Shown here piece by piece: positions 1-64,000 of a stretch of 64,000 bases of DNA. The notes beneath the pieces are model-generated. The model made no database searches. It saw only the letters and a program-made list of their open reading frames with translations, and was not told where the DNA came from. The DNA is taken from contig OZ023262.1 in the NCBI GenBank assembly GCA_964006375.1, positions 56,506,366-56,570,365 on the forward strand, in the 5' to 3' direction. Each line of letters begins with the position of its first letter. The stretch's first letter is position 1. Position numbers and translations under genes: made by a program. This stretch comes from Tillus elongatus. Lineage: Eukaryota > Arthropoda > Insecta > Coleoptera > Cleridae.

Positions 1-703
1 TCCTTCTAGCTAAAATGCATTTGTAATTTGTGCCGAATGGTATCTGTCCCTGTCACTTTACTAATAAGTAACTTTCGACCGCTGTAAAAGTTTCCGGAAG
101 AGCCTGTCTCGCAAGCTTCAAAAAACTAAATTTTATTCGCGTAGACCAGGTCATATCCCTGCGAAATGCCTTAGGAAATTCATAATTGTGCGTTAACAGC
201 AGATGTTAAAATTAGTTTTCCAAAATAAAGGCTTTGTGAAAGTCATTGTTCTTATTAGTCGCTCATCTCATTCCATATTCAGCAGCTTCCACGGACACAC
301 AGTACAGCAAGAAGAAAGCCGTGGGAAAAAACTAGCTAGTGAAAAACAACTAATCTGCCTGGCTAACACCACGACGGGTGTTACATCACATCACTCACTA
401 GTCACCATTACTTCAGTCCTGCCGGGACTTGCAGTATGACTTATAGCAGACCGGTTTCGCCCTCGTTTATACCCTTCGGTATGTCATACATATGCTTCAA
501 TAAGGCAGTCGAATTATTCACCGTAAACTTTCGAAACTGAATTAGAAAAATCTGTGGCTAATGGACTTGAGCTTCCGAGGCCATCTAATTCATTTTAACT
601 AACTAACTATTTACCGTAAAGAAATTTTTATAAAAATTCGCTACCATGTCGCTCTTGTTGCGTCAAAGAGTTTTACTTACTCTACATGCGGTTTAATGCA
701 ATT
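1..703. other. No gene recognised; AT-rich intergenic sequence
   Basis: I see no recognisable protein domain or repeat end in this stretch apart from a decayed hammerhead-like fold listed separately near 432-488. An open frame of 78 codons on the plus strand (203-439) has no recognisable motif and is not called as a gene. Confidence 0.4.
432..488 (-). ncRNA. Decayed hammerhead-like ribozyme relic
   Basis: Read on the minus strand, this keeps the catalytic 3' block GAAACCGGTC that is identical to the retrozyme ribozyme at 5972-5981. It is flanked by GTATGAC and GTCATAC, which can pair as stem I. The 5' catalytic box that should read CTGANGA is not intact and stem II is poorly formed. I infer a degenerate relative of the retrozyme hammerhead; it is unlikely to cleave. 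Confidence 0.3.
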
Positions 704-1458
704 TTAGTGAATTTTCTTTAAAAAAAAATTCACCAATGAGGAAATCCCAACTTTTCAATTTTGAATTTTTTTTTTCAAATGAGCGCAAACTGGGCCCCCT
801 AAAACCCATATCCAGGGTCAGTTTCAATTTTTTATATGTTTATATATTAGTATGCATCACACCGATAACTCAAAAAATAATCGGCCGATTTTGATCAAAT
901 TTCCTAAGTACCTTCCTTTTGCAAAGTGGCTTGGATAAGTTCGTTAACCAGGAAAATCGGACCAGGTTTTCCGGGAAAATTTTGAGTTTTCTTTCATAAA
1001 AAGTTATATCACCGGAAATAACAAAGCAAGCCCAACCAAATCTGGTAGGCGTGTTTGTATTATACAGAGCGAACCATATACCAAAATTTAGGTAAGTTTA
1101 AAGACAATAAAGTTATGGGTATTTAATGAAAAAAATTGGGGTTTTCTTCAAAACGTCAACGTCACGATTTGAAACGTCAAAACTGGCAACATTTAGGCAA
1201 AGAACCTGAAACAAATACGGATTATGTAAAGAAAATGTCGCAAGAAGAGTGTTTTGCAAACCCTTAACTTTCAGTTTCAACGGTCATTATCCTTCATTTT
1301 GCTAAAATATTTCCAGAAACTTCATTTCAAACAGACTCTTTCTCTGATGCTTTGGCGGTAGTTTTAGTTAAGTTTATGGTTTAACGGTCTATAACTTTGG
1401 CTAATTTTCGTAGAAAAAATTCGTTAATGCGGAGACCGCGACGTTTGAATTTTAAAAA
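704..1458 (-). mobile_element. Family A copy A1 (modular non-coding repeat)
   Basis: The copy starts with the AATTCACT-type palindromic end at 704-740. It runs through the block with GAGCGCAAACTGGGCCCCCT and a short TATATATTAG remnant of the (TA)n tract, then enters the conserved core (about 857-1010). The core continues into a longer module shared with 2000-2400 and 32290-32540. It has no coding capacity. It abuts the terminal motif of the next copy at 1459, so the two copies are back to back. Orientation is given relative to the CTGGACGCAG end being 5'. Confidence 0.7.
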
Positions 1459-1768
1459 CTCTGGACGCAGCAAGTGCGTTATGGTAGTGAATTTTCATAA
1501 GAATGTTTTTAAAAGCAAATATGTTTTTTTAAGAAAGCAGGCATCAAATTTGGTTACCAGTATAATCTATATATTAGAAACAATGTACCATGTTTCATCA
1601 AAATAACTTTATTGTTTGAAAATGTACAAAAATTTTCGAAAGTAAACTTAAATTGTTTCCGAAAAAACTAGTTTTCTGACCAACCTTATAGGTTAATAAC
1701 AAATCGATTCAAATTTGAAGCATTTAATAAAAATTCGCTACCATAACGCACTTTCTGCGTCCCGAATT
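1459..1768 (+). repeat. MITE-like module B1 with about 45-bp inverted repeats
   Basis: The left end reads CTGGACGCAGCAAGTGCGTT and continues TATGGTAGTGAATTTTCAT. The right end at about 1724-1768 is the reverse complement (AAAATTCGCTACCATAACGC and onward). The interior of about 220 bp is AT-rich and non-coding. Related modules lie at 3637-3958, 11140-11462 and 31787-32033. I infer a non-autonomous DNA element or a module of family A; no transposase is visible. Confidence 0.65.
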
Positions 1769-2563
1769 TCTTTTCTTACAAAGATGTATTATATTTCGAT
1801 GGAAAATGCGCAAATGCAATAACATAGGGAGTGTGAAAAAAAATGGAATCACCAACGACTTATGGGCCACCTGTAATTGTGGAAATATTTTTAAGATGTA
1901 GCTCAAAACACCCTATACTTAATGTATACAACTTTTTTCGTAACTTGCATAATAACGGATATATTGAACTTTAATGATTTTTTAACGAAAATTCGACAAA
2001 AATGATATACCATTAAACGATAACCTCTATAGCCAACACTACTGCTAAACCATCATAGAAAGTGTCTATTTGAAATGAATTTTCTGGGAATATTTTAGTA
2101 AAATGAAGGACAATGACGATTGAAACTAAGAGTTCATGCTTTGTAAAACATTCTTCTTGAGACATTTTCCTTCCAAAGATCATATTAGTTACAGGTTCAT
2201 TGCCTAAATATTAGCAATTTTGACGTTTTAAATCGCGACTTTGACGTTTTGAGGAAAACCGAAATTTATGTCTCTTTAAATGACTGTAACTTTTTTGTCC
2301 TTTAACCTACATAGCTAAATTTAGCAGTAGGTAGCTTACCTATAATGATATAAACCCGTGTACCAAATTTCGTTGCCCTTGCTTTGTTAATTCCGGAGAT
2401 ATAATATTTTTTTCGAATGAAAACTCAAAATTTTCCCGGAAAACCTCTCCGATTTTCCTGACTAAGGAATTTAACCAAGCCATTGACGAAGGGAAGGTAC
2501 ATGCCAAATGTTATCAAAATCGGCCTATTATTTTTTGAGTTATCGGTGCGATACATACATACA

Positions 2564-2566
<3 letters not shown>

Positions 2567-2657
<91 letters not shown>
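2567..2657. repeat. (TA)n microsatellite
   Basis: About 45 uninterrupted AT dinucleotides. It is the left half of the internal (TA)n tract of family A copy A2, split by foldback C1. Confidence 0.95.
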
Positions 2658-2660
<3 letters not shown>

Positions 2661-2737
2661 TTAAGTTCTCGTGACGGTAATAGTGTTATTTTCTTAAAAA
2701 ATTGTGGGAAAGCCGTCAGTTGCAAAATAAAACTCTT

Positions 2738-2783
2738 TATTAAAAGCCGAGCTTTCGGAAAAGTTTATTCCATTCTCAAGGCT
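2738..2783 (-). ncRNA. Hammerhead-like fold in left arm of C1
   Basis: On the minus strand the order is TTGAGAA, one extra T, a stem II formed by GGAA and TTCC, then GAAA and GCTC, with AGCC and GGCT able to form stem I. This matches the extra-nucleotide hammerhead-like layout of the PLE ends in this window. The catalytic box departs from consensus, so activity is doubtful. Confidence 0.35.
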
Positions 2784-3061
2784 ACAACATGGAAAGGAAA
2801 AAGTTTTCAATTTACTTAGGAAAAATATAAAAGTTTTAAAATTTATATTTCCTAGACAAAAACAAAAAACAAATTCAAATAGACAATTGTTAGCTTCATA
2901 TGTCAGTTTGGCACTTTCCGACTTCAGTCAAATTTTAAAAAACGGGTTTTTTCATGTTTGTATTTTCATAATTAGTTATAGTAAAACTCACGTTAGATGT
3001 AAGTATTTTAAAACTTTTATATTTTTCCTAAGTAAATTGAAAACTTTTTCCTTTCCATGTT

Positions 3062-3107
3062 GTAGCCTTGAGAATGGAATAAACTTTTCCGAAAGCTCGG
3101 CTTTTAA
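3062..3107 (+). ncRNA. Hammerhead-like fold in right arm of C1
   Basis: This is the mirror copy of the fold at 2738-2783, on the plus strand. TTGAGAA is followed by one T, stem II (GGAA with TTCC), GAAA, GCTC, and a stem I of AGCC with GGCT. It is considered only as a hammerhead-like relic. Confidence 0.35.
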
Positions 3108-3153
3108 TAAAGAGTTTTATTTTGCAACTGACGGCTTTCCCACAATTTTTTAA

Positions 3154-3155
<2 letters not shown>

Positions 3156-3235
<80 letters not shown>
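3156..3235. repeat. (TA)n microsatellite
   Basis: About 40 TA units; right half of the (TA)n tract of family A copy A2. Confidence 0.95.
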
Positions 3236-3237
<2 letters not shown>

Positions 3238-3373
3238 ATATAAAAATTGAAACTGACCCCGTATATGGGTTCTAGGGGTCCTAGTTCGCGCTCATTTGCA
3301 AAAATGTTTTCAAAATTCAAAAGTCGGGATCTCCCCATTAGTGAATTTTTTCTACGAAAAGTCACTAAAAGAC

Positions 3374-3958
3374 TTCTTCAAATAAGCGCAAACTAGGCCA
3401 CCTAGAATCCATATCCGCCTTTAGTTTAAGTTTTTATCTGTTTACATATATACAGGGTGTCGCATTTCTACGGCAAAGCTGAATATAATTGTTATTATAC
3501 AAGATAGGAGAAAAAGTTGTATACGATAACTATAGGTCGGTATATGGTGGCTTGAGCTGTATCTCATAAAATTACCCTTATATTATTGCATTTTTGCATT
3601 TTGCATTTTTAACGAAATATTATGTTGGCAAGAAAAAAAATCGAGACGCAGCAAGTACGTTTTGGTAGCGAATTTTTATGAAATGCTTCCAATTTCAATA
3701 ACTCAATTTGCTATTAACCTAAGGTTTATTGGCTAGGAAACTAGTTTTCTCCGAACCATTTTAAGTTTGTTTTCGGAATCTTTTTGTACATTTTCAACAA
3801 TAAGTTATTTTGATAAAATATGGTACATTGTTTCTACTATATACGTTATACCGGTACCAGTTTGATGCCTGCTTGCATTATAGACATCTATTTGCTATTA
3901 GAAACATTTTTATGAAAACTCCCTCCCATATTGCTGCGTCCAGACTTTTGAATAGTGT
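3374..3958 (-). mobile_element. Family A-related copy A3 with B-type module
   Basis: The block with GCGCAAACTAGGCCACCTAG is followed by a module starting CAGGGTGTCGCATTTCTACG (about 3453). Then comes a B-type module whose terminal motif GACGCAGCAAG begins near 3640 and whose inverted end lies near 3915-3958. The same module order occurs at 10840-11462. It is non-coding. Confidence 0.6.
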
Positions 3959-4615
3959 GTAAAGATACACCAATAGTTATGCAGAAAAGTCAAACAGTTT
4001 AGAAGATCCAGCCGGTGTCCCACACATACCAACCAATCATTTAACCAGACTTGTAACGATTCTGTTACTCTCATGTCCGATGCATTATCATTCGCGATTT
4101 TACGTTAAAGCTCAGCAATTTATTGCATCCTGTGGCATAATTTCCAACTGTAAACATGGAGAATGGATAATAATTACCTGTGATTTATATTAAATCGAAA
4201 CAAACGGCACGATAATTATAACATATTGATTTATAAGATAATATACTTTACTCGACATATCAGGAATTGAGGGGCTCACAATCGGTATTCAAGTGAGGCA
4301 CTATAGAGAGAGGTCACGATTCAGGTTAAGTCCGCTATTGCAATCCTTTATTGTGTCTTCACAATTAAACTGCGATATAAATCATTCTGAAGGAATATAG
4401 TAAATTAGACAGGTATTCCGGGTGGGGACCTATTAAAACGATCTATTGATCAGAAAGTAAACGATAAAAAAATTGAAAGTGATGAGGTAGGGTAATCTAG
4501 CGAGTCAGAGAATAGGATCATTAGAACCTTTCAATTTATTTTTAAAACTCTCATTCAGCCTTGTGTCACCAGTTTGTTAAAAAAGTACATCATTAGTTAC
4601 AGTCCGTGGATTTTT
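3959..4615. other. No gene or repeat recognised
   Basis: AT-rich sequence with no supported coding region. I see no repeat shared with the rest of the window. Confidence 0.4.
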
Positions 4616-5932
<1,317 letters not shown>

Positions 5933-5944
5933 GCCACCTTGTTT

Positions 5945-5987
5945 GCCGTACTGACGAGCTCTAATTAGAGCGAAACCGGTCTACGGT
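5945..5987 (+). ncRNA. Type I hammerhead ribozyme, intact
   Basis: All parts of a hammerhead are present in order. Stem I 5' strand is GCCGTA (5945-5950). The catalytic box is CTGACGA (5951-5957). A perfect stem II hairpin GCTCTAATTAGAGC lies at 5958-5971. The second box is GAAA (5972-5975). Minimal stem III CCGG lies within the palindrome ACCGGT (5975-5980). The cleavable C is at 5981, and stem I 3' strand TACGGT is at 5982-5987. The cleavage triplet GTC is the canonical one. Every conserved core base is present, so self-cleavage, at least in dimeric transcripts given the tiny stem III, is expected. Confidence 0.85.
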
Positions 5988-6262
5988 TCTAATTGTGGTG
6001 AGAATGCATCTAGCCTTACATACTTTGTCCCTATATTAGGGTAGAAATGGGCCAGGGCTGACAATTTACTAAATTGTTAATTGGTTGTATACAGTCTCTA
6101 ATATTTAACACTTTATGTTATTTGGAGTTGCGTAACAACATACTACTTGGTTCCGCAACGAGGTGGCGGCACTTGCTTCGTGTCTTATATGTCACTTAGT
6201 GTTGGAAGGCTGGCTACCATAGCCGTATTACATTATAGGTGTATTTTCGCTGTAATTAGTAT

Positions 6263-6304
6263 ACCGTACTAACGAGCTCTAATTACAGCGAAACCGGTCT
6301 ACAG
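6263..6304 (+). ncRNA. Second hammerhead of K1, decayed core
   Basis: Same layout as 5945-5987, but the catalytic box reads CTAACGA (6269-6275), so the invariant G of CTGA is an A. Stem II has one mismatch (6276-6289). GAAA (6290-6293) and CCGGTC (6294-6299) are intact. It is expected to be inactive. Cleavage sites of the two ribozymes are 318 bp apart. Confidence 0.75.
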
Positions 6305-6340
6305 GTCTAATTATGGTGAGAATGCATCTAGCCTTAGGAT

Positions 6341-7570
6341 GCTTCTACTTCACAAATACTTATACTGAGCCTTGTTTGTACAGCTTCCATTTTTGCATAC
6401 TTTTTCCACTTCCGTTTTATTATTACAAGGCTAATGAAATTTTACTACTATAACACAGTTTGTGCGTTTCAAGTTATTGTTGCTTCCGAGAAACAAAAAT
6501 AAATCACACGGTGCAAAATCCGGCCATTATGGGGGTGTTAAAGGATGATATTAGTTACAGCTGTTATCCTCTTAGCACATTGTGGTAGAAGCATCGTTTG
6601 TCGTTTATGCACAGATGATTCCTTGTTTTTTCGATACTATAATGCACTTGTTGCGTTCAGATTTTTTTATTAATTATTTAGCCAACAATTTTTTGATGGA
6701 AACACATTCTTATGAAAATTCGGTACCATAACGCATTTGCTGCGACCGGATCTTTTATGATTTTATTGTTCATCAATTAGGCTATGCGTTCAGAACACAT
6801 TTTCGTTTGGAAACTTGTGAGAAACATTCACTTCAGCAACGGATTTCAAATGTAACGTTATATACGCAATTCCTGAGAAAATCCCAATTTACGAATAAGA
6901 GGACATTAAAAAGCTTTTTTCGCTTAGGGCTTATCATTAATTTACTAATAAATCTCATTTGAGATCGTAAATATGGTAATAAAACAAAAAAGAAGCTAAT
7001 TATGGCCGTGCCCTGGAAATTTGTTCCGATACTAAAGTCACTTGTTACGTTCTGCATTCTCTTTTTTTCTCTCTCGGGGAAGAATTCAGAAAATACTGTT
7101 ATCTTTTAGCTTGTGGTATATCAATACTGGGGCAGTGAAAGTGTGCAAGATCGGTAATGATATTCTTCGTACGAGATCCAATTCAGCGATACTCTTTCTG
7201 AATAAAAGATGTGCAAACCCATGCAGCATTGCGGTTTTGTCTGAAGTAAATTTATTTTCGCCATTTCAATAACAGTTTTAGTACCGTAATCTTCAATTTA
7301 CGTCTTCGTATTCACAATAAAGTTGATTTAACGTTGTGTGCAACACTACGGTGCAAATTTGTAATGTACAGACCGAAGTTAAGAATTATTAATAACAGGA
7401 TTCCATAAGTGAACATACTGCAAACATAACTTCACCATATTATCGAACCGATTCGGTGTTACAAGGTACACTCCGATAACTCTGGAAGTGCTTTTTTATA
7501 GAAAATCGTTGTAAAAAAATCAGCTAATGCAACAGAAATTTCCTGTAGCGTTGTGGAGTTGTATTGAAAA
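6341..7570. other. No gene; one family A terminal fragment
   Basis: Mostly unrecognised AT-rich sequence. At about 6705-6760 there is a minus-orientation family A terminal fragment (ATTCGGTACCATAACGCATT). Open frames of 74 and 76 codons near 6833-7272 show no recognisable motif. Confidence 0.4.
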
Positions 7571-7685
7571 GTTTTTACGTCATTTGTGAATTCTCTCCCG
7601 ACTTTTAAATTTTAAAAAATTCTTCAAATAAGCGCGAACTAGGCCCCCTAGAATCCATATCCTGGGTCAGTTTCAATTTTTATAT

Positions 7686-7738
<53 letters not shown>
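7571..7738 (-). repeat. Family A end module A4 with (TA)n
   Basis: The block GCGCGAACTAGGCCCCCTAG leads into CAGTTTCAATTTTTATATG and a (TA)n tract (7691-7738). The tract abuts the first recognisable codons of PLE1, so PLE1 appears to have joined or inserted at the (TA)n tract. Confidence 0.65.
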
Positions 7739-7739
<1 letters not shown>

Positions 7740-7759
7740 CAAAAATTTTCGACGAGCAG

Positions 7760-9313
7760 ATGAACGGCTTTAAACTAGGTGAGGGATACAGGCTGGTATC
7801 TCTGGATGTTGTCTCCTTATTCACAAACATCTCACTACAGCTTGCACTTCATATTATTGACGATAACTGGGAGCTCATTGAACCAAACACAAATATTCCC
7901 AAGGAGAACTTCATTCAAATAATAAAATTTCTTTTCAACTCAAATTACTTCCTGTCTAATGGGGTTTACTATTGACAGTCTTTTGGATGTCCAATGGGTA
8001 GTCACCTCAGCCCTGTGTTGACAAATATGGTCATGTCATCGTTGTTGAAGTTTGCAATACCACGTCTGTCTTTTGGATTGCCTTTTATCTACCAATACAT
8101 GGATGATTTGATAAATTTTTGATAGTTTTGATGATCACATTAAGTTTACTGTTGAGAGAGAGACAGATAGAAGTGTTCGCTTCCTTGATACTAGAGTATA
8201 TAGAAGTACCGACAATACCATCAATTTGGATTGGTATAGTAAGCCTTCCAGTTCTGGAAGATACATAAATTGTGCATCATATCATGATAAAAAAATGAAA
8301 TTGAATGTTATATTGGGTATGAAAACGCGGATTTTGGATACTGCCTACCCCTTTTTCCAGCATGGAGCTTTATGTCGTTTTGCAGATATGATGGTGAAGA
8401 ATGGCTATGAAAGAAGTTACACAAGAACCTCGGTGGTTCAGAGGTAAGAACGTGTGCCCCTGAACCGAAGGGTACTGGGTTCGATCCCGGGGTACTCCTT
8501 TCACTTTTTCAGTACAAACTGTAAAATTAACATCAACCGAGGTTCTGGCACTGTATATGAGCAAGTTGAATGTCTGCACGTTCCGCCCTTCGGAGGGGGC
8601 GTAAAGCCGTCGGTCCCGTGTCCATGCGATGTTGGGCACGTTTAATATCCCTACCCTCCTTACAGAAAGACAGGGGTTCGGCAAAATTTCCAGGATAGTG
8701 AGGTGAAACTGCTCCCTGGCGTTGTTGATTGGCCATAGTCGCGGAAATAAGCCGACTTTAAAGAAATAAAACACAAAGAAGTTACATGATGAAGTTGCTT
8801 TTCAACGTTCCATCTGAAAATGCACCTCACCGAGCAGCTACTAGGCCTCCCCCGCCTGTACAAGGTGAGAGGGATACCTCTGACCCAAGATTGAACGTCA
8901 AATATGCGGTGTTGCCTTACATCGGTGGACTAACGCACATACTGTTGAAACTATTCAAAGATTTTACAGACATCAAAGTGGCTAAATACAATATTCTGAC
9001 CAACAAGAACTTTTTTACTAACAACAATAAGGACAAAATTTTGGTGTATAAACAACGTGATGTGGTATACAAGTTGGAATGTAAAAATTATTCTCTTTCT
9101 TATATAGGTCAGACCTCACAGTCTGTTGGTAGGAGGATTAGCCAGCATAGGAGCGACTCCAGACTTAGACCTGATAGATGTGCATTGGCGCATCATGTGT
9201 CAACCTTGGGTCACAAGATGGATTTTGGAAATGTCAAAATATTGGATAGGGAAAACAATTTAAAAAACGTTCTCCTCCTGAAATGTGTCATATTCTTGAA
9301 AATGACACTATGA
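7760..9313 (+). pseudogene. PLE1 reverse transcriptase / GIY-YIG polyprotein relic
   Basis: RT motifs in order: SLDVVSLFTN (motif A region, near 7795-7825), then after a stop FGCPMGSHLSPVL (motif B) and YQYMDDL (catalytic DD, about 8090-8110), then a stop. The thumb region includes RFLDTRVYRS and LDWYSKPSSSGRY. After the SINE the frame resumes. It runs to a GIY-YIG domain with VYKLEC, then SYIGQTSQSVGRRISQH (about 9100-9150) and the downstream histidine-rich segment. The Y-I-G-Q-T and R residues typical of the nuclease are visible. At least two stops and the SINE make it non-functional. Confidence 0.8.
8422..8774 (+). mobile_element. tRNA-derived SINE S1
   Basis: Flanked by a perfect 12-bp target duplication AAAGAAGTTACA (8410-8421 and 8775-8786). 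The tRNA-related head has an A box TGGTTCAGAGG and a B box GGTTCGATCCC. A body with CATGCGATGTTGGGCACG follows, and the 3' end is TTAAAGAAATAAAACAC. The promoter boxes match RNA polymerase III consensus. Other copies are at 46713-47076, 53422-53757 and 31509-32960 (split). It interrupts the PLE1 coding frame. Confidence 0.9.
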
Positions 9314-9814
9314 ACTCAAAAGCAGATATTCAAAATTTAAATAACATATATAGTTATGTAATACTATTTAATAGGTTCGATGGCACCTCTCTGCTGGCCG
9401 GTTCTATAACTTAGAATAAGAAAACATATTATATATTTCATCAATAGAGTATTAACAGTCTATGATCAATGATGGTCTTTTAGTTTTGCAGTTGTCACTT
9501 ATATCTATGGTCGACATTCTAACGTGAAAAAATGGGGTTAGATGTCCATTTTGTTACACGCGAATTTTTTAATGCTTTTTTAGTTTTTTAACCTTAATGA
9601 CACTTTTTTATACTTTTTCATGGCTTGCTTTGAATGTTTTGAAAGTGGAAATGTTCGCGTGGAGTTACATATAATTTAAAGATGTTTTTTGCATGTCTTT
9701 GTGGCAGATTTTTCTCTGTTTTGATGCTTTGGCCTTGCTTTTGTAATTAGTTACAGTACTGTAAGTGTTATTTAATGCATAATATAGATATCGTGCTAAT
9801 TTTTATTCATTTTT

Positions 9815-9872
9815 AGTACTCCTGAAGATGCTTGGGACCCCGTGCGAAATATATCGAGTTGTTTTAGTACAG
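9815..9872 (+). ncRNA. Hammerhead-like fold at PLE1 3' end
   Basis: CTGAAGA (9822-9828) is followed by one extra T, then a stem II (GC and GGG pairing with CCC and GC), GAAA (9846-9849), the palindrome ATATAT and a C at 9855. ACTC and GAGT can form stem I. PLE terminal repeats are known to carry hammerhead motifs. The extra nucleotide before stem II is shared with the other PLE ends in this window. Confidence 0.45.
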
Positions 9873-9976
9873 AGTGACTTCCTTTAAAATATAGCCCTGT
9901 TTTTGGTCGTAACTGCCCTTAAAAGTATACAAATATTAGCACGCTTAACATGTAACGACTGATACTCCTCCCTTCA

Positions 9977-9979
<3 letters not shown>

Positions 9980-10065
<86 letters not shown>
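9980..10065. repeat. (TA)n microsatellite
   Basis: About 43 TA units on the left of foldback C2. Confidence 0.95.
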
Positions 10066-10069
<4 letters not shown>

Positions 10070-10336
10070 CAGTTTTTGTGATGGTAATATTGTTATTTAC
10101 TTTAAAATTGTGGGATAGCAGTCAGTTGCAAAATAAAAACTCTTTATTATTTGCCGAGCTTTCGGAATAGTTTATTCCATTATCAAGGATATAAGGCGAG
10201 TTTTACTTGAGCTAATTATTGAATAACAATCATGAAAAGAAAAACCTTTTTTTTCCATGTTTTTTATTCAATAATAAGTTCAAGTAAAACTCGCGTTATA
10301 TCCTTGATAAATAAACTATTCCGAAAGCTCGGCAAT
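10066..10336. mobile_element. Foldback element C2 (PLE-like)
   Basis: Inverted arms meet near 10230. The left arm contains GCCGAGCTTTCGGAATAG and the right arm CTATTCCGAAAGCTCGGC. It is a shortened relative of C1, again with (TA)n on both sides. The left arm read on the minus strand gives TTGATAA, T, a 6-bp stem II (GGAATA with TATTCC), GAAA, GCTC. No coding region. Confidence 0.55.
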
Positions 10337-11462
<1,126 letters not shown>

Positions 11463-12234
11463 ATATGCGATTATTTCTCTCAGAGTGAATCTCGTATAGT
11501 AAGCACATGACTTGGTTTTAGTTTATTCGTGTTCTCGTGAACATAAGGCTGAAGAAGCTACCGTTACCTTTCAGTTACTTCGTATTCGAGATGATTAATA
11601 ATGTGCACAACAAAACGTTGTTAATTGGTAAACAACCAATTCATTTCAAATTATCAGAGAAGTTTATTGCTTTTATCAACAAATGGCGCTATGTAGCTGT
11701 AAACTTAATTGTACTAAAACGAAGTTAGGCTAAATCATTTAATTTCAATGTTTAGTGTATCCACAACAGCACTGAAATTATTTAATACATACGTCGAGAT
11801 TTTTTCCTCGCTTTACAAATGCATGTTTTCTTCTCTACAAGCAGTTTCGCATTCACAAATGCTTGTTTATTTTTTTGGGGTTTCGCCTAATTATGCATTA
11901 AAAGACCAGTACGCGTACATCGATAATGTGCACTTATTACAAACATAAAATTGATTTTTATATCCACATTCCAAAATTCCAGTTCTTAGCAAGCGGACAA
12001 ATGTTGGTGCACTTGTAATGCAAGTGCATTACAAGTGCACCAGCGTGTCTATTTGTAACACCATACCAAAAAATTCATTAGTATAACCACCACGAAGAAC
12101 GTACTAATAAACGAAAATTTTCTTTTTAGAACCGACTATGATTATTGGTTAAAACAAAGAAACTCACCCATTTCAAGATGGGACGATTAATATGAAACAT
12201 CCTGTAGTGTTCATCAACTGAAACTACAGCTGGC
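11463..12234. other. No gene recognised
   Basis: Short open frames (11537-11728, 11748-11948) have no recognisable motif. The only structure I see is the perfect palindrome at 12006-12041. Confidence 0.4.
12006..12041. repeat. Perfect 17-bp-arm palindrome
   Basis: GGTGCACTTGTAATGCA and its exact reverse complement are separated by AG. It could extrude as a cruciform or form an RNA hairpin. No associated gene is visible. Confidence 0.85.
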
Positions 12235-12515
12235 TATAAATCAGATATCAACAATATATAAAAATGTTAAGTACACCTGAAGAACCAAAATCACCACAGC
12301 ACATATTTTAAAAAGACCTAACGATTGTTTCACGGAGAACCTCAGCATCATCAGAGGATGAAAAAATTCTAAATTAAATTAGGAGCTATTATGTTTTTGT
12401 ACCGCAACTAAGTAGACGAACTAACCCGAAGTAAAAATTGTAGTCGGCGACCCATCGTTTGTCTATTGTGTCAATATTGAACGGATGAGGTCGATGAACT
12501 ACTTTAATCTTCTTA
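12235..12515 (-). repeat. PLE2 inverted terminal repeat (pLTR), left
   Basis: Read on the minus strand this matches 15030-15290 and the arms of the palindrome at 61876-62230. Shared blocks include CAATATTGACACAATAGAC and the hammerhead-like segment. It lies directly upstream of, and inverted relative to, the PLE2 coding region, as is usual for PLE terminal repeats. Confidence 0.65.
12308..12362 (-). ncRNA. Hammerhead-like fold in PLE2 left pLTR
   Basis: Minus strand: CTGATGA (complement of 12348-12354), one extra T, stem II (GCTGAG with CTCCGT, one mismatch), GAAA (complement of 12328-12331), a near-palindromic stem III CAATCG, T, and stem I from AGG with CCT. The same layout occurs in the other PLE ends. 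Confidence 0.45.
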
Positions 12516-12519
12516 ATTA

Positions 12520-13430
12520 TATTAAATTATATATGCAAGATTGAAAAATTTACTGAAAAAGTAAATCCTCAATTTGGTTCAATAAAATTTACCCACGAAA
12601 TAGAAATCAACAAAAAACTTCCTTTTCTAGATGTACCAGTTATTAAAAATAAAAATAATGACTCGCTTCAATTCTATGTCTACAGGAAGGAAACTGCCAC
12701 TATTAGTTATATTCCTAACGACTCATATCATACGTTTGCACAAAAAATGGCTAGTTCAAATTTCTTGGTAAACAGATTGATAAATTTTCCGTCCTGTAAA
12801 AGTAGATTTAATATAGAATTACAGTACATAAAAACGTGGCGAGATATAACGGTTATTCAGATGGTTTAGTGGAAAAATTGGTTAACAAATACAGAACAAA
12901 GAAAATGATATGTGAATGCACGACTTTTAAGAAAGATAAAAAAGAGGAAAAAAATTGTGTGTCTACCTTACGAACCACGTATTACAAAGGGTTTGGAAAA
13001 TATTTTTAAGAAAGCCGATTTACATTTGACTTTTTCGACGAAAAGTAATTTAAAATTTTTGTTGGGTAATACGAAAGACAAAGACAAAGCCACTGAAATG
13101 TCGGTTATTATGAGATAAGTTGCAAAGATTGTAATTTTAAATATGTGGGTCAAACTAAGAGAAACATAGCCACCAGATCTCTTGAACATCTCGCACATTT
13201 GCGATATGGTACGGTGGACAAATCATGTGTGGCACAACATGTATGGGATAATAATTACCACATTGACAAGGAAAATTTGAAACTTGTCAGAAATGTTAGA
13301 CATCAAACTATGCTTAATGCTTTTAAAAGCGTTTATATATCAAAGTCGATTAAGAACAAAACGTCATTGAATCGTGCGGCACCTTTAATTTCAAGCCCTT
13401 TATTTTCACTTTTCATTTGACCAGCTAAAC
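12520..13430 (+). pseudogene. PLE2 reverse transcriptase C-terminus and GIY-YIG relic
   Basis: The frame begins in the RT thumb (FGSIKFTHEIE, KKLPFLDVPV) and continues through FYVYRKETATISYIPNDSYH. After frame breaks near 12860 and 13113 a GIY-YIG domain follows with YEISCKDCNFKYVGQTKRNI and HLAHLRYG, then AQHVWDNNYHID. The catalytic RT motifs are missing, so this is a 5'-truncated copy. It is closely related to PLE3 at 51746-53010. Confidence 0.8.
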
Positions 13431-13789
13431 ACTCCTAATCTGTCTGGCAGAATAATAAATTATTGTCAATAACTCGGCCGGTCTATACAGATATTAGGCT
13501 CTAGGTTTAGCTATCGACTTAAAAATCTCGTTTCGTTTTCTTTGTATCTAAGAAGTCAATATAAATACCTGTTTTTACCTAGAATAAGAAATCAATATAA
13601 ATACTTGTTTTTATGTAGAATTTTAGATGGAATATTCATCCTCTTTGTGTCGTAAACAGTATTTTCTGTTTTAAAAAAATATGTGCGTTTGATATTGGTT
13701 TGTTCGCCAGATGTGCTTGTCGGAGCTCCTCACGTTATACAATATTCACATACTGAATTTCAAGATCAAAAAGAACGTGAGCTTCCTTA
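13431..13789 (+). other. PLE2 3' non-coding region
   Basis: Sequence following the GIY-YIG stop. It contains a short imperfect tandem duplication of about 34 bp (13548-13617, with TCAATATAAATAC in each half). No coding signal. It ends at the family A insertion. Confidence 0.4.
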
Positions 13790-13990
13790 AAAAGTCGAAG
13801 ACGTAGCAAGTGCGTTATGGTAGTGAATTTGCATAAAAATGATCTGGCACAAAATATTTTATTATAACTTTTTTTTCTTGTAACATAGAAATCTAAATTT
13901 TGGTGTTTAGTTTACTTTTTATATCATAAACCTACCTACCAAATTTGGTTATCATAGAATTTTTATTTTTTAAGATAAAATTTTTTTTCA

Positions 13991-14829
<839 letters not shown>

Positions 14830-14968
14830 ATATAAAAATTGAAACTAACCCCGGATATGGGTTCTAGGGGTCCTAGTTCGCGCTCATTTGCAAAATTTTT
14901 TTCAAAATTCAAAAGTCGGGATCTCCCCATTAGTGAATTTTTTCTACGAAAATTCACTAATATCGCGG

Positions 14969-15295
14969 TACCTTTCATTTTAAGCCCATTATCCTTTAAA
15001 TTAGATAAAAGCTTATAAATTTGTCAACCAGAAGATTAAAGTGGTTCTTCGACCTCGTCCGCTCAATATTGACACAATAGACAAACTATGGCTCGCCGAA
15101 TACAATTTTTACTTCGGATTAGTTTGTCCACCTAGTTGCGATATAAATACATGGTAGCTGATAATTTAATTTAGAACTTTTTCATCCTCTGATGATGATG
15201 ACCTCAGTGAAACGATGGTAAGGTATTTTTGAAATATGTGTTGTGGAGATTTGGGCTGTCCAAGTGTATTTATCAGTGCTCATCACAGGTTGCAG
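14969..15295 (+). repeat. PLE2-type 3' end and terminal repeat (pLTR), right
   Basis: Starts with sequence matching the end of the PLE2 GIY-YIG frame (TCGCGGTACCTTTCATTTTA compared with 13372-13395), then runs into a pLTR that is inverted relative to 12235-12515. It looks like the 3' end of a second, related PLE copy next to PLE2, separated from it by family A copy A6. Confidence 0.6.
15178..15240 (+). ncRNA. Hammerhead-like fold in right pLTR
   Basis: CTGATGA (15189-15195), one extra T, stem II (GATGA with TCAGT, one mismatch and a G-T pair), GAAA (15209-15212), CGATGG, TA, and stem I from AGG with CCT. Compare 12308-12362 and 52883-52940. Confidence 0.4.
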
Positions 15296-15765
15296 TTTTC
15301 ACATAGATAAAAATGTATTTTGTAAGGACCAGACTTGTTGCGTCATAAAGATTTTAGATAAGATAGTCACTACAACGCCGCTGAAGATCATGGAAGGACT
15401 AACTTGCTCCTGCCAGTTCCATTGTCTAGCGTTTCCGGTTTTTTGAAGGGAGGAGAGAACGCTCATTGCCATTGTCGGAACAAAGTTATGAGATATATAC
15501 TAAAATGTTATAGATATACACCGATAAATAGTATGCTGGAAGCTTTGGATTTCATGAGTATAAATCATAGAATTATATATCAAGCAATTCTGTATATTTT
15601 TAGGATCAAATTTAAAATGCTACGTGTGTACTTAAGTGATAAATTAAGAAATGTGAGTGAGATGCATGAGTATAATGCCAGGCAGAAAGATAATTTATTT
15701 TCTACATAGAGAAATGTAGAACAACCAAATTTCAAAAAAATCATTGTTACATAGGGGTATGAAGC
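15296..15765. other. No gene recognised
   Basis: Open frames of 67 and 101 codons are present on the plus strand, but no family motif is visible. Treated as unannotated. Confidence 0.35.
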
Positions 15766-18173
15766 TAGTGTCTCCCAAACTGGATGGGAATCTATTGCTA
15801 TCTCCGTTATTATTAGAGATAGGGAGACCGTTAAATTAGCAATGTTTTGTAAAAATTCATGCTCGTTCTAAATATGACTTGTATTTTGCCCTACCTGTTT
15901 TCGTTTTCGAGTTATTTTGAAAAAACAAAATTTGCCGTTTTCTTTTTTCTGCAATATCTAAGTAGGCGTTCATCTGACATGTCTAAGACTTGCACATTAT
16001 CAGGACACTTTTTTGCTCATGTGATAGCCTGTGAAAAGAGCTTTCCAATGATGTACAACATGCTTGAGAAATCTTGTAATTGCACTGACAATTTTGAGAA
16101 AAACCGTTTTGAGGAAAGTAGGCTATGAGACCCAATAGCAGAAAACAAATGACAAAAAAAAAGTGTTCAAAAAGCAGTAGGCCATGGAATCCTAACAATA
16201 GACTTCTACTTTGAACATAATTTTCCGTAATGATTCACGATAAAAAAATATTGTGATTTAATTTACAATACTTAACTAGTTAATAATGCTAGATAATATT
16301 ATGTGACACAGTTTAATAAAGAAACCCGGCAATAACAAATATAAACTTAAACTCCAAACTCCACAAAACAACACAATTAGAAACGGAACTCAACAAACAA
16401 TAAAATAGAAACATAAAAAAAAAACACTAAATAGAACATTGTTCATCGTTTTGTTTAATGCATTTTATACACCTTTTTGAAACATACCTGCAAACTCTGG
16501 TGAGGGTGTTTTGGTTAATATAATTTATAGCGTTCGTGATTCTGTTTCGTAATTCATTGATATTTTGTGGTGGATCGAATTTACACACATAATATTTCAG
16601 AGTACCCCAAAAATAAAAATCCATGGGTGTTATATCATGACTTCGAGCACACCAATGAACCCATTGTTATAAATGTCACGATTATTAAAATTTGGGTACA
16701 AAAATTCTTTGGAGATCCTAGCATTGTGAGCTGGACAACCGTCTTGTTGGTTCCAAATCTCGTCTAAATTATCATGAACTCTTCTAATTGTTGGTAAGAT
16801 ATCATTTCTCAATAGATTAAGATACCTTTTCCCAGTTAAATTATTTTCAAAAGGAACAGACCAACAATGAAGTTATCTGAAATTTTTTCAAATTACCTGT
16901 CTAATCTACAAATAAAAATAACAGTTTTTTTACATAATATGCCGCACAAAACATTAATACCAAATCTGTCCTGCAATCATCTTTCTTCCCTTAGATGGGG
17001 ATTTTCATTTGCCCAATAATGCCTATTATGGCGACTATACACACCACAATTTGTAAATCTAGATTCATCAGTCCATATTATTTTCAAATGAAAATTTTCA
17101 TCTTGCTGAAATTGTCCTTGATACCATCTGCAGAATTGAAGTCGCTTAGGGTAATCGTCAACCTTAAAGCCTTGTACGATTGTAGGTTTATACGGATGAT
17201 AATGACTTTGTTTTAATACACGGTTTACCGTACTTTTTGGAACGCCAATTTGTTCACCATAAAACCGAACAGATTGCGGAGGGTTTTCTTTGAAACCTGT
17301 AAGACGGCATTATTTCTTTCTTCATTTCTAGGCATTGGTAGTTTTTTTGCGTGGAAGCTACCGTCGTTGAATAGATTGGTCACTATCCTGCGAAATATTT
17401 TGATGTTTGGTCCTTCTGGGTAGTTGTTTTGATATGAATTTGCAGCTGCCTCAGTATTTCGGTTAGAACGAATATAACATTCCAACATGCAAAATATTTT
17501 GCATTACTGAACATATTGTTGAATAATATTTAAAATAAACAGGAAACAAACTATTTAGTACAAAATTTTAAGCAACGTGTTAAATACACCTCAAATTGTT
17601 CAGATAATTAAGAATGACAGTATTCTTAATTGACGCGATAGTGTTATATCCATAGAAAACTTTCTTCTGTTGTTTTTCAGTTGACTTACGTTTAAAAATC
17701 AAAATCTGGTATTGGATTTCATAGCCTACAGTACTTAAAATGGTTTTTCCCAAAATTGTCAGTGCAATTACAAGATTTGTCAAGCATGTTGTACATCATT
17801 AGGAAGCTGCTTTTACAGGCTATCACATGAGCAAAAAATCCAATATGTCTGCCATAATAAAAACAAACGTTGATACATGTCGCTCAAAAACAAATGACAA
17901 TCCAAAGTTGAGAATAGCACAAAAAGATTACTCTGTAAAAAGTGTCCCGATAATGTGCAAGTCAGATCAACGCCTACTTAGATATTGAAGAAAAAAGAAA
18001 TCGACAAAATGTGTTTTTTCAAAATAACTTAAAAACGAAAAGAGGCGGGGCATAATAAAAGTCATATTTGGAGCGAGTATGAAATTCTACAAAACATTGC
18101 TAATTTAACCGTCTCCCTATCTCTAATAATAACGGAGATACCAATACATTCCCACCCAGTTTGGGACACACTG
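15766..18173 (-). mobile_element. Tc1/mariner-superfamily element G1
   Basis: Long terminal inverted repeats. The left starts with GTCTCCCAAACTGGATGGGA (about 15769) and the right ends with its complement in CAGTTTGGGACACACTG (18157-18173). Both contain GCAATGTTTTGTA-type and CCTGTGAAAAG blocks. The left arm lacks about 130 bp (the block with TTGAGAATAGCAC) that is present in the right arm and in the solo end G2 (47548-48010). Terminal CAGTGTGTCCCAAACTGG is typical of arthropod mariner-like elements. Confidence 0.75.
16427..17490 (-). pseudogene. G1 transposase relic (DDE, Tc1/mariner type)
   Basis: From the N-terminal side on the minus strand: a helix-turn-helix segment with NYPEGPNIKIFRRIVTNLF (about 17400-17425), then WNQQDGCPAHNARI (second catalytic Asp, about 16740-16770), then MDFYFWGTLKYYV (third Asp region, about 16590-16624). 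It ends with a C-terminal helix LRNRITNAINYI. Frameshifts and stops separate the pieces, and the first Asp region is not recognisable. Confidence 0.75.
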
Positions 18174-19016
18174 TATGTAACGAACTACCTGATGAAATTA
18201 GAGAATGTCAGTTATTTATTTATGTGAAGGAATATTCTGAAATAGATTATATTACTGTAATTTGGAATATACACTGTTTATGTATTTGTATCTGTAGTGA
18301 TCATAATGTAACTTACGATTCTATGCTAATAAACCATCAACTAACCAAAATCGGTCCTAAACACGACCAGTGTAGTTGTGTCACAAAATAATACATTTAA
18401 TAGGAAACTTAGAAATTGGATCAATTATTTACATTTAGTATTCCTGCAATATGTCAGCTTTAACGATTTTCACGACTGTTCCTTTCACCTGGGGGACCAC
18501 CAAGCTAGTGCTAACACATAGGTGCAAAAAGTAAGTACCCCCTTGGGCCAGCTATACAACAGCTGTGTAAACTAAACACTCCGGAGCTTGTAGACTTACA
18601 GAGGCATTATATTCACGTATTACTGTATTAATGGCGCTTAATGTACGACTTATGAGAGCCCAGATATAAATTACAGGCTCATGAACACAATATAATTGAC
18701 ACATGTGGCTCTCCAAGCTACATACAACTCACCACTTCTGTGAAATGTAATCAGACTGGAAAAAGTCGACAGAAATGTACGTTATACAATAAGTTGCAGG
18801 TAAGTGTTGTACAGGGGAAGATTAAAATGCATTTTAGAGAAGAAACTATACTTTATTTTTAGACATATGAACCTTTAACAGTCAGCAGTTTAACACATTT
18901 TTGTTTGTTCTCATGGGTTAGTCTGCACATTTGTCTCCGGGTGCACTGCAGCCTAAAAGGCGCTTATTGGGCTGACCCTTAATTTTAAACATTCGCGCGA
19001 GAGGTATCAATGGTAA
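18174..19016. other. No gene recognised
   Basis: Unassigned sequence, with no repeat shared within the window that I could see. A 76-codon open frame (18161-18391) overlaps the G1 end and has no motif. Confidence 0.35.
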
Positions 19017-19157
<141 letters not shown>

Positions 19158-19429
19158 GGCGCATTGAAAACGAAACAGACCGATTTCTTTTTTAAGAAAC
19201 GCTGGAACTAATATTGCGGGGGACATGTTTTGACATAAAACTCAACTTTGTCACATCAACCCTTTAAGGGTGGTGATAACAACCCTTATATTTTAAATAG
19301 GCAACATGGTTCGAGTGTTACATCATTTAAAATCTCTTTCTTTTCTGAATTCAGCACACTAATTTTTTTGGAAGTTTTATAAACTCGTTTAAAAATTATT
19401 CACAGTTGAAGATGCAAAAACGCATTTCA

Positions 19430-19535
19430 CTCATTCCGATAAAAAATGTGCTGATAGTCAATGTTTTGTTGGTTTGTAAACAAAAAATTCACTATCAGAA
19501 CATTTCTTATCGGATTGAGAGAAATGCGGTTTATT
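19430..19535. repeat. Internal hairpin of D-family mariner, copy D1
   Basis: CATTCCGATAAAAAATGTGC and, after about 25 bp, its complement near ACATTTCTTATCGGATTG form a hairpin of about 30-bp arms just upstream of the transposase start. It is also present in D2 (28477-28565) and D3 (49717-49805). Confidence 0.75.
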
Positions 19536-19591
19536 ATTTCAGTTTATCGGTCGGTTTGATACTTGATAGTACTAGCGAAAATTAATTTGAC

Positions 19592-20677
19592 AATGGTGTA
19601 TTCTGTAGAAGAAAGAGTTGAAATAATTACTCTTTTTTTCAAAAAACGATGACTGTGCCAACCGTACCGCAAATTTGTTTAATGAACGACATCCGAACAG
19701 ACATATTAATAGAAAATACATTTTGAAGTTAGTTGCAAACTTTCGACAAAGTGGTTCAGTACCTAACAAAAACGGGATCCTGAACGTGAATTTCCGGTTA
19801 GAAAGGAGACTACTGAGATTGAAGTTTTAGGACAAATTGCTGCAGATCCAACTTTGAGCACGAGACAATTGGCCACTGTTTCAAACATCAAAAGAAGAAC
19901 TATTCAGCGAATATTGAAGCATCATAAATTTCACCCGTATAAAATTCATCTTGTATATTGTACAACAACTGAATGAAGATGATTTTGATCGGCAGCTGGA
20001 GTTTTGTGAAGTTATGACTGCACGAATAGCTGATAACGGGAACTTTCTGTTCAATATCTGTTTTTCAGACGAGTGTACGTTTTTATTAAACTCTACAGTC
20101 AATCGTCATAATTGTCGTTATTGGGCAGATAATAATCCAAGAAAATTTCACGAAATCCACACTCAAACTCCACAGAAATTGAATGTCTGGACTGGCATTT
20201 TTGGAGACCGTTTAATCAGACCAATTTTTGTTGATGGCAATTTGAGTGGGGAAACGTATTTGGAGTGACTAGAAGATATCGTTTACCCTCTACTAATTGA
20301 CATTGTTGAAAATGATGATCGCTTTCAAGAAAATCAATTAGTGTTTCAACAAGATGGAGCTCCTCCGCATTTTTCACAACGTGTTAGGGAGTTTTTGAAC
20401 AGAGAGTTCCAGGACAATCGATTGGGCGTAGAGGTGCTATTGAGTGGCCCCCTAGATCACTGGATTTAACTCGTTTAGACTTCTTTCTATGGGGCTATTT
20501 AAAGAGTAGAATTTACCAACAGAACCGGAGTCTCTGGAAGAATTACGACGACGCATTGTTGAAGAATGCCGTGTAATAACTCCACAAATGATCGAGAATG
20601 TCTGAGCTCGTTTTGAACAAAATTTGTACCTTTGGATGGAAGCTGGTAGTCAACAATTTGAACACTTACTTAACTGA
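19592..20677 (+). pseudogene. D1 transposase relic (DD41D)
   Basis: Start at ATGGTGTATTC. N-terminal HTH region with RTANLFNERHPNRH, a second HTH, then FSDECTFLLN (first Asp, about 20066-20095), QQDGAPPHF (second Asp, about 20350), SPRSLDLTRLDFFLWG-like third Asp region (about 20450-20490) and a C-terminal QQFEHLLN. The spacing of second and third Asp in the D family is 41 residues, as in the rosa-type DD41D group. Several frameshifts and an in-frame TGA near 20265 make it inactive. Confidence 0.85.
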
Positions 20678-21062
20678 ATAAACATTTTTGAACGTTTGGT
20701 CTTGTTTTTTTAGTTTTTTTTAACGAAAAATTGACTAATTAGTGCATTTCTTATCACAATGAATGAAATACGTTTTTGCAACTCCAACTGTGGATAATTT
20801 TTAAACGAGTTAATAAAACTTCTAAAAAAATAGTGTGCTGAATTCAGAAATGAAAGAGCTTTCAAACGATGTAAGACTCTACCCATGTTCCCTATTTAAA
20901 ATATACGGGTTGTTATCACTACCCTTAAGGGGTTGATGTGACAAAGTTGAGTTTTATGTCAAAACATGCCCCCCTCAATATTAAAATTGAGGTGTTTCAG
21001 CGTTTCTTAAAAAAAAAAATCTCTGGACGCAAATCGGTCTGTTTCGTTTTCAATGCGCCATC

Positions 21063-21065
<3 letters not shown>

Positions 21066-21133
<68 letters not shown>
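21066..21133. repeat. (TA)n microsatellite
   Basis: About 34 TA units on the right of D1. Confidence 0.95.
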
Positions 21134-21135
<2 letters not shown>

Positions 21136-21375
21136 TATCATGGATTTTTGTGCTAGAGTCGGCATAGCTATACTACTAATACAACTTGTTTCTGTGCACA
21201 TTGTTCCCAATTGGACATAAATATAAAATACTGCCAAAATAAACCCTTTTGATGAAATTATTACATAGTACCACTATCATCAAAACTTGCATTAAGTTAG
21301 CTATACATTTTTTTCTAACATTTAAACATTTCGAATAAATCCATGCAATATAGAGTTAATATACACACTGGTTGT

Positions 21376-21560
21376 AGTATGGTGGCCAAAAACGGGACAA
21401 GCTTCAACACAAGCAAATTGCAACATATGCAGAGGCTTGTCTGTCTTGGAATAACGGGAGTTATGGCAGCTGCAATAGACAGTGCTGAATATTACTCTAC
21501 TGCAGATATGCGTGAAAAAGGAAGCAGCACTAAGTGCCTCAAGACTATTTCCACCATACA
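21376..21560 (+). pseudogene. LINE fragment between RT and RNase H
   Basis: Contains KLQHMQRLVCLGITGVM, a segment typical of the region after the reverse transcriptase in RNase H-bearing arthropod LINEs (R1/LOA-like groups). The following residues include a broken REKGSSTKCL-like region. It lies in the same orientation as, and in the expected order before, the RNase H piece at 24739-25555, so both may be one LINE split by A7, F and K2. Confidence 0.6.
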
Positions 21561-22320
21561 AATTCAAACCAGGAGACTTCGTTGCCCACTTGAAGATCCT
21601 GGAAATTATTTCCTTAGAGTCACTCGCCTAACCATGTTACGGTCGACTTTTCAGCTACCGTATCATCTTGCCAACTCTAGAAAATATTTGATAAAACTTC
21701 AATGCTCATTACAGTCTTTAAATATTTGACAGCGAACAAAATATCAAAATAAAGGAATTACATGAAAAATTGCCATTATAGTACTCTCATAATACACTTC
21801 TGACCTTTCTGGAATATCATTTTAAAGGAAACATTGTCGGGTGAGTAATCGAAAGATTTAAGCGCGGAGATATCGAGAACAATAAAGAATTGTTTGATGT
21901 ATGGCTCCTTATAATTTCAAAAAATAGTGTAAAACTTGGAAATAAATAAAAGATATAATACGCACTTCCTTCCACAATGACTTTATAGTTTTTAAATAAT
22001 AACGTGGTAGAAAAATCGTTAATTTCGCTGTTGAGGTCACCTTGTTGTGCCTCATCTATGTCTGGCTGAGATGTATTAATAATAGGCAGTAGTTTTCCGT
22101 TAAAAAGCCGTTGAGTTTGAAATATGCAAGTTGGTCATGAACCAGATAGAAACGCGATTTCCCTCCTCTGGCAACATAGTACGGTTTGAGAGGTCTATAA
22201 ATATAGGTGACATCGAATCAAAAGACTGGTAAAAGCAAAACCACTTCTCCATTAAAAAGTGCTTCAAAATTATCAATTTTCCTAATTCAATAATTGTCAA
22301 TGTCGATAAATTAAAGTTGA
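21561..22320. other. Unassigned sequence
   Basis: No convincing domain. A 96-codon minus-strand frame (22100-22390) includes FDSMSPIFIDLSNRTMLPEE, which I do not recognise. It runs into family A sequence at its 5' end, so it is not a real unit as it stands. Confidence 0.3.
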
Positions 22321-22479
22321 TTGTATTAGTAAATTTTCTTAAAAAAAATTCACTAATGAGGAGATCCTGACTTTTGAATTTTGAAAACATTTCTTTAAAT
22401 GAGCGCTAATTAGGCCCTTAGGCCCCCTAGAACACATATCCGGGGTCAGTTAAAATTTTTATACGTATATATTTTATAC

Positions 22480-22550
<71 letters not shown>

Positions 22551-22554
<4 letters not shown>

Positions 22555-24057
22555 GACACACTTAAGATGAAGACACGGCTATATTTTCTTTATTTGTAAA
22601 GATAGCGATTTCATTTTTTGTACAGATGTAAAACGTCATTAGGCTGTTAAATAGCCTACTCACTTGAAATCTCATATGTCAACCCAGCCTACTATGATTT
22701 CAGGAATAGGGCCGGTTCTCTACATTTCGCAATGCGTCAGAGATATCACAAAAGTTACTTTAAAAAGTTAGTCAGAATTCAACTTTAAGTGCAAATGCAG
22801 AGTTTCAAGTCAAAAATCGAATTGTTACTTTTTTGTAAATTTTCAGATTTTAACAGGTAGATTTTATGGAAACAACAAACATCGTCAATATCAAAAGAAA
22901 ACAATGGTATGTGATTTATTCAACTTAAGTTAAACATAAACTCTAACAAAAGTACAATTAAGTTGAATATAAAATTATGAAATGTAGTCTGCATCAACTA
23001 GCCCACCTTCAAGCCCGATGCATTTTTCGATCTGTTTACGATTATTGCTGAAAACTTTTCTTAGTTCTGCTATATTACTTTTTGTGAATACTGGGCTTTA
23101 CAATTGATAACCCAGTGAAGGGTTTTAGCAGAACAATATCTGGAATTTTGGGCAGATACTATTCCATTTGTAGTGAATGTTGTCTCGTATCTTACTTCAA
23201 AATTTTCTATCATTCAGAGAGTTACCTGGGGCCCAAAGGCAATAATCTAATCGTTTCAGCTCATCACCGTCTCTCAAAGAGTGCAGAAACTTTGGCTTGA
23301 AAGCCTTTATTTTATGACGCACAAGGCATCTTCTGATTTTTTCTCTACTTACATCCAATGCAACAACCCTTTGACGTAAACTCATCTGGGGATTGGCGTG
23401 AGTTGAAGCCAAGATTATGCTATCATCACTACTTCTTAGATTTCTAACAGCCGAGATATTTTTCACCACACTTCCTGTTTGAGAGAATCCTGCATTCAGA
23501 GCTGTTGCAGTTCTGCGCCTAATTGGATTTCTCTGTGGATGTCTCCGATTGAATTCATCAGCAACTTCTCTGCTATTTCGAACAACACCATCACCAAACA
23601 ATCTTATTAGTTCAATTTTTCTCTTACACTGAGACGTTCAACAGGCATTTTGCCGACAGACTCACAGTTAATGTCAATTAGACATTTATCATTTATCGCA
23701 ATATTTTACAAGGTGCTAATTTGTTTCCATGGCAATCTACCTGTTAAAATCTGATGAAAAATTTACAAATTCACAAAAATGTAAAACTTCGAATTTTGAC
23801 TTGAAACTCGGTATAGGCAGTTAAAATTGATTTCTGAATATCTTTTTAAAGTAACTTTTTTTGATATCTCTGACGCATCGTGAAATATAGAGAACCGGCC
23901 CTATTTCTGAAATCATAGTAGGCTGGGTTGACATCTGACATTTCAAGTGAGTAGGCTATTCAAACAGCGTAATGACGTTTTGCATCTGTACAAAAAATGA
24001 AATCGCTATCTTTACAAATAAAGAAAATATAGCCGTGTCTTCATCTTGAGTGTGTCA

Positions 24058-24060
<3 letters not shown>
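22551..24060 (-). mobile_element. Tc1/mariner-superfamily element F, internally deleted
   Basis: Inverted repeats of about 310-325 bp (22551-22862 and 23735-24060). They begin at GTCTGACACACTTAAGATGA on the left and end with the complement TCATCTTGAGTGTGTCACAC on the right, and both ends lie against (TA)n. The interior holds only the N-terminal and C-terminal parts of a minus-strand transposase, so this is a 1.5-kb deletion derivative. Confidence 0.8.
22985..23640 (-). pseudogene. F transposase relic, catalytic core deleted
   Basis: Minus strand: the N-terminal HTH domain includes ADEFNRRHPQRNPIRRRTA and FSQTGSVVKN, followed by LRQRVVALDVSREKIRRCLV (second HTH). After that comes a short segment with DGDELKRLDYCLWAPG. 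Downstream (about 23000-23090) a C-terminal remnant with ELRKVFSNNRKQIEKCIGL can be read in another frame. The three catalytic Asp motifs are absent, so the copy would need a helper transposase. Confidence 0.7.
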
Positions 24061-24151
<91 letters not shown>

Positions 24152-24159
24152 GTATGTAT
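24061..24159. repeat. (TA)n with (TATG)n tail
   Basis: About 40 TA units then five TATG units, on the right of F. Confidence 0.95.
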
Positions 24160-24369
24160 CACACCGATAACTCAAAAAATAATAGGCCGATTTTGATTAA
24201 ATTTGGTGAATACCTTCCTTTTGCAAGTGGCTTGGATAAGTTCATTGTCCAGGAAAATCGGCCCAGGTTTTCCCAGAAAATTTTGTGTTTTATTTCGAAA
24301 AAAAAATCATATCTCGGGAAATAACAAAGTAAGGCAACCAAATTTGGTACACGGGTTTATATCATTATA

Positions 24370-24738
24370 GGTAAATCACCTGCCAGTTTAGTAAATTGTC
24401 AGCCCTGACCGATTTCTTTCCTAATATACGGACAAAGTATGTAACGCTGTGGTGAGAATACATCTAGCCTTACATACTTTGTCCCTATATTGGTGAAGAA
24501 ATGGGCCAGTTCTGACAATTTACTAAATTGTTAGTTGGTTGTATACAGTCTTTACTTCTTAACTTTCGGTGCTATTTGGAGCTGCCGTGACAACATACTA
24601 CTTGGTTCCGCAATGAGATGGCGACACATGTAAAAACGGGTCTTACATCTCACTTAGTTTTGCGATGCTGGCTACCATAGCCGTATTACTTTATAGGTGT
24701 ATTTTCGCTGCAATTGGTATGCCGTACTGACGAGTTCT
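24370..24738 (+). mobile_element. Retrozyme-like repeat K2, truncated
   Basis: One unit homologous to 5985-6300 (shared CATCTAGCCTTACATACTTT and GCTGGCTACCATAGCCGTAT), ending in half a hammerhead: GCCGTA (24721-24726), CTGACGA (24727-24733) and the first strand of stem II, after which it breaks into LINE sequence. The first 65 bp or so (24380-24445) is an inverted partial copy of the same unit. Non-functional. Confidence 0.65.
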
Positions 24739-25555
24739 AACAACTCATCCGTATGGTATACAGCCGGGTCTAAACAAATCGAGGCACCAGGACTGCGAAT
24801 AGGAAGACATAACTTTAGACTGGCTAAGTCTGTAGGAAAAACTCCCACCATCTTTCAAGCAGAAATGCTTGCTAAAAATCTGTGTGCACAGGATTGCATA
24901 CAAAGAAGACTCATAAATAGATATATCTACATTCTCTCAGACAGCCGGGCAGTACTAAGGACTCTAAAGTCTTTCAAAACCGAGTCTAAACTGACACGAG
25001 ACTGCAAAAAGTACTTGAAGCAACTGGCTACGAACAACAAAGTACCTTTGATGTGGGTACCAGGGCATCAAGGCATTGAAGAAAATGAGGAAGTAGATAG
25101 CCTTGCAAAAAGGGCAGCAACAACACCATTCTATAGTCCACAGCCTTATTGTGAACTTGATACTTGGGAGAGAAACCAAATGCTGTCATACTGGAGGAAA
25201 ACACCAGGCTTAAGGCAGGCAAAACGGTTTATTACCATATCAACAGAAATGTCTGAACTGTTTTTTTAAGTTAAACAGGTACGACTTGATATTTATCACA
25301 GGACTTTTTACGTGACACTCCCTAGTGAGGTCTTACCTTATGAAGACAGACAGTGAAAACTGTAGATACTGCACTAAAGCAATAGAACACTTGCTATGCA
25401 ACTGTATGGCTCAGTTCTGCAAAAGGCTCAAATATCTTGGAGGAATGACCTTAACACCGCAGGAAATAGGTAAAATAGCACCTAAAAAGATAGTAGACTA
25501 TATGAAGAGTCTGCAAATTTTGGGCAAGTATCAGAAAAGATAAACATATACAAAG
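24739..25555 (+). pseudogene. LINE RNase H domain and C-terminal tail, relic
   Basis: RNase H of a non-LTR retrotransposon: YTAGSK (normally YTDGSK, so the first catalytic Asp is Ala), FQAEMLAKNLCAQ (Glu present), ILSDSRAVLRTL (Asp present), WVPGHQGIEENEEVDSLAK (His and last Asp present). After a frameshift near 25265 a C-terminal tail follows with CRYC and HLLCNCMA (zinc-knuckle-like) and PKKIVDYMKSLQIL. No RT lies immediately upstream; see 21376-21560. Confidence 0.85.
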
Positions 25556-26409
25556 ACTCATCGGGATCGCTGCGTTAAGCGGGCAAAACACTATACAACT
25601 CATTAAACGATCCACAATATACGCACTGGTTCAAAATTTATGTCAAAACAAAACGTTAACGGAAATGAACTGAACGTCTCTAGCTTAGAAAGGAGAGCCA
25701 TGCGAGACTAAATTTACAATTTTTTGTGATCACCTATAAGTATTGCACATTTTGCTCAAAATTACCTGTATATGCCAATTTCTTAATGTGGTATGTAGAT
25801 CTGTACTGTCGACGTTAGCATGACATTTAGGTAAATATAGACTTAGAAAGAATGCGTTTAATCTTATAATTTCTAGGGGGTGGTGCTGTTTAAAATGCAA
25901 AGTGTGCCTGGTTATGAGTTAATATTTTCTGTATTTTCTTGCAGAAATAGTTGAATAATTCAACAATTTCCTGTATAATTTTCTGTGACATTATAGAACA
26001 CACTGGTTATTAAATGCCATATATAGTCAAAATGAACAAGACTAAATCATCCGCTTTCAGTTACAGTGACATAAGAAAGTCGTAAAAATTTACTGCCTAC
26101 AATTATTAATCCACAGCAAACCTGATTGGTACAGGACCCTCCTTATCATTGAAGTGCAGGGAAGGCTGAGAGTATGGCTATACAAATCTGTTGCCGCAAA
26201 TTCAATCCAGGTTTTAGGAACTTGTTATATTCTCGATAAAATGATCGTTGTTGCATCGTATAAGAACAGTAATTGTTTTTTATCCTGTGGCTATTGGCTA
26301 TAGTTCTTCAACCGTAAGTTATTTGGCTCTATCTTTTTGTGGTTGAATAATTTCAAAATATCGTCCAGACTAAAACACATGTCTTAGGAAAAACTGCTTA
26401 GCTTTCTGA
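25556..26409. other. No gene or repeat recognised
   Basis: AT-rich sequence without supported features. Confidence 0.4.
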
Positions 26410-26990
26410 TGTTAAAAAAGTCTGGACGCAGCAAGTGAGTTATGGTAGCGCATTTTCATAGAGCTTATCTACGCATTTTTTGCACGTTATATGTACGCAA
26501 AGAAAAATTAAAATTTGCTTGTAATCTAGTTTTGGAAACATTTAGATTTATAAACGCATAACATGATTTGAGACTAATTCAAATTTTCTTTTTGTTTCAA
26601 TTTCAATTACAGATAGGTGTATAATTTTAAGTTTATGTATTTTTCCAGCAAATGTTTGTAAAAATGTTATTGCGAAATTCACGTAAAAAAAGTATTTGCA
26701 AATTTTCATGTAAACATTTTGTTATTTCTGCCAAAAACCTTTCTGTGAATATTTATATCTTGGCTGGTGTAGTTTTTGTGTAAATTATTTCTGTCAAAAA
26801 CCTTTATGTGAATATTTATATCTTGGCTGGTGTAGTTTTTGTGTAAAATGCCTGAGTAGGTAAGTAGGTTCCTTGACCAGGAAAGTCAAACTAGTTTTTT
26901 TTGGGAAGTTCTTAATATTATGTTCTGGAAATCTTTGTACTTTTTCTAACCAATTTTTTTGATGAAATACGGTACAACATTGTGAGATGT
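26410..26990 (+). repeat. Family A terminal fragment with 58-bp duplication
   Basis: Terminal motif CTGGACGCAGCAAGTGAGTT at about 26419, AT-rich interior, and a tandem duplication of about 58 bp (26736-26793 and 26794-26850, each with TATCTTGGCTGGTGTAGTTT). It ends against retrozyme locus K3. Confidence 0.6.
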
Positions 26991-27500
26991 ACGCCAGGGT
27001 TGCCATCTCGGTGCGGAACCAGGTAGTATATTGTCACGACAGCTCCAAATAACACATAATGTTATAAAATAAAGACTGTGTACAACCAACTAACAATTTT
27101 CTAAATAGTCAGCCCTGACCCATTTCTCCCTAATATAGGGACAATGTATGTAAGGCTGGATGTATTCTCACCATAATTAGAACCCCAGACCGGTTTCGCT
27201 CTAATTAGAGCTCGTCAGTACGATATACTAATTGTAGCGAAAATACACCTATAATGTAATACAGCTAGGTAGCCAGCATCCTAGAACATTGTAAGCTCTA
27301 CGACAGGGTCGCCATCTCGGTGCGGAATCAGGTAGTATGTTGTCACGACAGCTCCAAATAACACAAACTGTTATAACATAGAGACTGTGTACAACCAGCT
27401 AACAAATTTATAAATTGGCAGCTCTGGCCCATTTCCTCCCTAGTATAGGGACAATGTATGTAAGGATAGATGTATTCTCACCATAATTAGAAACGCAATT
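26991..27500 (-). mobile_element. Retrozyme-like repeat K3, 310-bp tandem, minus strand
   Basis: One complete and one partial unit in tandem (CACCATAATTAGAA at 27179 and 27489, period 310), homologous to K1 in reverse orientation. A hammerhead with an intact core lies at the junction (27182-27226). The downstream unit is truncated near 26991. Non-coding. Confidence 0.7.
27182..27226 (-). ncRNA. Hammerhead ribozyme of K3, core intact
   Basis: Minus strand: CTGACGA (complement of 27212-27218), perfect stem II GCTCTAATTAGAGC (27198-27211), GAAA (27194-27197), CCGGTC (27188-27193). Stem I is weakened, as TGGGG replaces TACGG, so only an A-T and a G-T pair are left next to the core. Activity is uncertain because of stem I. 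Confidence 0.7.
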
Positions 27501-27504
27501 TAGC

Positions 27505-27790
27505 ATAAGTAGCATGTAAGTGGCTTGGATACGTTCGTTAGCTAGAAAAATCGAAATAGGTTTCCAGGAAAATTTTGGGTTTTCCTTCGGAAAAAAACTT
27601 TATCTCCAAAAATAAAAAAGCTATGGTAACTAAATTTGGCAGGTAAGTGTATGATATTAAAAGGAAACTATATACCAAAATTTATATTTCTATGTTACAA
27701 GGAAAAAACTTAAAAAATATTTGGTGCCAAATCATTTCTATGAAAGTTCACTACCATAACGCACTTGCCACGTTCAGACTTTTTAAGTTA
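27505..27790 (-). mobile_element. Family A copy A8, core to terminal motif
   Basis: Core from about 27515 (GTGGCTTGGATACGTTCGTT), then the module with TTTCTATGTTACAAGG, and the terminal motif in complement (CACTACCATAACGCACTTGC, 27748-27767). It is head to head with copy A9, whose terminal motif starts at 27806. Confidence 0.65.
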
Positions 27791-28123
27791 TGTTTAAAAA
27801 AGCCTGGACGCAAGAAGTGCGTTATGGTAGTGAATTTTCATAGAAATGATCTGGCACAAATTATTTTATTATAACTTTTTTTCCTTGTAACATAGAAATC
27901 TAAATGTTGGTGTATAGTTTACTTTTTATATCCTAAACCTACCTACCAAATTTGGTTATCATATCTTTTTTATTTTTTGAGATAGAAATTTTTTTCGAAT
28001 GAAAACTCAATTTCTTGGAAAACCTCGTCCGATTTTCCTGACTAACGAACTTATCCAAGCCATTTACAAAAGGAACGTACGTGTCAAATTTTATCAAAAT
28101 CGGCCCATATTTTTTGAGTTATC

Positions 28124-28125
<2 letters not shown>

Positions 28126-28202
<77 letters not shown>
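28126..28202. repeat. (TA)n microsatellite
   Basis: About 38 TA units, left flank of D2. Confidence 0.95.
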
Positions 28203-28207
<5 letters not shown>

Positions 28208-28940
28208 GGTGGCGCTTTGAAAACGTAAAAGACCGATTTGGGTCCAGAGAATTTTTTTTTAGAAACGCCTAAACACGTCAATTTTAATACTGAGGGGGAC
28301 ATGTTTTGACATAAAACTCAACTTTGGGTGGTTATAACAATCCTCATATTTTAAATAGGGAAGATGGGTAGAGTGTTACATCATTTGAAAGCTCTTTCTT
28401 TTCTGAATTCAGCACACAAGTTTTATCAACTCGTTTAAAAATTACTCACAGTTGAAGATGCAAAAACGCATTTCACTCATTCCGATAAGAAATGTGCTGA
28501 TAGTCAATGTTTTCTTGGTTTGTAAACAAAAAATGGACTATCAGAACATTTCTTATCGGAATGAGAGAAATGCGGTTTATTATTACAGTTTATTGGTCGG
28601 TTTGATACTTGATAGTACTACCGAAAATTCATTTTACAATGGTGTATTCTGTAGAAGAAAGAGTTCAAATAATTACTCTTTTTTTCAAAAACGATGACTG
28701 TGCCAACCGTACAGCAAATTTGTTTAATGAACGACATCCGAACAGACATGTTAACAGAAAATACATTTTGAAGTTAGTTGCAAAGTTTCGACAAAGTGGT
28801 TCAGTAGCCAACAAAAAACGGAATCGTGAATGTGAATTTCCGGTTAGAAATGAGACTACTGAGATTGAAGTTTTAGGACAAATTGCTGCAGACCCAACTT
28901 TGAGCACGAGAAAATTGGCCAATGATTCAAATATCTAAAG

Positions 28941-29337
28941 CCTGGACGCAGCAAGTGCATTATGGTAGTGAATTTTCATAGAAATGATCTGGTACAAAAT
29001 ATTTTATTATAACTTTTTTTCTTGTAACATAGAAATCTAAATTTGGATGTATAGTTTACTTTTTATATCGTAAACCTACCTACGAAATTTGGTTATCATA
29101 GATTTTTTATTTTTTAGGATAAAATTTTTTTTCAAATGAAAACTCAAAATTTTCCCGGAAAACCTCGTCCGATTTTTCTGATTAACGAACTTATCAAAGC
29201 CATTTACAAAAGGAAGGTACGTGCCAAATTTTATCAAAATCGGCCCATGATTCTTTGAGATAAATTTTTTTTTCGAATGAAAACTCAAAATTTTCCCGGA
29301 AAACCTCGTCCGATTTTCCTTTCTACGAAAATTCACT
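28941..29337 (+). mobile_element. Nested family A copy A10 inside D2 transposase
   Basis: Comparison with the uninterrupted copies D1 and D3 shows the host sequence stopping at TCAAATATCTAAA and resuming at AAAAGAATAATTATTTAGCG. The insert starts CCTGGACGCAGCAAGTGCAT and ends CGAAAATTCACT. This defines both ends of the family; the duplication is at most a few A residues. It has one and a half core units and no (TA)n tract, so (TA)n is not needed for a copy to exist. Confidence 0.85.
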
Positions 29338-29527
29338 AAAAGAATAATTATTTAGCGAATATTGAAGCATCATAAATTTCACCCGTATAAAATTTTGATC
29401 GGCGGCTGGAGTTTTGTGAAGTTATGATTGCACGAATAGCTTATAACGGGAACTTTCTGTTCAATATCTGTTTTTCAGACGAGTGTACGTTTTTATTAAA
29501 CTCTAGTCAGTCAATCGTCATAAGTGT

Positions 29528-29848
29528 CGTTATTGGGCAGATAATAGTCCAAGAAATTTTGACGAAGTCCACACTCAAACTACACAGAAATTGAATGTCT
29601 GGACTGGCATTTTTGGAGACCGTTTAATCGGACCCGTTATTGGGCAGATAATAATCCAAGAAATTTTGACGAAGTCCACACTCAAACTACACAGAAATTG
29701 AATGTCTGGACTGGCATTTTTGGAGACCGTTTAATCGGACCCGTTATTGGGCAGATAATAATCCAAGAAATTTTGACGAAGTCCACACTTAAACTCCACA
29801 GAAATTGAATGTCTGCACTGGCATTTTTGGAGACCGTTTAATCGGACC
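29528..29848. repeat. Triplicated 107-bp segment in D2
   Basis: The block CGTTATTGGGCAGATAATA starts at 29528, 29635 and 29742. D1 and D3 have a single copy. The period of 107 is not a multiple of three, so each extra unit shifts the transposase frame. Confidence 0.9.
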
Positions 29849-30496
29849 AATTTTTATTGATGGCAATTTGAGTGGCGAAACGTATTTGGAGTTACTAGAA
29901 GATATCATTTACCCTCTACTAATTGAAATTGTTGAAAATGATGATCGCTATTAAGAAAATCAATTAGTGAAAGAATTACGACGACGCATTGTTGAAGAAT
30001 GGCGTCTAATAACTCCACAAATGCTCCAGAATGTCAGAGCTGGTTTTGAACAAAATTTGTACTTTTGTATGGAAGCTGGTGGTCAACAATTTAAACACTT
30101 ACTTAACTGAATAAACATTTTTGAATGTTTGGTTTTGTTTTTAAGTTTTTTTTTAACGAAAAATTTACTAATTAGTGCATTTATTATCACAATAAATGAA
30201 ATACGTTCTTGCAACTCCAACTGTGAATAATTTTTAAACGAGTTTATAAAACTTCCAAAAAAATTAGTGTGCCGGACTCAGAAAATAAAGATCTTTCAAG
30301 TGATGTGACACTCGACCCATGTTCCCTATTTAAAATATAAGGGTTGTTATCACCACCCTTAAGGGGTTGATGTGACAAAATTGAGTTTTATGTCAAAACA
30401 TGTCCCCCTCAATATTAAAAATGACGTGTTTCAGCGTTTCTTAAAAAAAAATTTCTCTGGACGCAAATCGGTCTGTTTCGTTTTCAATGCGCCACG

Positions 30497-30499
<3 letters not shown>

Positions 30500-30575
<76 letters not shown>
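30500..30575. repeat. (TA)n microsatellite
   Basis: About 37 TA units, right flank of D2. Confidence 0.95.
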
Positions 30576-30576
<1 letters not shown>

Positions 30577-30690
30577 CATATAAATATTGAAACTGACGCC
30601 AGATATGGGTTCTAGGGTTCCTAGTTCGCGCTCATTTGCAAAATTTCTTCCAAATTCAAAAGTCGGGATCTCCCCAATAGTGAATTTTTT

Positions 30691-31508
30691 ATAATCTTAC
30701 ATATTCTTGTTATCATATATGAGTTTTAAATATCATTGTACATTGATAACTAAATCCTTGTTTATATTCGCATCACGTACTCAATCATATACGAGCTTGT
30801 TACTTGATTGAGGTGAGTGACGCGATATAATTAACCTGCATTATCTAAACACCAGAGTAATAATAAAGATACCCTTGAAAGCGACACAACATGAACAATC
30901 AGTATTTCATGAATAAGCTGTATCGATATTTATTTTATAGAACGATTTGCATATTAATAGGAACACCTGCGTTTGATAAAACATGTGTTTTATTGAGATT
31001 ACTTACCATTAAAGAACAGTCTGGACATAAAGTTAAATCCGTGTCAACGATACCAGCTCATATCGATATTTGCATCGGGTAATGAATAAAAACCGTACTA
31101 ACTGCAGCCTGCAATATTTTTTTACTAGCTATATTGAATTTTATGTTGTGCGATTTTGTTCGTTTTATTGCCAACGTTCTAGTCCAATTAATAAACATTC
31201 ATGTGCGCTTTTTAAACTGTCATTGCGTTGCAAAATTGTTTATACTAAGTGTTTATGTAGTTTTATTACGAATTCATTTTTTCAGCACGAAATCATTTGT
31301 TTAGTGTCGCTTTCACTTCAGCAGTAATAATTATTGATAAAGCGTGTACCGAAGCCTGGATTAACTTAAATTGTATGTTTTATCGTGGATTCTTGTAGAA
31401 ACAAGTTAGCTATTAACTATACTGCCTTTCAAAAAAAAATCGAAACACCAAGCAAGGGTTAATGAATTTTAATAAAATTTATACATTATGTGTGTTTAAT
31501 GTGTATGT
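30691..31508. other. No gene recognised
   Basis: Several short open frames (63-85 codons at 30891-31327), none with a recognisable domain. No repeats seen. Confidence 0.35.
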
Positions 31509-31783
31509 GTGTGTTTTTGTTTCTTTAACGTCGGTCTATTTCCGCGACTATGGCCAATCACCGACGCCAGTGAGCAGTTTCACCTCGCTATCTTGGAAAT
31601 TTTGCCGAACCCATGCCTTTCTGTAACGAGGGTAGGGATCTTTAACGTGCCTAACATCGAATGGACACGGGACCGACATGTTTACACCCCCTGCGAAGGG
31701 CGGAACGTGCAGACATTCAATTTGCTGAAATATAATGCCACAACCTCGGTTGGTGTTAATGTTACAGTATGTACAGAAAAAAA

Positions 31784-32888
<1,105 letters not shown>

Positions 32889-33785
32889 GAGAACACTGGG
32901 AACCCAATACACTTCGGTTTAAAGGCACACGTTCTTACACTGCACTACAGAGGCTCTAATGTGCGTAAGTGCCATATGCCGTTCCCCAGCAAATTCTCAA
33001 TTTCTGCATTCTCCAGTGGCGCCTGGTGATAACGGGCACAGGGGCACGTGCCCAGCCCAAATTTCAATAGAGAAAATATATTTCTTTTGTTTTAATTTAC
33101 TACAAATGACTATTAGCAAGTTACAATAACAAACGATCCATATTCGGATTATTATTCCTTTTATACCACAAATAATGATTTTTATCACATACATATATGA
33201 TAGACTCAGCTCCGCGACACCGTACTTTATTCTACGGTAGACTCTGACTTTGCATCCGGACACCGTCATCGCATTACGCGTGCTTGGGCCTTTGAATATA
33301 CACTCAAAGACGTGGGCAGCCCTCGTTTGTCATCGAGCTTGTCACGATCGCAGACGGAACACGGCGATAATGTCGTTAAAGTCGATTTTAAGATGGACTG
33401 AAGGGGTCACACATGTTGTGTGACCGTTTTGTTGAAATTGTAAAAGTGAGGTCAGAATTATCGGAAACTGATTATGTGCCAGTAGAAACTAGCTCCAAAA
33501 GACAGAGAAGTGCCGCAATAGAAGTATGTGACGTTATTATAACACAATTAAAAGATAGATTTTCTTTCACAGAACATTTGCCTCTTTCAAATTTGTTGTC
33601 AACACCTAGAGTTTTAACTCTTACGAAGTAAACTTCCCAGAAAATGATTTTCAAACTAGTATTCAGCGCTATATTTTTTTGATACGCGGAAACAGAACAT
33701 AATTAACTACTTTATACAACCGAGAAGATATGAAATCTATGGAAGGTGTTAGTGCTTTCTTGTTCTTCTCTTTTCTTCTTCTTCT

Positions 33786-35125
33786 CTCCTTTCAGTCGTC
33801 TCTAAAGTGATGGAAAAGTATATAAACACCGAATTACTAAAATTTCTTGAAAAACACAGTCTAATCCACGACAGGCAGTATGGATTCCGTCAGCGCAGAT
33901 CGACTGCCGACCTCCTTTCCTTTGTAACCCATTCTTGGAACAAGTCTATGGAACTATACGGTGAATCCCAGATTGTCGCTCTAGACATATCCAAAGCATT
34001 CGACCAGGTCTGGCACGCAGCGCTGCTTAATAAACTTCCGGCCTATGGCCTACCACCAAAACTCTGTACCTGGACAGCAAATTTCCTCTTAAACCGGAGC
34101 ATTTCTGTTGTCGTGGATGGCCATTCCTCTAAACTGTATCCAATTAATGCAGGAGTTCCTCAAGGTTCAGCTTTAGCCCCTACTTTGTTTCTTTTCCACA
34201 TCAATGACCTCCTCTCTAGCACATCCAACCCAGTTCACAGTTACGCGGACGACAACACCCCCCACTCAAATATACAATATTCTAAGCCTGTCTCTTTAAC
34301 CCAATTAGATGAGGATCGCAGACTCATGGAGGATTCTGTCTCCGTGGATCTCCAAAAAATATTAGACTGGGGACTTGTACAATTCAACCCCACCAAAACT
34401 CAGTGTTGCTTTCTTTCTCATAAGAGATACACCAGCCCTAGACCCATCACAATGAACAACCAAGTTATTCAAAGTAATGACCCCTTTTCTCTTGTTGGCA
34501 TTTCTGTGGATCGAAATCTCAATTGGCACAAACATGTCACATCAATTGCAGAAGCAGCTGCTAAGAAATTAGGTTTCCTCTTCCGGGTCGCAAATACTTT
34601 TCACCAGCTAATCTCTATACCTTATATACTTCACAAATAAGGCTAAACCTCGAATACTGCTCCCACATCTGGGGTGTAGCTGCCGCTTCTACACACGCTA
34701 TCCTGGACTCCATTCAAAAGAGAGCTATACATCTCATCGGTGACCCTACCCTCACCCAGAGGCTGCCATCCCTTGCCCACCGACGTGCCGTTGGTGACCT
34801 CTCTCTTGTATAGATATCTGCACGGGCATTGTTCAGAGGAGCTTTCTTCCATAGTTCCTCCAACTGCTGCCCCCAACAGATCTACCAGGGGAACAGAGCG
34901 AATGCACCCCTTTACTGTCCAGGTCACCAGACATAGAACATCTTGTTATGCCCGCTCTTTTGTCCCGAGGACTTCCACGTTGTGGAATTCCTTGCCGGCA
35001 CATGTTTTTCCTTCTCCTCTGAACCTTCAAACCTTCAAGTCCAGAATTAACAAGTTGCCTCTTTCCTCATTGTCGACACCCACGGTACGAATGTATTTAG
35101 GCTGTCAGCCCTCGTGGTGTGTTGT
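33786..35125 (+). mobile_element. LINE copy 3, 5'-truncated (jockey/CR1-like)
   Basis: Plus-strand copy of the same LINE as 4616-5800 and 56339-59480, starting within CCTTTCAGTCGTCTCTAAAG and ending GTGTGTTGTTGAAATAA. The tail is short and not polyadenylated. Confidence 0.85.
33807..35095 (+). pseudogene. LINE reverse transcriptase, C-terminal two thirds
   Basis: Open for 277 codons (33807-34640). RT motifs: [34 protein letters not shown] (motif A Asp), AGVPQGSALAPTLFLFHIND (motif B), SYADDN (motif C catalytic DD). Then come the thumb, VGISVDRNLNWHKHV and a C-terminal part. A frameshift near 34600-34640 and a further one near 34810 break the end, but [20 protein letters not shown] is still readable to about 35095. 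The endonuclease is lost by 5' truncation. This is the best preserved RT frame in the window. Confidence 0.9.
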
Positions 35126-35425
35126 TGAAATAATACATTTTCTAAAGGAAAATAACCTTAACGAAACATTTCCTGAAATTTATAAACTATGTAATATTGT
35201 AGCAGATTCCAATGACCACTTCAGAAAGCGCAAGGTGCTTTTTTATTTTAAAGCGCGTTAAGACATTTTAAAGAAATACCATGAGTCAAGACAGGCTTAC
35301 AGCATTGGGCATGTTGTCCATCGAGAAAAATATGGTAAAAGAAATCCGGAACTTTAATGAAAAAGTGATTAACATTTTTTTGAACAATAAGGACAGGCGA
35401 GCTGATTTTCTCTACAAGTAACGGT

Positions 35426-35644
35426 AAGATAATTATATCAATTTTAATTACATGTTGCCATCCATGATTTTAATTTATTTAGGCCCTTGATATTGGTGAT
35501 TAAATATTATATCAAATATCTACCAATTTTCCAAAAAATATTCTTGCGAAAGTCTATATTTTTGTATAAAACAATTCTTCATTGGAATTCTGAAGTGTCA
35601 GGAAAACGCGTGACCTTGAAAATTTTCCATATTCGTTACTGATA
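35426..35644. other. Unassigned sequence, probably hAT 3' part
   Basis: AT-rich, with no domain. No hAT right end could be identified. Confidence 0.3.
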
Positions 35645-35885
35645 GACAATCCTACTCACGGACATTAATCCTGTGAATTACCACATTTGGGGACATCTGA
35701 AGACTAAAGTTAATGCAACTCCCATAAGTGGTACGGACGAACTACTTAAGAGAACAGACAATGCCTGTCAAGAGATGAAAAATAATCTGGACACCATTAG
35801 AAAATCTGTGAACCACATTTTCACAAGGCCAAGACTATGCATCCAAAAGTATGGATCTATATTTAAACAACCGTTGTAGTTTTTT
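35645..35885 (+). pseudogene. Tc1/mariner transposase C-terminal relic
   Basis: The segment VNYHIWGHLKTKVNATPIS corresponds to the third catalytic region and following residues (usually LDYFLWGHLK) of mariner-like transposases, followed by a helix with ELLKRTDNACQEMKNNLDTI and a C-terminal GSIFKQPL. The third Asp is Asn here, which would be inactivating. No terminal repeats recognised; unrelated in detail to D, E, F or G. Confidence 0.65.
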
Positions 35886-37149
35886 GTGGTACTAACAGGG
35901 CAGAGGTGAATGTAGCTAGTGAAATATGTGATTCAACGCTTGTCGTGGTATTAGCCAGTGGAGTAGTTCGTTGCGCTCGCTAGTTTTTTCGCTCAACTTC
36001 CTTCTTGCTGTACTGTGAGTACATGGAAGCTGTTGTGGTTGTGGGAGCTTAGAACTGGCACAAACCCAGAGACGGTGCTACGTGCAATTCTCCGTATAGA
36101 AAATTTTGAAATCATCTAAAGTCGTGGACCTCTATATAAGCGAAGATTTTCATGAAAATTCGCCAAAATGATCATGTCGTGTGCTACAATAAACAACTGT
36201 TTATTATAATTCAGAAGCTCATTCACCGCAATCGTTTTTCACAGCTGTACATGATTAAGCTCCACCAACATATAAAGCGTGAAATGAAATAAGTAACTCA
36301 CAGCCTCTTTGTGAACTTCAAAGTGGAGAAATGTGTCGAGCTGTAGTAATGTCAGATGTTCAGTGTGCTAATTATAGTATAGACATCTGAAGAGTGGAGA
36401 AAATTGATCGGATAAAAATCCTTAACAACCGAGTGGCATTTCTATGTGCACAGATAGAACAACGGCAGAGAATCGTCATTTGCATTGGTAATCATACCAT
36501 TAGGTGCTTGATTGCAAGCCAGCCGAGGTAATCTTTAGATCGAGCATCGTGTTATTTGATTCTTTTAGCATAGTTGGCCTAGGAAATAAAACATCCTGAA
36601 CAATACACATACACATAACATACATAGCGTTATCAAGACATGGTGTACTTTCATCTGAAAGCAATCCATCCCACGGAATGGCGTATCGCTCTTCCACCTC
36701 GAGAGCTTTCACAGTCCACAGACAATCGCAAACGTGATGCCCATCAACCATTAACTTGTACCATTTGATTTTGTATGCAGAGGCGTAACTGCTGAAGATA
36801 AGGAAACAGCCCTTTGAACTCGACGACAAATTGATAACGATCGTTTAATCGAAAGACAAACAGGTACAAATTGATTGAAAATATTTTATTATGTACTAGC
36901 TGTCCCGACATATGTTGCCTGGCTCAAATTTCAATATGTCAGACGACATGTTCGCACGTAGCGATATAAATTTGAGACAAAAGCACTTTCGGTTTCCCGA
37001 ATTTTCCAATTTTCGGGGCAACTTTTCAATTTTTCTTTCCCTAAACACCCCCTTCGGTCTGTTACGAACATTTAAAAAAAATTGACCACTCGATCCAGAC
37101 GTTCTCAAGTGATGCGTTTACCAACGAACAGTATTTAATTGAATGTGAA
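35886..37149. other. No gene recognised
   Basis: A 109-codon minus-strand frame (36500-36829) with EERYAIPWDGLLSDESTPCL is not recognised and has no supporting context. The stretch at about 36890-36990 (TACTAGCTGTCCCGACATATG) resembles a widespread arthropod repeat motif (CTAGCTGWCCCG), but I cannot assign it. Confidence 0.3.
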
Positions 37150-37188
37150 TTTTCTTTAAAAAATTCACTAATGGGAAAATCTGTGTTT

Positions 37189-37266
<78 letters not shown>
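37150..37266 (-). repeat. Family A end fragment A12 with (TA)n
   Basis: Palindromic end GTGAATTTTCTTTAAAAAAT and TTCACTAATGGG, then a deletion joins it directly to CATACATACATA and (TA)n (37201-37266). The Tigger element follows inside the (TA)n. Confidence 0.65.
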
Positions 37267-37270
<4 letters not shown>

Positions 37271-39005
37271 TGTAACCTTAATATAACGAGCTGCAAAATA
37301 ACCTTTACATTACGAATACACTTCTCAAAAACCTCTTTATAACGAATTTTCAATCCTTGCAGAATATAAATAGAAAGTATTATTTACCTGTATTTAAAGA
37401 ATTTTGTCAACTTATATCATTTACATAACATATCCTAGCATTTATAGTCTTAACATGTAGTCTCGACAGGTTCAGACGAGTTAAATTTTTCGTTGCAAGA
37501 CAATCATTGTTGTTTGAAGCTTACTAATGTAAACACTGCTGTTGTCATTGTTGTTAGTGTTAGTTTGAAAGTTGCAATGGCTAAGAAATGAAAAAGGAGT
37601 TCCTCAACCGTCGCAGAAAAACGAAAGATCATTAAGTATTTAGACGAGAATCCTACAAAGAAAAACTTGACATCGCTAAAAACTTCGAAAGCCCCGCAAG
37701 TAGATTGGCCACAGTTTTAAAGTTTAAAGATAAATTTAGCGAAGAAAGTGGGTTGCGTGCAAACAGTAGAAGATTAAAATCATGTGAATACACGGACGGA
37801 ATGTGTTTTGAAATGGTTAAAACAGTCACGGGGCAAAAATGTGGCAATCGGAGGCCCTATCCTTCAGGAAAAGGCTCAGCAATTCACAGTAGAATTCGAA
37901 CATGCGGACTTCCGTGCTAGCAACGGGTAGCTTCAAAATTAAAAAAAGAAACGAGATTATTTTTCCAAAAATATGTGGTAAAAGTGCCAGTGTGGATGAA
38001 GAAGTATGTGATAAGTGGAAAGACAAACTTGCAGCGCAGACCGAGGAATATGAACCCGAAGAGATCTAACGTCGATGAAACAGGACTTTTCTATAAATAT
38101 TTACCTGACAAAACCCTATCATTCAAAGGTGATAAATGTCATGGTGCGAAAAACGGCAAACTTCGTTTAACAGTGTTGCTAGGAGCAAACTGTACTGGGA
38201 CATACAAAATGAAGCCAATCATCATTGGAAAATATAAAAGACCACGATGTTTTAAAAATGTTAATAACTTGTCAACAGAGTACACGTCAAACACTAAGGC
38301 TTGGATGACCTGTGATGCTTTTAACAATTCGCTTAAAAGTCTTGACAAAGAGATGAAGAAAACAAAGAAGAAAATTATTATGTTCACCGAGACATTTATA
38401 ATCTGACAAACATAAAAATAAAGTACTTGCCTGCAAATACCACTTCGAAACTTTAACCACTAGACCAAGGAAGCATTCAAAGCGTCAAAATGCACCATAG
38501 GAAGAAAGTTGTCAGACAGTTTCTTGCTGATATTGAACACCAAACGCCAACTACAATTGACGTGTTACAAGTCATGTGGATGATTGCCAAAGCTTGGAAT
38601 CAGTGAAAAAAACAAGCAAAAACTGCTTCAAGAAGAGTGGGTTTGGAGTTTCATGTGATGATGAGGAGGAAGACTTACCACTCGCAGAACTTGCTAGAGT
38701 TCAAGAAGAAGTCAACCTTCAAGGGACTGAGTTCGAAGGGTTTGTTACCTATGATGATGATTTAGCCGTCTTTGTAAAACTCACTGATGCTGAAATTATC
38801 ACATCTGTCTGTATTGCCAGTTCCTTATGAAGAAGCGGAAGAAGACGAGGAAGAAGAGAGTAAAATTAACCAACGTGATTTTACAATCAAAGATGCTCGT
38901 ATTGCTCTAGATGTAATAAAATGTGTATTTCTCAAAAAGGGTGGTTTGAGTGACGGTGTAGTCAAATCCATCACGGAATTGGATTGCACTTTTCTATGAC
39001 TTCAA
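37267..39005 (+). mobile_element. Tigger/pogo-type element relic
   Basis: Left end AGTGTGTAACCTTAATATAA with CGAGCTGCAAAATAACC resembles pogo/Tigger terminal repeats (imperfect ATAACGA repeats) and lies against (TA)n. The right terminal repeat is missing; family A copy A13 begins at 39008. The coding relic is plus strand. Pogo/Tigger elements also target TA. Confidence 0.7.
37577..38998 (+). pseudogene. Tigger-type transposase relic (CENP-B HTH plus DDE)
   Basis: N-terminal: VAEKRKIIKYLDENP (HTH, about 37610), then FEHADFRASNGWLQ-like CENP-B part (37895-37930). Catalytic domain: NVDETGLFYKYLPDKTL (first Asp, about 38065-38110), GAKNGKLRLTVLLGANCTGT, KPIIIGKYKRPRCFKNV. The second Asp region near 38395 is broken. 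The DQGSIQSVK motif follows (about 38465-38490), with acidic tail VPYEEAEEDEEEESK near 38820-38860. Many stops and frameshifts; inactive. Residue order and acidic tail match the Tigger/jerky class. Confidence 0.8.
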
Positions 39006-39600
<595 letters not shown>

Positions 39601-40074
39601 ATTTACAAATGAACTTTAATAAGATATTATGCTGTGACAATACCTCTCTCAAGCACCCTAAAATATAATCAAAATGTGCACAGTTATATATGTTTTATTT
39701 CTTTTTCCCTTGTCTTAATACACTACATATTTTATGACAATCGATTTAATTTACTTATTTGATTTCATAAATAGTCGGTTAATAGTGACTTGGAATGAAG
39801 TAGACACCACATCTTCAAACATATTAAGAGAATATGAGTAAATCAACAGCAACTGGGAATGGATTCGGTCAGTCGCCCAGCCACGTGGTTAAAAAACACT
39901 GGCTGTATGAGTGGTTAGAACTCTAGCTCTAAATAAAAGGACTGTAACAGTGGCAGAAGCAGAAGTCAATGGAAGGTTTGTGTATTCGGAAAGAAACTAT
40001 TGACTATTAATAACACATGAGTCAATAAGAAAAGCATTGACTAACCAACAGCAACCACATACTTATGATTTAAA
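39601..40074. other. No gene recognised
   Basis: Unassigned AT-rich sequence. Confidence 0.35.
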
Positions 40075-40585
<511 letters not shown>

Positions 40586-41230
40586 ACAGTGTTTCATTAA
40601 AAAAAATCGTTTATTATGTATTATTCGAATTTAAACTACAATTAAAAGGAAAGGGCACTTGCGATAGAATTTAATGGTTGCGATGACAAGGTAACATGGC
40701 CTTTAGATTGCGACGATAACGATTGCGAAAAGATGTTTTGAAAGGGCACAGCCAATCCAAGTTTCACATTATTACTAACCGGCTCTAGAATGTTATTCAC
40801 GTACTGACGTCATTACAGCCCTGCATTACTAGTTTATTTGTGCAAAGCACTGAACAATCACAGGTGACTGTGATGGACGAGTGCTCCGAGATTAGCCTCA
40901 CCTTTGTGGAGTGATTGGTGCATTGAGGTCAATCACTGCTCGGTCTCGTTCTTCCTGTGTCAACTCAAGGAGTCATTGATATATTAAAAATGTACAGAGC
41001 ACTGGACGTTGGCTGCACTCATACCTGTAGCTTATTTATGATTTGCATTGATATACGGATATTATTAACAATTATAATGATATTTATGGCAATCGAGTGA
41101 ATATGTATTGCTTGTTATGAAAGTTAAGCCAAGATGTTAAGGAGTGAACTCGTTTCTGTTGAGAATATATCCTAAGAGTCGGAGAATTTACGATGTTACT
41201 GTTGCATTATTATATGTATAGTAGACAATA
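40586..41230. other. No gene recognised
   Basis: Unassigned sequence up to the hAT target duplication. Confidence 0.35.
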
Positions 41231-44200
41231 TTAGCGGGCAGTGGCGGTGCTAGATTATGTGCATGTGTAGGCCAGTGTCGTTGCGAGGCCCTTCAAATGT
41301 ATCGTCAGTTTTAAGTAAAGGGTCAAATAATCGCAATTCTAATTTTATGACAGTTTTTATTCTTAATGGATACACCAGTGGTTACAATAAGATTTTGCGG
41401 CTTTTTATACTACTAAATTCGTCAATAACTTCTTTGTAGTTGATGTTTTTCGCAATTTCGGCTTCTACTGACAAGATGGAAAGTGCTGGAAGTCGTTCTT
41501 GTGTCACTGTCATACGCAAATCAGTTTTAACGATTTTTAGAGTAGAGAAGCTACGTTCCGCAGGGGCAGTGGTTATCGGCTTCTTAATATTATTCGGGTA
41601 AGAATCAGTACGTTGGGACACAAATCTTCCAGGTTGTTTTGAATAAAGAATTGAAGCAGTTCCTTTAAATCCTTAACTGTCCTGAAAACACCATCTTCCT
41701 TTATCGTTGGCAAATTGTTTCGCACAATACACAACTCCTCAAACAGTTCCAGAGAGTTAACATCTGAATCTTTATCACTTCAAAGTATAACTAACATTAT
41801 TACAAGATTTACGCAATAATTTGGCATCCATTTCTATTAAAGCTTTGAAGTCGTACATAAATCCAAAATTGTTATGGTGTTGTTTAAGTGTCTCAAATCG
41901 GCTTTCTATACCAGTAATTACTCCATCTCTCTTTTTTTCTTTCTGGTAACTCGCTTTGCTTTGAAATAAGAAGATATAGCATATTGACTTCTTTCTATAA
42001 ATTCTTCGACTGCGACCAAAGTTGTATCAAATCCGGTCTTTCAAAAAAGTTTGATCCACTCACAAAAGTTACTCAAGTACTGTACAACTACGTGGATCTT
42101 ATTTTCAGTAGATTCCCAAATTTTACTGATTTTGTTCACTCTCGACAATATATCATACCAAACATGTAGAGAGAACACAAACTCTAGGCTTAACATTTCC
42201 CTCAAAAGGGCACTACAGTCAGTCAGGGTCTCTGAACTTCGGTCTACTTCTTGGAGAGTCTCAACTGCTTCCATAACCTTATCAAATTGATGTAAAATGG
42301 CATTCACTGCTTTAACTCTACTCTCCCATCGTGTATCACATAAAGGTTTTAATGCCAGTTTTAACTTATTTTTGATGATGTCCCAACGCTTTGATGATCC
42401 ACAAAAAAGTGTGTAAAATTTATTTACAAATCCAAAAAAATGTTTTGGCAATTGTATAGGAATTGGCTGCATCAACTAACAATAAATTCCAGTTATGGCA
42501 ACCACACCGTGTAAAGAAGGCTCGTGGGTTGACTTTTAAGATGGGTGTCTTTACTCCTTTATTTATACCGATCATGTTTGCTCCATTGTTGTATGCTTGG
42601 CCCCTGCAATTTTGAATATCAAGACCTAATTTACTCACTTTTTGTAATACAACTTCAGACAAATTTACTCCCGTAGTTTCATTTACGGAAACAAATCCAA
42701 CAAAATGCTCTTCAATGTTACCAGAAAAGCATACATCAGAATCGTAAAATTATTGTCATTTTTTCTACGCACCCTGCATTTTTTACTCTTTCTGTTATAA
42801 CCTGAATGACATACTTGGCCATTAACCCGATTAGTTCATTTTGAGTTCGATAACTTAAGTAGTGATTTTTAGCAGTTTCGTTATTTTAATTTTTTGCATA
42901 TACTCAGCAAGTACAGGATCGTATTTTGCAAGGAGCTTTAATAGATCAATAAAGTTACCAGAATTTCCTGAACATTCTAAAAGCAAAGACTCTCTGTGAC
43001 CCTTGAAGGCTAAATTGTGGCTTGATAAAAACTTAATTACTTCAATCAATCGTTCAAATAAATCACTCCACTTTTTCTTTGAATCTTGTATACATTTTTC
43101 ATTTTCATTGTCAATTGTTTTCCCTATTTTTAGGCGCTGAGATAATTTAAACCACTGACACATACCTTCTAAATGCTGCTTGGTATTTTAGTGACGCCTT
43201 AGTATGACAGTTAAGCATTTCTATTCAGAACATCCTTCTTCCACAAGCTGAGTCCTCGACTTTGAAAATAACCTACAGGGAAAACAGTAAACTTTGTTTG
43301 TAGCTTGCGAGTAGACGAGCCACTGTCGAATTTAATGTTCTCCATTACCTAAAATTCTAGTATAATAAAAATTGGAAAAATGTCGTTTATTGCCATGTTT
43401 AGGATACGAGTCATCTGACAGGTTTAACGTCTGAGGACCTTTATTCACTAAATAACATCGCTGATTGTCAGATAACGGGAAAGTCCATTTACCTGGATCT
43501 ACAATAATAATATTTTGTTAGATATTGTAATAAGAAATCGAAAACATTAACTTACCAGAGTCTACGCAAATAGTTAAAGTAACGTCGTTATTGTGACCGA
43601 CGGCTGTAAGTTCGGATATGTTATCGTCATTAAGTGCACAGCCTTTGTTAGTGCGAAGAGTGCCATTCTCCCTCTCACACTTTTCCGAGTTTGCAGTCAG
43701 CGAATCTATGGTCTGGTCATGATGGCTTCACTGATATTAAGCAGGTTTTAATTCCCGAGTGAGTCATGGTCAGTGCCATTATCGTTTTCGAAACAAACGT
43801 CAGCCGAAACAGGATGATCATTCTTGGTTATAAACCTCTGCATACTCTTACTCAAGTGTTTGTTAAGAACATTTCTTTCAACCAGTTTCCTCTTCTTTGA
43901 GGCTCCAGATTCCCACTTCCTTCCCTTATCCCTTTCCAGACATTATTAATTACTTAAGAAAACGTTTAAAACAGATTACGGTTAAAGACACTCTACAGAC
44001 TACAGCATAGAGTACCTACTCTATGGACTACAGGCTAAGACTAAAGACTGAGACTAAGACCTGTTACTTATAATAAAAATGGAAGGAGCAAGATCCTTCC
44101 CCTCCACCTACTAACGATGCTCGCTCACACGCACGCGCATATTCATTTGGTCTCTAAAATTGCCAGTATGCCAGTGGTTGTGTCTAAATTTCACACGTAA

Positions 44201-44317
44201 GTACATAACAAGAAAGCGAAATAACACCTGTTTTGCGATCGGTGGCGCCCCTTCAGTATGCGAGCCCGTCGGCGGCCGCCGACGTCGCCTACGCCTAAAA
44301 CCGCCACTGTTAGCGGG
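41231..44317 (-). mobile_element. Complete hAT element (ZMYM type) with target duplication
   Basis: Terminal repeats CAGTGGCGGT (41239) and its complement ACCGCCACTG (ending 44309), flanked by a perfect 8-bp duplication TTAGCGGG (41231-41238 and 44310-44317). The 3071-bp element is structurally complete and 8-bp duplications are diagnostic of hAT. GC-rich sequence near 44250-44300 next to the right end is unlike the AT-rich interior. The transposase is a pseudogene. Confidence 0.93.
41382..43950 (-). pseudogene. hAT transposase relic (ZMYM1-like, TTF zinc finger)
   Basis: Minus-strand pieces in order. N-terminal basic and TTF-type region: DPGKWTFPLSDNQRCYLVNK near 43490, and VYCFPCRLFSKS near 43280. 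Then DUF4371-like NLAFKGHRESLLLECSGNSG (42975-43030). Then the catalytic core: LDIQNCRGQAYNNGANMIG, FFTRCGCHNWNLLLVDAANS, LKPLCDTRWESRVKAVNAIL (42300-42350). C-terminal dimerisation region PITTAPAERSFSTLKIVKTD (41500-41560), containing the usual ERSFS-LK motif. Frameshifts and stops throughout; no function expected. Confidence 0.88.
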
Positions 44318-44594
44318 ACACATTGCCCAACTGACTGATAAAATTTGTGGTGTTTGTCCAGACATCTGTTGTTACAATTTCTCTTCATAGGACTGGTGAG
44401 ACATATAACTGTTATTGATACGCTTGCGAAAATATTTGCCACAAACTTTCTCGAACAAATCCAGATCGACAATCAGTGTGATTTTTGCAAAAAGCTTTTC
44501 ACTCAGAATGCTATGTCCTCCTCATTTGTGGTAAAAAATCCAGAAGGCGATGGATGAAAGTTATCCCAGTTTGGACATATTTGTCGGCCTAAAA
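44318..44594. other. No gene recognised
   Basis: A 70-codon plus-strand frame (44345-44557, with CDFCKKLFTQNAMSSSF) overlaps the hAT junction and is not recognised. Confidence 0.3.
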
Positions 44595-45200
44595 AATGTT
44601 CGGGACGCAGCAAGTGCATTATAGTAGTGAATTTTCATAAGAATTGTACACTATTAGTAAGGTATACGATTAAAACTAATTCTTTAAATTTAAATGGACC
44701 TGGTAACTCGGTTCTACGCGACCCAGTTAGCGATTACTTGAAGAAATTTCTATTTTCTATTTAACTAGAAAATTACAATTTGGTAGAGATATATGCAAGT
44801 ACTGAAAAGTCTTTTTAAAAAAATTGGGTAACAAATTGCATTAAAGTCACAAAAGTTTTCAAGGGAAAATTTTATTAATTACAAAGGGAATGTACCTGAC
44901 AAATTATAAATATCGCATGTATTTTTCCTTTTAATCGCTTGGATGGTTTTGTTTTAGTCAACCCTATCGAACTAGTTTTTGCAAACAAAATAACAAAAAA
45001 GTTTTCTAAAACCAATTTGTAGTTATCTGCGAAGCTCATTATGTTATTTTTCTTTGATTTAGTACCCACGCTGCGTTTACATAGGTGTTACTATCCTTCA
45101 AGATTGAAGATTCTAGCTTAATATGAAATTGGGTTATCGGATTTCAAATATTGTTACAAAAATTTTCTACCACGATGTATTTGCTGCACCCAGGCCCTTT
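44595..45200 (+). repeat. MITE-like element with family A terminal motifs
   Basis: Left GGGACGCAGCAAGTGCATTA (44598) and right inverted copy ending near 45200 (complement read through ATGTATTTGCTGCACCCAGG). The interior of about 520 bp is non-coding and not shared with module B. The right two thirds is duplicated at 45780-46160. Confidence 0.55.
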
Positions 45201-45779
45201 TGAACACTATTTACTGCTGTATTCATACTTTTTTTAAATAATAAATTATTGTAACTCTATATGTATGACTGAGGAACAAGCCAACCTCAATTTCATTTTA
45301 GGAAAAATATTTTAAACAAATGAAATGCGGTAACAATTTAAACATTAATTGAAAATCTTGGTTAGCTGCTTTGTCGCAGGGGTTCTCCTCCTTCTGCATG
45401 CCTACAACCACCCTTAATGCATGAACAAGAACAATGTTAAGAAAAGCTTATTGGGAACAACACGCAAGAAAGTTATGGGACCTGCGGTGAATATAGGGGT
45501 TCTGGGCGGGGTAAACATAATTTTAAGGTGGTATAGCTGCAAAATGGGATAAAGGCAGCTTGTAGAGGTCCAACAAAACTGAGTTTTTCGCACTATCCGC
45601 TCGCATTTCCATTTCATCTTCTTCCTGGGCCAACACCTTTATTCACTCCTGGTCCCGCTCCCCCCTTTCTTGGGGGCTGTTTGCAAGAAATATCTCTTGT
45701 GGTTTATGCATCCAAAAGGAGGTCTAAGCATGTTTTTGGATTTTTTTCTAAAATCCCCCGTGTGCTAGTCTGCAAGTTT
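45201..45779. other. No gene recognised
   Basis: Unassigned; locally higher GC around 45480-45670. No motif in the short frames. Confidence 0.3.
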
Positions 45780-46165
45780 ACCGAAAATTTAATTTTTATT
45801 TACAAAAGGAATGTTATAAACGTGGCAGGTATTTTTCCCTATTAGTCACTTCGGTGATCCGTTTTAGTCCACTAAAACGAACTAGTTTCTGCAAACAAAA
45901 TAATAAAAATGGTTTTCTAAAACAAATTTGTCGTTGCCTTTGAAGCTAGTTGTGTTATTTTTTTAAAATTTAGTACCCACGCTGCTTGCATATAGGTTCT
46001 AGTATGTATCAAAACTGAAGATTCTAGTTTAATGGGAAATTGAATTATCACATTTCACAATATTTTTACGAAAATTCGCTGCCATAGCTGCCATAACGCA
46101 CTTGCACCTAAACTATTTCCAACACTTATTTACTACTGCTGTATCCATACTTTTTGAAAATGAAA
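45780..46165 (+). repeat. Diverged duplicate of 44850-45235
   Basis: Shares TTTTGCAAACAAAATAA-type and TAGTACCCACGCTGC blocks in the same order as 44850-45235, ending in the same inverted terminal motif (CCATAACGCACTTGCACC) and the following TTTACTACTGCTGTATCCAT. Offset about 930 bp. Either two copies of one element or a local duplication. Confidence 0.6.
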
Positions 46166-46701
46166 TAGTAAATATAAACAACACAAAATTTTGAAATTAA
46201 AATTTTAATAATTTACACTGAACACATGTTTACTGGTATAATTTAAACTACCGTATATTATTATGTAGTTTTGTTTACCTCAAATTTCTCATGCACTACA
46301 TGAAGAGTAAATACAAACTAAAAGTAAACAATAAATACCTTATTCTAAGGTATTAGCGAATTAGCACAGTCGATTTCGAGGTTATATTCTTCTTCTTTGT
46401 TTATGACGTCTGCAAACGAAGAAGAAGAAGAAGAACCACTACCTCGAATTCGGCTCCGCCACAGCTGCCATTTGGCAAAAGAACAAATGACAAATAGCTA
46501 ACTGGTGTTGTCAGATTAAACTAGGAGAGGGAGATGACTTTTAAATACCGTGAAGAATGGAAAGCCTAATATTTATACATAATTAAAACGTAGTCTAGAT
46601 TGCCTTTAAACAAATTAAATCACTTGCATTAAATTTTTATATTATTTATTAATATATATTTTTCTGATATCTTCAGATTCAGAAGAGCGTTTTGGCAAAT
46701 G
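46166..46701. other. No gene recognised; short (AAG)n
   Basis: A short run of AAG units at about 46418-46436. Otherwise unassigned up to the SINE target duplication. Confidence 0.35.
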
Positions 46702-46712
46702 ACAACCCGGCT

Positions 46713-47076
46713 AAGAACCTCGGTGGTTCCAGGGTAAAAACGTGTGCCTCTGAACCGAAGGGTACTGGGTTCGATCCCAGCGTACTCCTTTCACTTTTTC
46801 AGTACAAACTGTAACATTAACATCAACCGAGGTTCTGGCATTCTATTTGAGCAAGTTGAATGTCTGCACGTTCCGCCATTCGGAGGGGGCGTAAAGCCAT
46901 CGGTTCTGTGTCCATGCGATGTTGGGCACGTTAAAGATCCCTACCCTCCTTACAGAAAGGCAGGGGTTCGGCAAAATTCCCAGGATAGTGAGGTGAAACT
47001 GCTCCCTGGCGTCGGTGATTGGCCATAGCTCGGAAATAGACCGACGTTAAAGAAACAAAAACATACATACACAGAC
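46713..47076 (+). mobile_element. tRNA-derived SINE S2
   Basis: Full-length copy with 11-bp target duplication ACAACCCGGCT (46702-46712 and 47077-47087). The head has an A box TGGTTCCAGGG (one change from consensus) and a B box GGTTCGATCCC. Body as S1, 3' tail AAAGAAACAAAAACATACA. Confidence 0.9.
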
Positions 47077-47087
47077 ACAACCCGGCT

Positions 47088-47547
47088 GATTGTTTATTGT
47101 GACATATTTTTGTAGCCTGTTTGTTTGAAGTTTATTTTGGAGCATTTGTTTGTAATAGCAGCGTAACCCTGATATATCTGTCTGACCTTGTCTAACATTA
47201 TAGGCACCCATTCAGATGTAATTTTAGGTTATATCGTAAATTATTAATTTTTTGTTTAGTTATAACTTAAAATCTACTGAACCGATTAAGTTCAAATTCG
47301 GTAGAGGGGACCGCTTATGCGATATCTATAGGCATGTAAAGTTTCAGTTTCATACTTCTAGTAATTTAAAAGGTATTTTGTTTTCAAACAGTTTTTCGCA
47401 TTTTTAATAAAAGTATTTGAGTGTTAAAACTGTCTAACGAACTCATCCAACATATTAACATAATGAAGAGAATTGCCAAATTTGGTTTCCGTTGGTGAAG
47501 TATTTTTTGAGTTATCGGTTGGATCCATTTATATATACAGTCTGTCC
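47088..47547 (+). repeat. Divergent family A-like core ending in (TA) target
   Basis: 47088-47230 is unassigned. 47230-47530 carries a diverged core: ACCGATTAAGTTCAAATTCG, AACGAACTCATCCAACATAT, and TTTTTTGAGTTATCGGTTGG followed by ATATATA. The solo mariner end G2 begins right after TATATA. Confidence 0.5.
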
Positions 47548-48010
47548 CAAACTGGATGGGAATGTATTGCTATCTTCGTTATTATTAGAGATAGGGAGAC
47601 GGTTAAATTAGCAATGTAGTAGAATTTCATGCTCGTTCCAAATATGACTTGTATTTTGCCCTGCCTCTTTTCGTTTTCGACTTATTTTGAAAAAAAACAA
47701 CATAATATGTCGATTTCTTTTTTCTTCAATATCTAGGTAGGCGTTGATATGACATGTCTAAGCCTTGCACATTATCAGGACACTTTTTACAGAGTAATCT
47801 TTTTGTGCTATTCTCAACTTTGGATTGTCATTTGTTTTTGAGCTACATGTATCAACGTTTGTTTTTATTATGGCAGCCATATTGTATTTTTTGCTAATGT
47901 GATAGCCTGTGAAAAGAGCTTTTCAATGATGCACAACATGCTTGAGAAATCTTGTAATTGCACTGACAATTTTGAGAAAAACTGTTTTGAGGATAGTGGG
48001 CTATGAAACG
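47548..48010 (+). mobile_element. Solo terminal repeat G2 of mariner G family
   Basis: Starts CAGTCTGTCCCAAACTGG at the end of TATATA and matches the G1 ends (15766-18173) for about 460 bp, through GTGATAGCCTGTGAAAAG to GGATAGTGGGCTATGAAACG. It retains the block missing from the left arm of G1. No transposase and no second end. Confidence 0.75.
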
Positions 48011-48047
48011 TTTTGAGTAGTTTATATGCATTGTCTTTACTCTGGAT

Positions 48048-49454
<1,407 letters not shown>

Positions 49455-49716
49455 CAGAGAAATTTTTTTTAAGAAACGCTGAAACACGTCAATTTTAATA
49501 ATGAGGGGGACATGTTTTGACATAAAACTCAACTTTGTCACATCAACCCTTAAGGGTGGTGATACCAAACTTTATATTTTAAATAGGGAACATGGGTCTA
49601 GTGTTACATCATTTCAAAGCTCTTTCTTTTCTGAATTGAGCACACTAAGTTTTTTGGAAGTTTTATCAACTCGTTTGAAAATTATTCACAGTTGAAGATG
49701 CAAAAACGTATTTCAC

Positions 49717-49805
49717 TCATTCCGATAAGAAATGTGCTGATAGTCAATGTTTTGTTGGTTTGTAAACAAAAAATTGACTATCAGAACATTTCTTATCGGA
49801 ATGAG
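49717..49805. repeat. Internal hairpin of D-family mariner, copy D3
   Basis: CATTCCGATAAGAAATGTGC and CTGATAGTCAAT pair with the complementary sequence after a loop of about 20 bp. It is almost perfect over 30 bp and sits just upstream of the transposase start at 49879. Confidence 0.8.
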
Positions 49806-49878
49806 AGAAATGCGGTTTATTATTTCAATTTATCGGTCGGTTTGATACTTGATAGTACTACCGAAAATTAATTTTACA

Positions 49879-50927
49879 ATGGTGTATTCTGTAGAATAAA
49901 GAGTTGAAATAACTACTTTTTTTTTTCAGAAACGATGACTATGCCAACCGTACCGCAAATTTGTTTAATGAACGACATCCAAACAGACATGTTAACAGAA
50001 AATACATTTTGAAGTTAGTTGCACAGTTTCGGCAAAGTGGTTCAGTAGCCAACAAAAAACGGGATCCTGAACGTGAATTTCCGGTTAGAAATGAGACTAC
50101 TGAGATTGAAGTTTTAGGACAAATTGCTGCAGACCCAACTTTGAGCACAATTGGCCACTGTTTCAAACATTAAAAGAAGTATTCAGCGAAAATTGAAGCA
50201 TCATGAATTTCACTCGTATAAAATTCATCTTGTACAACAACTGAATGAAAATGATTTTGATCGGCGGCTGGAGTTTTGTGAAGTTATGACTGCACGAATA
50301 GCTGATAACGGGAACTTTCTGTTTATCATCTGTTTTTCCGACGAGTGTACGTTTTTATTGACCTCTACAGTCAATCGTCATAATTGTCGTTATTGGGCAG
50401 ATAATAATCCAAGAAATTTTCACGAAGTCCACACTCAAACTCCACAGAAATTGAACGTCTGGACTGGCATTTTTGGAGACCGTCTAATCGGATCAATGGC
50501 GAAACGTATTTGGAGTTACTAGAAGATGTCGTTTACCCTATACTAATTGACATTGTTGGAAATTATGATCGCTATCAAGAAAATCAATTAGTGTTTTAAC
50601 AAGATGGAGCTCCTCCGCATTTTCCACAACGTGTTAGGGAGTTTTTGAACAGAGAGTTTCCAGAGCAATGGATTGGGCGTAGAGGTGATATTGAGTGGCC
50701 CCCTATATCACCGGATTTAACTCCTTTAGACTTCTTTCTATGGGACTATTTAAAGAGTAGAATTTACGCAACAGAACCGGAGTCTCTGGAATAATTACGA
50801 CGATGCATTGTTGAAGAATGCCGTCTAATAACTCCACAAATGCTCCAGAATGCCAGAGCTCGTTTTGAACAAAATTTGTAGTTTTGTATGGAAGCTGGTG
50901 GTAAACAATTTGAACACTTACTTAACT
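49879..50927 (+). pseudogene. D3 transposase relic (DD41D)
   Basis: ATGGTGTATTC start followed almost at once by a stop (GTAGAATAAAG). Downstream pieces: ANLFNERHPNRHVNRKYIL, FSDECTFLLTSTVNRHNCRY (first Asp), DGAPPHF (second Asp, after a stop near 50597), SPDLTPLDFFLWDYLKS (third Asp, about 50700-50760). The tail ends in QFEHLLN near 50920. Frameshift near 50490 with a deletion. Non-functional. Confidence 0.85.
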
Positions 50928-51324
50928 GAATAAACATTTTTGAATGTTTGGTTTTGTTTTTTAGTTTTTTTTAACGAAAAATTTACTAATTAGTGCATTT
51001 CTTATCCAAATGAATGAAATATCTTCTTGCAAATCCAACTGTGAATAATTTTTAAACGATTTTAAACTTCCAAAAACATTAGTGAGCTGATTTCAGAAAA
51101 GAAAGAGCTTTCAAATGATGTAACACCCGACCCATGTTCCCAATTTAAAATATAAGGGTTGTTATCACCACCCTTAAGGGGTTGATGTGACAAAGTTGAG
51201 TTTTATATCAAAATATGTCCCCCGCAATATTAAAATTGACGTGTTTCAGCGTTTCTTTAAAAAAAATTCTCTGGACGCAAATCGGTCTGCTTCGTTTTCA
51301 ATGCGCCACCCTGTATATATATTT

Positions 51325-51748
51325 GATATGCAATTTAGAAGTATACCTTGATACCTCGGGACGTTTACGAGCTTTTATTAATATCGCAACCCACTACGTT
51401 TTTATAATCAATTTTGTATTATCGTTCAAATCCAGCCAAAGTAAAAATGCAAGCGAACCACATTGGCCGATGAGGCGGATTACGTTCGCTTTGGGTATTC
51501 AGTGCTGAAGAATATCTCTATACCTTGGGACCTTTATTGAGATTTTGTTAGTATCGCGTTCCACTACGTTGCCGTCACCAATTTTGTTTTTGAGGTCAAA
51601 TTTGACTGTTAATCACATTGTTTTTTCGCAAGACGTGACTTCATAAGCCAAGGAGTTCGGTTAAGTGAATTTTTGGTATGCAATTTAGAAGAACACCTTA
51701 ATACCTCGGAAAATTTCCGAGATTTTATTAATATCGCAGCCCACTACG
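51325..51748 (+). repeat. Three tandem units of about 165-185 bp
   Basis: The block ATGCAATTTAGAAG with ATACCTCGG and ATATCGCAACCCACTACG starts near 51330. A diverged unit starts near 51507 (AAGAATATCTCTATACCTTG, ATCGCGTTCCACTACG), and a third near 51679. The last unit runs directly into the PLE3 coding region. Confidence 0.65.
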
Positions 51749-51758
51749 TGGCGAGGTC

Positions 51759-52655
51759 TTGATATTATTTGATGTAGCGTCTTTGTTTTCTAACGTGCCA
51801 GCGAAACAAACGCTAACGTATTTAGAACAGTTGTTGAAATTGAACAACGTAAGTGAAGAGATTTGCAAAGACTATTTAACTTTAACAAACCTTTGTATAA
51901 AACAAAATATATTTCAATTTAGCGGTGAGTTTTTTGAACAAACTGAAGGCACGGCAATGGGCACGCCACTCTCTCCATTCATTGCAGACCTTTTCATGAG
52001 TATATTTGAGGCGAATTTAGAAAGTGAAAGTGATTATGGTATGGTTTCGTGATGTGGACGATATTTTTGTAGTGTTTAACAGAAATATGTGCGAATTTGA
52101 TGATTTTATTAAAAGACTTAATTGTAAATTTGATTCAATAAAATTCACCCACGAATTAAAAGTTAACAGTAAGCTTCCTTATCAAGATATACTTATAACA
52201 GATTAATAAAATTTCCCTTTAGTAAAAGTAGATATAGTAGAGAATAAGAGTACATTAAAAACGTTGCTAAATATAACGGATATTCAGGGGTCTCTAGATC
52301 CATGTTAAAGAAAGCCGATTAGCAGCTAACTTTTCAAAAAAATAATTTAAAAAATTTGTTAGGTAATACGAAAGGTAGATAAAGCCACTGAAATGTCGGG
52401 TATCTATGAGATAAGTTGTAAAGATTGTAATCTCAAATACGTTGGGCAGACAAAAAGAACCATTGAGATCATATTCAGGGAACACCTGGCACAGCTCAGA
52501 TACGGTAGTGTAGACATGTCATGCGTGGCACAACATATTTGGGATAATAACCACCACATAGATAAACAAAGTCTGAAACATCAAAAATGTTAAGACAACC
52601 AGCGAAGATGCGTACGAGAGTATTTATATATCTAAGGCAATAAAAAACAAAAGCT
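51759..52655 (+). pseudogene. PLE3 reverse transcriptase / GIY-YIG relic
   Basis: RT: ILFDVASLFSNVPAKQTL (motif A), EGTAMGTPLSPFIADLFM (motif B, about 51950-52005), FRDVDDIFVVFNRN (catalytic DD, 52040-52085), KFDSIKFTHELKVNSKLPYQ. After deletions the GIY-YIG domain: GIYEISCKDCNLKYVGQTKR (about 52398-52460), HLAQLRYG, AQHIWDNNHHID. Both catalytic sets are present but in different frames. Confidence 0.85.
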
Positions 52656-52882
52656 CCTTAAACTGAGAGTCGCCACTGATTTATAGCACTTTGTTTGCAT
52701 TCTGTCTTTGACGTAAAAGATATTCCGAAATTTGGCAGGTAAGTTATAACGGAAGTTCAAAACGGTCGCCCGGCAATTAAAGTACAATACACAGAAATTT
52801 TCCTGCGATCTCGGCTCCATCTCGGTATCAGTCTTTACCTAAGGCTCAGTATTAAAGGTGATGTTTAGTTGTAAGTAGTTTC

Positions 52883-52940
52883 GAATTTTCATCCTCTGAT
52901 CACGCTAACTTTGTTAGTGAAATGATCGTCAGGTCTTTGA
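52883..52940 (+). ncRNA. Hammerhead-like fold in PLE3 terminal repeat
   Basis: CTGATCA (52896-52902; the invariant G of the box is C), one extra C, stem II GCTAAC with GTTAGT, GAAA (52919-52922), palindromic TGATC-type stem III, GTC cleavage triplet, and stem I from CCT and AGG. Stem II bases differ from those of the other PLE ends while pairing is kept. Confidence 0.45.
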
Positions 52941-53015
52941 AAAGGTGTATTGTGGTGATTTGGGTCCTCGAAATGTACTTATCAGTGCACTTCACAGGTT
53001 CCAATCTTCACTTAG

Positions 53016-53408
53016 AGGTTCATAGCAAATTGAGTTATCGACATTTGAAGCATTTAAGGAAAATTGCTACCAAAACGCACTTGCTGCATCTCGAATTTTT
53101 TTATGTTTTACATGCTGCTCCAGAATTATTACCTGCGAGAAAGTTTTTCGCTTTTCTGGAAATACTGTCGAATGTAGAGTTATGATACGTTATAAGTACA
53201 TAGTATTATTTCATTTGTGGCAGGTTTCCAGATAGGACAGAAAGCGTTACATATACCTGTTATCTTATCTCATGTTTGTCGAGACATACGTATTTTAGAT
53301 TATAGAATCAATATCAATGTGACAATCTGACGTAATAGAGGCGTACCTACATACTGTTTTTGTATCGACTAATATTTTCAACATTGTTACTGATATAGAA
53401 ATAACTTT
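53016..53408. other. No gene; family A terminal fragment
   Basis: A terminal motif in complement (GCTACCAAAACGCACTTGCT) lies at about 53065-53100. The rest is unassigned. Confidence 0.4.
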
Positions 53409-53421
53409 CTACGTAAAATGT

Positions 53422-53757
53422 GTGTGTGTGTGTTTTTCCTTTAACTTCGGCCTATTTCCGCGACTATGGACAATTACCGACGCCAGGGAGCATTTTCACC
53501 TCACCATCCTGGAAATGTTGCCGAACACCGGCCTTTCTGTAAGGAGGGTAGGGATCTTTAACGAGTCCAACATCGCATGGACACAACATCGACAGCTTTA
53601 CGCCACCTCCGAACGGCGGAACGCGCAGACATTTAACTTGCTCAAATACAATTTCACAACCTCGGTTGATGTTAATGTTGCGGCATGTATTGAAAAAGTG
53701 AGAGAAGAACCCTGGGATCGAACCCAGTACCCTTCTTACCACGGAACCAGCGAGGCA
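53422..53757 (-). mobile_element. tRNA-derived SINE S3
   Basis: Minus-strand copy flanked by the 13-bp duplication CTACGTAAAATGT (53409-53421 and 53758-53770). B box complement GGGATCGAACCC is present at 53714-53725. The A-box end is partly degraded. Body matches S1 and S2. Confidence 0.9.
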
Positions 53758-53942
53758 CTACGTAAAATGTTATATAAGCAAACAGAAATATTTGAGAATG
53801 AGTTACTTGGAGCGCAAGGAGTGTTGCACAAATTCGTAGGTGACATCCGCGTAAAATCCGGCCGCCAAGAATGTCGGAGAGGTACTGTCACAAATTATCA
53901 TTTTTTTCTTTAAACCGACACAGTCATGACCGACTGTGTCTT
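53758..53942. other. Unassigned sequence between SINE and (TA)n
   Basis: No motif recognised. It contains a short inverted pair GACACAGTC and GACTGTGTC (53919-53941). Confidence 0.35.
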
Positions 53943-54050
<108 letters not shown>

Positions 54051-54390
54051 CAGTGTGGAACAGCCAAATGGAATAAATTCGATAACGGATAAATGAGGAC
54101 GTGTTGGGAAAAACGCTTGGACACGTCGATTTGTATTTTTAACTGCGCATCTTTTTCAAGAAAAAAAAATTATATAGGGTGCGTCATGTGACAGTGGCCA
54201 ATACCAACTTTCTTATTTTAAATACAAGCCCCTGTATATTATTAATTTTTTGGATTCTTCAGAAAATTCTAGACATAATTCATGTACAATGTCCTATACC
54301 TATCTTCAACTGTTTCGGAAATATTAAGTATTTTCAGATTTATTACAAAAATTAACATTAAAAATAGAAAATTATTTTATTTCACAAATT
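54051..54390. repeat. Left 340-bp terminal inverted repeat of E
   Basis: Pairs with 55778-56117 over its full length. Contains CCAATACCAACTTTCTTATT and GTTTCGGAAATATTAAG blocks. Confidence 0.95.
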
Positions 54391-54447
54391 CTAATAAGAA
54401 ATACTGATTATTTCTTAATAATTTAAAAAAACAAAAAAAAATTAATG

Positions 54448-55536
54448 TCAATGTAGTAAATGTTCAAAATGCTCGCCACGAACATCTTGGCAACATGCTA
54501 ATCTGGTATAGAAATGTCTTCTAACATTACTCAACATCTCAGGCGTGACTGATCTAATCGCAAGCGTGATTCGTCTTTTTAAGTCATCTAAGTTGAGGGG
54601 CTTAGTTTTGTATACAATACTTTTGACATATCCCCACAAAAAGTAGTCTAATAGCGACAGATCAGGAGATCGTGCTGGCCATTCTATCGATCCGCGCCTC
54701 CCTATCCACCGATTTGGAAAAATTTGGTTCAGGTACTGCCGGACATTGATTTGGTAATGGGGCGGTGCTCCATCTTGCTGAAACCATATTTTATTGGCAG
54801 GAACTTGTGGGTTTGCTGGATCTGGATATAAGTTTGTCAAAGTTGGCACGACATTATTTTGGAGCAGTTCTAAATATTTATCCCCATTCAAGTTGCCATC
54901 AATGAAAAAGGGACCTACGATATGATTTCCAACAATTCCTGCCCAAACATTAACTTTTTCAGGATATTGCGTATGTTCCTCTCTCATCCAATGAGGATTC
55001 TCATTAGACCAATAGCGGCAATTTTGACGATTAACATGACCGTGAAGTGTAAATGTGCTCTCATCAGAAAACAAAACATCTTCTAATTGGATCACATTGT
55101 TATCTAACATTGCCATCATTTGTTCACAAAAATACGTTCTCCTATCGAAATCGTCCTCCATGAGCTCCTGAGTTGGTATCATTTTATAGGGATGCATTTT
55201 ACTTTCCTTTAATGTTCGAAAAATTGCTGTGTGGCTAACGTTGAATAGTTGGGCTGCTTGTCGACCAGAAGTATGTGGGTTTTCTTGAAACTCAAGCGTA
55301 ATATCCAATTTCGTATCATCACTTACTGCATTGGCAGCTACTTTTTTTATCTGTCTCACATGACCAAGCTCGCGAAACTGCTTTTCTATTTTGCTAATTG
55401 TTCCTTGGGATACAGGCGGCAAATTTGGAAATTTTTCGTGAAATAAGCGAGACACTTCCATCTGTGTCCGTGTGTTATCTCCATAACCAATCATTTGTAG
55501 AATGGTTATTTTGTGCATTTCTGTTAAATGAACCAT
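54448..55536 (-). CDS. DD41D mariner-type transposase, intact
   Basis: 362 codons from ATG at 55536, the only start near the N-terminus, about 240 bp inside the right inverted repeat. Predicted role: cut-and-paste transposition of element E by binding its ends and cleaving with a DDE/D nuclease, in the nucleus. An N-terminal paired-like HTH region (about 1-115) includes ISKIEKQFRELGHV (48-60) and SGRQAAQLFNVSHTAIFRTL (90-109). Catalytic residues are Asp158 (FSDEST), Asp255 (FQQDGAPPH) and Asp297 (LLDYFLWG). There are 41 residues between the last two, hence DD41D (rosa-like). Leu295 replaces the usual Pro of SPDLxPLD. C-terminus FEHLLH. About 50-60% similar in layout to the D-family relics here. 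No frameshift or stop. Confidence 0.93.
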   Translation of the reverse strand: MVHLTEMHKITILQMIGYGDNTRTQMEVSRLFHEKFPNLPPVSQGTISKIEKQFRELGHVRQIKKVAANAVSDDTKLDITLEFQENPHTSGRQAAQLFNVSHTAIFRTLKESKMHPYKMIPTQELMEDDFDRRTYFCEQMMAMLDNNVIQLEDVLFSDESTFTLHGHVNRQNCRYWSNENPHWMREEHTQYPEKVNVWAGIVGNHIVGPFFIDGNLNGDKYLELLQNNVVPTLTNLYPDPANPQVPANKIWFQQDGAPPHYQINVRQYLNQIFPNRWIGRRGSIEWPARSPDLSLLDYFLWGYVKSIVYKTKPLNLDDLKRRITLAIRSVTPEMLSNVRRHFYTRLACCQDVRGEHFEHLLH

Positions 55537-55777
55537 TTTTCTGATATTATTACGTACAGTTAACGAAATTCAAACGACAATAGCACTGACACTAATCACT
55601 ACTGTCATGCAGGCAGACAACAAGTTGCTAAGGCTACGAGTTTTATACGAACAGAAAGAAAACTGTTTTTGTTTTTGTTTCATTTCATATCAGTAAAAAG
55701 AAACGCAGGAATGGTTTTTGTTTACTTTCTCATTATCAAGAGCTGAATGGGAAATAAGTATTGAATGCAATGTAGCG

Positions 55778-59480
<3,703 letters not shown>

Positions 59481-59560
59481 GTAGATATTGGTTTTACAAT
59501 ATCTAATATAAAAAAAAATTTACCCCAACCTTCTATTGGGATTAGAGTCTCAGATTCTTG

Positions 59561-61775
59561 TATTCAGAGGTAACGTTCTTACCAGTGAATGATCAAGACT
59601 GCGACACTATAAAGTGCTGTTGTATAGAAAAACTGTAGTTCTCGCTTATTTTAGAATGTAAACATTTTGCTTATGAGTATGAATAAACCAGAAAAGCAAC
59701 ATATTAATGGATAAATATATAAGAGAGGTCTGCTCGGAGATAGAAAGCATAACAATGAATTCTTCTAAGGTAAAAGTGTTACTAGGTACACGCTGATGCA
59801 GTATTATTTAGGGAATCTGAACTTATAAAATGAATCTACGTGTGAGCACTGGGAAGACTAAAGTAATGTTGTTTGATAAAGAAGATGGAACAAGTACTTG
59901 CAGTCTCTTGATTCCGATATAGAAAGCAACGGGATTCAGATAATTAAGAAGGCTGTTTCTAATAATAAGACATAAGAATAGATGATGAGATACAAAGTAG
60001 GGTAAATGCAGGCAGACAGGTTTTAGGAGATATGACCACTATAGCTAGGAGTGAATGTATATCCAAAGAGGCCAAAGTGATTATATAATCGTGTATTGGT
60101 ACCGACTGTGTCAATTAAGGATGTGTGATGTCCTCATGATTATTGAACACATTCATGGACAAATGTATTCAGAGGAAACGTTCTTACCACTGAACCACCA
60201 AAAGTGCGACACTAGAAAGTGCTGTTGTATAGAAAAACTGTTGTTATCGCTTATTTTAGAATGTAAACATTTTGCTTATAAGTATGAATAAACCAAAAAA
60301 GCAACATATTAATGGATAAATGTATAAGAGAGGTCTGCTCGGAGATAGAAAGCATAAAAATGAATGCTTCTAAGGCAAAAGTGTTACTAGGTATACGCTG
60401 ATGATGCAGTATTATTTAGGGAATCTGAACTTATAAAATGAATCTACGTGTGAGCACTGAGAAGACTAAAGTAATGTTGTTTGATAAAGAAGATGGAACA
60501 AGTACTTGCAGTCCCTTGATTCCGATATAGGAAGCAACGGGATTAAGATAATTATGAAGGCTGTTTTTAATAATAAGACATAAGAATAGATGAGATACAA
60601 AGTAGGGTAAATGCAGGCAGGCAGGTGCTGGGAGATATGACCACTATAGCTAGGAGTGAATGTATATCCAAAGAGGCCAAAGTGATTGTATATATAATAG
60701 TGTACTGGTACTGACTGTCTCAAATAAGGATGTGTGATGTCTTCAGGGTTATTGAATACATTCATGGACAAATATACTGAGAGGAAACGTTCTCACCACT
60801 GAACCACCAAGAGAGCGACAATAGAAAGTACTATTGTATAGAAAAACTGTAGTCATCGCTTATTTTAGAACGTAAACATTTTGCTTATAAGTATGAATAA
60901 ACCAAAAAAGCAATATATTAATGGATAAATGTATAAGACAGGTCTGTTCGGATATAGAAAGCATAAAAATCAATTCTTCTAAGGTAAAAGTGTTACTACA
61001 CGCTGATGATGCAGTATTATTAAGGAAATCCTAACTCATAAAATGAATATACGTGTGAACATTGAGAGGACTAAAGTCATGTTGTTTGATAAAGAAAATG
61101 GAACAAGTAATTGCAGTCCAGTGATTCCGGTATAGGAAGTAAACGGATTTAGATAATTAAGAAGCCTGTTTTTAATAATAAGACATAAGAAGAGATGGTG
61201 AGATACAAAGTAGGGTAAATGCAGGCAGACAGGTCCTGGGAAATATGACCACTGTAGCTAGGAGTGAATGTATATCTAAAGAGGCCAAAGTGATTGTATA
61301 TACAATAGTGTACTGGTACCGACTGTGTCAAACAAGGATATATGAATTCATGATTATTCAACACATTCATCGACAAATGTATAAGAGGAGTTTGGAGACA
61401 GAAGGCATCAAAATCAATGCTTCTAAGGTAAAAGTGTTACTATATGCTTCTGACGTTGTAGCAATGTAGCGGGTGCTACAGACTGATAACAGTAACAAGT
61501 AAAATAAATCTACGTGTGAACGCAGAAAAGACTAATTATTTAGTGTTTGATAAAGAGCGTGGAACAAGTACCAATATCAGTCTCTTGATAAATGGTAGTC
61601 TAGTAGAGGAAGTAACAGATGATGAAATACGAAGTAGCGTAAATGTAGATACAAAGATGCTGAAAGCTATGACCATTGTATTAGGAGTGAATCTGTATAT
61701 AAGCAGGCCAAAGTACTGGTCCGAACTGTGCTATATGCGAGTAAAAATTGAGTGGGTCAAGCAAAACATGTAAGA
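59561..61775 (+). repeat. Tandem array of about 605-bp units derived from a LINE
   Basis: Units start at 59561 (TATTCAGAGGTAACGTTCTT), 60166 and 60775 (periods 605 and 609), with a shortened fourth unit from about 61381 to 61775. Each unit carries RT-like codons: VLL followed by HADDAVLL (YADD-type motif, clearest near 61000-61020), STEKTKVMLFDKEDGTST, and a SECISKEAKV-like segment. Units 1-3 also contain a 149-bp insertion flanked by AAATGTAT (60161-60168 and 60318-60325 in unit 2), which unit 4 lacks (single AAATGTAT at 61375-61382). Confidence 0.8.
61381..61775 (+). pseudogene. LINE RT fragment, least altered unit of the array
   Basis: Frame with KVKVLLYASDVVAM (YADD-like motif as YASD), then after a frameshift NAEKTNYLVFDKERGTSTNI and LLINGSLVEEVTDDEI. 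The order matches the RT thumb and following region of RTE/I-like LINEs. It retains longer open frames than the three preceding units. Confidence 0.65.
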
Positions 61776-61875
61776 AAAATTAATGCTGTTAGAGAGGACT
61801 AACTGAGACGAGTTACCGAATAACAAGAAGGGAGCCATAATTCACTATGTGAAAACTGGAACCTGTGATGAGCAC
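61776..61875 (+). other. LINE and PLE junction sequence
   Basis: After LINE-derived sequence, GTGAAAACTGGAACCTGTGATGAGCAC (about 61848-61874) matches the outer part of the PLE terminal repeat at 15265-15300 in complement, so PLE sequence begins before the palindrome. Confidence 0.5.
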
Positions 61876-61927
61876 TAATAAGTACACTTGGAGAACACCC
61901 AAATCACCACAACACATATTTCAGAGA

Positions 61928-61978
61928 CCTTACGATCGTTTCGTTGACAATGTCAACATCTTCAGAGGAAGAAATTTC
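61928..61978 (-). ncRNA. Hammerhead-like fold, left arm of PLE palindrome
   Basis: Minus strand: CTGAAGA (complement of 61959-61965), one extra T, a perfect 6-bp stem II GTTGAC with GTCAAC and loop ATT, GAAA, palindromic stem III CGATCG, TA, stem I AGG with CCT, then an outer helix of GAAAT with ATTTC. Best formed of the PLE-type folds. Confidence 0.5.
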
Positions 61979-62127
61979 TAAACTAAAAAACTAGCTCCCG
62001 TGTATTTATATCGCGTCAAGGTAAACGAACTGGTCCGAAGTAAAAATTCTTGGACGACCATTTTACTTCGGACTAGTTCGTTTACCTTGACGCGATATAA
62101 ATACACGGGAGCTAGTTTTTTAGTTTA

Positions 62128-62190
62128 GAAATTTCTTCCTCTGAAGATGGTGACATTGTCAACGAAACGATCGTAAGGTCTCTGAAATAT
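62128..62190 (+). ncRNA. Hammerhead-like fold, right arm of PLE palindrome
   Basis: Plus-strand mirror of 61928-61978: CTGAAGA (62141-62147), T, stem II GGTGAC with GTCAAC (one mismatch), GAAA (62164-62167), CGATCG, TA, AGG. Confidence 0.45.
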
Positions 62191-62230
62191 GTGTTGTGGT
62201 GATTTGGGTGTTCTCCAAGTGTACTTATTA

Positions 62231-62590
62231 AGAAGGGACAAAGTTAGAAATGGATGGGTTCTGAACGAATGCAATGTAGAAAGGTCTATTGAAAGTACAT
62301 ATAAGACCAATGTGGTTAGGTGGTTTGGGCACACAGAAGGAATGAACAATAAAATACAAGTGGAGTTTACAGAGAGCTTGTGAATGGTAGGAGGGGTTTC
62401 GGAAGACCCAGGAAAGGCCGGATGTTGTGAGCGATATATTAAAGATGTCAATTATCAGAAGTTCGCATAACAGGAGAGCGGAGATGTATGGATGTGGAAA
62501 ATACGAAAATAGCACGCCAGGAGAGAAGTGTATGGAGAAATATTGTTAGGAAAGAGCATAGGCTTTGTGGTGTGCCTACTCCTTTATCGT
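62231..62590 (+). pseudogene. LINE C-terminal tail relic
   Basis: Contains LRRDKVRNGWVLNECNVERS and NVVRWFGHTEGMNN (62228-62350), then in other frames a GRPRK-like basic stretch and ARQERSVWRNIVRKEHRLCG (62510-62570). This is the conserved tail after the RT in RTE/I-like arthropod LINEs (usual form DRIRNE, RWFGHVERM, GRPRKRW). It is probably the end of the same LINE as the 605-bp units, cut by the PLE palindrome. Confidence 0.7.
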
Positions 62591-62811
62591 AATTTTTTTT
62601 TTTTTTTTTTCCTATGGTGGAGGTGAATGCATTTACGCAGACCAGTCCCTGGTTCTTCCACAATCAGTCGCCAGCTGGTACTGTGGGACTCCCCTTCCCT
62701 CCAGGTCAGGACTACCCACTAAACACCCCCATATTCATAGAGATGTGACGGAATCACCCTTTGGTATTGCTTCATCACACCCTACTCCATGTTGTTTTTT
62801 CCTTTTCTCTT

Positions 62812-62813
<2 letters not shown>
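62591..62813. other. No gene recognised
   Basis: Includes a T-rich run at 62594-62610. Unassigned. Confidence 0.35.

Positions 62814-62874
<61 letters not shown>
62814..62874. repeat. Poly(T) tract of about 60 bp
   Basis: Uninterrupted T run next to family A copy A18. It could be a retroposed poly(A) tail on the opposite strand, but no attached gene copy is visible. Confidence 0.9.
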
Positions 62875-63085
62875 CCGGGAAAACTTTCAAAATGCTTTAA
62901 AAAAAATTACCTCTAAAAAAAAGCTATGATAACCGAATTTGGTACGTAGGTTTATAATATAAAAAATAAAGTATACACCAAAATTTAGAGTTCTATGTTA
63001 CAAGAGAAAAGTTTGGTGCAAAATAATTTCTATGAAAATTCCTTTCCATAAAGCACTTGCTGCATCCAGACTTTTTTTTATTGTT
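62875..63085 (-). mobile_element. Family A copy A18, core remnant to terminal motif
   Basis: A fragment of the core (CCGGGAAAACTTTCAAAATG), the module with GAGTTCTATGTTACAAGAG, and the terminal motif complement (AAAGCACTTGCTGCATCCAG) at 63051-63070. Confidence 0.65.
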
Positions 63086-64000
63086 GTCTAGTTTCAAAGT
63101 ACATACAAATTTCAACGACGAAGACCCACGCGTGACCGCCGAGAGGATACTCTCGATGGTCCTGATAAAAATATCTATTTATTTTATATGTAATATAAGT
63201 ACTTTACTCTTAGGTTTTAAAATACTTAACACATTAACACATTGACTTGGTCAGAGGCTTTTCTTCCAAAAAAAAAATTATTTTTACCCTACGCGCTTCG
63301 GCTGTTAACGGTGAGATGCTCTAGACAAAAAAGTACCCCCGACAGAGATAGAAAACGGATTTCCTTAAAACTGTATGATTATATCGAAAGTCTTACTGAA
63401 TTGAGTTATTTCTCAGAAGGTGGCGCCTTATTCGGCTTGAATTTTGTAGAAACGTTGTAATAATTTTGCTTTCTGAGAAAAACGACGTTGTCATTTGTCT
63501 ACTATTTTGTTTATATACCAAGTTTATGAAAGCGGGAGGGTGAAGGCCGGAGGGAGATGGGGATAATACGAATTCTATTGTACCTATGCTTTTAGATGAA
63601 CTTCAGACAATATTTATGCCTATAACAATAACTTTGTAAGCGGTCGAATGAACGGGGCAGCGATTCGGCATTTATCAGGACGGAGAATAAATTCACATTA
63701 TGGATTTTGAAGTCCGGTCTAATCTTATACAGAAATACTGTGCTTCAGCAAATTTTCATAAAAAATTTTGATTATGGAGATTAGGCTTTTAAACTCACAA
63801 AACATTTCTTCAAATGAACGCAAATTAATTTTGATTAAACCTCGACACATTAGCCTGCTCGTTCGGACCAATTTAAAAAAAATGTATTGCTGAAAAATGT
63901 AATGTATTTTGGTAAAACTTCGTTTCTTTGTTACCGTTCGTATACTTTTGTAGACCAAAATTTAAGTTTCTAGGTTAATGGCAAATTGGGTTATAAGAAT
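63086..64000. other. No gene; weak family A remnants
   Basis: 63760-63830 has a remnant resembling the end module (CATTTCTTCAAATGAACGCA). 63930-64000 resembles module B (TTAATGGCAAATTGGGTTAT). The rest is unassigned. Confidence 0.35.

Follow-up and report, generated by a model that had tools for sequence, protein, structure and literature searches.

A hammerhead motif in a 318-bp repeated unit

The stretch of DNA analysed here (the window, 64 kb) carries a hammerhead ribozyme motif at 5945-5987, in one of three insertions of a dispersed family (Table 1). Between 5951 and 5981 the sequence reads CTGACGA, GCTCTAATTAGAGC, GAAA, CCGGT and C, with CCGTA preceding and TACGG coming after. The features of a type I hammerhead are in place: the CUGANGA and GAAA boxes are in order with stem II between them, and an NUH triplet (GUC) stands ahead of an open stem I (CCGTA/TACGG). 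An internal loop (TATG/TT) and the stem II loop AATT are both present as well. A type I descriptor, which demanded a minimum of 4 pairs each in stems I and II and of 3 in stem III, matched the 64-kb window once, with no match in 300 dinucleotide shuffles, and the hammerhead 34-mer at up to 3 mismatches was found at three places in the window and at none in 100 shuffles. Folding z-scores of the hammerhead stretch were -3.07 for copy 1, -2.52 for copy 2 and -5.35 for copy 3.

These results bear out an earlier note on this DNA, made from the letters alone, which had described both catalytic boxes, stem II, the palindromic ACCGGT and the GTC triplet; sequence and descriptor place each of them where the note had put it. 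The motif was also said to lie outside any coding element, and indeed no stop-to-stop open reading frame of at least 100 aa overlaps 5932-6336. The 5-6 bp given there for stem I are correct for this copy (5 pairs, 6 with a G.T pair), but in complete units the helix continues for 22 pairs past the internal loop. The tandem repeat reported in the same note is real in that a second copy follows 318 bp on; its core is broken, however, and the array is a partial insertion of a dispersed family rather than a simple satellite.

Table 1. Features of the hammerhead locus, the other insertions in the window and the second Penelope-like family (window positions unless a contig is named)
Feature	Position	Strand	Basis
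Catalytic box 1, CTGACGA	5951..5957	+	
Stem II hairpin GCTCTAATTAGAGC, 5 bp, AATT loop	5958..5971	+	
Catalytic box 2, GAAA	5972..5975	+	
Stem III palindrome ACCGGT, loopless, predicted to form best between two units	5975..5980	+	sequence; inference
Predicted cleavage C5981^T5982	5981..5982	+	by register
5'-truncated unit with intact hammerhead HHR1, 36 nt	5946..5981	+	
Full 318-bp unit, GC 0.40 (0.399), non-coding	5982..6299	+	
Outer helix I, 5' strand, 22 bp, pairs with 6307-6328 (unit 257-278 with 8-29)	6238..6259	+	
Second hammerhead core, broken: CTAACGA, C.C mismatch in stem II	6269..6299	+	
First 37 nt of next unit, ending at 3' site A (CTAGCCTTA)	6300..6336	+	
CCTTGTTTG, repeated at 6370-6378; possible but weak target duplication	5937..5945	+	
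Locus 2, inverted arm of head-to-head insertion	24384..24448	-	
Locus 2, forward arm, ending inside hammerhead box	24448..24740	+	
Locus 3, about 1.6 tandem units, boundaries approximate	26976..27499	-	
Second Penelope-like family	G000:C2:114550015-114556468; C1:14226588-14234630; C4:151260459-151263830		

Scoring with the Rfam covariance models, which had been proposed as a check, gave a divided answer. The best ribozyme match in the window was indeed to a hammerhead model, Hammerhead_HH9 (RF02275), at 5934-6003 (27.8 bits, E 0.0092), but this is below the gathering score of 52, and no model reached its gathering score in the window. The match is full-length, part of the outer stem being here flanking DNA. 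On the copy at locus 3 (27236-27166) the same model scored 24.7 bits (E 0.092). Among the sister loci described below, 20 of 88 were scanned at gathering score and yielded no match; a scan of six loci to E 1 gave 11 matches, and Hammerhead_HH9 accounts for 9 of these, at 24.4-30.4 bits. Presumably the curated models score this hammerhead so far below the cut-off because stem III is almost absent. Searches with exact core patterns found no places in the viral-contig and genome-contig collections.

The three insertions in the window

At the first locus, homology to the next unit begins at 5946 (5941 in an ungapped repeat), and the 5' strand of the outer helix I is missing from the truncated first copy. 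The pair of hammerheads thus consists of one intact and one broken core. The 9-mer CCTTGTTTG is weak as a target duplication: a 9-mer is common to 3.1% of random flank pairs, and the repeat does not abut the right end, where the abutting flanks have only 2 nt in common. The ends of locus 2 match neither of the two preferred sites, A and C, described below; its retrozyme leads straight into an RNase H frame at 24697-25269 (+) (PF00075, E 1.8e-10). Locus 3 has an intact core (27218-27188) with a weak inner stem I, and its 3' end is near site C (...CATCTCACAATGTT). No flank word of at least 8 nt is shared by the ends of the three insertions.

Within the unit at 5982-6299, the segments 6245-6259 and 6279-6293 form a 15-nt perfect inverted repeat that could mask the broken core by folding into another hairpin, and it is the stem II change that perfects the match, as quasi-palindrome correction would. 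We considered this upstream complement as a block of the ribozyme and rejected it, since it is perfect only in the broken copy 2, has two mismatches in locus 3 (counted by eye) and is better explained as a strand of the outer helix I.

Other repeats are present in the window. A 163-bp inverted repeat at 61972-62134 may be a small inverted-repeat transposon; Rfam scores either of its strands as a miRNA precursor, below gathering. An 84-bp hairpin, mir-944-like and also below gathering, occurs three times (19433-19516, 28479-28562 and 49719-49802), perhaps as one inverted-repeat family. At 13963-14678 there is a 141-bp tandem repeat in five copies with 92% matches, and at 54448-55569 (-) an uninterrupted 373-aa mariner-like transposase frame with 98% identity over 97% to a public protein.

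Predicted pairing between units and the cleavage register

Read from the sequence, ACCGGT can form at most one A-U pair within a monomer and six pairs in a dimer. With a palindrome of zero loop, stem III would form best between two units. In double hammerheads, each unit's core acts on the cleavage site of its partner, and the core is inactivated when the G of CTGA is changed. By this model, the intact core at 5951 would serve 6299/6300, and a cut at 5981/5982 would have to rely on copy 2 with its broken core, on a partner in trans or on the monomer's weak fold of one pair. RNA ends at 5981/5982 in tandem transcripts, which the earlier note had expected, are therefore probably not the best prediction for this locus.

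Size and composition of the family

The source genome (1.72 Gb, 30 contigs) contains 30,404 matches to the 31-nt core at up to 3 mismatches, 15,107 forward and 15,297 reverse, and the reversed control gave none. A 29-nt piece of the body was found at 13,351 places at up to 3 mismatches, again with none for the control. The mobile, retrozyme-like context that had been suggested for the motif is thus supported by a dispersed family of 30,404 core matches, and the element fits the metazoan non-LTR retrozyme kind as judged from its sequence. For closer study, 88 sister loci with 100 exact cores were fetched from the 30,404 places; this sample is biased, all of it being perfect-core and all from contig C1, between 1.1 and 52.1 Mb. 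Of the perfect cores listed for that contig, just 2 fall within its first 10.9 Mb and all others within the next 41 Mb.

In 77 unanchored copies, with segments of less than 76% identity dropped, the core diverges by 7.0% against 10.6% elsewhere, or 7.3-10% outside the variable positions 188-225. We do not take this small difference as selection on the core.

The hammerhead is confirmed as a real motif. The one observation on the side of a chance motif in AT-rich repeats is that Rfam gathering was reached neither in the window nor in 20 of the 88 loci; with 0 of 300 shuffles matching, 30,404 genome matches against 0 in the reversed control and the covariation in helix I given below, this reading is refuted by the shuffles and the genome counts.

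Covariation in helix I

In complete units, helix I comprises 5 pairs, a 4/2-nt internal loop and then 22 further pairs, the latter taken from folds of the window copies (unit 257-278 with 8-29). Across 141 rows from 83 loci, window included, the outer pairs hold in 92.7% of cells, against a mean of 91.1 and a maximum of 91.7 in shuffles, and 44 cells carry double changes, against a mean of 14.4 and a maximum of 24 in 300 shuffles. The inner helix has 17 double-change cells, where the shuffles have at most 8. Helix I thus shows some covariation, in rows that are related, so that the number of independent events is small. Stem II has no double change across the same 141 rows and 83 loci, as expected if cores were chosen perfect, which gives stem II no support either.

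Two preferred ends, A and C

The 3' ends of 110 of 149 terminal arms, and the 5' ends of 35 of 149, fall in three bands that cover 57 of the 318 positions and were drawn after the ends had been seen. When two reference units were used, 3' ends lay at 37-48 in 54 of 149 arms and at 217-228 in 36 of 149. These counts leave out arms below 60 bp, non-terminal arms and segments below 35-40 bp; the longest arms are 1,106 bp. We call the first place, 37-40 nt past the cleavage site, site A, and the second, at about 219, site C. As letters, and in the 46 rows printed for each site, A ends read ...GCATCTAGCCTTACA and C ends ...CATCTCACTTAGT, ...CCACTCACTTAGT or ...CACAATGTT, each then passing into differing DNA, most of them sharply. 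From their sequence, most insertions would thus start at one or other of these two sites.

A further candidate start, site B (185-198), proved to be mostly an artefact of a deletion variant aligned to one reference; it shrinks with the second reference and the site C motif is found at the end of most of its rows, so it was merged into C. A pattern search for a C-site variant found no places. Nor do the flanks point to more than a slight preference for AT-rich targets: at 10-40 nt outside A ends they are 65-67% AT, the mean of the loci being 64%, and the corresponding figures are 71-73% outside C ends and 50-67% outside the ends called as B. AC-rich starts of the anole PLE type were likewise rejected, as the end words at A and C, with 9/15, 7/13 and 8/13 adenine plus cytosine against 44% in the unit, depart too little.

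Head-to-head pairs and target duplications

The 91 loci (88 fetched plus the window's three) hold 99 insertions, of which 50 are head to head, 2 are same-strand pairs and 47 are single arms; insertions below 80 bp or less than 60 bp from the fetched edge were dropped. No arms were tail to tail among the 99. Both outer ends could be called in 25 of the 50 head-to-head insertions, and all 25 have one A and one C end, whereas 20,000 label shuffles gave a mean of 12.8 and a maximum of 21, none reaching 25. In the other 25 at least one end lies outside the A and C bands. Since the loci were chosen for a hammerhead just upstream of A, A-A pairs should be over-represented if anything; yet none was seen. 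The 49 insertions with a single 3' end have it at A in 29 cases, at C in 12 and elsewhere in 8.

Among the 25 A+C insertions, 10 have flank words of 8-13 nt in common between their two sides, where 100 shuffles gave 0.31 on average and at most 2; the other 15 have no shared 8-nt word. The remaining classes (2/29, 1/12 and 1/33) are not above their null maxima. In the full set of 99 insertions, 16 share at least 8 nt, in one case a TA run, against 1.2 with a maximum of 5 in 200 shuffles. Judged by these ends and flanks, complete insertions seem to be of the A+C kind, and most of the others are probably truncated, decayed or mis-ended.

Whether the repeated units of an insertion have a common source can be read from 17 two-allele sites. 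At these, with segments below 78% identity dropped, tandem laps agree in 497 of 573 comparisons (86.7%) and the two arms of head-to-head pairs in 577 of 674, compared with 59.5% between different loci (expected 58.5%). Segments elsewhere in the same 3 kb agree in 127 of 180, above different loci, which may reflect insertions split by mapping. The shared alleles indicate that the repeated units of one insertion mostly come from one RNA sequence. This test was used because the comparison of whole identity (0.883 against 0.854, in favour of laps) is confounded by alignment quality, as in L046, whose rows are at 61%. A circle would explain the laps most simply; a uniform multimer would give the same concordance.

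Penelope-like elements in the same genome

The genome holds at least two families of Penelope-like elements (PLEs). One is present in the window at 7736-9313 (+), with a GIY-YIG match (E 5.4e-7); its part at 7736-7972, where Pfam has no match, we take to be a Penelope reverse transcriptase from its RT motif. Nine loci of this family were compared (L089, the window copy, to L097). Several of them (L090-L097) are head to head, and all 12 arm ends printed have a long (TA)n in their last 60 nt, the right end of L096 and the left end of L091 finishing with a few other letters. Some of the (TA)n arrays of the window may accordingly be PLE ends. None of the nine loci has significant similarity to the 318-bp unit (best E 0.072) or a hammerhead, and with copies ending in (TA)n, the family of the window was rejected as the helper. 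Copies of the second family stand in tandems of 3,078-3,080 bp and in head-to-head tandems, with open frames that reach about 790 aa. A helper enzyme of PLE type is what we infer from the anatomy of the insertions by analogy with published systems.

A model for the insertions

We favour, at a probability of roughly 0.6, the reading that this is a non-coding, non-autonomous 318-nt retrozyme with a dimer-type type I hammerhead, copied from sites A and C by Penelope-type machinery. The motif, the unit, its copy number, the two starts, the A+C rule at callable ends, the duplications and the single-RNA origin can be read from the genome sequence at the strength given above. Cleavage, circles, the reaction on two strands and the identity of the enzyme would be supplied by the model, as follows. 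Transcripts of tandem units would be cut by hammerheads paired through ACCGGT, and the cut monomers, if the published retrozymes are a guide, would be closed into circles. A reverse transcriptase with an endonuclease, most likely of Penelope type, would cut both target strands; priming by one target 3' end would start the RNA copy at site A, and priming by the other would start it at site C. Copying would often exceed one lap, and the two copies would be joined head to head, leaving a short target duplication. Since the arms extend from A back over the cleavage site, the template should have been continuous there, either cut and re-closed or never cut. In its strictest form, in which two reverse transcriptases working on a single RNA circle produce every insertion, one strand always priming at A and the other always at C, both running round until joined, the model is tentative and falls a little short of even odds.

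Several published observations bear on these steps. In vitro, a purified PLE protein from anole can extend both strands, with internal starts at preferred sites, and in the same system ribozyme mutants are without effect on insertion (PMC11167929). In rotifer PLEs the pLTRs are inverted head to head, one of them may bear a 31-bp tail, and duplications of 8-10 bp occur (PMC3846280). Coral, mussel and axolotl contain abundant circles of retrozyme RNA, and PLEs are named only as a strong candidate for moving animal retrozymes (PMC7229834). Minimal type I hammerheads sit in the pLTRs of PLEs (PMC7761336).

The alternative nearest to our model, and one that overlaps with it, is a template consisting of an uncut multimeric transcript of a genomic tandem, in which no circle exists and the ribozyme is not needed for insertion. 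Uncut RNA would equally allow arms of up to 1,106 bp that run through the cleavage site. A decayed genomic array, however, would be expected to yield differing units, whereas the laps agree at 86.7% against 59.5% between loci, as expected of one circle copied round, and circles are abundant in the coral, mussel and axolotl retrozymes (PMC7229834). We therefore regard the uncut multimer as unlikely, though it is the most serious of the rivals.

Two further readings we consider improbable, to about the same degree. L1 twin priming leaves arms placed head to head, in which one 3' end is fixed and the inner ends vary. This is the geometry observed here, so that site A could be the 3' end of the RNA and the inverted arm an ordinary 5' inversion of a LINE; an RNA ending at A is compatible with the data, frames that we presume from their motifs to be LINE-like are common in the window, and RNase H was found. 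Such priming predicts a variable outer end for the inverted arm, yet the other fixed site is found there in 25 of 25 called pairs, and in the 46 rows printed, of 64, site A is never followed by poly-A, though two enter TA repeats. The unit could instead be a degraded pseudo-LTR of an autonomous Penelope-like element and no independent retrozyme. The minimal hammerheads reported for pLTRs (PMC7761336) agree with this, as do the PLE relics 1.4 kb downstream (7736-9313; GIY-YIG 8762-9310), the second family with its 3,078-3,080 bp tandems and frames to about 790 aa, and a PLE-like frame within 3 kb at 7 of the 88 loci. In a tblastn search with six query pieces (cut-off 1e-5) the other 81 have no such frame, many insertions consist of nothing but laps of the unit, and the nine PLE loci have neither significant similarity to it nor a hammerhead. 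The retrozyme copied from A and C thus remains the reading we prefer; the element may work like a PLE and is not one, having no RT or GIY-YIG frame in the unit.

Relation to known retrozymes and Penelope-like elements

Retrozymes are characterised by tandem units of 170-400 nt with GC below 45% (here 318 bp and 0.399), by being non-coding, dispersed and present in many copies (here 30,404 places) and, where present, by target duplications of more than 4 bp (here 8-13 nt in 10 of 25 A+C insertions). Of the metazoan non-LTR retrozymes, as far as the available text of PMC7229834 describes them, the axolotl and newt type is above all the closest: the ORF-less 318-nt unit of GC 0.40 in tandem laps, the type I hammerhead with almost no stem III and the tens of thousands of copies are all shared. 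In contrast to the published retrozymes, likened here by their description, stem III is a 6-nt palindrome without a separate loop and helix I has an outer part of 22 bp; many head-to-head insertions with two preferred starts also set the family apart from the retrozymes as described in that excerpt.

A 2014 paper reportedly dealt with the hammerheads of PLEs, and a 2017 paper is said to have treated dimeric ones. With the PLEs (anole PAc, PMC11167929; rotifer Penelope, PMC3846280), as portrayed in these papers, the family shares head-to-head arms, preferred internal starts and partial tandems. Short duplications are alike too, but are seen in only 10 of 25 A+C insertions, and the hammerhead lies near the start site as in anole. 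Unlike PLEs, the unit lacks an RT or GIY-YIG frame, and its length is roughly a tenth of theirs. A distance of about 180 nt separates the two starts, against 30-40 nt for the PLE tail, and one of each is used wherever both ends could be called.

The retrozyme kind is itself known, and what is new is the anatomy of the insertions, with two starts and a one-of-each rule. In the literature searched, as far as its accessible text goes, we found no description of such a rule, and no paper that combined 'retrozyme' with 'head-to-head'. As the family lies below Rfam gathering in the 21 sources tried (the window and 20 loci), dimer-type hammerheads may be undercounted.

The wider question is how animal retrozymes re-enter DNA, a step recorded here in about thirty thousand core matches of a single genome. 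The two starts, the one-of-each rule and the shared alleles are specific, countable predictions for a two-strand mechanism of Penelope type, acting on a template that is circular or multimeric, and they can be checked in any retrozyme genome. If true, the obligate A+C pair would be the retrozyme counterpart of Penelope's optional tail, and it would answer which machinery moves animal retrozymes.
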